Positions 1 through 64,000 of a DNA stretch of 64,000 nucleotides are shown one piece after another. Source of the stretch: Candidatus Electrothrix rattekaaiensis (GTDB lineage: Bacteria > Desulfobacterota > Desulfobulbia > Desulfobulbales > Desulfobulbaceae); contig JAVQMD010000001.1 in NCBI GenBank assembly GCA_032595675.1, forward strand, positions 248,001-312,000. Direction: 5' to 3'. A program made the position numbers and the translations under genes. Numbering within the stretch: the first letter of the stretch is position 1; the number at the start of each line of letters is the position of its first letter. The notes beneath the pieces are model-generated. The model had not been told where the DNA came from. It was given only the letters and a program-made list of their open reading frames with translations, and made no database searches.

Positions 1-741
1 AATGAGTTGTTTTGCGCATTAGCCATGCTTGATTCCGGAAACATAACTGTTCAAGAAATGACAGGTTCTTGGGCAGGAGCAATGGGACAGCCTCAGTTTA
101 TGCCCTCAACTTTTTACCATTACGCTGTAGATGGGAACGGAGACGGGAAAAAAGACCTTTGGAAGAACACAAATGACGTTTTGTCATCAGCTGGAAATTA
201 TTTATCCCAAGCAAAGTGGAAAACAGGAGAGAAATGGGGGGTAGAAGTCATTCTGCCCAAAAATTTTGATCCGTATGAAGCTCAATTAGCTGTAGAAAAG
301 ACCCTGCAAGAGTGGAAATCATTGGGGGTAAAAAAGTATAACGGAAAAGAACTGAGAGGGACAACGCTCAAAGGCTCAATTCTTTTACCTTCCGGTCTTT
401 CCGGTCCGGCCTTTCTTGTCTTCCATAACTTTCGCGTTATCAGAGAGTGGAACAGATCTGTGAATTATGCCTTGGCCGCAGGACACCTTTCCGACAGAAT
501 TGCCGGAGGTGCTCCTTTGGTCGGGCTGAATAAAGAGAAAGATAAAAACTTATCTCGTCAAGATGCGTTACTAATACAGAACATTCTTGCATCGTTGGGA
601 TATTACAAAGATAAAATTGACGGGATGGTAGGGCTGAAATCCAGGGAAGCAATTCGTGAATATCAGAAAGATAAAGGGATTCCTGCGGACGGATATCCAT
701 CGGATGAGCTGATTATACAATTGCAACAGGAACGCCTGTGA
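1..741 (+). CDS. Lytic murein transglycosylase, C-terminal part (gene enters from left edge)
   Basis: The frame is open to base 1, so this is the C-terminal part of a longer gene. The visible protein begins inside an SLT_2/MltB-type lytic transglycosylase domain: the GAMGQPQFMPSTFYHYAVDG stretch (about residues 28-47) is the typical substrate-cleft segment, followed by a D-GD-D-WKN block. Such enzymes cleave the MurNAc-GlcNAc bond of peptidoglycan with formation of a 1,6-anhydro end. The catalytic Glu lies upstream of the window edge and cannot be checked. The last 65 residues match a PG_binding_1 domain (LIQNILASLGYYKDKIDG, then a REAIREYQ helix). Stop TGA is at 739-741, 39 bases before the dnaE start. 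A second, complete enzyme of the same family lies at 32921-33979 but lacks this binding domain. Confidence 0.88.
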   Translation, partial: NELFCALAMLDSGNITVQEMTGSWAGAMGQPQFMPSTFYHYAVDGNGDGKKDLWKNTNDVLSSAGNYLSQAKWKTGEKWGVEVILPKNFDPYEAQLAVEKTLQEWKSLGVKKYNGKELRGTTLKGSILLPSGLSGPAFLVFHNFRVIREWNRSVNYALAAGHLSDRIAGGAPLVGLNKEKDKNLSRQDALLIQNILASLGYYKDKIDGMVGLKSREAIREYQKDKGIPADGYPSDELIIQLQQERL

Positions 742-780
742 TATGTTGATACGTATTTGTTTTTTGAGGAAATGTATACC

Positions 781-3700
781 ATGACCACCCCCTTTGTCCA
801 TCTCCACGTCCATACCCAGTATTCCATGCTCGACGGGGCCATCCGTCTCGGTGACCTGATTGATAAAACCCAGGCCTACGGCATGAATGCGGTGGCGGTC
901 ACTGATCACGGTGCCATGTACGGTGCCCTGGAGTTCTACACCAAGGCCAATAAGGCCGGGATCAAACCGCTGGTCGGCTGCGAGTTCTATATTTCAGAGA
1001 CCGATCATCTTATTCATGACAAGAGCGCAGGCCATAATTTCCATATTGTGCTGCTGGCTATGAATGAGACCGGCTACCGCAATCTGATGAAGTTGGCCTC
1101 TATCGCCCAGACTGCTGGCTTTTATTATAGGCCCCGCATTGATCGCAAGCTGCTCTTTGCCCACCAGGAGGGCCTGCTCGCCCTGACCGCCTGTCTGCAC
1201 GGTGAGATTCCCTGGACCATCACCCATCAGGGGCTGGATAAGGCCAGAGAGAAGGCTTTGAGTCTGCAACAGGTTTTCGGTGATCGCCTCTATTTCGAGA
1301 TCCAGGAAAACGGCATCCCGGAACAAAAGACCGTTAATAACGGCCTGCTGGAGCTGGGCAATGATCTGGGCATCAAAGTGGTGGCGACCAATGACTGCCA
1401 CTATCTCAACCAAGAGGAATCCTACGCTCATGAGGTGCTGCTCTGTATCCAGACCAGCAAGACCATCAACGATGCCAATCGCTTCAGGTTTTCCACGGAT
1501 GAGCTGTATTTCAAACCGCCGGATGTCATGGCCAAGCAGTTCAGCTACTGCCCCGAGGCCCTGGCAAATACTCTGGAGGTGGCAGACCGCTGTAACCTGG
1601 AGCTTGAATTCAATGAGAATCATTTTCCCATCTTTCCGGTGCCAGAGGGGGAATCCCTGGAAAGCCTGTTTGAAAAGGCCTGTCGGGACGGCCTGGACAT
1701 ACGCCTTGAACATCTCCGCAGCCTACAGGACGTTCCCAAGGAGCTGGAGCAACAATACCAAGAGCGCCTGGACATGGAAATCAAGGTTATCCAGAAAATG
1801 GGTTTTTCCGGTTATTTCCTCATTGTGGCCGATTTTATTGGCTGGGCCAAGAGCAAGAAAATCCCAGTGGGACCGGGGCGTGGTTCGGGGGCTGGCAGTC
1901 TGGCCGCCTTTTGTATGTCTATCACCGATATTGATCCCATTCCTTACGGTCTCCTCTTTGAGCGCTTCCTGAACGTGGAGCGGGTCTCCATGCCCGACTT
2001 TGACGTGGATTTCTGCAAGGAACGGCGGGATGAGGTGATTGATTATGTCCGTGGCAAGTACGGCGGTGATGATCATGTGGCCCAGATCGTGGCCTACGGT
2101 TCTATGAAGGCCAGGGCTGTGCTTCGCGATGTGGGACGAGTCTTGGAGGTGCCCCTACCTGTAGTCGATAAGGTCGCCAAGCTGGTTCCGGATGAGCTGA
2201 AGATCACCCTGAAAAAGGCCATTGACAAGGAACCCCGCCTCCGCGATGCCATGCAGCAGGATCCCGCTGTCCAAAAACTGCTCACTGTGGCCCAGGTATT
2301 GGAGGGCCTGTCTCGCCATAAATCCACCCATGCCGCTGGGGTGGTGGTTTCGCCCAAGGCGATGGTGGAATATCTGCCGGTCTGTGTCGGTTCCAAAAAG
2401 GAAATCCTGACCCAGTTTGATATGAAGTACACTGAGATGACCGGGCTGATCAAGTTCGATTTTCTCGGCCTCAAGACCCTGACCGTTATTGATCGGGCCT
2501 TGAAGCTCATTGAGCTGGATATCGGCACTTGGATTGATTTAAGCAAGATCCCTATGGATGATCCGCGCACCTATGATCTGTTGTGTGCGGGCAACAGCCT
2601 GGGCGTGTTTCAGCTGGAGAGCGACGGGATGCGGGAGCTGTTGGTCAAGATGGCTCCAGAGCAATTCACCGACCTGATCGCCTTGGTGGCCCTGTATCGA
2701 CCCGGTCCCTTGGATTCCGGCATGGTGGATCAGTTTGTCGAGACCAAGCATGGTCGTCGTCCCCCGGAATACCCCTTGCCCCAGATCAAAGCTGTCCTGA
2801 AAGAGACCTACGGCGTTATTGTCTACCAGGAACAGGTCATGAAGATCTCCAATATCCTGGCCTCGTACAGCCTGGGTGATGCGGATATCCTCCGCCGGGC
2901 CATGGGCAAGAAGATCCCCGAGGTCATGGAGGAAGAGCGAGCCAAGTTTATGGCGGGTGCTGAGGGGAATAATATTCCCAAGGAAAAGGCGACCTATGTT
3001 TTTGATCTGATGGCTAAGTTTGCGGGCTACGGCTTTAATAAATCTCATTCAGCCGCCTATGCCCTGATCGCCTACCAGACCGCCTATCTCAAGGCCCATT
3101 ATCCGGCCCAGTTCCTGGCCGCCCTGCTGTCCTGCGATGTGGATAACACAGATAAGGTGGTCAAGTACATCAACGAATGTAAGCAGATGTCCATCCCGGT
3201 TCTGCCGCCAGATATCAACGAGTCGTTTCACGATTTCACGGTTATCAATGATCGGATTCGCTTTGGGCTGGCAGCGGTGAAAAATGTGGGCGGTTCAGCC
3301 TTGGACTCCATGATCAGGGAACGGGAGGAAAACGGCCCGTATTCCTCGCTGGCTGATTTCTGCGGTCGGATCGACTCCAGTAAGGTTAACCGGAAGGTTT
3401 TGGAAAATCTGGTCAAGGCCGGAGCCTTTGACTTTGTGCAGGTGAAACGAGCCCAGCTCATGGCGGTGCTGGATCAGGCTCTTGAGCAGGCCAAAGCTGT
3501 GCAGCGGGATCGCCTGAGCGGCCAGATGAGTCTGTTTGCTGTGGGTGGAAGCAAGGAGGCGAGTGCGGCCAGTGCTGAAGTTAAATTTCCTGATAGAGAT
3601 GAATGGCCGCAATTGAAAAAGCTCTCCTATGAAAAGGAGACCATTGGTTTCTTTCTGACCGGCCATCCTCTGGACGGGGTTATTGACACGATTCGCATGG

Positions 3701-4296
3701 TTGCTGATGCGGATATTGCAGCTCTGGAGAATCGGCGGGAAGGGCAGGCTGTTCGGGTCGGTGGGTTGATTCAGCAGTACAAGGAGCATATCTCGAAAAA
3801 AGGCGACCGCATGGCCTTTACCGTGCTGGAGGATATGAGTTCCAGTGTTGAAGTGATTGTCTTTCCAGAGACCTTTTCTCGTTGCTCCCATTATCTCGGC
3901 AAAGACGAGCCCCTAATTGTCCTCGGCACGGTTCAGCAGGGGGAGCGAGGGGCAAAGATTATTGCTGAAGACATCTACTCGTTGGATAAGGCTGTGGAGC
4001 AGTTTACCGAGCAGGCTTCGATCCGTCTGCCTGCCGATAGGATCGGACGAAACCAGCTCATCGAACTCAAGGAGCTGATCTATCAATTTCACGGCTCAGC
4101 CCCGATCAAACTGACGCTTCATTTTGACGGAAGGGGGGAGGTGGATATCCTGCCCATGAAGGATATCACTGTCCGGCCCTGCTCGGCGTTCTTCCAAAAG
4201 GTGAAGGACTCCTTTGGGCCGGGCTGTCTGTCTGTGCAGGTGCGTCAGGCTGAGGTGCAGCGAAAGAAGCGATTTGGAGGGGGGAAAGGGCGGTAG
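781..4296 (+). CDS. dnaE: DNA polymerase III alpha subunit
   Basis: Replicative polymerase subunit, about 1171 residues, the usual length for DnaE1. An N-terminal PHP domain starts with HLHVHTQYSMLDG (residues 7-19). The polymerase core shows GPGRGSGAGSL and the catalytic PDFDVDF motif near residue 404, then a YQEQVM segment. A helix-hairpin-helix region and a C-terminal OB-fold (VGGLIQQYKEHISKKGDRM) follow. The frame is open from 757, but I place the start at ATG 781 because GAGGA at 766-770 sits 10 bases upstream and the protein then begins MTTPFVHLHVHTQYS, as in the family. ATG 772 is too close to that ribosome site. The stop TAG is directly followed by the ATG of the next gene, so the two are probably co-transcribed. 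Confidence 0.97.
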   Translation: MTTPFVHLHVHTQYSMLDGAIRLGDLIDKTQAYGMNAVAVTDHGAMYGALEFYTKANKAGIKPLVGCEFYISETDHLIHDKSAGHNFHIVLLAMNETGYRNLMKLASIAQTAGFYYRPRIDRKLLFAHQEGLLALTACLHGEIPWTITHQGLDKAREKALSLQQVFGDRLYFEIQENGIPEQKTVNNGLLELGNDLGIKVVATNDCHYLNQEESYAHEVLLCIQTSKTINDANRFRFSTDELYFKPPDVMAKQFSYCPEALANTLEVADRCNLELEFNENHFPIFPVPEGESLESLFEKACRDGLDIRLEHLRSLQDVPKELEQQYQERLDMEIKVIQKMGFSGYFLIVADFIGWAKSKKIPVGPGRGSGAGSLAAFCMSITDIDPIPYGLLFERFLNVERVSMPDFDVDFCKERRDEVIDYVRGKYGGDDHVAQIVAYGSMKARAVLRDVGRVLEVPLPVVDKVAKLVPDELKITLKKAIDKEPRLRDAMQQDPAVQKLLTVAQVLEGLSRHKSTHAAGVVVSPKAMVEYLPVCVGSKKEILTQFDMKYTEMTGLIKFDFLGLKTLTVIDRALKLIELDIGTWIDLSKIPMDDPRTYDLLCAGNSLGVFQLESDGMRELLVKMAPEQFTDLIALVALYRPGPLDSGMVDQFVETKHGRRPPEYPLPQIKAVLKETYGVIVYQEQVMKISNILASYSLGDADILRRAMGKKIPEVMEEERAKFMAGAEGNNIPKEKATYVFDLMAKFAGYGFNKSHSAAYALIAYQTAYLKAHYPAQFLAALLSCDVDNTDKVVKYINECKQMSIPVLPPDINESFHDFTVINDRIRFGLAAVKNVGGSALDSMIREREENGPYSSLADFCGRIDSSKVNRKVLENLVKAGAFDFVQVKRAQLMAVLDQALEQAKAVQRDRLSGQMSLFAVGGSKEASAASAEVKFPDRDEWPQLKKLSYEKETIGFFLTGHPLDGVIDTIRMVADADIAALENRREGQAVRVGGLIQQYKEHISKKGDRMAFTVLEDMSSSVEVIVFPETFSRCSHYLGKDEPLIVLGTVQQGERGAKIIAEDIYSLDKAVEQFTEQASIRLPADRIGRNQLIELKELIYQFHGSAPIKLTLHFDGRGEVDILPMKDITVRPCSAFFQKVKDSFGPGCLSVQVRQAEVQRKKRFGGGKGR

Positions 4297-5220
4297 ATGG
4301 AAGATTTTCAGTTATATACAAAGCAGTTCGTAGCAGCCTGCACAAGATCGCTCCGCAATGATTACAGGCAGTTTTATGATGATTTCTTTGAATACGGCAA
4401 CAGAGCTGTTGAGACGGCCCTGTATTTTATACCCGGAATAAACGGTGTACCCGGACAGATACGATTTGCCCTGCCCAGCCTCATGAAAAGATACGGCACA
4501 GATATTTATGTGCGCTGTCTGAACCTCCCGGAATTTTCTGCCAAGGCCTTCATTTGGGAAAAATATACTCCCGCCAATATGGACAGGAAACGAGCGAAGA
4601 TTGTCAGTGATTTGAATGAACTGGGGGAAACGTATAAACATGTAAAGATCATTGTTTCAAGCAACGGTATCTATGATTTTATGTTTGCCCTGAGTGGGGT
4701 TGATCAATGCCTACTTGAAAAGGCTGTGCTTTTTTGGGTTGCTGTTGCCCCGGACAGCTTTGAGCCGACCAAATGGGAAAAGTTCTTTTATCGGATAAAC
4801 GGATTTCAGGAGGGAGGGAATAAATGGTTTGCCGTTCCCAACAGCAACATGTTGAAAATGCTCAATCCTGAGGTGTCTGTATGGCATCAATGGAAGCGTG
4901 GAGGGGTTCAAAAGAAATGGACCAAAACGGATATCGAGTTTCGCTTTCGGTGCTTCGGTATGTTATGGATGTATATTTCAATCAGTGCCTTTAATAATAT
5001 ACTTGAATATATGCGCAAGGATGCGGCCTGCCCGATTCCAATTACATCCTATATTCTTGCTGCAACAGAAGACGGATATTGGCAGGGAAATCCGGAATCA
5101 GAGATTACCAAGCTGATAGATCGTTATTTTGTCAACAGGGAAGTGCTGTATCGAAAAGCCTCGCACCTCTGGGTGCTTGATCCTGATAATTTGGATGATC
5201 TTTTGGCCTTAGATAGATAG
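4297..5220 (+). CDS. Hypothetical protein with alpha/beta-hydrolase-like layout
   Basis: 307 residues, starting on the base after the dnaE stop, so probably translated from the dnaE transcript. I do not recognise a named family. The order of features resembles an alpha/beta hydrolase: a strand followed by FIPGINGVPGQ (about residues 43-53, oxyanion-loop-like), a strand leading into VSSNGIYDF (about 119-127) where the nucleophile elbow would be, and a late AATEDGYW...ASHLWVLDPD segment where an acid and a His would sit. The elbow reads SSNG rather than GxSxG, so activity is uncertain: Ser may be shifted or the fold may be inactive. No signal peptide or membrane segment is seen. The fold assignment is inference only. 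Confidence 0.65.
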   Translation: MEDFQLYTKQFVAACTRSLRNDYRQFYDDFFEYGNRAVETALYFIPGINGVPGQIRFALPSLMKRYGTDIYVRCLNLPEFSAKAFIWEKYTPANMDRKRAKIVSDLNELGETYKHVKIIVSSNGIYDFMFALSGVDQCLLEKAVLFWVAVAPDSFEPTKWEKFFYRINGFQEGGNKWFAVPNSNMLKMLNPEVSVWHQWKRGGVQKKWTKTDIEFRFRCFGMLWMYISISAFNNILEYMRKDAACPIPITSYILAATEDGYWQGNPESEITKLIDRYFVNREVLYRKASHLWVLDPDNLDDLLALDR

Positions 5221-5245
5221 TGTTACGTCTCAACTGATTGATCAG

Positions 5246-6295
5246 CTACTCGCCTCCGACCGTTGAAAGATCACAAACCTCCAGCATGTATCGCCCATAG
5301 GAAAGCAGGCTTGCCACGAACAGATCATAGGAGCCGCTGTCCATAAAACTCACCGTTACATCCGCATCAAGACCGGTCAGTACCATATCGCCCCCTGCCG
5401 CAGGAACGATCACCTCCGGGCCGAGCGATCCTTTCAGGGGGCCAACCGCAAGAGTGATCTGATCATCTGCCCTGTAAATCGCCTCAAACCTGCACATCAC
5501 CTGCTCCCCGGTATAGCTGCTCACTACCAGCGGCCCATCCATATCATCTCCGACAACAAATAACTTGGGCTGTATCGCCGTGACCACGTTGGTGGACCGC
5601 AGGTGGTTGGCATATTCACCTGTGCGCAGTTGTCCATTCTTGCTGTATCGCGACCGCACCGCAATGGTCTTCTCAACATTCGGGGGAGTTGCCGGCTCCC
5701 CGCCGAAATCAGGGGTAATGATGATTTTTGAGGGATTGTTGAGGCTGATCTTCTCCTGCTGCACGATGTGGCCGTCAGCATCGGTCAGGAACACGCCCTG
5801 AGTCGGGTCTGCTTCGTCAAAGCCGATATTGGAGCCGTCCAGACGGAACCCGTAGTCCCCGCGAATCCAGTTCTGAAGCTTAGTATTTGTGTCATACGCC
5901 CCGCCGATATCAGGAGACTTTTTTGAATACGGAAGCCGCTCGTATTTCGCCTGCTGTGCTACGTCCTGCTTCAGTACCACGGAAGGCCTGGCTTTAACGT
6001 CAACACATTCGGGCGGCAGATCGTCAGTGGGCAGATCCAGGCGAACAGGCAGGGTGGTGACAAAAGAGATAAACCCGGACAGATTGATGGTGTTGCCGTC
6101 AGCAAGCTGGCGGATCACCTCCTCCCTGAATGCCTCAAGAACCGCTTTGGCAGTATCTACCGTGATGGTCGGGTTATGCAGATGGATTTGCTTTGCCAGA
6201 GCATCATAGTCCAGGGTCTTGCGGGCAATCGGTCGTGCAGTGGATGACGGGGGATTTGTCAGGTAGTTCTGGATGATCTTGTATTGAATCGGCAT
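5246..6295 (-). CDS. HU-HIG type DNA-binding protein (HU-like domain plus Ig-like DUF4469-like tail)
   Basis: 349 residues. Residues about 1-125 resemble the bacterial HU-like domain of the HU-HIG family: MPIQYKIIQNYLTNPPSS, a paired-helix stretch ending in EAFREEVIRQLADGNTINL, then an ISFVTTLP beta arm. The middle region has repeated NPSKIIITPDFGG and IQPKLFVVGDD strands, and the C-terminus (from about residue 220) looks like an Ig-like DUF4469-type domain. These proteins are thought to bind DNA through the HU part; the target is unknown. The gene is convergent with 4297-5220 (25 bases between stops) and stands alone on its strand. The start ATG at 6295 is preceded by AAGGAGC (TGCTCCTTG on plus at 6299-6307). 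Confidence 0.75.
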   Translation of the reverse strand: MPIQYKIIQNYLTNPPSSTARPIARKTLDYDALAKQIHLHNPTITVDTAKAVLEAFREEVIRQLADGNTINLSGFISFVTTLPVRLDLPTDDLPPECVDVKARPSVVLKQDVAQQAKYERLPYSKKSPDIGGAYDTNTKLQNWIRGDYGFRLDGSNIGFDEADPTQGVFLTDADGHIVQQEKISLNNPSKIIITPDFGGEPATPPNVEKTIAVRSRYSKNGQLRTGEYANHLRSTNVVTAIQPKLFVVGDDMDGPLVVSSYTGEQVMCRFEAIYRADDQITLAVGPLKGSLGPEVIVPAAGGDMVLTGLDADVTVSFMDSGSYDLFVASLLSYGRYMLEVCDLSTVGGE

Positions 6296-6736
6296 GACGT
6301 GCTCCTTGTATTGAAGGGATATATTTTATACCAGCTTATCGGTACGGACTGTTTTCAAAGTAAAACTTCCGAACAGAGAGCGCAACAGGTAATATCGGAT
6401 TATCCTGACCAGTATGTCCGGTTGATCAAATGCATGGTCGCGTGTCTCTCCTGAGCATGGTCATCGTTTGGTTCCGAGCATGGTCATCGTCCGACCCTGA
6501 GCATGCTCACCGTTTGATTCCGAGCATGGTCATCGTTCAACTCCGAGCATGCTCGCAGATGTTACGAATGCAGGGGTTCGTGTGCAGGGGAATTGATGGG
6601 ATGGGGGATGATTTGCTTTTTGTGTTTGCAATGTTAATCGATTACGGTATGGTATGAGAAAAATGTATAGGTCAGAGACAATAGGGGACAGACCGCTATT
6701 GCAACTTATATAAAGAAGAAATCGGAGGAATCAAGA
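6296..6736. other. Gene-poor spacer with repeats
   Basis: No convincing gene in this 441-base stretch. It holds the 23-bp tandem repeat described separately and, near 6680-6710, a GGGGACAGACCGCTATT segment that recalls the short dispersed repeats of many environmental genomes. An open frame at 6430-6657 runs through the tandem repeat. Because the repeat period is not a multiple of three and no ribosome site precedes it, I do not call it a gene. Confidence 0.6.
6430..6561. repeat. 23-bp tandem repeat, about six copies, with palindromic core
   Basis: Copies begin at 6430 (degenerate), 6453, 6476, 6499, 6522 and 6545 (partial), each 23 bases apart. The shared core is GAGCATGGTCATCGTTTG or close to it. 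Two copies (6499 and 6545) carry GAGCATGCTC, a perfect 10-base palindrome; the others differ at one base. The spacing is exact while the second half of each unit drifts. The array lies between the divergent starts of the HU-HIG gene and the small gene at 6737, which would suit a binding-site array. Confidence 0.85.
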
Positions 6737-7096
6737 ATGTCTCTTAATTTAGAATCTGAATTGAGGAATATCACAGGGATTACCGACGAGGAAAAACAGA
6801 GAATATATGATTTTCTTCAGGGGGCTGTTTACTGTTGGTGCAAAAACAGGAAAGATGAATGGTTCTCGTTGAGGGAATTTATGGGAGGACCAAATTATTT
6901 TTGGCAAGGAACCCCTATGCTTCCTCTTTATTTGAAACATGAGGGTGATAGCGCAGATCCTGTGAAGGAAGCAGGGAAAGATGGTGGTTGGCTCTTAAAG
7001 CATGTGATTATGAATGATAAAAGGTTGTTTGAAACGAAAAGGGAAGCATTAATTAGGCAATATCGATGGATTGGTGGAGATGAAGAAGGCACATAA
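6737..7096 (+). CDS. Small hypothetical protein
   Basis: 119 residues, soluble, with no signal peptide or membrane segment. The start is well supported: CGGAGGAATC ends 8 bases before ATG 6737. The sequence has a helical N-terminus with an EEKQRIYDFLQG segment, then a Trp/Tyr-rich middle (YCWCKNRKDEWFSLREF, NYFWQGTP) and a charged end. I do not recognise a family. It stands alone between the repeat spacer and the hairpin repeats at 7156-7209, in an area that looks accessory rather than core. Confidence 0.7.
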   Translation: MSLNLESELRNITGITDEEKQRIYDFLQGAVYCWCKNRKDEWFSLREFMGGPNYFWQGTPMLPLYLKHEGDSADPVKEAGKDGGWLLKHVIMNDKRLFETKREALIRQYRWIGGDEEGT

Positions 7097-7155
7097 CACG
7101 CCTTGCAGGGTGCCTATCATACACCATTTTCGGTGCGGAGGCCATACCCACCCTT

Positions 7156-7209
7156 CCCCGCGATAAATCACGGGGCTATTACCGAATGTCCCTCCGGGAC
7201 ACGGAGGGA
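7156..7209. repeat. Twin-hairpin intergenic repeat
   Basis: Two inverted repeats lie side by side. CCCCGCGAT (7156-7164) pairs with ATCACGGGG (7167-7175) with one wobble and a 2-base loop. TCCCTCCG (7189-7196) pairs perfectly with CGGAGGGA (7202-7209) around GGACA. No T-tract follows, so these are not simple terminators. The layout resembles REP-like dispersed elements. An open frame at 7103-7345 covers them but has no ribosome site and a low-complexity Lys/Glu end, so I treat it as non-coding. Confidence 0.6.
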
Positions 7210-7363
7210 AGAGCGTCCCTTGGGCGTCAGCACATTTATTTCGTGGAAGATATATCCGCTACAGGATACCGGGGGTGAGATGGCCGGCGGCACCCGGACC
7301 AGTGAAAGAAAGAAGAAAAAGAAGCCGGAGGAGAAGGAAGCCTGACCGTTCCTCCGGCAGGAC

Positions 7364-11536
<4,173 letters not shown>

Positions 11537-11604
11537 GTCTTTTTAACCGGAAGGAAGGTAACTTGTTGTCTTTGCGTTCAGTAAGGGTTTCTTTTGAACG
11601 CTCC

Positions 11605-11637
11605 AAAAAATAACAGACGGAGCTTTCGCCCCGTCCG
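11605..11637 (-). terminator. Rho-independent terminator of the ppiD-like gene
   Basis: Read on the minus strand, CGGACGGGGC pairs with GCTCCGTCTG around a GAAA tetraloop (10 pairs, two of them G-U), followed by TTATTTTTT. It lies 30 bases after the ppiD-like stop and upstream of the SNF2 gene, separating the two transcripts. Confidence 0.85.
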
Positions 11638-11666
11638 CTGTTCACCGTGTTGGTTGATCGAAGGGC

Positions 11667-13580
11667 TTATTTGAGCAGGGATTCGTTGGTGGCTATTGTG
11701 GAGCGGGACTGGAAGGCTGCCACCCATGAGGTGACAAGCTCCTTACGTGCCGAAGCCAGCAGTTTTTCCCTTGCCTCATTTCGTTTGGCAACATCGACTT
11801 TTTCTGTCCCGGCTCTTCGCTCAGCGACTTCAAAGAGATAATATGAGGTGCCGACCTGCACAGGCGTTTGCACCAATTTTTGCTTCCAGGGCATCTTAAA
11901 ACTTTCCTGAATAAGTTGATTTGGCGGCAGGTCTTTTCCTTGAGCAGAGCGTTGGAAAAAATCCGTTACTGTCACTTCCGGGTTGTTTTCCTGCGCTGTC
12001 TGGTCTGCCTGGGCAGCTTGCTCAAGACCGCCTTGCTCCTTACTTGCCGCTAAGAGATCGTCAGCGGCCTTGGCTGCAAGTTCTTGGGATTTTTCTTTGG
12101 TATAGTCGGCAACGACCTGATCCCGTACCGCATCAAGCTCAGGCAGTTCAGGCTGCTGGATGTCATCAACAAAGAGAATCGCATAGCCTTCGCCTATCTC
12201 TACAATAGAAGAAAGTTCCCCCTGTTTGAGACTAAAGGCGACATCAAGAAACTTAGGATCCTTGATCATCCCTTCAGGCAGATCTGTCCGGGAAAAATAA
12301 TCAGAGGTCTGAATCTCAGTATCACCTTCTGTACTATATTTTTCTAGGCTACCGGACCGCATAATCCCTTCGTAGGCTTTAGTGACTCTTTGGAAGGTGA
12401 GGGTCTTCGCTTTTTGTTTTTTCAGAGTGACTGCTAGGTTATCTTTGACCTGCTCAAAGGTACGGACAGATGCATGCCGGATTTCCTCAAGTTTGATGAT
12501 ATGATATCCAAACTGGGTCTCCACCACGTCGCTGATTTCTCCCGGCTGAAGCGAAGAAACAGCCTTGTCAAAGGTCGGGACCATGCGTCCGCTAGAGAAG
12601 AAACCGAGGTCTCCGCCTCGTTCTTTGGTCGGTCCTTCAGAGTATTCCTTGGCCAGCGTGCTGAAATCACTCCCTTCGTTACGGGCAAGTTGGAGTACCT
12701 CTTCAGCCTTTTTCTTTTGCTCCGCCCGTACGACTTCACTGTCGCCTTCGGCTGTTTTGAAAAGTATATGTCGGGCGTGGCGCTGTTCGGGCTGCTGATA
12801 GCTTTCTTTTCTGCTTTCGTAAAGGGCCCGTATTTCTTCTTCACTCGGTTGTGCCTGTTCCATATCCTCCTTCAAGTTGAAGGCCAGATGCTTTAGGCGG
12901 ATTTTCGGCTCGGAGCGGTAGTTTTCTTTATTTGTCGTGAACCAAGTAGCCAACTCATCTTCTTTTATCTCCACCTTGTCTTCGAAATCAGCAGCCTTGA
13001 GCTGCACATAGGCAAGTTTTATCTCTTCTTCGCTATAGGCGAGCCAGCGATCAATCTCGTTATCTGCAACCAAGGCAAAGCTGGCGAGATCATTGGTCAC
13101 CCGATCTGTTCTCAGGTCAGATTTAATACTGTCTTCAAAAGCAGCGGGCGTCATTCTATTTTGTGCCAATAAATCTTGATAGCGCTGTTGGTTAAAGCGA
13201 CCGCCTTCATGAAACACTTCCATCTCTTTTATTTGTTCCTGCACCATAAGATCACTGACCCTGATACCGATTTCTTCACCGCCTTGGCGCAACAGCTCTG
13301 ATCGAATCAGTTGACTAAGCACTTGCTGTTGAATACCTAATTGTTCCATCAGGGCAGGGGGGATTTCTCCGCCGAACTGTTGGCGGAAATTATCCACAGT
13401 CCGATTATAGGCCTGCATGTAGTCCTGATACGTGATATCCACCTTGTTTACAGTGGCGACAGCAGTGCGCCCATTATTTTTATTTCCACCAAAACCCCAA
13501 AAAATAAAAACAATGACAATCACGAGCACCAAAGCCTGAATCAGGGGGGATTGAGCTTGTTTGCGCAAGATATTCAACAT
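11667..13580 (-). CDS. ppiD: PpiD-like periplasmic peptidyl-prolyl isomerase / foldase
   Basis: 637 residues, similar to the length of PpiD. A short cytoplasmic start (MLNILRKQAQSP) is followed by one membrane helix (about residues 12-31), which anchors the protein in the inner membrane with the rest in the periplasm. A SurA_N/PpiD N-terminal chaperone region runs to about 250. A parvulin domain (about 267-370) shows RHARHILF, GGDLGFFSSGRMVPTFDKAV and FGYHIIKLEEI. A second, degenerate parvulin-like segment follows. Such proteins help outer-membrane and periplasmic proteins fold, which suits a genome with LptD. Whether it has isomerase activity is not certain, as the E. coli PpiD parvulin domain is inactive. 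Confidence 0.9.
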   Translation of the reverse strand: MLNILRKQAQSPLIQALVLVIVIVFIFWGFGGNKNNGRTAVATVNKVDITYQDYMQAYNRTVDNFRQQFGGEIPPALMEQLGIQQQVLSQLIRSELLRQGGEEIGIRVSDLMVQEQIKEMEVFHEGGRFNQQRYQDLLAQNRMTPAAFEDSIKSDLRTDRVTNDLASFALVADNEIDRWLAYSEEEIKLAYVQLKAADFEDKVEIKEDELATWFTTNKENYRSEPKIRLKHLAFNLKEDMEQAQPSEEEIRALYESRKESYQQPEQRHARHILFKTAEGDSEVVRAEQKKKAEEVLQLARNEGSDFSTLAKEYSEGPTKERGGDLGFFSSGRMVPTFDKAVSSLQPGEISDVVETQFGYHIIKLEEIRHASVRTFEQVKDNLAVTLKKQKAKTLTFQRVTKAYEGIMRSGSLEKYSTEGDTEIQTSDYFSRTDLPEGMIKDPKFLDVAFSLKQGELSSIVEIGEGYAILFVDDIQQPELPELDAVRDQVVADYTKEKSQELAAKAADDLLAASKEQGGLEQAAQADQTAQENNPEVTVTDFFQRSAQGKDLPPNQLIQESFKMPWKQKLVQTPVQVGTSYYLFEVAERRAGTEKVDVAKRNEAREKLLASARKELVTSWVAAFQSRSTIATNESLLK

Positions 13581-13773
13581 GATATGTTACTCTCCAAAGA
13601 TCATTATTCAAAGAAATCGGATGATATTTATTCAACTCTGAAGCGATAAACATAGCAGGTTATCGAGGAAAAAGCCAATTATTGTGTAATCGGTTCCTGA
13701 TAAGAGGCATCGGGAAAATAATAGTTAAAAATGAGCAAGATTTCTTGACAAAGGGCATATCCTATAGTAAGTG

Positions 13774-13801
13774 TTGCCATCATCTTATTATAGAATATAA
13801 A
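13774..13801 (+). promoter_or_regulatory. Possible sigma-70 promoter for dsrC
   Basis: TTGCCA at 13774-13779 and TATAAA at 13796-13801 are separated by 16 bases, each one base off consensus. They lie 56 bases upstream of the dsrC start. A TTGACA at 13745-13750 is also present but has no well-spaced -10 box. Confidence 0.4.
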
Positions 13802-13856
13802 CAGTGAATAATTTTTTGTTCATTTCATATTATTTTTTACCCAAGGGAGAAAAACA

Positions 13857-14177
13857 ATGGCATCTATTGAGCACAATGGTACCAGCTACGAGGTTGATGA
13901 AGATGGCTTCCTGTTGAACGGTTCTGAGGAGTGGGATGAGAACTGGGTTGACTACGTAAAAAGTGTTGAGGGGATCAACGACATGACCGATGAGCATCAG
14001 AAGGTTATTGACGCTCTGCAGGAATACTACAAGAAAAACGGTATTGCTCCCATGGTACGTATTCTCTCCAAGACCACAGGGTTCCCGCTCAAGAGAATCT
14101 ACGAGCTGTTCCCGTCAGGACCTGGTAAAGGTGCCTGTAAAATGGCTGGTCTGCCCAAACCTACAGGTTGTGTATAA
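13857..14177 (+). CDS. dsrC: DsrC sulfur-carrier protein
   Basis: 106 residues, the usual length. DsrC carries sulfur as a trisulfide between two C-terminal cysteines, as co-substrate of dissimilatory sulfite reductase DsrAB, and passes it to the membrane complex DsrMKJOP. Both cysteines are present, Cys94 and Cys105 in KGACKMAGLPKPTGCV, separating true DsrC from TusE-like relatives that keep only the last one. The DEHQKVIDALQEYYKKNGIAP helix-turn and the PLKRIYELFPSGPGKGACK arm are canonical. Ribosome site AGGGAGA at 13844-13850. The gene is alone, with its own terminator, as in many sulfate reducers where dsrC is unlinked to dsrAB. It is the strongest metabolic marker in the window. Confidence 0.97.
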   Translation: MASIEHNGTSYEVDEDGFLLNGSEEWDENWVDYVKSVEGINDMTDEHQKVIDALQEYYKKNGIAPMVRILSKTTGFPLKRIYELFPSGPGKGACKMAGLPKPTGCV

Positions 14178-14218
14178 GCTGAATAAGCTGTAGAGCTGGA
14201 CTGACGTGTAGTACATGA

Positions 14219-14248
14219 GGGCCACCCGCTAGGGTGGCCCTTTTTTTT
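14219..14248 (+). terminator. Rho-independent terminator after dsrC
   Basis: GGGCCACCC (14219-14227) pairs perfectly with GGGTGGCCC (14232-14240), loop GCTA, followed by eight T. A textbook terminator 41 bases after the dsrC stop. Confidence 0.95.
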
Positions 14249-14681
14249 GTTTCGGTTGTTTTCTCCTGAATTTTCCTCTCCGCAAATCCAACACTTTTTT
14301 CGCTCTGTGTCACCCGCTCGGGCTGCTTGCTTGCCTGTCTTCCTTCGGAAGTTCCACAGAATAACCGATCTGGCATTCTGTGGGTGCCGATAGAATATTT
14401 TTTCTGATTTTCACATTTGGTGCTGGGTGAAAAATTTCGTTGCCGCACAATGATATTTAAGGGTTCTGAGAATATGACTTATTGTTATTGCATTGTTTTT
14501 TTGAAATGTTTGTTGACTTGTCGGTCATGATGCTTTTTGATGAATTTTGAAAAATATTCCACCTGCTTTCATGCAACCCTACAATCAACCGCGTCCAATG
14601 GCACCCCGAAGTCAATGACGTGCTACAAAATGATGTCTGTTAACGATTTACAATGAATCACCTTTCAAAAGGAGCATACAC
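14249..14681. other. Intergenic region upstream of the chagasin-like gene
   Basis: 433 bases without a convincing gene. The only regulatory hint is TTGACT at 14513-14518 with a poor -10 candidate (TTTGAT at 14536-14541). The final 15 bases contain the AAAAGGAG ribosome site (14667-14674) of the next gene. The length suggests the promoter and possible control sites of the radical SAM pair lie here. Confidence 0.5.
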
Positions 14682-15380
14682 ATGACGATCCAGGAAGAAG
14701 TTAAAATTGAAGTCGGTCAAGCTGTCGATGTATCATTAGAATCAATGATGGGTTCCACCGGCTATGGATGGGAGTTGGCATCACTTGAAGGTGGCGTTAA
14801 TCTGACCGGAATATCTGTTCAGCCTACCTCAACACGGCCTATCGCGCCGGTTATTCAAATTTTCAGTTTTCGTGGTATTGGTGAAGGAAGCGGTAAGGCT
14901 GTTTTTGTCCTGACAGCCCCCTGGAAGGTTGAAGAACCGAAAAAGGAAGTTGTTTATACCTTTACTGTGGTTAAAGCCGAAGATGTTGATACAGATGATG
15001 CCTTGCGACTTGAAGGGTTTGCCGCAGGCCCAACAGCAAATGTTCGGCCTGCTGGATCAGGCGGAATCGTGCAACCTATCTACTCCGTACCTACTGATCC
15101 ATGCCTCTACTATGGCGTATGTCCTCCGGGTGACGACTGCTGCAATCAGCCACAGGCCAAATACGGTATACAGCCGCCTGTTTGCGAGTGCGATGACTGT
15201 TGTTGCAATCCGCCGCAGCCGAAATACGGTGTACAGCCGCCTTGTTGTGAGTGCGATGACTGTTGTTGCAATCCGCCAGTGACAATGAAGTACAATGTTC
15301 CAACAATGCGGTACAACGTCCCGCCGATGATGAGATACAACTTTCCCCCGATGATGCGGTATAATTTTCCTTCAAGATAA
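14682..15380 (+). CDS. Chagasin-like (I42) domain protein with Cys-rich and RYNxP repeat tail; candidate modified peptide substrate
   Basis: 232 residues, no signal peptide. Residues about 1-105 look like the chagasin/I42 inhibitor fold: GSTGYGWELASLEG matches the conserved NPTTGYxW loop, and FVLTAPWKVEEPKKEV matches the RPWE loop. I42 proteins block papain-type cysteine peptidases. From about residue 150 the sequence becomes repetitive: two or three 20-21-residue units of the form DDCCCNPPQPKYGVQPPCCE, then four units of MRYNVPP/MRYNFPP. The next gene is a radical SAM/SPASM enzyme, the usual maturase of ribosomal peptides, so the tail is a plausible multi-core substrate with the I42 domain in place of a short leader. 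A metal-binding or structural tail is the alternative. Ribosome site AAAAGGAG at 14667-14674. Confidence 0.75.
   Translation: MTIQEEVKIEVGQAVDVSLESMMGSTGYGWELASLEGGVNLTGISVQPTSTRPIAPVIQIFSFRGIGEGSGKAVFVLTAPWKVEEPKKEVVYTFTVVKAEDVDTDDALRLEGFAAGPTANVRPAGSGGIVQPIYSVPTDPCLYYGVCPPGDDCCNQPQAKYGIQPPVCECDDCCCNPPQPKYGVQPPCCECDDCCCNPPVTMKYNVPTMRYNVPPMMRYNFPPMMRYNFPSR
15132..15377 (+). repeat. In-frame coding repeats of the candidate substrate tail
   Basis: GATGACTGTTGTTGCAATCC-like units begin at 15132, 15192 and 15255 (60 then 63 bases apart), encoding DDCC(C)NPP...KYG...QPP. From about 15285 a second repeat encodes KYNVP/RYNVP/RYNFP/RYNFP at roughly 24-base steps. All steps preserve the reading frame, so the repeats are shaped at protein level. 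Confidence 0.85.
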
Positions 15381-15486
15381 TTTCCTGCTGTTCAACAACG
15401 GCAGAATATCGAAAAAATAACGATGCGTCATTACAGGTGCTGTCTGATAGGCTACACCTGTTTATTTTTTAACAGGGAAAGTTATT

Positions 15487-16605
15487 ATGTCTGACTATCA
15501 AGCTATCACAGCAGTATGGGAAACCACTATGGCCTGTAATATGCGCTGCATGCATTGCGGTTCGGCCTGCTCACAGGCCCTGCCTGACGAACTGAGCACG
15601 GAAGAGGCCTTTGCCCTTTGTGATGATCTGGGGAAATTGGGTATGCAATGGATCACCTTATCCGGCGGGGAACCGCTGACCCGTCAGGACTGGCCTCAGC
15701 TGGCCCGCCGCTTAAAGCAGAATGGCATTGTTACGAATATGATCACCAATGGCTGGTTGCTTGACGATGCGACTGTGCAGGAGATGAGAGCCTGCGATAT
15801 CGGCACGGTTGCCATCAGTCTGGACGGTGTTGAGAAAACCCATGATGCCATCAGGAAAGCCGGGTCTTTTGCCAGAAATATGCGATCATTTGATGTAATG
15901 AGAAAATATGATCAATATTCCGGTGCTATCACCAGTGTTAATAAGAAGAATATCAAAGAACTTCCAGAGATAAAAAATGCTCTTGTTGCTCATGGGGTAA
16001 ATTCCTGGCAAATACAGATTTGTATTCCCATGGGGAATATGGTGAACCATCAGGATGAGCTTATTGATCCTGATGAAGTTGATGGTATTCTGGATTTCTG
16101 CCTTGAAGTGGCCAAGGAGAAAAAGATAACTATTTATCCGGCAGACTGCTTAGGGTATTATACTGAAAAAGAAAAACTTATTCGCATGCACAGTCTTGGA
16201 CCAGCCTCAGCCGGAGAATGGGCAGGATGTAATGCAGGTACCCGTGGTTTTGGTATTCTGCATAATGGCGATGTGTTGGGTTGTACTTCCATCAGAGATC
16301 GTAGCTTCATCGAGGGAAATATTCGGGACAAAAGTATTGTCGATATATGGAATGGTTCTGATGCATTCAAATGGTCACGCAGTATGAAAAAGACAGATCT
16401 TGGAGGAGAGTGCAAGACCTGTACGTACGGCGATGTATGTCTGGGAGGCTGTCCTAATACCCGGTTAACGATGAATAAGACCATGAAGTCAGCCAATCCT
16501 TATTGCGCTTACCGCACCGCAAGGCTGAAGTTGCAGGAGAAAATAGCAGACTATCAGGACACGGATGCCCTCTTTGCAACCGCACAAAGATTGATGGTCA
16601 GGTAA
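15487..16605 (+). CDS. Radical SAM/SPASM enzyme, candidate peptide maturase, 3' end altered by IS
   Basis: 372 residues. The cluster-binding CxxxCxxC is at Cys17/Cys21/Cys24 (ACNMRCMHC), followed by the SGGEPLTR segment that contacts S-adenosylmethionine. A C-terminal SPASM region (about 295-345) has CKTCTYGDVCLGGCPN and a later NPYCAYR, enough cysteines for auxiliary iron-sulfur clusters. SPASM enzymes commonly make thioether, C-C or epimerised links in ribosomal peptides. It follows the repeat-tailed I42 protein by 106 bases in the same direction, suggesting a substrate-enzyme pair. The stop TAA (16603-16605) lies on the left edge of the IS1182-like element, so the last residues may come from the insertion, and the original protein may have run into the TPR fragment at 18473. 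Confidence 0.9.
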   Translation: MSDYQAITAVWETTMACNMRCMHCGSACSQALPDELSTEEAFALCDDLGKLGMQWITLSGGEPLTRQDWPQLARRLKQNGIVTNMITNGWLLDDATVQEMRACDIGTVAISLDGVEKTHDAIRKAGSFARNMRSFDVMRKYDQYSGAITSVNKKNIKELPEIKNALVAHGVNSWQIQICIPMGNMVNHQDELIDPDEVDGILDFCLEVAKEKKITIYPADCLGYYTEKEKLIRMHSLGPASAGEWAGCNAGTRGFGILHNGDVLGCTSIRDRSFIEGNIRDKSIVDIWNGSDAFKWSRSMKKTDLGGECKTCTYGDVCLGGCPNTRLTMNKTMKSANPYCAYRTARLKLQEKIADYQDTDALFATAQRLMVR

Positions 16606-18476
16606 AAAGTCCGCCAGAGTTTGAGGGCGAAAAAATCAAAATCGGGCCATTGCGGTTTCAACTTTTGCGATTTTGCCAAAATTTTTTAAAAATCGCACTT
16701 TGATAACCAAAATTAGGCCGATCAAACCTCCGAAGGAGGGTGATGAGGGGCTTTTCCCCTTGTTTTGTCGTTTTTTGTACGCAGCCGCCCGTATAATATT
16801 GAGTGCTGTCGCCTTCATGGTTGCCGCAAAGCGTACCGCTTTCATGCCTCGTACCCGGAGATGCTTGATTCCCGTGCGTCGATCAAGTTGCGACATGGTC
16901 GCCTCAACACCGGCCCGAAACCGATACTTGTTTTTAAAGTCATCAGTTCGTTCGTATTGCCTTCTTCGGCTGAGGCGAACGTTTTTTTCATTATATCGGA
17001 GATAAGCGAGGTCTTTTTTACCCGGCTTGACAGGACAATGATCAGCTCTCGGGCAGGCACCACATCTTTCTGATGAAAAGGCTATGGTAAATCTATCTTT
17101 TTTCTTTGATGTTTTGATAGGTTGGCAGTTCTCAGGGCACGAGATGACAAAACCGTTTTCGGAAAACTCAAAATCAGTCAGGGTGCAGAAGAGGTCTTTT
17201 TGCTTGTCCAGAGTGGGAGCGATGAGATTGACACCTTTTTGTTGTGCCGCTTCGTGATTATCGTCACCGCCGTAGATTGTGTCTGCCAATGCTTCTTTAG
17301 GCTTAATTCCCCGTTGTTCCGTCGTCTCAATATACGGCATCAGAGCATCGGCATCACTTTCATGAGCACTCTGGACATCAACATGGGTAATAAGAGAAAG
17401 CTTGTTGAGACCCTTCCCTTCCTCTATGCTGTATGTTTCAGCAATTTGCACCTGATATCCTTTGCCTTTATGACCGCTGTAACCGGCATCGGGATCAGAG
17501 GGGTTTTGCAGGGAGTCAGAAGGAATATCCTTGTTCGCCTTCAGGCTGATGCGTTTTTCGTGAGTTTTTTCATCTTGCTCCGTGATACACTGTTCTTTCA
17601 GGACGCGCGTCATGAGCTGATATGTTTTCATGGATGGGATATCAGGGTGCGAGCCGAACTTGTTGATAAGAAAGCAAAGATCATCGGCAACCATCTGGAG
17701 AGTCTTGGCGGATTCGGATGGTTTGACCATGGCAAAGAAGCTTTCCTCTTCTTTTTTTAGATAACGCTCCCTCAAATTCAGGTCAAGTTCATTGAACTCG
17801 TCTTTGTGATGCCGTTTGAGGTTGACCAGAAATTTTTTAATGGTGCTTGTAAAAATGCCGATACGACCGAGATGCTTCATGTTTGAAAAAATATGTACGG
17901 AATCTATACGTTGCAAAGAGGTGTCCGCATCAAAAATCTTGATAAGTTCATCGCCTATGGCATTAAACACACGATCATAGATCCCGTATTTTGTCATAAC
18001 AGAACGCATATTTAAAATGCTTCTCGGGCAGACATAAGCATTTTTATCAGAATTATCGGTGATATCCAAGGCGTAATGCCATTGTATGTTAAAGGAGAAC
18101 TGTTCAGCCGTCTCTACATCATTGAGATCATTCATCTGTTGCAATACCATTGCTCCCATCATGGCTACGAGTTCGTTGGTCGGTCGGCCCATATTTGCAC
18201 TGAAATGGAGAGCGAGAAAATCAACAGGCAGGATCTGACGAATATGATCCCGAAAAATCCCGGCCCATGATTCGTCCAACATTTTTCGACGTTTCGGCCC
18301 GAGATAATCAAAGGGGTCGAACATGTTGATGGTTTTGTGATCTTTGATGTTAAGCATGGCTTTTTCTAGATAAGTATTTGAAATATATAAAACCTTACCA
18401 TGAAAACGAATAAAAATCAACAGTAAAGTTAATTATAAGTAAATAATTTCAAAACGTTACCGTGTAGACTTTTTGC
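16601..18476 (-). mobile_element. IS1182-family insertion sequence, about 1.9 kb
   Basis: One transposase gene is flanked by short imperfect inverted ends: GTAAAAAGTCC at 16602-16612 and, on the opposite strand from 18476, GCAAAAAGTCT. Beyond the first 10 bases similarity falls off, so the ends are approximate. No target duplication is evident by eye. The element lies between the radical SAM enzyme and a TPR fragment that has no start codon or ribosome site of its own, which implies insertion into a coding region. Confidence 0.75.
16636..18357 (-). CDS. IS1182-family DDE transposase
   Basis: 573 residues from ATG 18357 (MLNIKDHKTINMFDPF); the frame is open back to 18420 but the upstream stretch is less family-like. 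An N-terminal DUF772-like part has ALHFSANMGRPTNELVAMMG. The catalytic core contains the DADTSLQRIDSVHIFSN segment (first Asp region), an ADTIYGGDDNHEAAQQKG segment (second Asp) and the C-terminal FRAGVEATMSQLDRRTG helix with the Glu. A cysteine set (CGACPRADHCPV) before the last motif is typical of IS1182. It appears full length, so the copy may be active. Confidence 0.93.
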   Translation of the reverse strand: MLNIKDHKTINMFDPFDYLGPKRRKMLDESWAGIFRDHIRQILPVDFLALHFSANMGRPTNELVAMMGAMVLQQMNDLNDVETAEQFSFNIQWHYALDITDNSDKNAYVCPRSILNMRSVMTKYGIYDRVFNAIGDELIKIFDADTSLQRIDSVHIFSNMKHLGRIGIFTSTIKKFLVNLKRHHKDEFNELDLNLRERYLKKEEESFFAMVKPSESAKTLQMVADDLCFLINKFGSHPDIPSMKTYQLMTRVLKEQCITEQDEKTHEKRISLKANKDIPSDSLQNPSDPDAGYSGHKGKGYQVQIAETYSIEEGKGLNKLSLITHVDVQSAHESDADALMPYIETTEQRGIKPKEALADTIYGGDDNHEAAQQKGVNLIAPTLDKQKDLFCTLTDFEFSENGFVISCPENCQPIKTSKKKDRFTIAFSSERCGACPRADHCPVKPGKKDLAYLRYNEKNVRLSRRRQYERTDDFKNKYRFRAGVEATMSQLDRRTGIKHLRVRGMKAVRFAATMKATALNIIRAAAYKKRQNKGKSPSSPSFGGLIGLILVIKVRFLKNFGKIAKVETAMARF

Positions 18477-18880
18477 TATTCCATCAAAGATTTGCTCAGG
18501 AAAATTCCTTTCAGGAGGCTGCTCTTATTCTTGAGCATCTTCTCCAGGAAGACTCTGAGCGTATTGATGTTCTTTCGTTGCTGGGATTTACCCATTTTTT
18601 TATGAATAATTACGAAGAGGCAAAAGAGGCAAACGAAAGAATTCTCGCACAAGAGCCTGAAAATTCTTATGCGAATAAAGGGCTTGGTTTATCTCTTCAT
18701 AAAATGGGACAGACCGAAAAGGGTATTCGTTTTCTCCAAAAGGCTATTGACACGGCACCTGAGAATTTTTTAGATCCCTATCATGATCTTGCCGCAGTGT
18801 ATATGGAAACAGGACAACGCGATAAGGCGGAAGCTTTGTTGCAAAAGTTGAATTCTCCCTCTTTTGCTCGATTGGCTTGA
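18473..18880 (+). pseudogene. TPR protein fragment, 5' end removed by the IS
   Basis: About 135 residues of tetratricopeptide repeats: SFQEAALILEHLLQEDSER, NYEEAKEANERILAQEPEN, QTEKGIRFLQKAIDTAPEN and QRDKAEALLQKL mark three to four units. The frame opens inside the right end of the IS (TTG 18473) with no ribosome site and no ATG before the repeats. Its first repeat looks like the second half of a helix pair. Removing 16601-18476 would join the radical SAM frame to this one (…MV-I-FHQRFAQEN…), so the fragment may be the original C-terminus of that enzyme. The exact IS ends must be known to be sure; it could also be a separate decapitated gene. Confidence 0.7.
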
Positions 18881-19081
18881 TTACGTCGAAAAGTCTCCTC
18901 TTTACTTCTCGTAAACTCCGGCTTCACTGCTCAGTCGAGAGGCCGGAGCCTCGCAAGAAAATTCCTTCCCCAAAGCCATACTCCTTGACTTGTCCGGCAA
19001 ACCTTTCTAAGTATCTTTTTGGCAGTTTGACACGAAGATAATCCTCAGAAAATTTTAGATAGACAAGGTGGACAGATTCCC

Positions 19082-20659
19082 ATGATTACCCTGCTAGATT
19101 ACGGTGCTGGTAATGTACGCTCAGTTGTCAATGCCCTTGAGAGCTTGGGCGAAACAGTGGTCAGGGTCAATTCGCCCGCTGATATTGAAAAAGCGGAGCG
19201 GCTGGTTTTTCCCGGAGTAGGCAACTACGGTGCCATGATGCACAGCCTGCGGGAGCAGCAGCTTATTGAGCCGCTTCTGCGGTATCTTCATGAAGACCGA
19301 CCATTTTTCGGGATCTGTGTCGCGCTTCAGGCCCTGTTCGAGTCCAGTGAAGAGGCACCGGAAGAGGTCGGGCTTGGCATTATTCCGGGGCGGGTGAAGC
19401 GGTTTGACACCGAGTTGGCGATTCCCCATATCGGCTGGAACGGGATTAAAGTTCATCAACCATCAAGGATCTTTCACGGTTTTTCCGGGCAGGAGAAACT
19501 GTATTTTGTCCATTCTTATCATGTGGAAACAGCCCATACTGCTGCTGTGTTGACCACCACGGATTATGGCTGTGAATTTGTCAGCTCCGTGCAGAAGGGC
19601 AATATCATTGCCACCCAGTTTCATCCGGAAAAAAGCGGCAAGGCTGGCTTGAAGTTGCTGGAGAATTTTTTGGACAGCAGTAGAGAGGCGATAATCCCCC
19701 AATCCTGCCCGGCAAAAACAGAGCTGGCCGAGCGCATCATTGCCTGCCTTGATGTCCGGTCCAATGATCAGGGCGATCTCGTGGTGACTAAGGGCGATCA
19801 GTATGATGTGCGGGAAGACGGGAATGTGCGCAACTTAGGTCTGCCAGTTGAACTTGCTCGCGATTATTACGAGCAGGGAGCGGATGAGATAACCTTTCTC
19901 AATATAACAGCCTTCCGTGATTTTCCGCTTGAGGATATGCCGATGATGGAGGTGTTGCAAAAAACCTCGGAAAAGGTCTTTGTTCCGCTGACCGTGGGTG
20001 GCGGGATTCGTGATTTCACCGACTGTAACGGCAAATTTTATTCGGCTCTTGAGGTTGCTTCAGAATATTTCCGTTCCGGGGCAGATAAGGTCTCTATTGG
20101 TTCCGATGCGGTGCTGATTGTTGAAGAGGTTATTAAGAGCGGCAAGGCCACCGGGCTGAGTTCTATTGAACAAATTGCCCGTGTCTATGGCAATCAGGCC
20201 GTGGTGATCTCTGTGGACCCGAGAAGGGTTTATGTGAAGCATCCCGATGACACCCCGCATCCGGTTATCGAAACAGAATTTTCCGGACAAAACGGCGAAG
20301 AATATTGCTGGTATCAATGTACGGTAAAAGGAGGCCGTGAAGGGCGCGACCTTGATGCGGTCACCTTGGCAAGGGTCTGTGAGCAGCTAGGTGCCGGAGA
20401 AATCCTCCTCAACTGTATTGATAAGGATGGAACCAATTCCGGGTTTGATCTGGAACTGATCAACGCGGTGAAAGAGGCCGTGACGATCCCGGTCATTGCC
20501 TCAAGCGGAGCCGGATGCCCGGAGCATTTTCTGGAGGTATTTACCAAAACAGATGCCGAGGCAGCCTTGGCCGCCGGAATTTTTCATCGGAAAGAGGTGC
20601 CTATCGGGCAGGTTAAACAATTTTTGCAGGATAATGAGGTGGAAATAAGACCCTGTTGA
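19082..20659 (+). CDS. hisHF: Bifunctional imidazole glycerol phosphate synthase, HisH-HisF fusion (eukaryote HIS7-like)
   Basis: 525 residues carrying both subunits in one chain. Residues 1-205 are the class I glutamine amidotransferase HisH: nucleophile Cys79 in FFGICVALQ and the His181/Glu183 pair in TQFHPEKSG. Residues about 213-525 are the HisF cyclase barrel, with catalytic Asp224 in ACLDVRSNDQGD and the second Asp in LLNCIDKDGTNSG. The enzyme makes imidazole glycerol phosphate and AICAR from PRFAR and glutamine, linking histidine and purine synthesis. Most bacteria encode HisH and HisF separately. This chain has the fused order and the characteristic inserts of yeast and plant HIS7 (VTKGDQYDVRE, LEVASEYFRSGADKVSIG, YCWYQCTVKGGREGRDL). 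Ribosome site AAGGTGG upstream. No other his gene is adjacent. Confidence 0.95.
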   Translation: MITLLDYGAGNVRSVVNALESLGETVVRVNSPADIEKAERLVFPGVGNYGAMMHSLREQQLIEPLLRYLHEDRPFFGICVALQALFESSEEAPEEVGLGIIPGRVKRFDTELAIPHIGWNGIKVHQPSRIFHGFSGQEKLYFVHSYHVETAHTAAVLTTTDYGCEFVSSVQKGNIIATQFHPEKSGKAGLKLLENFLDSSREAIIPQSCPAKTELAERIIACLDVRSNDQGDLVVTKGDQYDVREDGNVRNLGLPVELARDYYEQGADEITFLNITAFRDFPLEDMPMMEVLQKTSEKVFVPLTVGGGIRDFTDCNGKFYSALEVASEYFRSGADKVSIGSDAVLIVEEVIKSGKATGLSSIEQIARVYGNQAVVISVDPRRVYVKHPDDTPHPVIETEFSGQNGEEYCWYQCTVKGGREGRDLDAVTLARVCEQLGAGEILLNCIDKDGTNSGFDLELINAVKEAVTIPVIASSGAGCPEHFLEVFTKTDAEAALAAGIFHRKEVPIGQVKQFLQDNEVEIRPC

Positions 20660-20678
20660 AGAATTGATCAACAACAGG

Positions 20679-21962
20679 TTATTCCGCAGGCTCCTGTGCT
20701 GTTGTTTTTTTGTCGAAAGGGGGCGGAGGTGCTGAACCAGCTGTTTCCGGTGCAATAAAAATAGTACATTGGTTCTTCCCGCGCCCCTTGCTTGTGTAGA
20801 GTGCTTTATCTGCCATTTTCATGATCTGTGTCAGGTCTTGCCCATGTTCAGGGTAGCAGGCTATACCGCAGCTGACGGTTATGCTGAGGGTGTGTCCTTC
20901 GTAGTTCAGCGGGGCTTGAGCTATTTTGATTCGCATTCTCTCGGCAATTTCCCATGCTTTCTGGCAGGTGGTATCCGGGAGAAAGGCCACAAATTCATCG
21001 CCGCCAAATCTGGCTAGCATATCTTCTTCACGTAATTCCGAGCGCATGGTCTCTGAAATAGAGACGATCAACATGGTCCCAGCGTGATGTCCATGGAGGT
21101 CATTGACCGCCTTTAGGCTGTCTGCATCAATCATGAGCACAGAGAATTTTCCCGTTTTTGCCAGGATTCGTTGATACTCTCTTTGCATAAAAATCAGCAG
21201 CATCTTCATATTCCACAGGCCGGTCAGCTGATCAGTTCGCGATAACTGCCTTATTTTATCCTTTGTTCTGTCTGTTTCTTTGGAGATAAGGGTGACAAAG
21301 TAGGCAAGCATCCACAGGAGAAAAAGCTGGATAATCGGTCCAGAGAGATGCTCTGCGTGAAAAGTGACGGTAGATTCTGAAAGAAAAAAGCCTGTTTCGG
21401 CTGCACCGAGAACCAGATAACATGCAGTGACAAGAAGGGTACCCAGGAGGGTGGATAGGGTGCCCAAGGTTGTGCCTGCCAGTAGGACTATAACGAAATA
21501 AAGGGGCAACAACGGGCTTGATAAGGAGCCGGTTTCCCAGACAACAGCTGTAATAAAGAAGGTTATCCCCCACATGTTCAGGGAAAGCTTCCAGCGAGTT
21601 CCGTCATGGCTGCGCCACATATAATGAAGAACGCAAATGAAGACAGCAAATGTTGTCATGCTTGCATGCAGAACCGTAGGTTCAGGCACATGTACCCAAG
21701 GAAGGTTGGTACAGAGGAGGACAAGCACCAGCAGCAACCACTCAAGACCGGCTACGGAACTGCGATAGCCGATCAGCTCCTCTTTGTCGATTTCCTTATG
21801 TTCGTCTATGGGAATCTGACCAACCCGTTGACCATTGAGCAAGGAATAGATGGGGGAGCTCTTTTCATACGATACCGGCTTTTTATCAGTGGTATTTTCA
21901 AAGAAAAATCCTTTCCTTGACGATGTATGTTGACCCTTTTTGGGCGGGCTAACTCTGGTCAT
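20679..21962 (-). CDS. Membrane diguanylate cyclase (GGDEF)
   Basis: 427 residues. A polar N-terminus of about 70 residues is followed by roughly six hydrophobic helices (about residues 72-225) and a C-terminal GGDEF domain (about 240-405). The active-site motif is intact (RFGGDEFVAF), with DADSLKAVNDLHGHHAGTMLI upstream and SCGIACYPEHGQD after it, so it should make cyclic di-GMP from two GTP. No RxxD inhibitory site is obvious before the GGDEF motif. No recognised sensory family in the membrane part. The C-terminal 20 residues are Pro/Ala-rich. The gene is convergent with hisHF, 19 bases between stops. Confidence 0.92.
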   Translation of the reverse strand: MTRVSPPKKGQHTSSRKGFFFENTTDKKPVSYEKSSPIYSLLNGQRVGQIPIDEHKEIDKEELIGYRSSVAGLEWLLLVLVLLCTNLPWVHVPEPTVLHASMTTFAVFICVLHYMWRSHDGTRWKLSLNMWGITFFITAVVWETGSLSSPLLPLYFVIVLLAGTTLGTLSTLLGTLLVTACYLVLGAAETGFFLSESTVTFHAEHLSGPIIQLFLLWMLAYFVTLISKETDRTKDKIRQLSRTDQLTGLWNMKMLLIFMQREYQRILAKTGKFSVLMIDADSLKAVNDLHGHHAGTMLIVSISETMRSELREEDMLARFGGDEFVAFLPDTTCQKAWEIAERMRIKIAQAPLNYEGHTLSITVSCGIACYPEHGQDLTQIMKMADKALYTSKGRGKNQCTIFIAPETAGSAPPPPFDKKTTAQEPAE

Positions 21963-22438
21963 ACGTTGCTCGTCCTGTCTGTATAAGCTTGTGCGGGCAG
22001 GCAGATGTTTGAATGGACAGCTTGAAAACTATCAATGATTATAGACTAAAATATCATGTCACGCCCGTAAAAACAAGCTTGAATGAAAAACTGTCCTCAA
22101 TGTCAATTTGTTGTTGAAAAAGCTCTTATTCTCATGGAGGCCAGTGCCAACCCTCCGCATAAGTCTATGCAGGAATGGGAGTTCTTGCCCGGTTATTGAG
22201 TGAAGTTGTATTTTGTTGAGAGTGTTTAGTTCTATATTAGAGCCTTTGCAAAATGATGGCAATATGAAGGCAAAGTTAAGAAATGAAAGGATAAATCTCT
22301 ACGAAATAAAAATATTATTCTTTTTTTCATTTGCCCATATCTTTTTTTGATTCCTTTTGAATCATACTTGATTTTCGTAAAAAATCCTTGTAAAAGATGT
22401 TGACAGGAAGGAAAGTTTGCTGTGCCTAACATTTTACC
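21963..22438. other. Intergenic region upstream of the feo genes
   Basis: 476 bases. I see no convincing gene on either strand. The region is AT-rich towards the right and should contain the promoters of the diguanylate cyclase (minus) and of the feo operon (plus). I looked for a Fur box (GATAATGATAATCATTATC-like) and found none that I would defend. Confidence 0.5.
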
Positions 22439-22453
22439 GTGAAGAGAAATGTC

Positions 22454-22762
22454 ATGAGACAAAAACGCAATATATTCTCCTGTTGTCTGCGGAGCATAAA
22501 ACAGCGGCGGATACAGTCTCCAGAAGAGGTTCGTCCGTTGTCGGAATGTTGCGGTTGTAGCAGGGTGAGAGTGTGCAGAATCAGCGGCGACCGCAGTGCT
22601 TGCGGTAGGATGGCCTCTCTCGGCGTATTACCGGGAACTGTGCTGGAGCTACTCTGTCCTGTACGGGGACGAGGGCGAAAGCAGTGTATGGTGAGAATTA
22701 ACGGCGGGACTCTGAGTCTGGATGCGTTAACCGCGCAAAATATTTTGGTGTGCCCAGCCTGA
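22454..22762 (+). CDS. feoA: FeoA-domain protein (first copy)
   Basis: About 102 residues from ATG 22454; GTG 22439 in the same frame is an alternative. The C-terminal 65 residues fit the SH3-like FeoA fold: CRISGDRSACGRMASLGVLPGT, then a VRINGGTLSLDALTAQNILV end. The N-terminal 35 residues are Arg/Cys-rich (FSCCLRSIKQRR, ECCGCSRV), which is longer and more basic than usual. FeoA proteins act at the cytoplasmic side of the FeoB ferrous-iron transporter. It heads the run feoA, Cys-rich peptide, feoA, feoB. Confidence 0.8.
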   Translation: MRQKRNIFSCCLRSIKQRRIQSPEEVRPLSECCGCSRVRVCRISGDRSACGRMASLGVLPGTVLELLCPVRGRGRKQCMVRINGGTLSLDALTAQNILVCPA

Positions 22763-22822
22763 CAGCTTTTTTTTGCAATTTTTTTAGCCAAAGCTAAATA
22801 ATTTTCTTTGAAGGAAGAAAGT

Positions 22823-23011
22823 ATGCAGAACCTTATTGTCGTTCTTGTTGTCCTTGCGGTCTGTTTCTTTGTCGGGAGATCCCTGTTTCGTTCCTATCGG
22901 TCAGGAACGTGCTCCTGCTCAGGAGGGTGCTCCGGTTGCGGGGGAGATTCAGGGCCAGCATGTTTACCTCAGAGTGAACAGGCGAACAGAAAGGGGAACA
23001 GGAATAAATGA
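22823..23011 (+). CDS. FeoB-associated Cys-rich membrane peptide
   Basis: 62 residues from ATG 22823, with GAAGGAAG just upstream. One N-terminal membrane helix (LIVVLVVLAVCFFVGRSLF, residues 4-22) is followed by a cytoplasmic-side cysteine cluster, CSCSGGCSGCGG. This matches the small FeoB-associated Cys-rich family commonly encoded beside feoB; its exact role is unknown, perhaps iron hand-over or redox sensing. Its TGA overlaps the start of the second feoA (ATGA at 23008-23011), implying translational coupling. Confidence 0.85.
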   Translation: MQNLIVVLVVLAVCFFVGRSLFRSYRSGTCSCSGGCSGCGGDSGPACLPQSEQANRKGNRNK

Positions 23012-23262
23012 ATTTACGAAAAATGCAGACCGGACAATCCGGTCTTATCGCCTCTGTGAAGGTAGGCGGTAGTCTTGGCCTGCGGATGAGAGAAATGGGG
23101 CTTGTGCCGGGTACAGAAATTACGGTGACAGGGCGTGCTCCGTTATACGATCCTGTAAAGCTTCGTCTTCATGGACAGACCTTGACTTTGCGAAATAGCG
23201 AGGCCGATTATATTGAAGTGGATATTGCAGGGAAAAATGATTCTGCCGAGGGGAAGGTTTGA
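23008..23262 (+). CDS. feoA: FeoA ferrous-iron transport accessory protein (second copy)
   Basis: 84 residues, the common FeoA length. SH3-like fold with GQSGLIASVKVGGSLGLRMR, EMGLVPGTEITVTGRAPLYDP and a final LTLRNSEADYIEV. Binds the GTPase side of FeoB and tunes transport. It overlaps the preceding gene by four bases and feoB by one base (TGATG at 23260-23264), so all three are probably translated as a unit. Confidence 0.93.
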   Translation: MNLRKMQTGQSGLIASVKVGGSLGLRMREMGLVPGTEITVTGRAPLYDPVKLRLHGQTLTLRNSEADYIEVDIAGKNDSAEGKV

Positions 23263-25445
23263 TGGTTGATGCTGTCCATGTTGCTCTTGCTGGCAATCCC
23301 AATGCTGGCAAGACGACTCTCTTTAATTATCTTACTGGAGCGCATCAGCATGTGGGGAATTACCCCGGTGTTACGGTTGAAAAAAAGGAAGGAATTTACC
23401 TCCATAAAGGGCAGGATGTCCGGATTGTTGATTTACCCGGAACCTATTCCCTGACCGCTTATTCTGTGGAAGAGCTGGTGGCTCGTGATTATCTGGTGAA
23501 TGAGCAGCCAGATGTGGTGGTTAATGTTGTTGATGCCTCCAATCTGGAGCGTAATTTGTACCTGAGCTGCCAATTTCTCGAACTGGGCGTGCCCTTGGTT
23601 ATTGCGCTCAATATGATTGATGTCGCGGAAAAGCGTGGTATTCGCATTGATACGGAGAAGCTGAGCGAGTTGGCCGGGGTTCCGGTTATTCCTATTATCG
23701 CTCGCACCGGAAAAGGCGTGGAGGAGCTCCTGGAGACTGTTCAAACGGTCAGCCGTGCAGATGCCCAGCCGCAAACCCTGATTCGTTACGGGGCAGATAT
23801 TGATGAGGTGCTCAGGGGGATACTTCCTCTTATTAAAGAACATAAAATTCTTGCAGGGGTTTATCCCGCATCGTGGACTGCTTTAAAAATTTTGGAAAAT
23901 GACGAGCAGGTCGTGGCCAAGGTCATGCTGGAAAACATGGCTATTGGGCAGCAGCTCGTTGAGCGAAGCGAGGTCTTGGCTCGGCATCTCCAGGATACCC
24001 TAGAAGCCTATCCAGAAACGGTTATTGCGGATCATCGCTATGGTTTTGTCCGTTCTATTCTCCGGCAGGGAGAGGTTACACGGGTAACAGAGCAAGACAG
24101 GTTGTATGCATCGGATCAGATCGATAAGGTCGTGACCAACAGGGTGGCCGGGCCATTGCTGATGGCTGCAATCTTGTTGGGCTTGTACAGTTTCACCTTT
24201 AACTGGTCTGGTTTTTTGGTTGACGGGTTGGGCATGTTTTTTGAATTGCTCGGTAACCTGACGGAAACTCTCTTGCCAGACGGGCCGGTTAAATCCATGA
24301 TCATTTCCGGGGTGATTGACGGCGTGGGTGGCGTGCTCGGTTTTGTGCCGATTATCATGTTTATGTTTTTTGGGATCGCCGTGCTGGAGGACTCAGGTTA
24401 TTTGGCCCGGGTTGCCTTTATGATGGACAGAATTTTTCATTTTTTCGGGCTGCACGGATCCTCTGTTATGCCCTTTATTATTTCTGGCGGTATTGCAGGC
24501 GGCTGTGCTGTTCCCGGCGTGCTGGCCGCGAGAACCTTACGCTCACCCAAGGAGCGGCTGGCTACACTGCTGACTGTGCCGTTTATGAACTGCGGTGCCA
24601 AGTTGCCGGTCCTAACTCTTATTATTGCTGCTTTTTTCCCAGATCATCAGGCAGGATATATGTTTCTGGCAACACTCGTTGCTTGGCTGGTAGCCCTGAT
24701 GGCGGCAAAATTTTTGAGAATGACCCTGCTGAGAGGGGAGTCCACGCCCTTTGTTATGGAATTACCTCCCTACCGGGTGCCCACCGGCAAGGGATTATTA
24801 ATTCATACCTGGGAGCGAACCTGGCAGTATGTTAAAAAAGCAGGCACGGTGATTCTGGGGATTTCCATTCTGCTGTGGGCCATGATGACGTATCCCGGCC
24901 TGCCCTCAGATAAGGTCGCTGCATTTGAAGCCATGCGTCAGCAGGCTACCGCTTTCGGTTCTGCTGACGGAACTGTTGCAGGAGCTCCTGGTGAAGCTCC
25001 TGCACTCCTGCGAATCGATCAACTGGAAGCCGAGGCCGGGTTACGCTATTCCATAGCTGGGCGTATCGGTAGAGCCTTGGAGCCTATCAGTCGTTTTGCT
25101 GGCTTTGACTGGCGAACCAATATCGCTCTGGTGGGTGGCTTCGCGGCCAAGGAGGTCATTGTCTCCACTTTGGGTACAGCCTATTCCCTTGGCGAAGTGG
25201 ACCCGGAAAACACGACCTCGTTAAAAGAGAGGCTGGCCGGAGACAGGCATTGGAATCCCATTGCAGCTCTAGCCTTTCTTGCCTTTATTATGTTTTATTC
25301 CCCCTGTTTTGTCACCGTGATTGCTATTGCCAAGGAGGCGGGATCATGGAAATGGGCCTTTTTCTCTATGGGATTTAACACCATTTTTTCTTTCAGTATG
25401 GCGGTAGGGATTTTTCAGCTAGGGACCTTGCTCGGGCTAGGGTGA
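23262..25445 (+). CDS. feoB: FeoB ferrous iron transporter
   Basis: 727 residues from ATG 23262. The N-terminal G domain shows G1 GNPNAGKTTLFN, a switch I HVGNYPGVTVEKK segment, G3 DLPGTYSL and G4 NMID. A helical spacer follows to about residue 275, then the polytopic membrane part with two Gate-like halves (VMPFIISGGIAGGCAVPGV with its conserved Cys, and a second one near residue 610-720). Imports Fe2+ across the inner membrane, important for an anaerobe rich in iron-sulfur and radical SAM proteins. The frame opens at TTG 23259, but ATG 23262 overlapping the feoA stop is the likelier start. Confidence 0.97.
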   Translation: MVDAVHVALAGNPNAGKTTLFNYLTGAHQHVGNYPGVTVEKKEGIYLHKGQDVRIVDLPGTYSLTAYSVEELVARDYLVNEQPDVVVNVVDASNLERNLYLSCQFLELGVPLVIALNMIDVAEKRGIRIDTEKLSELAGVPVIPIIARTGKGVEELLETVQTVSRADAQPQTLIRYGADIDEVLRGILPLIKEHKILAGVYPASWTALKILENDEQVVAKVMLENMAIGQQLVERSEVLARHLQDTLEAYPETVIADHRYGFVRSILRQGEVTRVTEQDRLYASDQIDKVVTNRVAGPLLMAAILLGLYSFTFNWSGFLVDGLGMFFELLGNLTETLLPDGPVKSMIISGVIDGVGGVLGFVPIIMFMFFGIAVLEDSGYLARVAFMMDRIFHFFGLHGSSVMPFIISGGIAGGCAVPGVLAARTLRSPKERLATLLTVPFMNCGAKLPVLTLIIAAFFPDHQAGYMFLATLVAWLVALMAAKFLRMTLLRGESTPFVMELPPYRVPTGKGLLIHTWERTWQYVKKAGTVILGISILLWAMMTYPGLPSDKVAAFEAMRQQATAFGSADGTVAGAPGEAPALLRIDQLEAEAGLRYSIAGRIGRALEPISRFAGFDWRTNIALVGGFAAKEVIVSTLGTAYSLGEVDPENTTSLKERLAGDRHWNPIAALAFLAFIMFYSPCFVTVIAIAKEAGSWKWAFFSMGFNTIFSFSMAVGIFQLGTLLGLG

Positions 25446-25564
25446 GGGCAGGACGGACGATGTGTGCAATGAATTCGGTGATCCGAGCTATGCGGAATCC
25501 TGGGTTTAGAGTATAGTGTACGTATGGGGAAATGTCTCGAATGGGCAGGAGTTAGGAGGTATTG

Positions 25565-25586
25565 GCCCGGCGCAAATGCACCGGGC
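25565..25586. terminator. Hairpin between convergent feoB and RNase E/G genes
   Basis: GCCCGGCGCA (25565-25574) pairs with TGCACCGGGC (25577-25586), one wobble, loop AA. It lies between two convergent stops and could serve either strand, but no T-tract follows on either side, so it may instead be a REP-like element. Confidence 0.45.
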
Positions 25587-25604
25587 GCGTGTTATTAGAG
25601 CCTC

Positions 25605-27923
25605 TCAGGAAAGAAACCGAATATTATTCTCGCTCGGTTTCATCTCCGGGCTGGGAAGGATGAGGATGCTTGCCTGATGCTTATTCTCCAGCTCCATGAG
25701 CTCGGCCCGTTTTTTGTTGAGCAGGTATTGCCCGACCTCAAGAGGCAGGTTGGCCTCCACCCGTTGGATTTTTTTGCGCGTCACCCCGGTTTGGATACGC
25801 CGGAGATAGTAGAGGGCCAAGGTCTCCACGGATCGAACCACCCCACGTCCTTCGCAATGTTCGCAAAGACGGTAACTCCCTTTTTCAATGGGAGCACCCA
25901 TTTTTTGGCGGGAGATCTGCATCAGGCCGAAGCGGGAGATCCGGCTGATATCAACTTTAGCCTTATCTCGCTTCATAGCATTTTTAACCTGTCGTTCCAC
26001 CTCTCTGATATTGCCCTTGCTGCGCATATCAATGAAATCCACCACAATCAAACCACCCAGATCCCGCAGGCGTAACTGGCGAGCCAGTTCCTCAGCCGCC
26101 TCCATGTTGGCCAGAAAGATGGATTTTTCAAAATCACCTTTCTGTGAGGTCCGACCGGAGTTGACATCAATGGCCACCAGTGCCTCGGTGGGATCAATCA
26201 CAATGGAGCCGCCCGAAGGCAGTTGTACTTGGGGTTGGTAGATGGATTCAATCTGTTCTTCAATATTGTTCTGATTGAAGATCGGTTTTGATCCCCGATG
26301 TAACCTGACCAGGACCTTTTTTTGGCGGGGAGGGAGCATGTCAACGAATTTTGCCACCTGATTATAGGAATCCTCGGTATCAACAATGATTTCTTGGATG
26401 TCCTGGGTAAAATGATCCCGGAGGAAACGATGGACCGTGTCCTGATCCTCATAGACCAAGGCCGGAGCCGGAGAGGTCTGGCCTCGTTTCTTGATTTCCG
26501 TCCACAGCCCGGTCAGGTAGCGCAGATCCTGTTGCAGGGCGGTCTTGGTGATTTCAGCACTGGCGGTACGGACGATATAGCCGATGCCCTCGGGAATGTT
26601 AAAGTCGGACATAATCTCGCGCAACCGACTTCGCCGCTGTTCCCCGGAGATTTTCCGGGAGATGCCCGCACTGTCGCTGCCTGGCATAAGCACTAGGCAA
26701 CGTCCAGGTAGGGAAAGAAAGGTCGTCATATTGGCACCTTTATTGCCTGTGACCTCCTTGACCACCTGGACCAGGACTTCCTGCCCACGTTTGATCACAT
26801 CTTCGATTTTGAGCTTTTTCCACTGCTGTTGGTTGATCAGCTTACGGCTTTGTTCGCTGAGATCCTGTCGATAATACTCCGGATGGATGTCGGTAAAGGG
26901 TAGGAAGCCGTTACGGCCTGTGCCGATTTCCACAAAGGCAGCCTGTAGGTTGGCTTCGATAGAGACGATACGACCCTTGTAAATATTATTCTTGGTTCGC
27001 TCGCGCACCACCGTGTTGACGTGAAAGGACTCCAGACGACCATCTTCCACTTGGGCGATACGGCATTCTTCAGGTTCTTCCGCATTGATCAACAGTCGGA
27101 CCTTTTGTTTTTTCTGCGGTTCCTTCCCGCTCTCCTCTTCAGTGTCCTCTATGAGATCATCTTCTTCAGAGTAATCGCTTTTTGTTGTCTGGGCGGGTGA
27201 GGCACTCTGTTTTTTTCGGTTATTATTTCTTGGTTTCGAGGGCCTGCTTTTCGGTGTGACTTCCCGAGCGTCGTCCTTTTGACTGTCCTTTTGTGCGTCG
27301 CCTTGTATCTCAGATTCCTGCTTGGCTGCTTCCTTTTCTCCTGTTTCTGCTGTTTCCTGCTGGGCAGAACTCGGCTTTTTCCCCCGTCTGCGAGGTCTAC
27401 GCGAGGGTTTTTTCTTTTCCTGAACTGCGGCGGACTCGGCTTGTTCCGGTGACGTTGTCTGTGGCTTTGTCTGCTGAGCAGGGGTTGTCTTCTCCGCTGC
27501 TATTTTCTCTGGTGCTGTTCCCTGTAGTTCCTTTACAGGGGGCTGTTGCTTTGCCTGGGCTGGTGCCTGCTTGGTCGGAAGCTGTTGTTTGCCCCGAGGG
27601 GACGGCGTTGCTTGTTCGGCTTTCTCAGCCTGATCAGGCTGTTGGCTCTTGGCTGGTCGCGGTTTTCTAGGAGTTACCGGTTTAACTGCTACCTGCTTTG
27701 TTTTTACAGGAGTGGCCTTTGTCGGTTTCGTTTCTATCGCTTTTGGTTCTGACGACTTAGCTTCTGTCGGTTTGACTTCTGCCACTTTTACCTGATCATT
27801 TCCTTGATCATTTTTCTCAGCCTTTTTCTTCTTGAAACTTTTCCACCAGGCACCGGTGCTTACCTTGCGTATTTTTGGTGTTTCTTGCGGTTCCTTGGTC
27901 TCTTTTTCTGTTTTATTGGTCAT
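25605..27923 (-). CDS. rng: Ribonuclease E/G family protein with long N-terminal disordered extension
   Basis: 772 residues. Residues 1 to about 270 are low complexity, rich in Lys, Pro, Gln, Glu and Arg (for example RRPRRRGKKPSS). The catalytic part follows: an S1 domain (VVRERTKNNIYKGRIVSIEA, ending LPFTDIHPEYYRQ), an RNase H-like subdomain, the DNase I-like core with VAIDVNSGRTSQKGD and LGGLIVVDFIDM (metal-binding Asp residues), and the zinc-link CEHCEGRG. These enzymes cut single-stranded, AU-rich RNA from 5'-monophosphate ends and mature rRNA. E. coli RNase E carries its disordered scaffold at the C-terminus; here it is at the N-terminus, and the chain ends soon after the zinc link, as in RNase G. 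The symbol is therefore approximate. Confidence 0.9.
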   Translation of the reverse strand: MTNKTEKETKEPQETPKIRKVSTGAWWKSFKKKKAEKNDQGNDQVKVAEVKPTEAKSSEPKAIETKPTKATPVKTKQVAVKPVTPRKPRPAKSQQPDQAEKAEQATPSPRGKQQLPTKQAPAQAKQQPPVKELQGTAPEKIAAEKTTPAQQTKPQTTSPEQAESAAVQEKKKPSRRPRRRGKKPSSAQQETAETGEKEAAKQESEIQGDAQKDSQKDDAREVTPKSRPSKPRNNNRKKQSASPAQTTKSDYSEEDDLIEDTEEESGKEPQKKQKVRLLINAEEPEECRIAQVEDGRLESFHVNTVVRERTKNNIYKGRIVSIEANLQAAFVEIGTGRNGFLPFTDIHPEYYRQDLSEQSRKLINQQQWKKLKIEDVIKRGQEVLVQVVKEVTGNKGANMTTFLSLPGRCLVLMPGSDSAGISRKISGEQRRSRLREIMSDFNIPEGIGYIVRTASAEITKTALQQDLRYLTGLWTEIKKRGQTSPAPALVYEDQDTVHRFLRDHFTQDIQEIIVDTEDSYNQVAKFVDMLPPRQKKVLVRLHRGSKPIFNQNNIEEQIESIYQPQVQLPSGGSIVIDPTEALVAIDVNSGRTSQKGDFEKSIFLANMEAAEELARQLRLRDLGGLIVVDFIDMRSKGNIREVERQVKNAMKRDKAKVDISRISRFGLMQISRQKMGAPIEKGSYRLCEHCEGRGVVRSVETLALYYLRRIQTGVTRKKIQRVEANLPLEVGQYLLNKKRAELMELENKHQASILILPSPEMKPSENNIRFLS

Positions 27924-28006
27924 AGTGCTTGTCCTACTCTAAGATAAACAATATAAGCTCCCGCTTTTGGGTACAGTTGCCTTGGGACGGACATGTGGAG
28001 GTGCAT

Positions 28007-28990
28007 CTATTGATAATAGATACTATCCCCATGGGCTCGTTTTTGTATGCGACCATCCTGTACAAGGGCATCAAGCAGCAGCTCAACCTTTTTCGCTCCT
28101 CCCAGATGAAAGGTGCGATTGATATCAGCGGCCGTACATGGCCGCCGTTTTAACATCTCAATAAGCTCAACCGTGAATGCCTGTTTATCGGCTTCACGAT
28201 CAAGATTGAAAAAAAATTTCTTCTGGTCTTCCGATTCGTCATTCTGGCTCGCTTTAAAGGCCAGCAGGTCAACGGGGCGTAAGGGATTGTCTTCCTCGAA
28301 TTGCCGCGCAATCGCCGCCATACTCTGTTTATTCAGAGGGCGGGCAAAAGACTCCAGAGGCGGGCGGGCAACTGTATTCAGCTGGATGCGATCAAGCCGC
28401 ATCCGATTGACTGCCTGACGGAGTGCCGCCACTTCCTCAGCAGAGTCGTTGATGCCTTGGGCAAAGAGGATCTCCAGCCATATCTTTCCGTCATATTGAC
28501 GGGAGAAGGTGATCAGGCCTTCAATGACCTGTTCAAGGTCAACGCAGGCTGCCGGACGATCAATCTTTCTGAAGCCTGTGGGCAGAGTCGAGTCCAGCGA
28601 AGGAATCACCACGTCGGCCAGAGACATCTCCTGACGAACTTGAGGATCTGCGAGGGTTGTCCCGTTGGTCAGTACAGCAATCGGCTTTGCTGTAGTTTTT
28701 TTCAGATGCGTGATAATTTCTCCGAAATGTGCATGCAGCGTGGGTTCACCGCTGGCTGTCACTGTGATAAAATCCAACTCAGCAACACGCTCCTGATCCA
28801 GACAAAAGGCGTCTATTTCTGTTTTGATGTCCAGGAACGGGGCATACTCAGCTCGTTCACAGGTCAAATGGACTGTGGCACCGACTTCGCAATATATGCA
28901 GTTGAGGGTGCAAATTTTGTCCTGAAAAAGATCCACTCCGAGAGAGCGTCCGAGTCGCCGGGAATTTACCGGACCGAAGATATGATTCAT
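28007..28990 (-). CDS. Radical SAM protein of the COG0731 (wyosine-like) type
   Basis: 327 residues from ATG 28990 (MNHIFGPVNSRRLG); TTG 29023 in frame gives 11 more residues and neither has a strong ribosome site. The cluster motif is CTLNCIYC, in the KICTLNCIYCEVG context. FGPVNSRRLGRSLGVD and TVTASGEPTLH are hallmarks of the small radical SAM family related to archaeal Taw1/TYW1 but lacking the flavodoxin part. The last 70 residues look like a winged-helix domain (LIEMLKRRPCTAADINRTF). Substrate unknown. It follows nothing on its strand closely and probably has its own promoter in the 29024-29266 spacer. Confidence 0.88.
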   Translation of the reverse strand: MNHIFGPVNSRRLGRSLGVDLFQDKICTLNCIYCEVGATVHLTCERAEYAPFLDIKTEIDAFCLDQERVAELDFITVTASGEPTLHAHFGEIITHLKKTTAKPIAVLTNGTTLADPQVRQEMSLADVVIPSLDSTLPTGFRKIDRPAACVDLEQVIEGLITFSRQYDGKIWLEILFAQGINDSAEEVAALRQAVNRMRLDRIQLNTVARPPLESFARPLNKQSMAAIARQFEEDNPLRPVDLLAFKASQNDESEDQKKFFFNLDREADKQAFTVELIEMLKRRPCTAADINRTFHLGGAKKVELLLDALVQDGRIQKRAHGDSIYYQ

Positions 28991-29332
28991 AGAAAAAATA
29001 TAGGGCGCATCAGAAGCTGCCAAGCATCATTTTAATGGAGTATTATACTACCGGAAGAACGGAAAAGACAAGATCGGAATACAGTGCCTAAGTATTATCT
29101 TGAACTACGTATAATATAACCGTTCGTCATAAAACAATTTATTGTTTTTGGCAAGGCTAATTTATCTGTTTTTTGTTCGAAATATTGTAGAGAGTTTCAG
29201 TTGTCCCGGTGTTCCATTACTCCTTTTTCCTTGACACGAGAAGGTGAGGAGCGTAAATTCGTGTAGATGACAACCTTGAATTTTCATAATTATTTCTTCC
29301 TCTTTCGAATAAATTTACAGGAGTGTATTGAG

Positions 29333-31834
29333 GTGCATTACCGAACCCCTTTTTTCCTCTTTATAACGGTTGGTTGTTTTTTGGGTGCATTCTGCATGTT
29401 TAATCCCACAGATGCCCGTGCAGAGGCTGTCAGGGCGATGCAGTGGGAAATCACTGCTGATAAACTGACCAGGTTTGAAGACCCTGCCAGCGTAATCGCA
29501 GAAGGCAATGTTATCCTAAAAAAAATGGAAAATATAACCGGGGCTGCTCAAGAAAAAAAGGAAAAAAAAGATTGGGGTGATCTTCTTGGTGAAGATACCT
29601 CACCAGGAGAGGAAGGCAACGATACTCAAGCCGAAGATGCCCTCCCAGAAGAAGGCGGAGAGGCAACATTAATTACTCCAAAGAAAGCTCCGGCCTTGCA
29701 GGGCGTGGATTCCGAGGAGCAGGGGGAATTTGCTGAGGAGGACTCTCAGGAGACAGAAGAAAATACTGAGGAGGATGGGGAGCAAGTTGTCAATTCCGCT
29801 GTTATCAGCACCATCAAGGCGGATTGGGTAGTGTATGATATGGATTTGGGAACGGTTAAGTTACGCGGCAACGTGCTCCTTGATATTGGCCCAGATAAGC
29901 TGAGCGCGAGTGAGGGCACTGTTCATCTCACGAGGGAAACAGCCTCCTTTACTGATGCGACCATTATCCGGCAATATAAGGATATGCGTGTTGAAGGGCG
30001 GGTCATTGAGAAGACCGGAGAACTCACCTACCATATTGAAGATGGCTGGTTGATCACCTGTAAGCTGAAAGACGGAGAAAAACCGCCGTGGAGTTTCCAT
30101 GCCGCTGATGCCGAGATTACTGACGGAGGGTATGCTTTTCTGAAACATGCCACCTTCCGAATCAAAGGGGTACCTATCCTGTACTCGCCTCTTATGATGC
30201 TGCCCGCCAAGCGGAACCGTCAGACAGGTCTTCTCTTCCCCTCTGTGTCCCTGTCGGATCGGGACGGATTCAGTCTGGAGTGGCCGCTTTTTATTAACCT
30301 CTCTCCGAGCAGCGATATTACGCTGTATCCCCATTATTTTGCAGAGCGGGGCTTTATGGCAGGGGCTGAAGCTCGTTATATGTTGGATCAGAATTCAAAG
30401 GGAACAATAATTGCGAATTTCCTGAACGACGATCTCAGCGATATCAATAACCCGGATAATGCTGAGTATTATACCGAAGGCGGATACACCCATACTAATC
30501 AGAATCGCTATTGGGTACGAGGAAAGGCGGATCAGAAATTTGGCGGGTGGACAACTCGACTTAATATTGATCTTGTCTCTGATCAGGATTACTTAAACGA
30601 ATTCAGTAATGGTTTTACCGGGTACTCTGTGAGCGACCAACGGTTTTCTAATCAGTTTGGGCGCGGATTACAGGACAGGAATACTTATGAGCGGGAAAAC
30701 AAGCTGACCACGCTTCGTTCTTGGTCCAACGGTACCTCCTTGGAGGCAACGTTGAAAGGGATTGATGATCTGCATGAATATAGTGATGACAGCGGCTCTA
30801 CAGCCCTGTGGAAATTTCCAGAGGTTAAATACAGCGGTTTAGTTCCCTTGTATGATACGGACGTGGATTTTTCCTGGGACGCGAATTACGTTTATTATAA
30901 ACGTGATATAGGCGTGGAGGCGCAACGAATTGATCTCTATCCTAAGTTGAAAACAGCTCTCCCTATGCTGAGTGAGTACTTGGAGACCACTGTCGGTGTC
31001 GGCATCAGGGATACCATGTACATGATTGATGATAACGGGGCTGAAGAATGGCAGGACAGTGATACGGAGAATCGTTTCCTCGCAGACGTAAACGGGGAAA
31101 TCGCAACAACCTTGCGCAGGGATTTTTTAGGTAACAGCAGAGGTGTTTCGTCATGGAGTCATATACTGCGACCTTTTGTCCGCTATACCTATGTAACTGA
31201 GCCGGATGAGGTGAATCTGCCTCTGTTTGATGCTGTTGACAGTGTCGGTAATCAGAATCAGATTACCTACGGGCTGAATAATTTCTTCACTGTCTCCGAG
31301 ATGAAAGGTGATGAAGAGTCTGAGCGGGATTACGGGTATGTCAAGTTGCAACAAAACTATGATCTCCGTAACGTGGCTTCTGATGAGCCTCTTTCTGATC
31401 TCCAGTTCCGTCTCTCCTGGACCCCTTGGCAGAATATGAACTTCAAGTACTCTACTGATATTGATGTGTATGATAACGGTTTTACACAGCATACCGTTGA
31501 GAGTGATTACCGCAACAGCCGAGGAGATTTGCTTTCTTTTGACTATCTTTTTTATGCCGGTGCCACTGATGAGATAGAGGATACCAGTTCGGTCAGGCTC
31601 TTTACCCGGATTGGCCTGATCTATGATTTCGCTGTCGGCTATTCTCTGGAACAGTCCATTCAGGATTCCGTAACCATATCAGAGAAGATCAGTCTGAGTT
31701 ACAACCCTTCCTGCTGGTCAGTGGAACTGGTGGCTGATGTTACGCCGGATAACGAACAAGTTATGGTCCTGTTCAAGTTGGCCAATATCGGCGCACCCTT
31801 TGGTGTCGACCTCATGGGAAGCAGTGATGAATAG
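29333..31834 (+). CDS. lptD: LPS-assembly outer membrane protein LptD
   Basis: 833 residues if GTG 29333 is used; ATG 29267 gives 855. I prefer GTG 29333 because ACAGGAG ends 9 bases upstream and the protein then begins with a regular signal peptide (VHYRTPFFLFITVGCFLGAF, cleavage near DARA-EA). The N-terminal OstA/LptA-like beta-jellyroll domain is interrupted by an acidic low-complexity insert (about residues 70-155). The conserved GVPILYSPLMMLPAKRNRQTGLLFPS leads into a C-terminal beta-barrel with alternating aromatic strands ending near ANIGAPFGVDL. LptD with LptE inserts lipopolysaccharide into the outer leaflet. It starts a plus-strand run that extends to 37382. Confidence 0.93.
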   Translation: MHYRTPFFLFITVGCFLGAFCMFNPTDARAEAVRAMQWEITADKLTRFEDPASVIAEGNVILKKMENITGAAQEKKEKKDWGDLLGEDTSPGEEGNDTQAEDALPEEGGEATLITPKKAPALQGVDSEEQGEFAEEDSQETEENTEEDGEQVVNSAVISTIKADWVVYDMDLGTVKLRGNVLLDIGPDKLSASEGTVHLTRETASFTDATIIRQYKDMRVEGRVIEKTGELTYHIEDGWLITCKLKDGEKPPWSFHAADAEITDGGYAFLKHATFRIKGVPILYSPLMMLPAKRNRQTGLLFPSVSLSDRDGFSLEWPLFINLSPSSDITLYPHYFAERGFMAGAEARYMLDQNSKGTIIANFLNDDLSDINNPDNAEYYTEGGYTHTNQNRYWVRGKADQKFGGWTTRLNIDLVSDQDYLNEFSNGFTGYSVSDQRFSNQFGRGLQDRNTYERENKLTTLRSWSNGTSLEATLKGIDDLHEYSDDSGSTALWKFPEVKYSGLVPLYDTDVDFSWDANYVYYKRDIGVEAQRIDLYPKLKTALPMLSEYLETTVGVGIRDTMYMIDDNGAEEWQDSDTENRFLADVNGEIATTLRRDFLGNSRGVSSWSHILRPFVRYTYVTEPDEVNLPLFDAVDSVGNQNQITYGLNNFFTVSEMKGDEESERDYGYVKLQQNYDLRNVASDEPLSDLQFRLSWTPWQNMNFKYSTDIDVYDNGFTQHTVESDYRNSRGDLLSFDYLFYAGATDEIEDTSSVRLFTRIGLIYDFAVGYSLEQSIQDSVTISEKISLSYNPSCWSVELVADVTPDNEQVMVLFKLANIGAPFGVDLMGSSDE

Positions 31835-31909
31835 AAGGTGCGCGGACGGTATAAGCATAAGCAAACTCCGCCCATTCAAGGGGTGGGGAGCGCAGCCCGG
31901 AGCTCCGCA

Positions 31910-32890
31910 ATGAAATATCTTGATGTGTTTAACGGCGATGCTGACGGTATCTGTGCCCTTCACCAACTGCGTCTGCATGAACCGCGACCGGATGCCCGAT
32001 TACTCAGCGGGGTAAAGCGGGATATAGTCCTGCTTGAGCAGGTAACCGAGGTGAGCGATACAGTGCTCACGGTTCTTGACATCTCTTTGGACAAGAACAA
32101 GGAAAGCTTGGATAAAATTTTGGCTGCTGACGGTGGCAATACGGTGTTCTATGCAGACCATCATTATGCCGGTGAGCTTCCGAACTCGGAACGCCTTACT
32201 GCCCATATTGACCCACAGCCTCTGATCTGCACCTCGTTGATCATCAATCAGCTTCTTGAAGGAAGGCATGTACTGTGGGCGGTCGTTGGAGCCTTTGGCG
32301 ATAATCTTGATGAAGCGGCAGAACAGCTTGCCCGGCAATCAGGGGTTGATCAGGCCGCCCTTGCCCTGCTTAGGGAGACCGGGATTTTGCTCAACTATAA
32401 CGGTTACGGTGCAACATTGGAGGATCTCTTCTTTGATCCTGTTGAGCTGTTTCGTCAGGTGCAGCCTTATGCAGACCCGCTGGATTTTTATGCCGATGCC
32501 GTTGCCTTGCAGACCCTGAAAAAAGGGTATCAGAGCGATATGGAGCAGGCAATGTCCTTTAACCCGGTCCATCAGGACAGCTCTGGACGTATCTATCAGC
32601 TGCCTGCCCAAGCATGGTCCCGGAGAGTGGCCGGAGTGTACTCCAATACCTTGGCCCGGCAAAAACCGAATCTCGCTCATGCCCTCTTGACGGAGAACGC
32701 TGACCGATCTTTACGCATTAGTGTTCGTGCTCCTCTGCACAACCGCAACGGAGCAGATGTTCTTTGTCGCAAGTTTCCCAGCGGCGGCGGTCGAGCTGCG
32801 GCCGCTGGCATCAATACCTTGCCTCCAGAGCAGCTTGATGATTTTATCAGGGCCTTCAGCGAGCAGTTCCACACGTCTGATTCTGTTTGA
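31910..32890 (+). CDS. DHH/DHHA1-type phosphoesterase family protein
   Basis: 326 residues from ATG 31910 (MKYLDVFNGDADGICALHQL); the frame is open from 31838 but the upstream residues are not family-like. The N-terminal DHH part has FNGDADGICALHQL (metal-binding Asp residues), LTVLDISLDKN and YADHHYAG (the DHH motif). The C-terminal DHHA1-like part ends with FPSGGGRAAAAGINTLP, the GGGHxxAAG-like substrate loop, here without His. Relatives cleave phosphodiesters in nucleotides such as nanoRNA or cyclic di-AMP; the substrate here is unknown and the altered loop leaves the activity open. Confidence 0.82.
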   Translation: MKYLDVFNGDADGICALHQLRLHEPRPDARLLSGVKRDIVLLEQVTEVSDTVLTVLDISLDKNKESLDKILAADGGNTVFYADHHYAGELPNSERLTAHIDPQPLICTSLIINQLLEGRHVLWAVVGAFGDNLDEAAEQLARQSGVDQAALALLRETGILLNYNGYGATLEDLFFDPVELFRQVQPYADPLDFYADAVALQTLKKGYQSDMEQAMSFNPVHQDSSGRIYQLPAQAWSRRVAGVYSNTLARQKPNLAHALLTENADRSLRISVRAPLHNRNGADVLCRKFPSGGGRAAAAGINTLPPEQLDDFIRAFSEQFHTSDSV

Positions 32891-32920
32891 TCCAAGCTTT
32901 CCTTTCGCCCTTTATTTATT

Positions 32921-33979
32921 ATGAGATTTCGTTGCTGTTCTGCTGTTCTATTCTTTTTCATCATCTCACTCCTGTTCCTTTCCGAGGCAACAGGGAAAGC
33001 ACAATCAACTCCGACTACTCAGGTTAAAGACGACCAACCTGTTAATCTGCAACAGGAAAAATATAAGTTGTTGTTCCAGGAGCTTGAACGGAAACATAAA
33101 TTTCAGCCTGCGGAACTGGAAGAGCTTTTTCAGGGGCAGGTAATTTCCAAACGAGTGCTTGAGCTGATGGACAAGCAATGGAAACGACGTCCTTATTATG
33201 AATACTACGCTCTTTTTCTTACCCCGAAAACTATCCAAACCGGCAAAGAAAAACTCCAAATACACAAGGAATTACTGGATCGAATAGAAAAGGAATTCGG
33301 GGTGGAGCGGGAAATTATCGTGGCCATCTGGGGCATAGAGACCCGTTACGGGACGCATCAGGGAGATTTTAATATCCTTCGTACGTTGAACACCCTGTTT
33401 GACGCCTATCCTAGGCGAGCAGATTTCTTTCGCAAGGAGCTGGTCCAATATCTCATTCTTTGCCGGGAGCATGGTGTTAATCCGAAAACGGCTGTGGGCT
33501 CCTATGCTGGTGCCTTTGGTCAGGCCCAGTTCATGCCCTCTTCGTTCCGTCATTTTGCTGTCAGCTTTGACGGTAACGACCGTAGCGACCTTTGGAATTC
33601 CGTACCCGATGCCTTGGCCTCCATTGCAAATTATATGAAACTGCATGGATGGGTACAAGACACACCGGTCTATGTGGAGCTGGGCAATACGCTCAAGGAT
33701 AAGCGGCTGATTGCTGCGAAGGAGGAGGGCAGGAAAGGGCGCGTTCCTTGGAAGCTTGTCCGGGAACTGCAAAAAACAGTGCAAAAAAAAGATATTCCTC
33801 CCTCTCCAAGCGAACTTCCGCTCTCCATCATCGGTCTGGAGCTTGACCCGAAAAAATTCGATCATGCTTATCGTTATGTTGCCGGTTATCCGAATTTTCA
33901 CACCATTACAGAATATAATCATTCACTCTTCTATGGAATGGCTGTCAGTGAACTGGCAGAGCTGCTGAAGGGAGAATAG
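32921..33979 (+). CDS. MltB-like lytic murein transglycosylase
   Basis: 352 residues. An N-terminal signal peptide (CCSAVLFFFIISLLFLSEAT) sends it to the periplasm. No lipobox is clear, so it may be soluble rather than a lipoprotein. The SLT_2 domain has the catalytic Glu in AIWGIETRYGTHQGDF, a NILRTLNTLFDAYPRR helix and GAFGQAQFMPSSFRHF. It ends with the YRYVAGYPNFHTITEYNHS segment common to MltB. It cleaves glycan strands to anhydromuramyl ends during wall growth. It follows the DHH gene by 30 bases. The partial enzyme at 1-741 is a paralogue with an added peptidoglycan-binding domain. Confidence 0.93.
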   Translation: MRFRCCSAVLFFFIISLLFLSEATGKAQSTPTTQVKDDQPVNLQQEKYKLLFQELERKHKFQPAELEELFQGQVISKRVLELMDKQWKRRPYYEYYALFLTPKTIQTGKEKLQIHKELLDRIEKEFGVEREIIVAIWGIETRYGTHQGDFNILRTLNTLFDAYPRRADFFRKELVQYLILCREHGVNPKTAVGSYAGAFGQAQFMPSSFRHFAVSFDGNDRSDLWNSVPDALASIANYMKLHGWVQDTPVYVELGNTLKDKRLIAAKEEGRKGRVPWKLVRELQKTVQKKDIPPSPSELPLSIIGLELDPKKFDHAYRYVAGYPNFHTITEYNHSLFYGMAVSELAELLKGE

Positions 33980-34060
33980 GCCCTTCTTGCAATTTTTTGA
34001 GAAATTTCTCATAACATAATCAAGTATTTTATATTTCTAACTCATCTCTAATCTTTAGCT

Positions 34061-34813
34061 ATGGAACGATCGCGATCCAATCGATTTTATGCCCTTCCCA
34101 GCATGCTGACCTGTACCAGTCTCTTCAGCGGCTTTTACTCCATAGTTGCCTCTATTAACGGGGATTTTTTTCCTGCTGCTGTGGCGATTCTGGTGGCAGG
34201 GCTCTTTGACGGGCTGGACGGACGGGTTGCCCGTTTAACTGATTCCACCTCGCGTTTCGGTATGCAGCTGGATTCCCTTTGTGATCTGGTTTCCTTTGGT
34301 GTTGCCCCTGCGCTCCTTGCCTATCTCTGGGCTTTGATTCCCTATGGACGATATGGCTGGCTGGCGGCTTTTCTGTACGTGGCCACCACTGCTCTGCGTC
34401 TGGCTCGTTTTAACTCCATGGCTGAGGAGCCGGAGGATGAAAATAATGAAAATCATGATTTTGTCGGCCTGCCCTGTCCGGCAGCTGCCGGTGCCATTGC
34501 AACCATGGTGATGTTTTTTCGTTATTTAGGAACGACCGATCCTGTTAAACATTTTTCCATTCTTTTGTTGGTCTATCTGCTTTCCTATCTGATGATTTCA
34601 ACCCATCGTTATCTGAGCTTTAAGAAAACCAGGGTTCCCAAGGAAAAGCGTTTTCAGGCCGTTGTTGGTATGGTTCTCATTCTGATCCTTTTGGCGACAG
34701 AGCCCCCTGTTACCTTATTTATCACGACATTACTGTATGCTCTCTCTGGTTTAATCTTGGAGCTGTACACTTTTTTGAGGAAAAGAAAGGAAACAAGAGA
34801 GCAAGAAAGCTGA
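34061..34813 (+). CDS. pssA: CDP-diacylglycerol-serine O-phosphatidyltransferase
   Basis: 250 residues with about seven hydrophobic helices. The CDP-alcohol phosphotransferase motif is intact: DGLDGRVARLTDSTSRFG then QLDSLCD (DGxxAR…GxxxD…D). The start LPSMLTCTSLFSGFYS is typical of the integral-membrane PssA of most bacteria (type II), not the peripheral E. coli enzyme. It transfers a phosphatidyl group from CDP-diacylglycerol to serine, the first step to phosphatidylethanolamine. No psd (decarboxylase) gene is next to it. Confidence 0.94.
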   Translation: MERSRSNRFYALPSMLTCTSLFSGFYSIVASINGDFFPAAVAILVAGLFDGLDGRVARLTDSTSRFGMQLDSLCDLVSFGVAPALLAYLWALIPYGRYGWLAAFLYVATTALRLARFNSMAEEPEDENNENHDFVGLPCPAAAGAIATMVMFFRYLGTTDPVKHFSILLLVYLLSYLMISTHRYLSFKKTRVPKEKRFQAVVGMVLILILLATEPPVTLFITTLLYALSGLILELYTFLRKRKETREQES

Positions 34814-34845
34814 GCTGATTCACAGTCCTCTGTTTCTAGAATGTC

Positions 34846-35427
34846 ATGCGGATTACCGGCGGTTCAGCCAAAGGGCGTCATTTAATCAGCCCCAAAGCAG
34901 GGTGGCGTTTTATACGTCCGACCGGAGATCGGGTGCGCGAGGCCCTGTTTAATATTCTCGGTGAGGATGTGGCAGGCGGCACGATCCTTGATCTTTATGC
35001 TGGCACCGGGGCTTTGGGTCTTGAGGCATTAAGCAGAGGAGCAGAGACAGCGATCTTTGTTGATCAGTCTCGCCAAGCCCTTGAGCTTATCCACGGCAAC
35101 CTGACAAATTGTTTTCCCACCGCAAGGGCCTCTTTGCAACAACTGAATCTTTCTCATGAAGAGAGTTTGAAGCGGCTGAAAAAGAAAATGCCTGATCAAC
35201 TACTCTTTGATATTATTTTTCTTGATCCGCCATATGAAAAAAAACTGGCGGAAAAAACGCTGGCAATGATAGAAAGAGAAGACCTGCTGAAAGAGAATGG
35301 ATTCGTTGTTGCTGAGGAGCGGGCAAGCGAACAGCTTGCTGAACAATACGGAACCCTGACCTTGGCGAATCACCGGAGTTACGGGGAAACCGGTCTCTGG
35401 TTCTATCGCAATATTGTCAACTCCTGA
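34846..35427 (+). CDS. rsmD: 16S rRNA (guanine966-N2)-methyltransferase
   Basis: 193 residues. MRITGGSAKGRHL and RPTGDRVREALFNIL are the family's start; the SAM-binding loop is LDLYAGTGALGLEALSRGA; the catalytic motif is FLDPPYEK. It methylates N2 of G966 in 16S rRNA during small-subunit assembly. The pairing of rsmD with coaD downstream is common in bacteria and supports both calls. Confidence 0.95.
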   Translation: MRITGGSAKGRHLISPKAGWRFIRPTGDRVREALFNILGEDVAGGTILDLYAGTGALGLEALSRGAETAIFVDQSRQALELIHGNLTNCFPTARASLQQLNLSHEESLKRLKKKMPDQLLFDIIFLDPPYEKKLAEKTLAMIEREDLLKENGFVVAEERASEQLAEQYGTLTLANHRSYGETGLWFYRNIVNS

Positions 35428-35500
35428 CAACGTCTCACGTCCTGCTCTTTTTAAAAGACCGATTCACTCGTTCCACATCTAACCGTAAAAACTGCCTGTT

Positions 35501-36028
35501 ATGCCTCATCAACTTGTTATTGCATCGGATTCTCAGCCGGGTCACCCCTCGGGAATCGCTGTTTACCCTGGTACCTTTGATCCCATTACCAACGGCCATG
35601 TAGATATCGTCAAACGGTCATTACGCATGTTTGATCAGGTAATCGTGGCCCTTGCCGTCAATACGGGCAAGGCACCCCTGTTTACCCTGGAGGAACGGGT
35701 TGCGCTGGTCGAGCAATGCTTTACCGCCAACAGCAATGTGACTGTTGATACCACTGATGGGCTGATCGTTGATTATGCTGTTCAACAAAAGGCATGCGCC
35801 ATTGTGCGCGGTCTGCGGGCGGTTTCTGATTTTGACTATGAGTTCCAGCTGGCTCTGATGAACAGGAAGTTGGAACGCAGAGTGCAGACCGTCTTTCTTA
35901 TGACCGGTTTTCGCTGGATATATATCAGTTCCTCCATTATCAAGGATGCAGCCCGACACGGCGGAGATGTCAGTGGGATGGTTCCGGCCCATGTGTTGGC
36001 AGCTTTGAAAAAGAAGTTTAATAACTGA
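35501..36028 (+). CDS. coaD: Phosphopantetheine adenylyltransferase
   Basis: 175 residues, including about 15 extra residues before the usual start. The nucleotidyltransferase motif is YPGTFDPITNGHVDIV (T/HxGH variant) and the C-terminal ISSSIIKD replaces the usual ISSTMVKE. The VRGLRAVSDFDYEFQLALMN segment is highly typical. It joins ATP to 4'-phosphopantetheine in the penultimate step of coenzyme A synthesis. The extra N-terminus (MPHQLVIASDSQPGHPS) may reflect a start further in, but no in-frame ATG lies nearer the motif. Confidence 0.96.
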   Translation: MPHQLVIASDSQPGHPSGIAVYPGTFDPITNGHVDIVKRSLRMFDQVIVALAVNTGKAPLFTLEERVALVEQCFTANSNVTVDTTDGLIVDYAVQQKACAIVRGLRAVSDFDYEFQLALMNRKLERRVQTVFLMTGFRWIYISSSIIKDAARHGGDVSGMVPAHVLAALKKKFNN

Positions 36029-36048
36029 TTAGGGATGCCGAAGTATTT

Positions 36049-36486
36049 ATGGCAGAAGAGAAAATCGATATAACCGATGAACGCCGCAATTTTTTGCGCA
36101 ATATGATCAGCTGGACAGGAGCCTTTATCGGAGCCAGTCTGCTCTATCCCCTGTTCCGTTTTGCCGGTTTTGCTGTCAAGCCCAAGCCGAGACATATCAA
36201 GGTGGCAGCCCCCCTGCCTGTCAGCGGTTTTCACGCGGAGCGGGATTTTATCCTCTTTGCCCGGGACGAACAGGCTTGGGCTGTCTCCAGAACCTGTACT
36301 CATCTCGGTTGCCGGGTCAATTTCCTGGAAGATCAGCAGCTCATTGAATGTCCCTGCCATCAGAGTCGGTTTACAGAGCAGGGAAAACGTCTGCGAGGGC
36401 CAGCTGAACGAGATTTGCCTGCCTTTGCAGTGGCAGTGCAGAAAGACGCGGACGGGGCAGTAACCGAGTATGTGGTGACGATTTAA
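36049..36486 (+). CDS. Rieske iron-sulfur protein
   Basis: 145 residues. One N-terminal membrane helix (ISWTGAFIGASLLYPLF, about residues 21-37) anchors a soluble Rieske domain with both cluster boxes, CTHLGC and CPCHQSRF, so the 2Fe-2S cluster with two Cys and two His should form. The arrangement matches Rieske subunits of bc-type quinol oxidising complexes. Its TAA shares its last base with the ATG of the cytochrome b gene (36484-36488). The pair is probably one complex taking electrons from quinol; no cytochrome c1 gene is in the window. Confidence 0.95.
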   Translation: MAEEKIDITDERRNFLRNMISWTGAFIGASLLYPLFRFAGFAVKPKPRHIKVAAPLPVSGFHAERDFILFARDEQAWAVSRTCTHLGCRVNFLEDQQLIECPCHQSRFTEQGKRLRGPAERDLPAFAVAVQKDADGAVTEYVVTI

Positions 36487-37382
36487 TGATCGTACCGAGC
36501 CGACAGGATAAGGCGGAGACGAGGCTTGTGAAACGGTTGCAAAACACCCTGTTCTCGATCCGTTGGGGAGGCCACGCCTTGATCAGTCTGTATATCTCGG
36601 TCTTGTCCGGCCTGATTGTTGGACTCCAGTATAATGCGGCGGAACCCTTTTATTCCACCGCAACCATCGAGCTGATCGTACCTTTTGGCTCCTTTTGGCG
36701 TTCTTTGCATTACTGCTCCAGCCAAGTATTTATGCTCCTCCTGCTGGTGCATCTAGTTATTATTCTTTGGCAGAAGGACTCTGCGTCCGGGTACAGCTTC
36801 AGCCGAGGCGCATGGCTGCGTCTCACTGCCTCTGTGCCGGTCGCGCTTTTTCTCCTCTTTACCGGGTATATCCTCCGGGGCGATGCCACCGGCGAGGCAG
36901 CCGGGGCCATTGCCGAGAATATCATCCTTGCTGTCCCGATTTTAGGTTCTTTCCTCAATAAACTCCTGTTTGACGGCAATACGGTCGGGGTGCAAAAGGT
37001 TTATCTCAATCATCTGATCGGGCTGATGGTTATAGGCGGTTTCTGTGTCTGGCCGCATCTGCGACGTTATACCGCGTACTGGCGCAATCATCTTCCTCTT
37101 GCCCTTGTTTTTCTCCTGCTTGCCCCGATCTTAAAAACCCCACTGGAGCGCGATCATTTCGGCCTGCTGCATATTAATGGACCGTGGTTTTTTCTCGGGT
37201 TGCAGGAGTTACTGCGCTATATCCCGGTGTTCTGGGCAGGGATCTTTGTCCCGGCGATCTTTGTCGGTGCCTTGCTGCTTCTGCCGCCGGAAGGGGCTGC
37301 TCGCCGGAGAACTTTGTGGTTTATGGGGGCTTGGCTGGCTTTTTATATCGTGTTAAGTGTCCTTGGTTTCCGGCGGGGATAA
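36486..37382 (+). CDS. Cytochrome b-type membrane subunit
   Basis: 298 residues, about eight hydrophobic helices. The cytochrome b/b6 core has paired His ligands in SLHYCSSQVFMLLLLVHLV and in YLNHLIGLM with CVWPHLRRY, fitting two b hemes. The glycine-rich first helix (LSGLIVGLQYNAAEP) is also typical. It is longer than cytochrome b6 and shorter than full cytochrome b, with about three helices after the b6 core. It overlaps the Rieske gene by one base. Together they look like a two-gene quinol-oxidising module. Confidence 0.9.
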   Translation: MIVPSRQDKAETRLVKRLQNTLFSIRWGGHALISLYISVLSGLIVGLQYNAAEPFYSTATIELIVPFGSFWRSLHYCSSQVFMLLLLVHLVIILWQKDSASGYSFSRGAWLRLTASVPVALFLLFTGYILRGDATGEAAGAIAENIILAVPILGSFLNKLLFDGNTVGVQKVYLNHLIGLMVIGGFCVWPHLRRYTAYWRNHLPLALVFLLLAPILKTPLERDHFGLLHINGPWFFLGLQELLRYIPVFWAGIFVPAIFVGALLLLPPEGAARRRTLWFMGAWLAFYIVLSVLGFRRG

Positions 37383-37402
37383 TAGGCTTCAGCGAGGAAG
37401 CT

Positions 37403-37831
37403 CTAAAGATTCGGAAAAAGGCGGGCATCCTCTATGCGTGCATGAACCAGAACCATTTCAAGGAGTGCTCTGCTTGAGGTCATAATTTCCTCAATTTCCT
37501 TTTTTGTTGGATGCGCCCCGTAGGAAGCAACCTGCTCCATAAATTCTTCAAGTTTTTTTAATATTTTTATATGGTCATCCTGCAGCATCTGGACCATTTT
37601 TCTTTCTTTTTCATTGCCGTACTGGATGATAAGGGGAAATATCTCCTCCTCTTCAAACTTGAAATGTTTGGTAATATATTCTTCTGAGAACTTTCGCAGC
37701 CTGCTGAGATAATTTTCTACTTCATCAGCATTTATTCCTTCCACGAATTTTTTAAAGAAGGTCATTTCTTCAGAAATCATACCGTGATCAAGGTAGGCCT
37801 TGGTCAGCTTGTCCATTTTTATGTTTTTCAT
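37403..37831 (-). CDS. Hemerythrin-like HHE domain protein
   Basis: 142 residues, all helical. The di-iron ligand pattern is visible: DHGMISEE (His, Glu), ITKHFKFEEEEIFP (His, Glu), LQDDHIKILK and VHARIEDARLFP. Such proteins bind oxygen or nitric oxide, or sense or store iron, in the cytoplasm of anaerobes. It is convergent with the cytochrome b gene, 20 bases between stops, and stands alone on its strand. Oxygen or nitrosative stress is a reasonable role in view of the superoxide reductase at 41917-42336. Confidence 0.9.
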   Translation of the reverse strand: MKNIKMDKLTKAYLDHGMISEEMTFFKKFVEGINADEVENYLSRLRKFSEEYITKHFKFEEEEIFPLIIQYGNEKERKMVQMLQDDHIKILKKLEEFMEQVASYGAHPTKKEIEEIMTSSRALLEMVLVHARIEDARLFPNL

Positions 37832-38087
37832 AATATTCTATTCCTACTTGTTTTTTCTGAATATTGCTGATGAGCGGATAACTTCCGCTGTATATGTTTT
37901 TCTCTAAGCGTGATGTTTAAGATACAGAGTGGGGAGTAAAATCTTATTATATCATCTGCGTACAATTTTTAATAGCTCGTAGTGTCTCTAAAACGAATAG
38001 AAACGGTTGAGGGCACTGAAAACTATGCTTATTTCAAAAAGTCGACAGGAAACCCGTTGTTGTTGAGAAAAGAGCATTTTACATTTG

Positions 38088-39755
38088 TTACAAGCAAGAG
38101 GGCAGCACCACCGCCCGATTAAACTTCATCACCCCCTCTGTCTGTTCCGGCAGCAGGGCGATAAGTCTGCCCCCCGTGTTGTCCTGATCGGCCATTCCCA
38201 TGAAATGTATGGCCTCCAGAGAAAGCTCAACAAAGCTTGCTTGCTTGAGGAATTCAACCCGCGTCTGGTAGGTGAATAGACCTTCCATATTTTGCGGCAA
38301 GGTAGCACGTAAGTGGTTGCGCAATTCTGCCTGGGATGTTTCCGTGAGATATTCCGGCAGGGTGCGGAAGCCGCAGCGCAGCCAGTCGTAGCGCAGCAGG
38401 TCCAGCAGCAGTTCCTGATCCGGTCGTTTTTGCACCAGATCAGTGAGGATTCGGATCATTAATTTATGGGTTCGCGATAACTGAAAAAAATTATATTGCC
38501 GACAAAGGCGTAGGAGCTGGGAAAAGAAGGCAAAGGGTTCCTCATCCTTCTGGACAAGGTATTGCCAGAGAGAACGAAAAAAACGGTTATTATAAAAGGA
38601 CTCTATGCATTCGCAAAGCTCGTACAGCTCGCTTAACTGTTTATGATTCAGCCAGCGGGTCGCCAGTATCTCATAAGGTGGTTCGCTGCAAGAGATCAGG
38701 CCAAACTCTTCCGCCCGTCGGGAGATCTCTGTATCGGGCAGGATCTTGAGCAGGCCTAATTGGATATAATGGGGTGCGAGTCGGAACACTTGGTTAAAGG
38801 AATCCCGAAAACTGGCCTCGGTTTCAAAAGGTAAGCCAAGGATGAGGTCCACATGGAGGTGGATGGTGTTCAGAGCAAGCAGCCGGCCGATATTGCGACA
38901 GGTTGCTTCGATGTCCATCTTGCGGTTGACCGCTGCCAAGGTCTGGGGGTGGCAGCTCTGAATGCCGATTTCAAACTGGAACTGGTCACAGGGAACTGTG
39001 GCGAGCAGCTCGAACATGGGATCGGTAAAGCGGTCCGGGGCTATTTCAAAATGAAAACGGACCTGCTCCGTCTGCTTAATGAGAAATTGCCAAACTGCCA
39101 GGGCCCGTTCCGCCTGATCATTAAAGGTGCGATCTACCAGCTTGATGATCATGGGCTTTGCCGCGATAAGGGCGGTCAGCTCTTCTTTAACCAACTCAAC
39201 AGGCTTATGGCGTACCCCCTTGGAGCCGGAAGAGAGGCAGTAGGAGCAGGAAAAAGGGCAGCCCCGCGAGGATTCGTAATAGAGCTGGCGGTTTTTCAAA
39301 GCCCCGGCGAAATCCTCTTTGCGGTAGGGAGAGGGGAAGGTCTGAGGCTTATCAGCATGATACAGCGGTTGCAGGCAGTCTTGCTCTAGGTCGTGGTAAA
39401 ATTCTTTCGAAGCTCCTTCAATCTCACCGAGAAAAAGTGTGCATTGTTTGGGCAGCTCTCCCAGGGCCTGGGCCTGCGGTCCTCCGAGGATAATGGGCAG
39501 GTTCGGTTGAAGCCGGGCCAGATCATTGATCAGGCGGCGAATAAAGCTGTGGTTCCAGATATAGACGGAAAAGAAGAGCACCTGTGCCGACCCGCTGCTG
39601 ATGCGGAGCAGGGTGGCATAATAAGGATCATTAATGGTGAACTGACTAAAGAGAAGGGGCTTCTCGGGCAGCTGTTGCTCCAGAGCATTGCGGACGTAGA
39701 AAAGGGCGAGGCAGGAGTGGGAATAGCGACAGTTAATGCTGATGAGATGAAACAT
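38088..39755 (-). CDS. B12-binding-domain radical SAM protein with DUF4080-like tail
   Basis: 555 residues. Residues 1-150 form a cobalamin-binding-like Rossmann domain (ISINCRYSHSCLALFYVRNAL start; PNLPIILGGPQAQALG), although the DxHxxG motif for base-off cobalamin is not seen. The radical SAM domain has SRGCPFSCSYCLSSGS (CxxxCxxC) and an ELP3/B12-type barrel with EIGIQSCHPQTLAAVNR. The C-terminal 150 residues match the DUF4080 tail often found in this family. The substrate is unknown; relatives methylate or rearrange unactivated carbons. Well separated from both neighbours. Confidence 0.88.
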   Translation of the reverse strand: MFHLISINCRYSHSCLALFYVRNALEQQLPEKPLLFSQFTINDPYYATLLRISSGSAQVLFFSVYIWNHSFIRRLINDLARLQPNLPIILGGPQAQALGELPKQCTLFLGEIEGASKEFYHDLEQDCLQPLYHADKPQTFPSPYRKEDFAGALKNRQLYYESSRGCPFSCSYCLSSGSKGVRHKPVELVKEELTALIAAKPMIIKLVDRTFNDQAERALAVWQFLIKQTEQVRFHFEIAPDRFTDPMFELLATVPCDQFQFEIGIQSCHPQTLAAVNRKMDIEATCRNIGRLLALNTIHLHVDLILGLPFETEASFRDSFNQVFRLAPHYIQLGLLKILPDTEISRRAEEFGLISCSEPPYEILATRWLNHKQLSELYELCECIESFYNNRFFRSLWQYLVQKDEEPFAFFSQLLRLCRQYNFFQLSRTHKLMIRILTDLVQKRPDQELLLDLLRYDWLRCGFRTLPEYLTETSQAELRNHLRATLPQNMEGLFTYQTRVEFLKQASFVELSLEAIHFMGMADQDNTGGRLIALLPEQTEGVMKFNRAVVLPSCL

Positions 39756-39899
39756 GGTGTTTGTTCTGTGCTCGCAGTCTGGTTTTCATTTTGTTGCCGA
39801 GATGGCGGTATTAACGGAGGATGGACAATGCCGCTGCACAATGCTGCTGCACAATGCCGCATATGTAGGGGCAATTCGTGAATTGCCCTTACTCGTTCA

Positions 39900-41849
39900 T
39901 TATTCAGGCGAGATCGAGTTCTTTTCTACCGAGCCCTGTTCGGTCTCTGCCCGCAGCACTGTCCCGTCAATAATCAGTTTACCCGGTGCGGTGGTGCTTC
40001 GTATGCCTATGGCTTGGTATGCTTTGAAGCTGCCCAGCAAGGGTGAGATAACCTGATCAACAAGGAGCTTGCTCATGGCACCGGTCTCATGGTCCCGGAC
40101 AGCGATCATGGTTCCGGCCCAAGAGGCCAATTCCTGCATGGCATTGATAACTTCCGGGGTTCGGGCAAAAAGGCGGAGATTGGCAGGCTCTGCCGGTCTG
40201 GTGTCCACCGCCTGAAATTTTTTTTCCTCAGCCAGCGGTGTTTTTTTCTTGAGCAGGATATCCTCTATTTGTTCTTTGCTGTCCGCTAACAGGAGGTATC
40301 CGTTGAAAAAGGCGTAGGAGGGCTGCAACATGCCTTGGGCTGCTAGCAGGGAGACTACCGGGACTCCGCCCACCATGGCGCGTTTTGCTGGAAGATTGGC
40401 GATAATTTCTTGAAAAAACTCGTCCATTTTTTTTTGATTCAGGATCTCAATACTCAAGCAAAGGCGTGGGACCGGGAAAAAGCCAGCTGTACTGATATCC
40501 GCCACATGAATACTGAAGTTTTTTCCGAACAAGCCGAGGAATTCATCCATGCTCATATCGGTCTTTTCTTTGATCCAAGCCGCAATTCTGTCTGCTGCCG
40601 CCTGTTCCTCCTGTTTTCCGTGGGCAACAGTGGTCTGCCACCAGAGTCGGGGCTCCAGCCAGTTGCACCAGAAGGAGAGGAGGAGATCAGCTGGCATTTC
40701 TTCAAAATTTTGGTTGCGGATCGGCGGGGTGGTATAGATGTGTTGCTGAAAGGGGTACAGTTGATCCTGGGAAAAACGGACAATGGTCTTGAATTGCGCG
40801 GTGTTTTTTTCTGTATGATGATAAAATCCCATGCTTCTCACCCCAGGTGCCCAAGGACGATGAATGGATTCCTGACTTTTATTTTGTGAGCCGAACTGAG
40901 CAAAGAGGAGCTTGAGATGGAGCTTGAGGCGAAAGAGGTCTGCATAGAGAAAGAAATCTGTTTTCTCCGGGCGATCCTTTTTTATCTTGATGTACTCTTG
41001 GTTCAGGAGCAGGTCGTTTCGTTGTTTGAAGAGACGACCGAGAAAGAGAGCAATGCTTTCCCTGATCGGTTGTCGAGCAAAGGAGAAGATGATTTTGCCG
41101 CCGACCGAAGTGACGTAGAGCTTTTTCCCTTTTTTTGATTTGAAGGCATACACCGTAAAACCGACCTGTTTCAGCGTGGTTCGCTTTCCCTGAAGTATGT
41201 CGAGCAGGGCGGAAAGTATTATGTCAGGATCCTCTTGGCCGGGATCCATGATGATCAGCAGATTATCCTGTAAGGGATGTTGGTCGCCCCGAAGCAGAGA
41301 GGGGAGAGCCGGAAGTTGGGCAAGAAGAAGGCGTCTGCCAAAGACCTGAGAAAAGGAGGGGTGGGTCAGCAGGTGGAGTAAACTTGAGGTATTTTGTTCC
41401 AACGGCTGCCGCAAGCGTTTTTTTATCTGCATTCCTTGCAGAACAGCAGGCAAGTCGATGTTGTTCAGCGTCTGTCCGAAACCGGTATCGAGAAAATTTT
41501 TGCCCGTTGCTGCGGCGTTTTCCAGCTCTAGGACGGCCATAGCATGGCGGGGGATTAATTCCTGGGGTGCTATTGACTGGGAAAAGACTCGGAGTTGTTG
41601 CTCTATTCCCTTTGTGAGGAGTTTGGGCAGCTTTGACGGATTGATGCTGGCAAGACGACGAGTAACAGGTGCGTTGAGCAAGTCCTTGCCTGTGGAGATA
41701 AGGCTGCGTTTATGGAGCCGATGGACAGCTTCAGCTTCCTGGGTGATTTTCCCAAGAGGTTCTCGGTCGTTCTGTGAATAAAAAACAAGCAGATACACTG
41801 CCGAACACAGGGCAACGAAAAAGAAAATAAAGAGGAAGGAACGCTTCAT
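39900..41849 (-). CDS. DUF3352-like membrane-anchored hypothetical protein
   Basis: 649 residues. One N-terminal membrane helix (FLFIFFFVALCSAVYLLVFY, residues 4-23) places a large domain in the periplasm. The body has repeated strand-helix units with Leu-rich segments and resembles DUF3352-type proteins (LLSFWCNWLEPRL, GVPVVSLLAAQGMLQPSYAFF, IGIRSTTAPGKLIIDGTVL). No catalytic motif is seen. The function of the family is unknown. It ends 144 bases before the radical SAM gene and begins 68 bases after the superoxide reductase stop. Confidence 0.72.
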   Translation of the reverse strand: MKRSFLFIFFFVALCSAVYLLVFYSQNDREPLGKITQEAEAVHRLHKRSLISTGKDLLNAPVTRRLASINPSKLPKLLTKGIEQQLRVFSQSIAPQELIPRHAMAVLELENAAATGKNFLDTGFGQTLNNIDLPAVLQGMQIKKRLRQPLEQNTSSLLHLLTHPSFSQVFGRRLLLAQLPALPSLLRGDQHPLQDNLLIIMDPGQEDPDIILSALLDILQGKRTTLKQVGFTVYAFKSKKGKKLYVTSVGGKIIFSFARQPIRESIALFLGRLFKQRNDLLLNQEYIKIKKDRPEKTDFFLYADLFRLKLHLKLLFAQFGSQNKSQESIHRPWAPGVRSMGFYHHTEKNTAQFKTIVRFSQDQLYPFQQHIYTTPPIRNQNFEEMPADLLLSFWCNWLEPRLWWQTTVAHGKQEEQAAADRIAAWIKEKTDMSMDEFLGLFGKNFSIHVADISTAGFFPVPRLCLSIEILNQKKMDEFFQEIIANLPAKRAMVGGVPVVSLLAAQGMLQPSYAFFNGYLLLADSKEQIEDILLKKKTPLAEEKKFQAVDTRPAEPANLRLFARTPEVINAMQELASWAGTMIAVRDHETGAMSKLLVDQVISPLLGSFKAYQAIGIRSTTAPGKLIIDGTVLRAETEQGSVEKNSISPE

Positions 41850-41916
41850 GAATATAAACGGCAGAACAACATTATGTTCTCCTGCCGGTAGCGGATTGTT
41901 TGCCGGAAATTCGGGC

Positions 41917-42336
41917 TTAGACTGTGAACTCGGTTACCCACAGATCATGCATATTGCAGAAGCTGGTTGCACAGGCCTTACCCTTATATCCTGCGGGCAG
42001 ATCAACGCTTGATTCCGGTTTATCCGTATGCGAGAAGGTCTTTCCGCCAATAACCTTGCCGTCAGCAAGAACAACCGTATGACGGACGATGAAATGCGGC
42101 TCGGTCATGGGATGCTCGGTAACAACAGAAACCTTGCCATCCGAAACGGTTACCTTAGGTGCATGGCTGCCTGCCTTGCCTTCCCATTGTCCTTGTTGTT
42201 GTTCTGTGTACACTATTCCGGCATGGACTGCGGCGGGTGCGGCTGTCTCGCCAGCAAAAACGTTGGAGCCTGAGGCGACGGCAACAGCAGAGGCGGCAAC
42301 AGCAGTTGTTTTTAGAAACTCTCTTCGATCAATCAT
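41917..42336 (-). CDS. Superoxide reductase (neelaredoxin/desulfoferrodoxin type) with Tat signal
   Basis: 139 residues. The start DRREFLKTTAVAASAVAVAS has the twin-arginine motif and a hydrophobic stretch with cleavage near VFAGE, so the protein is exported folded. The mature part is the class II SOR centre: SHAPKV (His58), EHPMTEPHFI (His75, His81) and CNMHDLW (Cys127, His130) supply the Fe(His)4Cys site. There is no N-terminal desulforedoxin domain. It reduces superoxide to peroxide, here in the periplasm, while classical desulfoferrodoxins are cytoplasmic. GGAG precedes the ATG by about nine bases. Confidence 0.93.
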   Translation of the reverse strand: MIDRREFLKTTAVAASAVAVASGSNVFAGETAAPAAVHAGIVYTEQQQGQWEGKAGSHAPKVTVSDGKVSVVTEHPMTEPHFIVRHTVVLADGKVIGGKTFSHTDKPESSVDLPAGYKGKACATSFCNMHDLWVTEFTV

Positions 42337-42439
42337 TTTGTTTTCTCCGGTTTGTGATGTATGGGTTGTCGTCGTACAGGGAAGGGTACAGCCTGTTACA
42401 ACGGAGTAACAGGAAATGAAATCATAAGATATTTTGCTC

Positions 42440-42823
42440 TTATTGTCTGTTTTTCTTTATTTCCTCTCGTAGCTCTTCGATACGCTCATGGGCCGCGTGC
42501 AGGGCCTCTTTTCGTGTTATTTCAGAAACATTTTGCTCAATTTTTTCAATGGCCGACAGCAATTTGAACAGCATCAGGAAGACCATCAAAAATCCCATCA
42601 GAACAACGGCATTGAAATTATCCACCACCCCCATTATCCGGGCAATAATCAGGGTGAAATCAGGATAAATAGCAATCAGGCCCATTCCACCCCAGACAGC
42701 TAAGCGCACAGAGAGTTTCAGGATAGTCTGGCCGGTCTCTCGGTTGATGAATTCTTTGATGCCGAGGTAGAGCATGACCGATGAAATGCCGACAACAATA
42801 ACCTGATAAAGCTGTATTTTCAT
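42440..42823 (-). CDS. DUF2304-like small membrane protein
   Basis: 127 residues with three hydrophobic helices (about residues 8-24, 38-55, 70-90) and a charged coiled-coil tail (HAAHERIEELREEIKK). The pattern fits DUF2304, often found beside polysaccharide glycosyltransferases, though none is near here. It lies two bases downstream of the DUF808 gene on the same strand, so they are co-transcribed. Function unknown. Confidence 0.75.
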   Translation of the reverse strand: MKIQLYQVIVVGISSVMLYLGIKEFINRETGQTILKLSVRLAVWGGMGLIAIYPDFTLIIARIMGVVDNFNAVVLMGFLMVFLMLFKLLSAIEKIEQNVSEITRKEALHAAHERIEELREEIKKNRQ

Positions 42824-42825
42824 GT

Positions 42826-43695
42826 TTACTTGTTTTTCTTAACAGAATGGAGAAGGAATAGGATAACAAAACCGACGATCAGGCCAGCGAAAAGGTTGGC
42901 AAGCATTATCGGCATGAAATGAAGTCCATCGTGAATTACTTCAATATTATGCACGTACATGCCCCCGCCTACCAGGAGCATAGCAATCGTGCCCACAAAT
43001 TCTAGGAACCTGATAATTTTTGGCAGTGAGGCTATGAGAAGCTCGCCTACCTTGGTAAGTATCCCAGACATTGATCCTGTTATTGACTGAGCATACTGAA
43101 CCAGATAAAAGCCCATGTCGTCAAGCTTAACCAGCAGCGCAACAAGTCCATAAACTCCCACCGTAGCTAAGAGAGCCACAAAACTTACGACGAGGATCTG
43201 TATGGCCATTTGTTGATCACGTACTGATTCTAGGGTGATAACGATGATTTCGATAGAGAGAATGAAGTCGGTTCTGACGGCGGAGCGTATTTTTTCTTTT
43301 TCAGAGAGTTTTATTGCGGCGGTCTGCTGGGAATCGTCTTTATGAGCATTTTTTGTAAAACGATGGGCCAGCCACTCGTAAATTTTTTCGGCTCCCTCAA
43401 AGCAGAGATAGGCTCCACCAAGCAAGAGAATGGGGACGATGAGTCCGGGGATGTAGGCGTTCAAAAAAAGGGCCGCCGGGATGATGATAATTTTATTGAG
43501 CACGGAACTCTTGGTAATGTCCCAAATAACAGGGAGTTCACGCGAGGCATGAAAGCCGGTTGCTTTTTCCGCATTGACTGCCAGATCATCACCTAGGATG
43601 CCAGCAGTCTTCTTGGCTGCTATCTTGCTCATGGCGGAAGCATCGTCCAGCAGCATGGCTATGTCGTCTAATATTGCGAAGATACCACTTGGCAT
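42826..43695 (-). CDS. DUF808 family inner membrane protein (YedI-like)
   Basis: 289 residues with about six membrane helices. The conserved start FAILDDIAMLLDDASAMSKIAAKKTAGILGDDLAVNA is diagnostic of DUF808 (as in E. coli YedI). ELPVIWDITKSSVLNKIIIIP and the FEGAEKIYEWL segment fit as well. The role in the cell is unknown. First gene of a two-gene operon with the DUF2304-like protein; the AT-rich repeat at 43758-43779 lies in its promoter area. Confidence 0.92.
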   Translation of the reverse strand: MPSGIFAILDDIAMLLDDASAMSKIAAKKTAGILGDDLAVNAEKATGFHASRELPVIWDITKSSVLNKIIIIPAALFLNAYIPGLIVPILLLGGAYLCFEGAEKIYEWLAHRFTKNAHKDDSQQTAAIKLSEKEKIRSAVRTDFILSIEIIVITLESVRDQQMAIQILVVSFVALLATVGVYGLVALLVKLDDMGFYLVQYAQSITGSMSGILTKVGELLIASLPKIIRFLEFVGTIAMLLVGGGMYVHNIEVIHDGLHFMPIMLANLFAGLIVGFVILFLLHSVKKNK

Positions 43696-43757
43696 GTTTC
43701 ACTCCCTTAATTACCTATCCTAGATGGCCTGTTTTTCACTTGCGACCCAAGCGAACA

Positions 43758-43779
43758 TTTATATATTTATATATTTATA
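43758..43779. repeat. Short AT-rich tandem repeat upstream of the DUF808 gene
   Basis: TTTATATA is repeated 2.75 times (43758-43765, 43766-43773, 43774-43779). It sits 63 bases upstream of the DUF808 start, where promoter or slippage-based control could lie. Only three units, so this may be chance. Confidence 0.4.
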
Positions 43780-43851
43780 ATGTATCGCCCAGGTTTTTAT
43801 TGATGCTTTAAGCAGAGTTACACAGCGTAATCCGATGACAATGAGCTTGTC

Positions 43852-45258
43852 TCAAAAATAAACTCCCTTCACTTTCTCCTCCTGCTCCCCCTGATACCCA
43901 GCCAAAATACGCTTAGCCATTTCCCAGGCCTGCTTATGCATATCATTGATACCGATCCCCTGCCAACCAAACCCGCAAAGATGTAAGTTTTTGTTGTCCG
44001 CATGCAGTTGTTTCCGCCACTCCAGCAGAGCCGGATAGCCTTCTTCCAACTGCGGAATACCATACTTGGGTCGCAGAACCCGGCTGAATACCGGCGGATC
44101 GGGCAGGTCAATGAGTTGTTTCAGATCCTCATAGACCTTTGCCACCAACTCCTCATCAGCAAGGTCCAGCCGCTCAGGATGTCTGCGACCGCCGACCAAG
44201 GCTTCCATTAAGACATGGTCATCAGGAGCCCGCCCCGGAAACATATGTGAGGAAAACAGAGCACCGAGGGCAAAACGCTCTTCCTGCTCCGGGGCAAGAT
44301 AGCCGAAGCCGAAAGGAACATCCGCTGTATCCGTAAAACCGAGGGCCACCGTAGCAATACGGGCTTCTGGGATTGCAGTAACGGGCGGCGCAGGCAGTTC
44401 GCTGTCCGCAAGAAGCTCCAGACAGCGGTTTACTGGCAGGGCAATGATCAGGTGGCGGGCCTGTAACTCCAACTGCCCGGTTTTCACCGACCAGCCCCCG
44501 TCAATCTGAGCAACGGAACGGGCACCGGTCCGGTACATGATCTCCTTGTTGGGAATCAGCTTGGCCGCCATAGCTTGGGGTAGGCGGGACATGCCAGCCT
44601 TAAAGCTGGTCATGGCAGGCAGGCCTTTTTTTCCACCATCCTTCCTGCGTTCCTTGCGGGCCGCCCGCATCTTATGTACAGCTCCTTTCAGTAGTGAGCC
44701 ATGCTCCTGCTCCAAGTTATGCAGGCCGGGCATAACCGCTTCCAGCTTGAGTCGTTCAATATCACCGGCATAGGTTCCTGTGAAAACTGCATCGGCAAAG
44801 GGTAGCAGGGCCTTGCCGAAACGATGCTCTACCCATTGGGCCACTGTGGGTTCGTCAGACAAAGGCTTTTTCCAGAGATCGGCCAGTACCCTGAGTTTAG
44901 CAGCCGGAGAAATAAGCGGTGCTTTGATGAGTTTCCCCGGAGTCTGGGGGATAAGCCTGAGCTGACCATCAAGACAGATATATCGGACAAACTCGGACAG
45001 AGGAGCCTTTTCCACCTCTTCGGTCAAACCGGCCTCATGCACCAGTACCCTGCTTTCCAAGGCATTATCCAAAAAACCGTGCGCTCCACCCTCGGCAAGA
45101 TAGCCTTCTTCAATATGGGAGCGAACAGCCCCGCCCGGATGATCCCCCTGCTCGATAATCAGTAAAGAGATATCCGGCTCTTTATGTTTCAGAAAGGTAG
45201 CCGCAGCCAGCCCGGAAAGACCGGCACCGATAATTAAGACGTCAGCTGTTGGTTGCAT
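43852..45258 (-). CDS. hemG: Protoporphyrinogen oxidase (HemG/HemY, FAD type)
   Basis: 468 residues. The FAD-binding Rossmann motif is at the start (VLIIGAGLSGLAAATFL, then EQGDHPGGAVRS). A substrate domain follows with GMSRLPQAMAAKL, and the C-terminal FAD box reads LCGFGWQGIGINDMHKQAWE. It oxidises protoporphyrinogen or coproporphyrinogen; in most organisms this FAD enzyme uses oxygen, so in a sulfate reducer it may use another acceptor or work when oxygen is present. The length and layout fit, but some relatives are coproporphyrinogen oxidases (CgoX), so substrate specificity is open. No other hem gene lies next to it. Confidence 0.88.
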   Translation of the reverse strand: MQPTADVLIIGAGLSGLAAATFLKHKEPDISLLIIEQGDHPGGAVRSHIEEGYLAEGGAHGFLDNALESRVLVHEAGLTEEVEKAPLSEFVRYICLDGQLRLIPQTPGKLIKAPLISPAAKLRVLADLWKKPLSDEPTVAQWVEHRFGKALLPFADAVFTGTYAGDIERLKLEAVMPGLHNLEQEHGSLLKGAVHKMRAARKERRKDGGKKGLPAMTSFKAGMSRLPQAMAAKLIPNKEIMYRTGARSVAQIDGGWSVKTGQLELQARHLIIALPVNRCLELLADSELPAPPVTAIPEARIATVALGFTDTADVPFGFGYLAPEQEERFALGALFSSHMFPGRAPDDHVLMEALVGGRRHPERLDLADEELVAKVYEDLKQLIDLPDPPVFSRVLRPKYGIPQLEEGYPALLEWRKQLHADNKNLHLCGFGWQGIGINDMHKQAWEMAKRILAGYQGEQEEKVKGVYF

Positions 45259-45430
45259 AATGGTAGACCATGAAGGGGTTATATGTCATAGTAGTTCGTG
45301 GTTGAGGCCTACGCTGAGTACGCAACCTCACCAAATCGAAGTTCAATAAGAAAAATAAGATATTATATCATGGCCCTGTAAAGGTCAAGCAGGAACAAAA
45401 AACAGCTTGGGCTCCTAGTGATGCTCTTAT

Positions 45431-47590
45431 TTATCCATCCTGTTCCTGCATCTCACCCAAGGCCTGCCTGACACTGGCTGCCAATTTGCTCTTGAGCACA
45501 GGCTTCATTAAATACGCCTTAATGCCCAAGGATTTGGCTTTTTCCTCATTGATCATCTCACTGAAGCCGGTACATAAGATAACCGGAATATCCGGTCGTT
45601 GTTCTAAAATTTTCTTTGCCAGTTCTATTCCGGTCATCTTCGGCATAGCCATGTCCGTGATGACAAGGTCAAAGGCATCAGGCTGCTGAACAAAAAGCTC
45701 CCAGGCAGCAGGGCTGTCTGTCTCTATTGTCACCTTATAACCTAATTGCATCAGCATATAGCGTGTAATATCGACAACAGCTTTCTCATCATCAACAACA
45801 AGGATATGTTCTGTGCCTCCGAGATTCTGCGTCCCGAGAAGGAAAAGCTCATCGCTCTGTTCCTCCTCCTCTTCCTTCAGTTGGGGCAAATACACTCGAA
45901 ACGTCGTTCCCTGTCCCGGTTCCGAGTAAACCGACACTGTCCCCTTATGCTCATGGACAATAGCATGAACCGTGGCAAGCCCCAACCCGGTTCCTCCCTG
46001 TTCTTTTCTGGTTGTGAAATAGGGTTCAAAGATTTTTTCAAGCACATCCGGCGGCATTCCGTGCCCGGTATCGCTCACCTCTATCAGGATATACGATCCC
46101 GGCATCAAATCTATTTTATATACCGAATCCTCAGCCATGAGGACAAGAGGACGCATGGTCAACCCCAAGGTTCCACCGGTGTCCATCATGGCCTGATAGG
46201 CATTGGTATAGAGATTGACCACCACCTGATGTATCTGGGTGGGGTCGGCCATGATCTTACCGCAGGAAGGCTCTATGCTCTGTTGGATCGCAATAGAGGT
46301 CGGGATGGAGGAACGAAGGAGTTTTAATGCCTCCTTTACGATGAGATGCGGTTCCACCGGCTGCAAGGTCTGATCTGTCTGTCTGCTGAATCCAAGGATC
46401 TGTTGGGTCAGATCCCTGGCTCGTAAAGCAGCGTTGTATATCTGCTGCGCCTGAAAACGCTCCATCGATTCATCAGACAGGCTTTCGCTCAACATCTCTG
46501 CATACCCCATGATCGGCGATAAAATATTATTAAAATCATGGGCGATACCGCCTGCGAGCGTCCCGATAGCCTCCATTTTCTGGGCCTGTCGTATCTTTAC
46601 TTCAAGTTGTTTTTGCTGCGTGATATCCTTGGCCACATAAACCAGACCTGTCAGGCTGCCGACATCATCGAAAACAGGAGAGGTGGAGACCAGAAAGAAA
46701 CATTCCATCTCCGCATGTTCGATCTGCAAGGAATAGGGTTTGCGGTTGCGCAGGGTCTTGAGAGCGGGGCATCCTGCACAAGGGGAGGATGCCCTGCGAA
46801 ACAGCTCAAAGCATTGACGCCCCTCAAGTTCACCCGGAGATGCGTCAAGATATTGTTCCGCTGTACTGTTCGCTTTCAACACTCGCAGGGTCGGATCAAG
46901 GATAAGGACTATTTCATGAATGGCGTTAAATGTTCGCTGCCACTCATCACGGGCTTGGATAATGAAACGCTCACTCTCCTTTCTATCGCTGATATCCTGG
47001 ACATTCATTATCCGACTGAGTTGCTTTCCTGCGCTATCACGCACTACGGTGATATTTACCTCGACAAAAAAGGAGCTCCCGTCTTTTCTAACATGGCGGG
47101 ATTCAAAAATATGATGTCCTTCTTCTTTTGCGACGTGCAAATATTCGACAACGTCACTTTGAGACGTTTTATCAATCAGGGTGAGATAAGATTTACCCCT
47201 CAGCTCTTCTACAGACCTCCCATGCATCTCTGCAAAAGCAGGGTTTATCATATCCAAAGAAAATATTTCGGCCTTATCTGCTTCACCTGCCGTATCTCTC
47301 TTACTGAGCGCAATCCCCCACTGAGCATGCTTAAAAATATCAGCCCACTCCTGTTGCTCGGCCTCATGCTGCATTCTTTCCCGGAGTCGAGACTGCATCT
47401 TCTTATAAAAGAAAAAAAACACAGGCAGCAGAGCCAACCACAGCAGGGCATAGGCAAAACAGATCTGTCGTATAACAGCATCACCGGCCAGATGGATACT
47501 CCAGGCAAGGGACATCCCGACAAGAAGAGTCCACAGGATAATACCTGTCAGGGACGCAAGATAAAGCTTTTTAAAAGGGGATGATTGCAT
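45431..47590 (-). CDS. Hybrid sensor histidine kinase with two PAS domains and a receiver
   Basis: 719 residues. Two N-terminal membrane helices (about residues 12-32 and 39-62) have almost no periplasmic loop. PAS/PAC 1 (about 90-205) ends with SRIMNVQDISDRKESERF; PAS 2 (about 215-330) contains CFELFRRASSPCAGCPALKTL, a cysteine trio that may bind a metal or cluster. The HisKA box GTLAGGIAHDFNNIL is at about 351, the ATPase has VVNLYTNAYQAM, DTGHGM and GGTGLGLA. The C-terminal receiver shows VVDDEKAVVD and phospho-acceptor Asp in VITDMAMPKMTG (about 646). Cis-transfer from His to Asp is expected. No partner regulator is adjacent. Confidence 0.93.
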   Translation of the reverse strand: MQSSPFKKLYLASLTGIILWTLLVGMSLAWSIHLAGDAVIRQICFAYALLWLALLPVFFFFYKKMQSRLRERMQHEAEQQEWADIFKHAQWGIALSKRDTAGEADKAEIFSLDMINPAFAEMHGRSVEELRGKSYLTLIDKTSQSDVVEYLHVAKEEGHHIFESRHVRKDGSSFFVEVNITVVRDSAGKQLSRIMNVQDISDRKESERFIIQARDEWQRTFNAIHEIVLILDPTLRVLKANSTAEQYLDASPGELEGRQCFELFRRASSPCAGCPALKTLRNRKPYSLQIEHAEMECFFLVSTSPVFDDVGSLTGLVYVAKDITQQKQLEVKIRQAQKMEAIGTLAGGIAHDFNNILSPIMGYAEMLSESLSDESMERFQAQQIYNAALRARDLTQQILGFSRQTDQTLQPVEPHLIVKEALKLLRSSIPTSIAIQQSIEPSCGKIMADPTQIHQVVVNLYTNAYQAMMDTGGTLGLTMRPLVLMAEDSVYKIDLMPGSYILIEVSDTGHGMPPDVLEKIFEPYFTTRKEQGGTGLGLATVHAIVHEHKGTVSVYSEPGQGTTFRVYLPQLKEEEEEQSDELFLLGTQNLGGTEHILVVDDEKAVVDITRYMLMQLGYKVTIETDSPAAWELFVQQPDAFDLVITDMAMPKMTGIELAKKILEQRPDIPVILCTGFSEMINEEKAKSLGIKAYLMKPVLKSKLAASVRQALGEMQEQDG

Positions 47591-47824
47591 ATTTCCTCAG
47601 GGTGCTTCTGTATACATCAACGATGTGTTTTTTGACTGAAATGATCAAGCAGGGAAATCTTCGCTCCCCTCTGTGCAGTAGGTTTATCTTCTCTCCCGTC
47701 AGTATCTTGACAGCAGACGGATCATGCTTACTGTTGGGGTTTATTAGAGTAAGGATAACTGTATATAACCATAAATGGAAACCGTGAACCATTAAAAAAA
47801 TACCCCATAAAAAGGATAACTATC

Positions 47825-49705
47825 ATGAGTACACAGGTTGAAACCAAACAATTTCAGGCAGAAACCCGAAAGGTTCTCGATATCGTCATTAATTCGCTTT
47901 ACACCGAACGAGACATTTTTGTCCGTGAGTTGGTCTCCAATGCCTCAGATGCCTTGGAGAAATTCCGCCATCTTTCCCTGACCGAGCAGCCGGAATTCGA
48001 CGCTCATGTGCCGCTGGAAATCAATATCGACTGTGATGATAAAAAACACACCCTGACCATCACCGATACCGGTATCGGCATGACAGCGCAGGAGCTTGAG
48101 GAAAACCTGGGCACCATTGCTCATTCCGGGTCCGGCAAATTCATCGAAGAACTGGCAGAGGCGGCCAAAAAGGATGTCAGCCTGATCGGCCAGTTCGGCG
48201 TAGGTTTTTACTCCGCCTTTATGGCAGCTAAGACCGTCACCGTCCAAACCCGCTCTTGGGACGGTAGCGAAGGCCATGAATGGCATTCCGACGGCAACGG
48301 TTCCTATACCATCAGCCCCTGCGACGGCCTGCATCGGGGCACTAAGATCATTATTGAACTGAAGGACGATGCCGAGGAGTACGGCCAGAAGTTCACCTTG
48401 GAGCGCATCATCAAGCAATACTCAACCTTTATCCCTTTTCCGGTCAAAGTGGAAGGAAATAAAGTCAACACGGTTGAGGCCATCTGGGGCCGCTCCAAAA
48501 GCGAAATCACAGACGAAGAGTATAACGAATTCTATAAATTCGTCGGCAATGCCTATGATGAGCCCACCTTTCGTCTTCATTTTGCCGCTGATGCGCCGTT
48601 GGCCATCAATGCTCTGCTCTTTGTGCCCAAGGACAACTTCGAGACCCTGGGCATGGGCCGGATGGAGCCCGGTGTCAATCTCTACTGCCAGAAGGTGCTG
48701 ATTGACCAGCACAGCAAGAGCATCCTGCCCGAGTGGCTCCGTTTTCTCAAGGGTGTGGTGGACTCTGAGGATCTTCCTCTCAACATCTCCCGCCAATCCC
48801 TTCAGGATAATGCTCTGGTGGCCAAGCTACGCCGGGTTATCACCAAACGCTTTCTTAAATTGATGGCAGAGGAGGCCAAGAAGGACAATGGCAAGTATCT
48901 GGAGTTTTGGAAGACCTTTGGTATTTTCCTCAAAGAGGGTGTTACCTCGGATTTTGAATACCAGAAAGAACTTTCCACTCTGTTGCGTTTTGAGTCTTCC
49001 GCCACTGAAGCGGGCAGCATGACCTCTTTGCAGGAATACGTGGATCGGATGGCAGAAGGCCAGGAAGAGATTTACTACATCAACGGTCCCAGTCGAGGAG
49101 CTATCGAGAACGGCCCCTATGTAGAGATGTTCAAAAAACGGGATATCGAGATCCTCTATACTCTGGAGCCTATTGACGACTTTGTCCTCTCTCATCTGGG
49201 GGAATTTGACGGCAAGAAACTCCTTTCCGCTGATCGGGCCGACCTGCGTTTACCAGAAAGCACGGAAAAAAATGAGGAGACTCAAGACGAGGCCGGAGAA
49301 GAAAAATTGGCCGAGGCTGTGCAGACCTCACTCTGTAAATGGATGAAAGAGGTTCTGGGTGACAAGGTCAAGGAGGTCAAGCCTTCAACCCGCTTGGTGG
49401 ACAGCCCGGCCATGATCCTCAACACAGACGGTTACATGACCTCATCCATGGAGCGAATCTTGGCGGCTCAGGGCAAGGGCGGCCAGGACAATCCTATGAT
49501 GATGGCAGGGAAAAAAGAAATGGAAATTAATCCGGCCAGCTCCCTGATCAAAAAGATGGCTGATCTTCGAACCAAGGATCAGGATTTTGCTAAGGATATA
49601 GCTGAGCAGATCTACGATAATGCCATGATTCAGGCTGGGCTGATCATTGATCCGCAGGAGATGGTTAATCGGAACTACCGTATTCTGGAGCGGATGTCGG
49701 CGTAA
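47825..49705 (+). CDS. htpG: Chaperone HtpG (Hsp90)
   Basis: 626 residues, the normal length for bacterial Hsp90. The N-terminal GHKL ATPase shows VSNASDALEKFR (Asn/Asp for Mg-ATP), TDTGIGMT, GTIAHSGSGKF and GQFGVGFYSAFM. The middle client-binding domain follows (WIGRSK-like IWGRSKSEITDEEY, LPLNISRQSLQDN with the catalytic Arg) and the C-terminal dimer domain ends in YRILERMSA. ATP-dependent folding of diverse cytoplasmic proteins. Ribosome site AAGGATA before the ATG. Monocistronic with its own terminator at 49725. Confidence 0.98.
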   Translation: MSTQVETKQFQAETRKVLDIVINSLYTERDIFVRELVSNASDALEKFRHLSLTEQPEFDAHVPLEINIDCDDKKHTLTITDTGIGMTAQELEENLGTIAHSGSGKFIEELAEAAKKDVSLIGQFGVGFYSAFMAAKTVTVQTRSWDGSEGHEWHSDGNGSYTISPCDGLHRGTKIIIELKDDAEEYGQKFTLERIIKQYSTFIPFPVKVEGNKVNTVEAIWGRSKSEITDEEYNEFYKFVGNAYDEPTFRLHFAADAPLAINALLFVPKDNFETLGMGRMEPGVNLYCQKVLIDQHSKSILPEWLRFLKGVVDSEDLPLNISRQSLQDNALVAKLRRVITKRFLKLMAEEAKKDNGKYLEFWKTFGIFLKEGVTSDFEYQKELSTLLRFESSATEAGSMTSLQEYVDRMAEGQEEIYYINGPSRGAIENGPYVEMFKKRDIEILYTLEPIDDFVLSHLGEFDGKKLLSADRADLRLPESTEKNEETQDEAGEEKLAEAVQTSLCKWMKEVLGDKVKEVKPSTRLVDSPAMILNTDGYMTSSMERILAAQGKGGQDNPMMMAGKKEMEINPASSLIKKMADLRTKDQDFAKDIAEQIYDNAMIQAGLIIDPQEMVNRNYRILERMSA

Positions 49706-49724
49706 CCGCCTTGTAAAAAATAAT

Positions 49725-49752
49725 AAAGGGCACGGCAATGCTGTGCCCTTTT
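49725..49752 (+). terminator. Terminator after htpG, also usable for the Uma2 gene
   Basis: AAAGGGCAC (49725-49733) pairs perfectly with GTGCCCTTT (49743-49751) around GGCAATGCT. T residues (49749-49752) close the plus-strand side and the A residues (49725-49727) give a short T-run for the minus strand. It stands 20 bases after the htpG stop and 11 bases after the minus-strand Uma2 stop, so it may be bidirectional. Confidence 0.85.
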
Positions 49753-49762
49753 CCGGTCCGTT

Positions 49763-50332
49763 TTATGCCCATAACACGGACAAATCAAAACTGGTTTCCG
49801 TAAAGGGCGGCAAGGAGACGCTTTGATCGTCCCGCAAGGTTTTGAGCAGCACCCATTTATTTCCTGATGATTCGGTTTGCAGTTGATAGGCTTCCAAGGT
49901 TTGCAGGTCTGGATCAACCAACCACAGATACTCGACACCATAATGCGCATACAAGGGCATTTTGATCGCACGGTCGGTCTTGCCCGTTGAGGGCGAAAGC
50001 ACCTCGCAAACCCAATCCGGCACGCATTCAAACCAAGCGGTTTTCGGCAGTTCCGGCATTCGCTCACGCCGCCATCCCGCCAGATCAGGAACCATTATAT
50101 CGACATCCAGATGAAGCTCTGGTTCGTCAAGAATCCACCAGCCTCCTGGACCACCGCGACCATGACCATACGGTTTGTAAATTTCTCCGCCCAATGATGA
50201 TGTGGCCAAGGCATGACGCGGAGCTGGTCTTGGATGGGTTTCTAAAACTCCGTTAAGTATCTCTCCCACAATATTATCAGGCAGGCTCAACAAATCTTCG
50301 TAGACTGCGTAACGTTTGGCTGCTTCTCCCAT
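49763..50332 (-). CDS. Uma2 family putative endonuclease (copy 2)
   Basis: 189 residues. Uma2 (DUF820) proteins have a PD-(D/E)xK nuclease fold: the core here is LDVDIMVPDLAGWRRERMP with its Asp residues and WVCEVLSPSTGKTDRAIK, carrying the E-x-L-S-P and Lys. The strand LYAHYGVEYLWLVDPDLQTLEAY is the standard end. Their role is unknown; they are often found in multiple copies. This copy lies 21 bases downstream of a close paralogue in the same orientation. Confidence 0.9.
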   Translation of the reverse strand: MGEAAKRYAVYEDLLSLPDNIVGEILNGVLETHPRPAPRHALATSSLGGEIYKPYGHGRGGPGGWWILDEPELHLDVDIMVPDLAGWRRERMPELPKTAWFECVPDWVCEVLSPSTGKTDRAIKMPLYAHYGVEYLWLVDPDLQTLEAYQLQTESSGNKWVLLKTLRDDQSVSLPPFTETSFDLSVLWA

Positions 50333-50353
50333 TGGTACTCACCTCCAGGTTTA

Positions 50354-50923
50354 TTATGCCCATAACACGGACAAATCAAAACTGGTTTCCGTAAAGGGCG
50401 GTAGGGATACGCTTTGATCGTCCTGCAAGGTTTTGAGCAGCACCCATTTATTGCCCGACGATTCAGTTTGCAGTTGATAGGCTTCCAAGGTTTGCAGGTC
50501 TGGATCAACTAGCCACAGATGCTTGACGCCGTAATGCGCATACAAGGGCATTTTGATCGCACGGTCGGTCTTGCCCGTTGAGGGCGAAAGCACCTCGCAC
50601 ACCCAATCCGGCACGCATTCAAACCAAGCGGTTTCAGGCAGTTCCGGCATTCGCTCACGCCGCCATCCCGCCAGATCGGGAACCATTATATCGACATCCA
50701 AGTGCAACTCAGGCTCAAAGAGTATCCTCCAGCCACCGGGGCCGCCCTGACCATGCCCAAATGGGCTGACTACTTTTGCAGCCAATGACGAGGATGCCTG
50801 CGCATGACGGGGACCGGGTCTTGGATGGGTTTCCAGAGCACCGTTGAGGATTTCTCCTACCAAGTGTTCAGGAAGATTAAAAAGGTCTTCGTATACTGCG
50901 TAGCGTTTGGCTGCTTCTCCCAT
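50354..50923 (-). CDS. Uma2 family putative endonuclease (copy 1)
   Basis: 189 residues, aligned end to end with the copy at 49763-50332 without gaps and identical over most of the C-terminal two thirds. The differences cluster in the N-terminal third (for example LFNLPEHLVGEILNGALE against LLSLPDNIVGEILNGVLE, and AKVVSPFGHGQGG against GEIYKPYGHGRGG). The nuclease core residues are kept in both, so both may be functional. First of the pair in transcription order. Confidence 0.9.
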   Translation of the reverse strand: MGEAAKRYAVYEDLFNLPEHLVGEILNGALETHPRPGPRHAQASSSLAAKVVSPFGHGQGGPGGWRILFEPELHLDVDIMVPDLAGWRRERMPELPETAWFECVPDWVCEVLSPSTGKTDRAIKMPLYAHYGVKHLWLVDPDLQTLEAYQLQTESSGNKWVLLKTLQDDQSVSLPPFTETSFDLSVLWA

Positions 50924-50973
50924 TGAAAATCACCTTTTTTCTGCTGCTATCAGTCCATGATGCGTCGAGGAAA

Positions 50974-51732
50974 TTAAAGAAGGTTGAGCATCATGTAGAC
51001 AGGGATGAGGTGGGCTGTTGAGCTAGCCGATTTGAGTGAGCAAAAATCCACAGCGATATTCGCTGTGGTACCGGCAGGTATCGAAGTGGCATTGGCAAAA
51101 TCAGCTGCATCCTGATACCATTCTTCGACTCCAGATCCGTCATAATCCCAGATAAGCAGTTTCACATCATTAGTAGGGGGCAAGCTCGTTATTGTAAATT
51201 CACCATTTTCATTCGTCACTGCGTAGCCTCTAAATTCCTCATTACTATCATAGGCCATTACCCACAAACCTTCGACGGTGCCTGCAGCACAGCCCGTCTC
51301 GTTTACCACTTGACCTGAAATACTCTCCCCTGCAAGTAGGGTAATATTAACATTCCCTGTCTCCTCTCCCCCAGAAACAGAGACAAACGACGCTTGATCA
51401 TAATCAAGCCCATTTGAGTTCGAGGAGCTATACCAACGCGTTATAAAATCCGTCTCAAATGCCCAAAAACGCACCTGATACGATCCGTCCTCCAGACCAT
51501 CAATAACATACTGACCGCTAGCGTTCGTCGGAGGAGCATTTGTTACCCATATCCCGGCTTGAAACGCCTGGGCATAAACACCCGCAATTCCATCATCAAG
51601 CCCATCTGTTGTTATTTTTCCTGATATTGATCCGGCCTGCGCAACAGCTACTGCACAAAACAAGCTGATCAACAGCCCGCCAATCATTCGAAATAAAAAA
51701 AAAGCGTTTTTTTCTACATGCTTCATATCCAT
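50974..51732 (-). CDS. Secreted carboxypeptidase-regulatory-like protein
   Basis: 252 residues. A signal peptide (FRMIGGLLISLFCAVAVAQA, about residues 14-33) is followed by two carboxypeptidase-regulatory/CNA-B-like beta-sandwich units: GSISGKITTDGLDDGIAGVYA…SGQYVIDGLEDGSYQVRFWA, and ESISGQVVNETG…GEFTITSLPPTNDVKLLIW. The last residues (AHLIPVYMMLNLL) are hydrophobic and could be an anchor or sorting tail. The repeats are related to the SdrD-type units of the giant protein at 55871-63999, so the two may belong to the same surface-protein group. It lies after the peptide-modification operon, separated by 267 bases. Confidence 0.8.
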   Translation of the reverse strand: MDMKHVEKNAFFLFRMIGGLLISLFCAVAVAQAGSISGKITTDGLDDGIAGVYAQAFQAGIWVTNAPPTNASGQYVIDGLEDGSYQVRFWAFETDFITRWYSSSNSNGLDYDQASFVSVSGGEETGNVNITLLAGESISGQVVNETGCAAGTVEGLWVMAYDSNEEFRGYAVTNENGEFTITSLPPTNDVKLLIWDYDGSGVEEWYQDAADFANATSIPAGTTANIAVDFCSLKSASSTAHLIPVYMMLNLL

Positions 51733-51876
51733 TCTGCCCTCCCAAGCTATGAATTATTTTACCCACGGCACACTTCTTATCTTTAATCTTACTTATAACT
51801 CTAAGTTAGCGCAAGTATTCTCAGCCTGTCGGGTTGCATAATTGGGGTATTCCTACAACGAGGTGATAATACCACC

Positions 51877-51895
51877 CCAGAATATTGTATTCTGG
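51877..51895. repeat. Intergenic hairpin
   Basis: CCAGAATA (51877-51884) pairs perfectly with TATTCTGG (51888-51895), loop TTG. No T-tract follows on either strand. It lies in the 267-base gap between the S24/S26 peptidase gene and the secreted protein gene and might mark the end of the operon or a regulatory site. Confidence 0.5.
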
Positions 51896-51999
51896 AACGT
51901 TAGGCTTACAACTGAAGGAACCGTCATCATCTCAGTGCAGGACTACGCTCACTTCATGAACTAGCGGAGAAAGCGGGGAATAAATATGTGAACAAATTA

Positions 52000-52560
52000 T
52001 TAACTATCACCTCTTATTTTCATTATAATTCCTGCTCGACGCAAATAATAAAAAATCAATGACAAACCAACAACCATGAGTGCTCTCAGGCGCATAAAAA
52101 AAGTTCCGAGAGACTTTATCCTTTCCAGATCATTCTCAGAGTGAGAAATAATTTGCCGAACACGCCCCAGCACCTGCTCAGAAGGCACAAAGCCATCAAA
52201 GCCCAAGCAGGCATCCCCCTTGGTTTGTAAATATGTATTTCCTTTACAGAAGCGACGTCTGACCAGACGATGAACAAGTGGGCTTCCCTGACTGTCACAG
52301 AGAAAAAGGATTTCTCCAATTTTGGGAATTTGTCCGGCAAGCGGAGAAACTCGAATGGTTTCACCTCCATGCAGGAACGGTCTCATTGAATCACCTGAGA
52401 CTTGTATGCATACGTCTCTACCCTGATCAAGGAGAAACCGAATAAGATCAAGAGCCCCCTGATCCCGTATACTAATAAGAGCACGGTCATTACACGGTTG
52501 GGTCTGAGCCAGCGGTAATTGCCGGTAGGAACAGGAGCCAGTTAAACGATTTTTTTTCAT
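52000..52560 (-). CDS. S24/S26 signal-peptidase-like protein
   Basis: 186 residues. The Ser motif VSGDSMRPFLHGGETIRV (about residues 53-70) and the later SPLVHRLVRRR (His in the place where archaeal and ER-type signal peptidases have their base) give a Ser-His type S26 active site. A hydrophobic stretch near the end (ALMVVGLSLIFYYL, about 159-172) could anchor it in the membrane by the C-terminus. It closes the peptide operon. It overlaps the preceding gene by 71 bases in another frame; no in-frame ATG, GTG or TTG lies between the overlap and the Ser motif, so the long overlap appears real. Processing of the precursor or the secreted neighbour is a reasonable inference. Confidence 0.82.
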   Translation of the reverse strand: MKKNRLTGSCSYRQLPLAQTQPCNDRALISIRDQGALDLIRFLLDQGRDVCIQVSGDSMRPFLHGGETIRVSPLAGQIPKIGEILFLCDSQGSPLVHRLVRRRFCKGNTYLQTKGDACLGFDGFVPSEQVLGRVRQIISHSENDLERIKSLGTFFMRLRALMVVGLSLIFYYLRRAGIIMKIRGDS

Positions 52561-53140
52561 TAGAGATCACCGTTACATCATCAATCTGCCACCACCAGTC
52601 CCAAGAGGCATTGTAGCGAAAACGGATAAGCACAGAGGGCTGTCCGTCAGCTTCCGAACTAATATCCACTGATGCTGTTTTAGGGCCTCGATCAGACTGT
52701 GCCTGTTGCCATACCGGAACCCAATTACTCCCCCCATCTGTCGAAATTTCTACGGCAAAGGTACTGGTCCCCTGCCCCTCAAAGGCATCATATTTAAATG
52801 AAAGGCTTATTCCGGTCAAATCCAAGCAATCAAGTGAAGGAGTGACAAGCACGGTGTCAATGTTTGTTCCTAGCCCGCACTCATCGCTATTGGCAAGGAT
52901 AAAACAGCCTTCATCACCCCCGCCGGTCTTGTTAACCTCCAGCCCTTCATTAAGCCTCCACTGCCAGCCGCAGGAACCTCCCTCATGCTCAAGCAGGTCC
53001 ATTACCTCCCAATCAACAGGAATCTGGCAAGAATTGAAGTCTTCCAGCAGTACCCCTGTAGTGGCAAACAGATTTTCCGAAGAGATAAAAAGCAAAAACA
53101 GTGCTACACCAACCAGCACTTTATTTCTATATGGGTCCAT
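52490..53140 (-). CDS. Secreted choice-of-anchor-J-like beta-sandwich protein
   Basis: 216 residues. A signal peptide (VLVGVALFLLFISSENLFA, about residues 9-27) is followed by a cleaved-adhesin/MAM-like domain: GVLLEDFNSCQIPVDWEV, GCFILANSDECGLGTNIDT, LSFKYDAFEGQGTSTFAVE and the close WQIDDVTV. Six or more cysteines suggest disulfides. The chain ends WLLFLPAITAGSDPTV, a short hydrophobic tail. GAGGAAG lies about seven bases before the ATG. Its place between the kinase and the peptidase suggests an extracellular partner or the presented form of the product, but no function is shown. Confidence 0.8.
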   Translation of the reverse strand: MDPYRNKVLVGVALFLLFISSENLFATTGVLLEDFNSCQIPVDWEVMDLLEHEGGSCGWQWRLNEGLEVNKTGGGDEGCFILANSDECGLGTNIDTVLVTPSLDCLDLTGISLSFKYDAFEGQGTSTFAVEISTDGGSNWVPVWQQAQSDRGPKTASVDISSEADGQPSVLIRFRYNASWDWWWQIDDVTVISNEKKSFNWLLFLPAITAGSDPTV

Positions 53141-53164
53141 ACGAGCTTCCTCTTCGATTTACAT

Positions 53165-54094
53165 TTACGGCAATCCTGATGCCAATTCTTCCACCGCAAG
53201 CACCGCAGTCTCGTCCGCCCGAAAAGCCAATTCAAACATCGGAACTTCCTGAACCAATGGCTCACAGACAGCAAGGCCTTTATTGGTCCACTCTTCACTA
53301 TACCAAGGAATAGAAACCACTTGCAGCAAGCGATGCAAGCCCTGTACGGGAGTCAATGTGGTAATTTTTGTCTTTTCTGCCTGCCGCAAAAAAACTAATG
53401 CTGAAAGCGGGGCTGTTTCATTGCGGGCTATGCTTCCTGTTCCCATCCAAGGAGTGCCCCAAACATTCCACCTGTTTTCGGCAAAACGTACAACCAGCCG
53501 TTCATCACTAAACAGTCGATTCCCAGAAGAGAAGCTCAGTAATTCACTGAGGGTTGATTTGCCCGCACCCGATAGCCCAGCAAACACCATCCCCTTGCCC
53601 AGGATGGAACCTCCGCCAGAATGGACAATCAATCCTTGATGATTGATAAAGGTATGTTGCAACAAAAGAGCATCAGCAGCAGACCTATAAGGATCAACGA
53701 TCTGAATTTTATCGCTCTCTACACTTCGAGAACAAAAAAAATACGTAAACCTGGAAAATTCAGGGTCTATCTGAACGGTTACAGATGGAACCTGCTGCTG
53801 TTCACTAGGATAGCGATAAAGTTGAAATCCATCCAAAACAGACTGCATCTTAAAATATTGACTAGAAAAAACTACCTCTCCGTCTTCTGGCTTGTATCGC
53901 TCAGGTGTGCTTCTCATTTGAACCTGAACATCTGGCTTGTGATTAGCAGGTTGAACAAAACGCATGTATTCAGCACATCCCTCTCCTTGCAAAACAGGAT
54001 CAAGCCTGTTTGCAACATTGACCGACAGTCCGCCAATCATGTGAGAAAAACCAGACAGAGCTGAATATTTTTCATCTTCATGTACATTCAACAT
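53165..54094 (-). CDS. HprK-like serine kinase of the peptide-modification operon
   Basis: 309 residues. The kinase core begins with GLIVHSGGGSILGKGMVF and has the P-loop GLSGAGKST at residues 173-181, then LFSDERLVVR and NVWGTPWMGTG, the pattern of HPr kinase/phosphorylase C-terminal domains. The N-terminal 150 residues are unlike classical HprK. HprK-related kinases linked to PqqD-like proteins are known (for example the HPr-rel-A type clusters), and an HprK homologue phosphorylates the terminal Ser of the lasso peptide paeninodin. Here the preceding gene is a 63-residue precursor ending in Ser, so phosphorylation of that residue is a fair hypothesis. Confidence 0.85.
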   Translation of the reverse strand: MLNVHEDEKYSALSGFSHMIGGLSVNVANRLDPVLQGEGCAEYMRFVQPANHKPDVQVQMRSTPERYKPEDGEVVFSSQYFKMQSVLDGFQLYRYPSEQQQVPSVTVQIDPEFSRFTYFFCSRSVESDKIQIVDPYRSAADALLLQHTFINHQGLIVHSGGGSILGKGMVFAGLSGAGKSTLSELLSFSSGNRLFSDERLVVRFAENRWNVWGTPWMGTGSIARNETAPLSALVFLRQAEKTKITTLTPVQGLHRLLQVVSIPWYSEEWTNKGLAVCEPLVQEVPMFELAFRADETAVLAVEELASGLP

Positions 54095-54126
54095 GTTATA
54101 TCACGCCCAGCACTACGCACTTAATC

Positions 54127-54318
54127 TCAGGAAGCCCCATCATGGGCACCAAGTACTTTTACACAAGGGTCCAGAGGGAATTGTTTAGTACATCCCGCTA
54201 GAACCTGATCGGCAAACAGGGCAACAGCCTTCAAACTTGGCTTTTCATACGGGAGCTTCTGCATCGCATCCTTTGAGTTTGTTTGTTCAACAGTTTGTAA
54301 CGGCTTTTCCTTGCTCAT
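54127..54318 (-). CDS. Candidate ribosomal peptide (RiPP) precursor, 63 residues
   Basis: 63 residues. The N-terminal 40 look like a leader: Tyr24-x-x-Pro27-x-Leu29 in PYEKPSLKAV is the YxxPxL motif that PqqD-like (RRE) proteins bind in lasso-peptide leaders, followed by ALFADQVLAG. The core would be about 21 residues, starting near Cys43, with a second Cys at 52, Asp50/Asp60, His59 and a terminal Ser63. The ATG at 54318 lies three bases after the radical SAM stop, with GAGAAGAAG in the end of that gene as ribosome site, so the two are tightly coupled. The core is short on the repeats seen in multi-core families. Sactipeptide-like thioethers from Cys43 or Cys52 are possible; the product is unknown. 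Confidence 0.85.
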   Translation of the reverse strand: MSKEKPLQTVEQTNSKDAMQKLPYEKPSLKAVALFADQVLAGCTKQFPLDPCVKVLGAHDGAS

Positions 54319-54321
54319 CGT

Positions 54322-55455
54322 TCAACTCTTCTTCTCTAAAGTTTTATTTCTTCGCATTTCAGCATATTGACAATAAAAAACATCAACCTGTTCTGGGATT
54401 CCCTTCGTTAAAGCAAAAGCACCTGGACAACCCGAACATATTCCTTTATTGCGACACTTAGAGCAGGAAAAAAGTGGGCTGGCCTTGGATAAACTGAACT
54501 CCTTCAGCCTTCCATTCCATCCATCTACTATTCCTCCTTTATTATTCAGATCAACACTATACTCCTCCACTATCACACAAGGTTGTAATTTCCCGTAAGG
54601 AGTAATATGATATAATGACCTCCCTGCTCCGCAGTAATACAGTTTATCCGATGATTCTGTCGAGCTTGATTTCGCTATCACTCCGGCCAGTTCAAGTGCC
54701 AGTTCATCTATACTCAAATCGACATCGCTTGCCTGATCCGGCGAGAGACGATACTGAAGCGGGCCAGTCAACCTACACTCATCGGTGTCGACATTCGATC
54801 GCCCGCCATTATCCTCATGAGCTACTGCTGCATGTATGGAGCAATCATGGCGAAACTGAAGCCCCATGTTCATTGCCAGCTCACGAATGGCCGGAAACTC
54901 ATCCACATTCAGTGTTAACACCATAGTCTTCAGACGTAGACGAACCCCTGCGCTCCTTAAACGTTCTATTCCTGTCATACAGCCAGAAAATGAACCTGTT
55001 TGCTGGGTTACAGCTTCAAAAGTTTCCTGTGTCGCACCGTAGACTGTTATCTCTAACATTCTAGGTGGATATTCAAGGAAAGCTCTGGTTATTTCATCGG
55101 TCACCAGAGAACCGTTACAGAATACCGTCACCAGGAGTCCGGCCCGAACGGCGTATTTGTAAATCTCCACAAAATCAGGACGGAGCATTGGATCTCCTCC
55201 GGTCAGGAGGAGAAATAGGGTACCCGCCTCAACCATTTCGTCAATCAGACGAAATACAGCATCCGTATCAAGTTCCCGATGTCGATGTCGACGAATGCAC
55301 TCCTGATCACCAAGGTAGCAGTGAACACAACGAAAATTGCAACGGCGAGTCAACTCAAAGGAGGCAGCCAAAGGTGTTCGTGAAGCAACAGCTTTGGCAA
55401 AATAGCGTGCGGTGTCTGTTTCTCCTGCGCTAAAGCAATCTTTTTCCTTCATCAT
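54322..55455 (-). CDS. Radical SAM/SPASM maturase of the peptide operon
   Basis: 377 residues. The cluster motif CxxxCxxC is at Cys39/Cys43/Cys46 (TRRCNFRCVHCYLGD), followed by LLTGGDPMLRPDF. The C-terminal SPASM part (about 330-365) has CSKCRNKGICSGCPGAF and DVFYCQYAE, plus LYYCGAGRSLYHITPYG before it. This matches PqqE/AlbA-type peptide-modifying enzymes. It lies between the PqqD-like gene (six bases) and the precursor (three bases), which makes it the prime candidate for installing a crosslink in the precursor. Confidence 0.94.
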   Translation of the reverse strand: MMKEKDCFSAGETDTARYFAKAVASRTPLAASFELTRRCNFRCVHCYLGDQECIRRHRHRELDTDAVFRLIDEMVEAGTLFLLLTGGDPMLRPDFVEIYKYAVRAGLLVTVFCNGSLVTDEITRAFLEYPPRMLEITVYGATQETFEAVTQQTGSFSGCMTGIERLRSAGVRLRLKTMVLTLNVDEFPAIRELAMNMGLQFRHDCSIHAAVAHEDNGGRSNVDTDECRLTGPLQYRLSPDQASDVDLSIDELALELAGVIAKSSSTESSDKLYYCGAGRSLYHITPYGKLQPCVIVEEYSVDLNNKGGIVDGWNGRLKEFSLSKASPLFSCSKCRNKGICSGCPGAFALTKGIPEQVDVFYCQYAEMRRNKTLEKKS

Positions 55456-55461
55456 ATTCTA

Positions 55462-55758
55462 TCAATGCCCGACAGTTTCCACAATCAACCCTGCTTCAAA
55501 AAGTTCAGAAGCGATCTCCAGTACATCGCCCTTAATTATTTCTAAATTGATATCGTAGAGTTGTTCAAGCTGCCCCCCTATCTCAGCAAGAGAACGTGCC
55601 CCGTCAAGTGACTCCCAAATAAACGCCCCAGTCTCATTCAAAGAATAGAGATTATCCATAGAAGCAAGCTCTCCTGAAATCGGAACAAGCAGTGTTTCAT
55701 CCATCACCTTCCGAGTAACAATATTATCCGCCTTTTTAAGTACCATGTCAAGCTGCAC
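55462..55758 (-). CDS. PqqD-like RiPP recognition element protein
   Basis: 98 residues from GTG 55758; ATG 55746 is an alternative four codons in. The PqqD fold is evident: beta strands in VTRKVMDETLLVPI, LYSLNETGAFIWESLDGARSLAEI (the NETGAFIW turn is the family signature), then helices ending IASELFEAGLIV. Such stand-alone proteins bind the leader of the precursor and deliver it to the radical SAM enzyme. It is the first gene of the operon. Only 27 bases separate it from the hairpin at 55793-55820. Confidence 0.92.
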   Translation of the reverse strand: MQLDMVLKKADNIVTRKVMDETLLVPISGELASMDNLYSLNETGAFIWESLDGARSLAEIGGQLEQLYDINLEIIKGDVLEIASELFEAGLIVETVGH

Positions 55759-55785
55759 AACACCCTCTCATTATTTCAATTTCAT

Positions 55786-55820
55786 TAAAAATGGAATCAC
55801 CCCCTTCCGGGGGTGATTCC
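55786..55820 (-). terminator. Strong hairpin between the giant peptidase gene and the peptide operon
   Basis: GGAATCACCCCC (55793-55804) pairs perfectly with GGGGGTGATTCC (55809-55820) around TTCC: 12 pairs. On the minus strand, where transcription comes from the peptidase gene, the hairpin is followed by ATTTTT. It is a good terminator for that gene, but the PqqD-like start is only 27 bases further on, so it could also act as an attenuator that lets part of the transcripts through. Confidence 0.9.
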
Positions 55821-55870
55821 TTTAATAACTATTCAGGGTAAAGACCCAACCTGTTATTTATTCGCGCTTT

Positions 55871-58800
55871 TTACTGGTACATCACCGGAATATGCGCAGC
55901 AGGATCACCCAGCAAATTATAGATATCAAGCGTATAGCGCTTTTCTCCTTGTTTGACATTGAAATAATGTTGCTTAGCCTGAACAACAGCATCGCCGAAC
56001 CTATACGTCTCAGAATCAGATAAACTTCGGTAAAATCCTTCTGACAAGATGTCTGCAAGGTAATTACGGGATAGGCCGGTAGCTCCAAAGAAACCAACAG
56101 CCGCACCGCCCGGTTGCAAGACAGCACTCTCGCCTACACTGTTCATGGCCGGATAACCGAAGCTTGCAGAAGAGCAGGCCATACTGACCATCAACACAGG
56201 TGAAGTGAGATCAGTCATGGACTCAATTCCACTTGATGACATCAGAGAACTATTTGCCCCGTAACCTATCCAAGAACTGTGACCTGTATAGTGCAGAATA
56301 TTAGTCCCCTGCTGAAGAGTGCTAGTAATCCCGTTTTTAACTCCTGAATACCCAAGACTATCAGCATCAAGCCTATTCACTTGAAAATATTTCGAAACAA
56401 GAGCATCTACCTGATTGGTACTGGACATAAAATCGCCTGCCAACGGGTCACTCTTGTCTGTTACTAGCGTCACTACTCGATTTCCTTTCAGCAATGCATG
56501 CTCATAATCAATGATTTTATCAAAATATGAGTTCAATTCAGCATTGTCAACGACGGGTATCCGGCCAATGGAAAATTCTGGAACTCCATCATCACCAACA
56601 ACATCCGCCAGTGCATTGTCACTGGGATAAAAGCCGTCAGGGGTGGAAACTAACATACTGGGCAGCCGAGAGGCCCCATACCCTAGATAATCTTTATAAT
56701 CGTAGGAACCGTCTCCGATCAAAGCCACATATCCAGGAACCTGCGCCCAGTTTTTATAGACATACGACAAGAAATCACGCACCGCCTCCGGTGCGGCTAG
56801 GCCATGACTGAACTCGTCCTGCACGTCCTCAATATCAATGAGCATTACCGTCATCCCCTCGCCTGCCCGATGATCAGCAAGCTTCTGAGCGGATTTCATC
56901 AGATCCAACGAAGTGATGATCAGATAGTCTGCCCGATTATTGGCACTGCGCAACTGCGAGGGACTGTCAACCGTCATATCGCTAGCAACACTTGTACCAA
57001 TATTTTCGGTGACAAAATATTTATGCCCCGGTTCTGTCAACACGGTGACCGTATACTCACCAGCCTTATTCTTGTCGAGCAAGGTTTTTACCCGCTGTAC
57101 GGAGTTCGAATCCGTAATATCCAACGCCAACACATTAGCACTCTTAAAACCTTTTACAGTCACTCTGTCATAATCGGTATTAGCCAAGAACAGCTCTCCG
57201 TTAACAGCCTCATAGCTGCGCTGGTACTCCACCTCGATGGAATCAAGGAAAACCATTGAATAGGCAACACCGGTGTTCAAATGAGATACTATGCGCACCT
57301 CATTAGTCCCCTCCTGGAGCAATTCAGCCGCGACCTCGCCCCTGAACCGGTAATCACCCTCCTCGGACCATTCCGCCGTACCGACATCATGCCCGTTCAA
57401 CAAAACGCTTACTTTATACGGTGGAGCCTGACCGGAATTCCTGTTAGTAACCCCGACCAAATTAACCGTAACAGTCGCGATACCTTCCCCTGTCAAATAC
57501 GGAGTATCTACTGTATGAAGTAACTCAGCATCGGCTCCGTAAGCAAATACGTATTCCCAAGCCCAGAAATCATTCAGCGGTTTATTGATGTTATACAAAT
57601 ACAGGGGTGTGTGATTTTCCTCAAGTTTAACATGAGCTAAAAATGATTGCTCTTCCTCAATGCTCTCTTCCGCCCGGCCTGGGGTGTTTTTCATCTTAAC
57701 CCCTTTCACTCCCAATTCAAGAAGGTATACATTCCAAGGGATATCATTTCGTTCTGGGGCCTGCCCGTAAAACCACAAGCCGGATCCGGTAGTTGCCGTA
57801 ATCACCGGAATAGATTCACCGGCCAGTGTCACCAAGCATTTCTTCGCCTTCAAATACTGTACAACCTGATTCTCAGAAAACCCGGATGTCGTTGCCAACT
57901 CGGCAGCGGTCAGGTAAACCAAACCGTCTTTACTGACCGGTATTTTCAGCGTACTCCCTGTCTTCTTTTTTTCTTCAGCGACCATCTTGAGGGAGAACTC
58001 GTCTCGGGCAACAAAACGCTTAATTTGTTTCTCGGAAAACTCCTGATGCGTCAATGTGTACCCTTCCGGGCCGTCGGCGAACATCCGATTATTCGCTAAC
58101 AGGGGTTGCTCCGCTGTCACCGTGTACGGCCCGGAAATTATTCCTTGATCATTCACCGCCACCTCGACCACGCGGTAGGTATAGCTTGAACCGGCTTTTG
58201 CCGACTTATCAACATACCGATACGTTCCACCATGCGGCGGAGTCAGCATACCGGGCAAAAATTTCTTTGTGATTGCCTGATACTTGCCGCTTTGTTTGTT
58301 CAGTCGTTCCAGCAGAAAGCCGATAGTACCGATTTCACTAGCTGTTTTCCATTCCAGCACAACCTGATTTTCACTATTCACGTAGGCGTTAAAGGAGCTG
58401 ACCAAGGCGTAAGTGGGGACAGGGTCATCGTAGCCAAAATCAACATCCTCACAGCTTATTAGAGGTGAGCAGGCAGTAGCACCACCACCGGAAGCAACTG
58501 TCACATTGTATGATTCTGACAATCCGTCACTGGAATCTGGATCAACAGAGAGCACATAGCTGTCCAGTTGACCGTTCGTATCCGTCACCTCCACGGTATA
58601 ATCACCGGGAGGAAGACCCGGAAAGAGGTATTTTCCGGTGGAGTCGGTTACATCCTGGGCAATAACAACATAATCACTAATAGAAGTATCATATACTTTC
58701 AATACCACTGTGACACCGGCAATACCTCCGATATCTTTGTGATAGATTGTGTCACCTATATCAGAGGTAGGTGTCGAGGAGAACTGGTAGCCGAAGTCGG

Positions 58801-61800
58801 CGGTCAGAACTGTCTCGCCTGCCGCTGTGATACTGACAGAAGTGCTGTGATCTTTTGTCCCGTCAGGATCACCGGTTTGTGTTGCACCGGTGGGAAGGGT
58901 TGTTGTATCCACCACTACTTTATAACTATCAGGAGCTACGCCTGTAAACAGGTAGCTGCCGTCAGGGCCGGTTTCAGCGGTCACAGCAGTTGTTCCATCC
59001 GCTTCGTAAACAGTGCTGCCGTCAGAGTATTTGAGAGCAACCGTCACGCCTCCTAGCCCCGACTCCCCCATATCCTGCACCCCGTCGCCGTCAGCATCAT
59101 TCCAGATGCGGTCGCCGATGTTTCCGGTGGTCGGAACATTGGGACCGTACCAGAAATCGGCATCAAGATACTCGGTACCCGGTGCAGTTATATTGACAAC
59201 CGTCTGCGCATCCAAAGTGGAATCCGGGTCATAGATCTGCTGTGTTCCCGTAGGCAGGTTGGACGGCAGAGATTTCACAACAACCGTGTAGGTACCTGTC
59301 CCCAGCCCGGTGAACAGATATTTACCGTTCGCATCGGTTACTACAGTCGGGCAGTCTACACCCGGATTACAGAATTCGTTCTGCAATTCAACCACGGCAC
59401 CTTCTATGCCCTGATCCGGGGCACCGTCGCCGTCTGTATCCAGCAGAATGCTGTCACCGATGGAACTCGGAGGACTCAAATCAAAGAGGTAATCCTCCAC
59501 TTCACCGTTTTTGGCTTCGCCTTTAAAGGCATACTTTGGAAGCTCCAGGGCGGGTGCGCCTTTCGGGAAGAAGCGAAAACGGGCATAACCGGGAGAGCTC
59601 AACCCGCCTGCCGGAATAGTGAACGAAATATTTTGATCAGCAACTGTTGCTCCGGGTGTACCAATGGCTTCATTAATAATCATCTCTCCGGTACCGTTGA
59701 AGGAACCATCGCCATTGAAATCGATCCAGGCGACCAAATGCCCTGCTCCATATGTGGTAACACTAACTGTACCGCCACCTGCACCTTCGAACCAAGTACC
59801 GACCTGAACAACACCATCATCATCATCAGCAATCGCACCGGCGGAAGGCTGACCATCTACTTCAGCACTCACCCCTGCACCGAGATACAGATTCGGCGTC
59901 TCAGGAACAATATGGCGGGCACCGTCAATACCTAACTTGGTTTCAAAAGGCAGGGGCAGATCGCCGAAATCAAAGGCAACTGTCTGTTCGAAAGCAAAGT
60001 CCAGTCCCTCAGTATTAGTGGTACTGGGGGTGATACTCTGCCAAGCTGAGCTGGTGTACCCGTCAAGGTCGGTATATTCTTTTAGTCCTGTCGCCGGGGT
60101 ATTTGCGACCGCAGTTGTTAAATTCAAAAGATCCGCAGGGGCATCAAGAGACACAAGATAGCTTTCATTGGTCCCGCTCACCGAGGGTAAACCGGTAAAG
60201 GCGTACTTGCCTTCCGCATCAGTGACGGTTTGGGTTATAGGTACCAACTCACCAGCATCAACAATCCCATCCCCATCTGCGTCCGTCCATTTGGAAACAT
60301 AGACCGTTGTACCTTCATAGGGCAATTCGGAGGCAGGGTCAAACGGGTCGGTTTCACCTACAGCACCAGCACCGCAGTAACCGTTCCCGGTGCTGCCTTC
60401 CAGACAGATTGTGCCACTGAGGTCGTTAACCGGGGTAAACTGGTAACCCAAGTCGGCATCATCAACAGGAGTTGAGCCGAGAGTTAGCTCAATGCTGTTG
60501 TCCAGTGCGCCACTGTCGTGTCCATTATAGGATGGTGTCAATGTGCCGTATTCCGTAGGCCAATCCTGGTCACCGGTGTCCACCGTGACCGTATACTTGT
60601 TCCCATCAACCAGACCCTCAACAAAGGCATAGTTGCCGTTTTCGTCGGTTTCAGTTATATAAACAACATCACCGGCATCGCCACAACCGTCTGTCCCGCA
60701 ATCCGTTAAAGTGACCGTCACATAAGGTATGGCCACATCTGTGGCATCCATATCACCGCCGCTGTTATTTGTATCTATAAACAGCTGGTCACCGATAAAC
60801 AGAGGCGGTTCATAGCCGAAATCCGCGCCCATGTAGCTGTTGCCGTTGATGGCGACATCCTGGCTGTTGTCACATGTCGAAGCCAAAGGATCAGTGCAGA
60901 CCAAGCCGTTGTTGTCCGGGTCGGCAGTCTGTGCAGGACTGCCCGGAATGGAACCGACTGCAACAGTGTAATTATCATCCGGCAGGCCGTAGAACAGATA
61001 CTTGCCGTCCGCATCCGTGGTTGTGGTTCCGACATATTCAGGATCACTCGGATCACAAGGAACAGAAGCCACCGGTTCGGTGCAAAGATACACTTCAACC
61101 CCTGCAATTCCCGGCTCACCCGTACCCTGAGTACCGTCACCGTTGACATCCCAGTAGATGCTGTCGCCGATCACACCAGTGGGGGTGAAGCCGAAGTTAT
61201 TATTTTCACTCGTTGTTGAGCCGGAAAGTGTTTGTTCAAAATACCGAGTTGTGCCTTCATCAGTCCCGGTCGTCGGGGTATAGATAGCATCCCCAAGTCC
61301 CTTAGGTAGATTGGCATCTGTTTCGCTGACCGCCACCCGGTACGTACCGTTAGGCAGATCGCCGAAGTGATACGATCCTACCGGATCAATATTTCCGTCT
61401 CCGTCTACATCAGTTGTACCGTCCGATGCGGGCTGCGTATCCAGATCAAACCATGTTGTTCCGTTGTCCGGGGTCCACTGCAAGGTCACAGTGACATCGC
61501 CGATGCCTGCTTCAGCACTGCTGTTCTTGACTGTATCGCCGTCAAGATCAGTCCAGACCAACCCGCTGATAGCATTTTCATCTTGCGGAGGTTGGTAACC
61601 GAAATCAAGGCCGGTGACATTGCCGCCGGTGACATCGGCCTTGCCGTCGCCGTCACATTGTGTGCCGACACAGACACCGCCGCCGGGAGCGACATCAGGA
61701 TCTTCTATCTGCTGATAGGTGCCTATCGGAGTATCATCAACCACGACAATGAAATTTTGCGAAGGCAGATCGGGGAATGAGTACGAACCGTCCGGATTGG

Positions 61801-63999
61801 TGGTCACATTTGTATACAGTGCGTCCGTGCCGGGGTCAACCACGCCGTCGCCGTCTTCATCCTGATACAGAGAGACCGTTAGACCTTCTACACCCGGCTC
61901 ATTCGCGCCTTGAATGCCGTCGCCGTCCAGGTCGTAATAGATCGTGCCGTCAATCTGGCGGCTGTCATTGGGCGGCTGATAGCCGAAATTGCGGTCAAAA
62001 AGAACTTGACCGCCGGAAGCTGTAAAGTTTATATCTCCGTCAATAGTAGCATCATTGCCTGGATTGGGGTCTGCACCATCTATTGTCTCCTGCGTTGGAG
62101 TCCATGTGTCGGTAGCCAAGGTACCAGTGGCTCCAGTTTCACCCTGTGTTAAAACATTGATGCGATAGCCCTGTCCATCAGGCAATCCTGTAAACTCATA
62201 AAATCCGTTGGCATCTGTGATGATTTCCAAAGGATCGCCGTTTGAATCCAATAAAACATTACCAGTGTTCGGATCAGTGAGCTGCACGGTAATACCGCTC
62301 AGGCCGTTTTCACCATCTTCCTGTTCACCGTTCCCGTTGACATCTTCCCAGATATAGCCGGAAACTGCTCCGGTATCAATTCCGTAGCCGAAATCTATAT
62401 TGGAAGCATCATCGTAGGTTCCTGTTCCACCAACTTTAAGAAACCCATCAACATTCACATTATTTAAACTGTCCGAGTCACTTGGATTAGACCACCATTG
62501 GTCGTCTGCGGTCCCCGAACCTGAAGTCGGTGTGCTGGAAGCATCGGAAGGTGCCGCTGTAATATCTCCGCCATAAGGTGTAGTTGCCGGAGCCTTTACA
62601 TAGTAATAGCCTTCTGTGACGCCTTCAAAGATGTAATTACCATCTGCGTCAGTCGTGCTTGTTGCCACAACAGCCCAGCTTAACGAGTTAGTGACACACT
62701 CATTGCCGTCCATATTCGTTTGAATTATACCAGTATCTGTTTCAACACAAGCCCATAACTCCACAGTCTGACCAGGAAGGTAGGTGTCTACGGCTGAATT
62801 ATCACCTGTAGTAGAGTCCCAGCCATCGGAATTTTTATCAGAAAACAAAGTCCCGCTGATGTCGATTGCCGGTACAAGATACACCTCTGCTGTTGCTTCG
62901 CCGGAGTTGACTATCCGCCCGTCACCCATCTTGGCATCGCCGTCCGCCACTCTGGCGGTGTTCTGAATATCATTCAGTGTACCTGTAGTGCCGTTAATAC
63001 CTTTCATGGTCACGGTAACCACTTTTGACTCCCCAGGAGCAAGCGGTCCGAGATTATCCCATACCTGGGTTGTGGTAGTACCACTGTCGATCCAGCTATC
63101 TCGTTCAGGAGAAGAACTTTGATAGCTCAACTGTGTATTATTGTATTCGTCCTGCAGTTTGACTTCGGTAATGATATCATTGCTGCCTGAAGCACATGGT
63201 TCGGAGGAGGTGACCTGAAGAGTAACAGCATCCACCTCTAAGTACAGAGTATCTGCCCCTCCCCCCTTAGCCGTTTGAAGTGTTATTCGAAGGTCTGCTA
63301 TCTCCGACCATTGCCAAGTTTCAGTGGTACGATCTCCATAAAGATCAGTATAGGCGTAGGTTGAACCTGTAATAATATCCGCAACAGAAAGTGGTACAGA
63401 AGTAACTTCTTCAGTAAAAGCCCCTGGCGGGTCGGTTTTATAAATAGCTGCGGTTATTGTTTGGGAAGTAATCGCTCCTGAATCAGCACGGAGTTGCGGG
63501 CTATGCACAATCATTTGCACATCAACAATCGATCCTGCAGCGACCGGCGCAGTAAACCCACCCCAGATTTCTGGATCTGCCTGACTGGAAATAGTAGCCA
63601 CAGCCGACTCACCGTCAATACTGTAAACATTATCTTGGTCGGACCAAGCAGAGTTATTGGCTGGTGACTCATTGAAAGATGGAAACAATGTATAAACACA
63701 CTGCCCACCAACATTAGTACCGCTTGCAGGCAACCGGTTTTTGACGGTCAAATTATAGGTAATATCTTCACCATCTCCATAAGGCCCCGCACCGTCCACG
63801 GCAACTTTCGTCACTTCCAGCGGCGGCAAGAAACCAAAATCCACACCAGTCACGTCCGTCACATCTACAGGTGTAGTATCAGCAGGCAATACTATTGACG
63901 TCGTTGGTACAGCACCACCTGTCAAATCACCGTCATTATCATCAACAACAACAATAAACTTGGCATCAGGAAGATTGGTAAAACTATAGTCACCGGTTG
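55871..63999 (-). CDS. Giant secreted SdrD-repeat / GEVED / gingipain-type (C25) peptidase, N-terminus outside window
   Basis: At least 2708 residues; the frame is open to the right edge, and TTG 63925 is not the true start. Reading from the visible N-side: end of one SdrD/CNA-B repeat, a DUF11-like module, then about ten more SdrD-type repeats, each with a DxNGDG-like calcium loop, a GxYxFxGLPxGxYxV core and a closing DFGYxPP. A GEVED-like domain (AWIDFNGDGSFN…NGEVEDYLFDL) lies between repeats 8 and 9. An Fn3-like linker (VVLEWKTASEIGTIGFLLER) follows. The last 450 residues form a C25 peptidase domain with catalytic His (HYTGHSSW, codon 56279-56281) and Cys (VSMACSS, codon 56174-56176). The repeats make a calcium-stiffened stalk holding the cysteine peptidase off the cell. 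It ends LLGDPAAHIPVMYQ, with no sorting tail. Confidence 0.9.
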   Translation of the reverse strand, partial: TGDYSFTNLPDAKFIVVVDDNDGDLTGGAVPTTSIVLPADTTPVDVTDVTGVDFGFLPPLEVTKVAVDGAGPYGDGEDITYNLTVKNRLPASGTNVGGQCVYTLFPSFNESPANNSAWSDQDNVYSIDGESAVATISSQADPEIWGGFTAPVAAGSIVDVQMIVHSPQLRADSGAITSQTITAAIYKTDPPGAFTEEVTSVPLSVADIITGSTYAYTDLYGDRTTETWQWSEIADLRITLQTAKGGGADTLYLEVDAVTLQVTSSEPCASGSNDIITEVKLQDEYNNTQLSYQSSSPERDSWIDSGTTTTQVWDNLGPLAPGESKVVTVTMKGINGTTGTLNDIQNTARVADGDAKMGDGRIVNSGEATAEVYLVPAIDISGTLFSDKNSDGWDSTTGDNSAVDTYLPGQTVELWACVETDTGIIQTNMDGNECVTNSLSWAVVATSTTDADGNYIFEGVTEGYYYVKAPATTPYGGDITAAPSDASSTPTSGSGTADDQWWSNPSDSDSLNNVNVDGFLKVGGTGTYDDASNIDFGYGIDTGAVSGYIWEDVNGNGEQEDGENGLSGITVQLTDPNTGNVLLDSNGDPLEIITDANGFYEFTGLPDGQGYRINVLTQGETGATGTLATDTWTPTQETIDGADPNPGNDATIDGDINFTASGGQVLFDRNFGYQPPNDSRQIDGTIYYDLDGDGIQGANEPGVEGLTVSLYQDEDGDGVVDPGTDALYTNVTTNPDGSYSFPDLPSQNFIVVVDDTPIGTYQQIEDPDVAPGGGVCVGTQCDGDGKADVTGGNVTGLDFGYQPPQDENAISGLVWTDLDGDTVKNSSAEAGIGDVTVTLQWTPDNGTTWFDLDTQPASDGTTDVDGDGNIDPVGSYHFGDLPNGTYRVAVSETDANLPKGLGDAIYTPTTGTDEGTTRYFEQTLSGSTTSENNNFGFTPTGVIGDSIYWDVNGDGTQGTGEPGIAGVEVYLCTEPVASVPCDPSDPEYVGTTTTDADGKYLFYGLPDDNYTVAVGSIPGSPAQTADPDNNGLVCTDPLASTCDNSQDVAINGNSYMGADFGYEPPLFIGDQLFIDTNNSGGDMDATDVAIPYVTVTLTDCGTDGCGDAGDVVYITETDENGNYAFVEGLVDGNKYTVTVDTGDQDWPTEYGTLTPSYNGHDSGALDNSIELTLGSTPVDDADLGYQFTPVNDLSGTICLEGSTGNGYCGAGAVGETDPFDPASELPYEGTTVYVSKWTDADGDGIVDAGELVPITQTVTDAEGKYAFTGLPSVSGTNESYLVSLDAPADLLNLTTAVANTPATGLKEYTDLDGYTSSAWQSITPSTTNTEGLDFAFEQTVAFDFGDLPLPFETKLGIDGARHIVPETPNLYLGAGVSAEVDGQPSAGAIADDDDGVVQVGTWFEGAGGGTVSVTTYGAGHLVAWIDFNGDGSFNGTGEMIINEAIGTPGATVADQNISFTIPAGGLSSPGYARFRFFPKGAPALELPKYAFKGEAKNGEVEDYLFDLSPPSSIGDSILLDTDGDGAPDQGIEGAVVELQNEFCNPGVDCPTVVTDANGKYLFTGLGTGTYTVVVKSLPSNLPTGTQQIYDPDSTLDAQTVVNITAPGTEYLDADFWYGPNVPTTGNIGDRIWNDADGDGVQDMGESGLGGVTVALKYSDGSTVYEADGTTAVTAETGPDGSYLFTGVAPDSYKVVVDTTTLPTGATQTGDPDGTKDHSTSVSITAAGETVLTADFGYQFSSTPTSDIGDTIYHKDIGGIAGVTVVLKVYDTSISDYVVIAQDVTDSTGKYLFPGLPPGDYTVEVTDTNGQLDSYVLSVDPDSSDGLSESYNVTVASGGGATACSPLISCEDVDFGYDDPVPTYALVSSFNAYVNSENQVVLEWKTASEIGTIGFLLERLNKQSGKYQAITKKFLPGMLTPPHGGTYRYVDKSAKAGSSYTYRVVEVAVNDQGIISGPYTVTAEQPLLANNRMFADGPEGYTLTHQEFSEKQIKRFVARDEFSLKMVAEEKKKTGSTLKIPVSKDGLVYLTAAELATTSGFSENQVVQYLKAKKCLVTLAGESIPVITATTGSGLWFYGQAPERNDIPWNVYLLELGVKGVKMKNTPGRAEESIEEEQSFLAHVKLEENHTPLYLYNINKPLNDFWAWEYVFAYGADAELLHTVDTPYLTGEGIATVTVNLVGVTNRNSGQAPPYKVSVLLNGHDVGTAEWSEEGDYRFRGEVAAELLQEGTNEVRIVSHLNTGVAYSMVFLDSIEVEYQRSYEAVNGELFLANTDYDRVTVKGFKSANVLALDITDSNSVQRVKTLLDKNKAGEYTVTVLTEPGHKYFVTENIGTSVASDMTVDSPSQLRSANNRADYLIITSLDLMKSAQKLADHRAGEGMTVMLIDIEDVQDEFSHGLAAPEAVRDFLSYVYKNWAQVPGYVALIGDGSYDYKDYLGYGASRLPSMLVSTPDGFYPSDNALADVVGDDGVPEFSIGRIPVVDNAELNSYFDKIIDYEHALLKGNRVVTLVTDKSDPLAGDFMSSTNQVDALVSKYFQVNRLDADSLGYSGVKNGITSTLQQGTNILHYTGHSSWIGYGANSSLMSSSGIESMTDLTSPVLMVSMACSSASFGYPAMNSVGESAVLQPGGAAVGFFGATGLSRNYLADILSEGFYRSLSDSETYRFGDAVVQAKQHYFNVKQGEKRYTLDIYNLLGDPAAHIPVMYQ

Positions 64000-64000
64000 T

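Follow-up and report, generated by a model that had tools for sequence, protein, structure and literature searches.

Linear polyphosphorylated peptides (LPP; lpp cluster, Popov et al. 2026, PMC13381572), described from Bacillota, are associated with a discrete RiPP recognition element (RRE), a [Y/W]xxP leader, an HprK-like kinase that acts on core Ser3, an archaeal-type signal-peptidase-like leader peptidase, an MsbA-like exporter and an NTP transferase; no radical SAM (rSAM) enzyme is mentioned for them. The phosphorylated lasso peptides of the paeninodin type (PadeK, ThcoK, SyanK, PsmK/PsmN) combine a YxxPxL leader, an RRE, an HprK-like kinase and a conserved C-terminal Ser. In the SynChlorMet cassette (TIGR04248-TIGR04251), a PqqD protein and the HprK-like ScmC accompany two rSAM/SPASM genes. 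Furthermore, sactipeptide/ranthipeptide and PqqE-type SPASM systems act on a peptide with core Cys through an rSAM/SPASM enzyme and an RRE, and a kinase or an S26 peptidase is not known to be a defining part of them.

The window analyzed here, a stretch of 64,000 nucleotides from Candidatus Electrothrix rattekaaiensis, carries parts of all these systems in a single operon. Between 55758 and 52000 on the minus strand lie, in order, genes for a PqqD-like RRE, an rSAM/SPASM enzyme, a precursor, an HprK-like kinase, a choice-of-anchor J (anchor-J) protein and an S26 peptidase, with successive gaps of 6, 3, 32 and 24 bases and a final overlap of 71 bases (Table 1). An earlier note, made from the sequence alone, had claimed these six open reading frames, and ORF and profile checks bore out their coordinates, strand and gaps. 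The product of these genes is very probably a small peptide carrying chemical modifications, and the system is best explained as neither lasso, LPP nor SynChlorMet, being instead a new combination of their parts.

Table 1. Features of the operon and its surroundings (positions in the window).
Feature	Coordinates	Strand	Match or remark
PqqD-like discrete RRE, predicted to bind the leader	55462..55758	-	PF05402 5.6e-15
Predicted radical SAM/SPASM peptide-modifying enzyme	54322..55455	-	PF04055 2.7e-23
Precursor peptide, 63 aa	54127..54318	-	leader profile E 1.1e-9
HprK-like kinase, predicted to phosphorylate the precursor C-terminal Ser	53165..54094	-	HprK_rel_A/B 1e-8
Choice-of-anchor J protein, secreted, accessory	52490..53140	-	NF038128 1.3e-12
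S26 archaeal/ER-type signal-peptidase-like enzyme, predicted leader peptidase	52000..52560	-	TIGR02228 1.9e-8, under cut-off
CarboxypepD_reg/SdrD-like protein, secreted, family-level accessory	50974..51732	-	PF13620, PF17210
Giant protein with repeats and a peptidase C25 domain at its C-terminus, runs past window end	55871..64000	-	PF01364 3.7e-68, SdrD_B repeats
Terminator-like hairpin between C25 gene and pqqD-like gene	55793..55820	-	consensus match only

Dozens of loci, spread over about 12 phyla, contain the RRE-rSAM-precursor-kinase-S26 set. The PqqD-rSAM-precursor-HprK set, with or without S26, was present in 10/10 related loci of the order, and of 80 named loci spanning many phyla, gathered with the rSAM enzyme as the seed, the majority have it. 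This recurrence indicates that the operon is more than a chance arrangement. The conserved co-occurrence of precursor, rSAM enzyme and kinase for which the earlier note had proposed a neighborhood search was thus found. At the sequence level, its proposal of peptide modification by the PqqD/rSAM pair with HprK-like phosphorylation is strongly supported by this co-occurrence, by the leader motif [Y/W]xxPx[L/I/V] and by the rule of a C-terminal Ser described below. Relatives of the rSAM enzyme and precursor were sought in viral contigs, and none were found. A literature search covering few subscription journals returned no published RiPP with rSAM, HprK and S26 components, and no paper naming SynChlorMet.

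At the gene level, the locus holds what is expected of an RRE-dependent RiPP with an rSAM/SPASM maturase, namely, an RRE, a complete SPASM rSAM enzyme and an adjacent precursor with a conserved leader. The PqqD-like RRE matches the lasso PqqD and ScmD models weakly, every match being under cut-off, and its gene adjoins the rSAM gene in relatives as well. The rSAM enzyme has the full CxxxCxxC and seven-Cys SPASM pattern, with these cysteines invariant across 8 relatives; a profile search of the PDB with it recovers SkfB and PqqE, while its sequence scores under every NCBIfam cut-off and far under the sactipeptide/ranthipeptide and PqqE-type models. Proteins in which rSAM and HprK are fused also exist (loci L027, L139, L140, L142 and L145).

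The precursor consists of a leader with ...LPYEKPSLKAVALFADQVLAG and a core region, CTKQFPLDPCVKVLGAHDGAS, whose last residue is Ser; the leader motif [Y/W]xxPx[L/I/V] and the C-terminal Ser are common to the precursor and its relatives. Among loci with the kinase (HprK+), 50 of 55 precursors, recognized through a leader profile seeded from the same family, end in Ser, against a background of 10.1% (nominal p 4e-44, relatedness ignored). This last position is 91% Ser, and none of the other last 15 positions exceeds 40%. In an independent check seeded with HprK, the C-terminal Ser was present in 6/7 new precursors (leader E<0.1). Mapped on the kinase tree, the character requires 4 changes versus 11.8 when shuffled, so that it looks ancestral with few losses; the HprK+ exceptions are two Anaerolineae loci (L050 and L061), L034, the other precursor of L022, and L051, where Thr is last. 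The number of core Cys differs between loci, which makes a single crosslink pattern unlikely. The conserved terminal Ser is a feature that the earlier note overlooked. Reading LAGC in the precursor as a lipobox was rejected, as the positions ahead of the Cys are not constant (LSGC, LQGC, VGC and GNC) and there is no hydrophobic signal peptide in front of them.

The kinase itself agrees with an action on this residue. Its AlphaFold model (pLDDT 92) has the HprK/P-PEPCK fold, and His158, Gly178, Lys179 and Thr181 are invariant in 46 sequences, with an acidic pair at 197-198; it therefore shows the HprK/P fold, conserved His, GxxGxGK[ST] motif and acidic pair of HprK-like C-terminal Ser kinases, and keeps the motif residues tested as catalytic in lasso-peptide HprK-like kinases. 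A sequence search of solved structures with the kinase gave no match. Lasso-peptide HprK-like kinases have been proven to phosphorylate a C-terminal Ser (PMC8498205, PMC9266682, PMC10368454). Nevertheless, homology alone leaves the phosphorylation site unfixed, because one such lasso kinase, BsfK (PMC10368454), and LppK (PMC13381572) act on core Ser3. A kinase targeting an internal Ser/Thr in the same manner, with the C-terminal Ser serving another purpose, would also be in line with the ScmC kinase loci, whose precursors lack a terminal Ser. We regard this as improbable, given that no core position in the clade is more strongly conserved than the last one, as in the PadeK, ThcoK and SyanK substrates, where it is Ser (PMC9266682). 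The Ser rule, the motif residues and the fold together point to a kinase that would phosphorylate the precursor's C-terminal Ser once or more.

In the S26 protein, the residues Ser58, His97 and Asp122 are conserved, and their spacing equals that of S29, H68 and D93 in LppS, the proven leader peptidase of LPP peptides, which acts on RRE-presented precursors and requires all three residues for leader cleavage (PMC13381572). Its structural model resembles SEC11, and a sequence search of solved structures gave a weak match to SEC11C only. The protein is a putative leader peptidase of the LppS kind. The earlier note had assigned it to processing and presentation; leader cleavage in the manner of LppS is a better assignment.

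Like LPP, the window set includes a predicted SpI-like leader peptidase, an RRE and an HprK-like kinase. However, the rSAM enzyme, the conserved terminal Ser and the adjoining C25 gene set it apart from LPP; its leader shares only YxxPx[L/I/V] with the LPP motif YxxPxVLxHQxIxFETxxS, and neither the NTP transferase nor the MsbA-like transporter was found in the window locus (they occur in 18 and 15 related loci, respectively). The nucleotidyltransferase gene of those 18 loci (PF14907 in the tested member) is a further likeness to the paeninodin type. A lasso-peptide cluster with an extra rSAM gene, to which the YxxPxL leader, RRE and kinase would be common, is nonetheless extremely improbable: the window has an rSAM/SPASM enzyme and a Cys-containing core, no lasso cyclase is among the annotated operon genes, and no B2 peptidase lies near the operon (the genome's one PF13471 match is weak and lies on a different contig). 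Membership in the SynChlorMet cassette is very unlikely as well. Gene types are shared (PqqD, rSAM and the HprK-like ScmC), and the ScmC loci examined have S26 genes and YxxPx[L/V/A] precursor candidates. In contrast, the window has one rSAM gene instead of two, the ScmC, ScmD, ScmE and ScmF models reach 22, 19, 73 and 74 bits, far under their cut-offs of 125, 100, 400 and 400, the window-clade kinases separate from ScmC with support of 100/100, and the candidates of the ScmC loci, with their repeated Cys, lack a terminal Ser.

The recurring secreted partner of the set is a C25 peptidase, whose gene adjoins it in 25 of 67 HprK+ loci from several phyla, including the window, although any C25 at all is present in just 16/146 genomes of the order. 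In the window, the PF01364 domain has the catalytic His and Cys, both invariant in 24/24. These associations, together with the near mutual exclusion of C25 and an ABC exporter (1/26 C25+ versus 14/41 C25- loci, p 0.005), suggest another reading, possible though rather unlikely, in which the peptide is not released as a small product and instead tags or regulates the neighboring C25 surface protease, be it as an inhibitor, a propeptide or an attached moiety. Against it, 42/67 HprK+ loci have no C25 in the stretch examined, and in the window a terminator-like hairpin (12 pairs, then ATTTTTAATG) parts the C25 gene from the operon. The upstream C25 gene belongs to the conserved neighborhood and had been overlooked in the earlier note, which proposed presentation outside the cell and called the anchor-J protein adhesin-like. 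The anchor-J gene occurs in 3 loci only (the window, L020 and L032), which rules it out as an essential component and leaves adhesin-like presentation unsupported; of the earlier interpretation, peptide modification and phosphorylation endure. A CarboxypepD_reg/SdrD-like gene follows the set in L021, L022, L023 and L032. A WLLFLPAI tail is unsupported as a C-terminal sorting signal, as its sole other exact match in the genome closely follows a signal-peptide-like segment in a different secreted protein.

We therefore consider it probable that the operon encodes an unnamed RiPP pathway with an rSAM-altered Cys core, a last Ser phosphorylated by the kinase, a peptide freed by S26 and a link to C25. 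Counting against this reading are the HprK+ loci whose precursors lack the terminal Ser, and the window's operon holds no exporter. By analogy with proven RRE/leader pairs, the PqqD-like RRE would bind the YxxPxL leader and present the precursor for modification by the rSAM/SPASM enzyme; thioether or C-C crosslinks would be the likeliest change to the Cys-containing core. The S26 Ser-His-Asp peptidase would cleave the leader while the RRE presents it; the site, probably near ...LAG|C, is a guess. The mature phosphopeptide may be functionally connected to the secreted C25 peptidase encoded alongside, an association drawn from gene order.

If this is true, a single pathway found in many phyla would unite rSAM core chemistry with HprK-type phosphorylation and the removal of leaders by a signal peptidase. 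Precursors could be recognized simply by their C-terminal Ser, which also predicts exactly where the modification falls. More tentatively, and with considerable doubt, the loci may represent a RiPP family of about 12 phyla in which rSAM-modified, C-terminally phosphorylated peptides are paired with giant secreted C25 proteases as regulator, tag or cargo. Work on LPP and paeninodin has left the role of phosphorylated RiPPs open (PMC13381572), and the C25 neighborhood would give a first handle on it.

The six minus-strand ORFs that the earlier note had read as one operon were all recovered, each at exactly the position claimed for it. In gene order, they are separated by gaps of 6, 3, 32 and 24 bases, and the last pair overlaps by 71 bases. 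In the radical SAM enzyme (rSAM), the CxxxCxxC motif is intact and none of the seven SPASM cysteines is missing. Additionally, two neighbouring 189-aa ORFs (MGEAAKRYAVYEDL...) at 49763-50923 are near-alike and have the look of a recent tandem duplication.

Features of the gene set and its neighbours in the window
Feature	Coordinates	Strand	Location	Evidence
PqqD-like	55758-55462	minus		domain search
radical SAM/SPASM	55455-54322	minus		domain search
precursor peptide, 63 aa	54318-54127	minus		no domain model exists
HprK-like kinase	54094-53165	minus		domain search
choice-of-anchor J protein	53140-52490	minus		domain search
S26/S24 peptidase	52560-52000	minus		domain search
secreted CarboxypepD_reg/SdrD-like protein	51732-50974		downstream of set	
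giant repeat protein, peptidase C25 domain at its end		same strand as set	upstream of set	PF01364, 3.7e-68

The rSAM, used as query against 146 genomes of the order, has relatives in 10 other genomes; PqqD, rSAM and HprK genes occur together in 10/10 of these loci, most of them with S26 too. Named genome contigs were also scanned, giving 80 loci. Once three contigs already in the set were taken out, loci with an HprK-like gene within the examined stretch (HprK+ loci) numbered 67, counting the window. The lack of conserved co-occurrence that the earlier note named as refuting did not turn up. By record title, these loci span about twelve phyla: Thermodesulfobacteriota, Chloroflexota, Verrucomicrobiota, Lentisphaerota, Kiritimatiellota, Nitrospirota, Acidobacteriota, Actinomycetota, Myxococcota, Bdellovibrionota, Omnitrophota and Armatimonadota. 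As a control, unrelated rSAM pairs from the same contig scan (e.g., loci L093, L099 and L101-L104) had no PqqD/HprK beside them. Five loci (L027, L139, L140, L142 and L145) have a single ORF in which rSAM is joined to kinase, and the anchor-J gene was seen in just three: the window, L020 and L032.

A precursor profile built from the leader only, leaving out the C-terminus, retrieved 61 distinct precursors at E<0.1, 55 of them in HprK+ loci. The leader conserves [Y/W]xxPx[L/I/V], a Leu at Tyr +10 and an acidic/Gln pair a little N-terminal to a Cys; the core is variable except for Cys (mostly three) and the final residue. The latter is Ser in 50 of the 55 precursors from HprK+ loci (91%), all other last-15 positions being at most 40%, against a background of 10.1% among ORFs of the same loci (binomial p 4e-44, relatedness ignored). 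Since this value ignores relatedness, two checks were added. A kinase-seeded search yielded seven further precursors (leader E<0.1, absent from the first set), six with a final Ser, and on the kinase tree the terminal-Ser label needed four changes versus a shuffled mean of 11.8, a distribution consistent with a single old state that was seldom lost. Precursors without it belong to Anaerolineae (H, P, G, Y), L034 (I), L051 (Thr) and L029 (K). A second precursor is present in some loci (L022, L023, L032 and L082); L022 has a second kinase as well, and one of its precursors ends in Ala, not Ser.

The window kinase model (mean pLDDT 92.3) matches PEP carboxykinase and HPr kinase/phosphatase. All of 46 sequences share His158, Gly178, Lys179 and Thr181, and positions 197-198 hold an acidic pair. 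These residues correspond to the motif of lasso kinases, listed for BsfK as His, Gly, Gly, Gly, Lys, Ser, Asp, Asp (PMC10368454). Lasso kinases of this type have been proven to phosphorylate a C-terminal Ser (PMC8498205, PMC9266682, PMC10368454). As BsfK (PMC10368454) and LppK (PMC13381572) both act on core Ser3 instead, it is the Ser rule, and not homology alone, that points to the C-terminal Ser as the predicted phosphorylation site. Anaerolineae kinases (L050, L053, L061 and L064) have GEDQ where most others have [S/N][D/E][D/E]R, and pair with precursors lacking terminal Ser, possibly a correlated kinase/substrate change.

A C25 domain occurs in 25/67 HprK+ loci, nearly always within 400 bases of the set and on its strand, and in only 16/146 genomes of the order; its catalytic His and Cys are both kept in 24/24 sequences. 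It lies directly upstream in all six closest rSAM loci (the window and genomes G099, G130, G092, G136 and G051); in the window, a strong terminator-like hairpin separates it from the putative phosphopeptide gene set. C25 and ABC transporters are nearly exclusive, the transporter occurring in 1/26 C25+ loci versus 14/41 C25- loci (p 0.005; locus lengths unequal). The 26 take in L058, where the contig stops within the C25 gene. A nucleotidyltransferase gene is present in 18 loci (PF14907 in the tested member); in pseudomycoidin, such an enzyme is required for hexose addition to phosphorylated Ser. In Anaerolineae, the C-terminus of the C25 proteins reads YLPIIGK, FLPLILK or FLPIIFK. The window anchor-J protein carries (N/K)WLL(F/Y)LPAI(T/L)AGS at its C-terminus, with similar C-termini in the L032 anchor-J and L021 SdrD-like proteins; the motif also stands right behind a signal-peptide-like start in another secreted protein of the window's genome (L122:1344-2118).

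No NCBIfam model reached its cut-off for the window rSAM, kinase or PqqD, or for their tested relatives. The nearest named set is SynChlorMet, compared through seven loci of the phylum with its kinase ScmC (L123-L129). These contain PqqD, two rSAMs (where complete) and an S26 gene beside ScmC. Their kinases fall into a clade of their own with full support, and their small YxxPx[L/V/A] Cys-repeat ORFs, which may be the precursors, lack a final Ser. Lasso clusters share the RiPP recognition element (RRE), leader and kinase but require B2 and a cyclase, neither of which domain searches found for the window locus. The rSAM, HprK and S26 combination was not found described in the literature searched, which excluded most subscription journals.

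The S26 protein conserves Ser58 (30/31, one row truncated), His97 (31/31) and Asp122 (25/31). Their spacing, 39 and 25, is identical to that of LppS, the leader peptidase of linear polyphosphorylated peptides (LPP), in which mutation of S29, H68 or D93 abolishes RRE-dependent cleavage (PMC13381572). The S26 model best matches eukaryotic SEC11 signal peptidase subunits, and these two likenesses together make leader removal its best-supported putative role; the cut site, and the export and function of the product, are guesses. The 2026 LPP report nowhere mentions an rSAM (PMC13381572), whereas the window locus has one. LPP is nonetheless nearest in mechanism for the RRE, kinase and leader peptidase, and in the window locus the PqqD-like protein, as the RRE, would bind the leader and the rSAM would crosslink the peptide.
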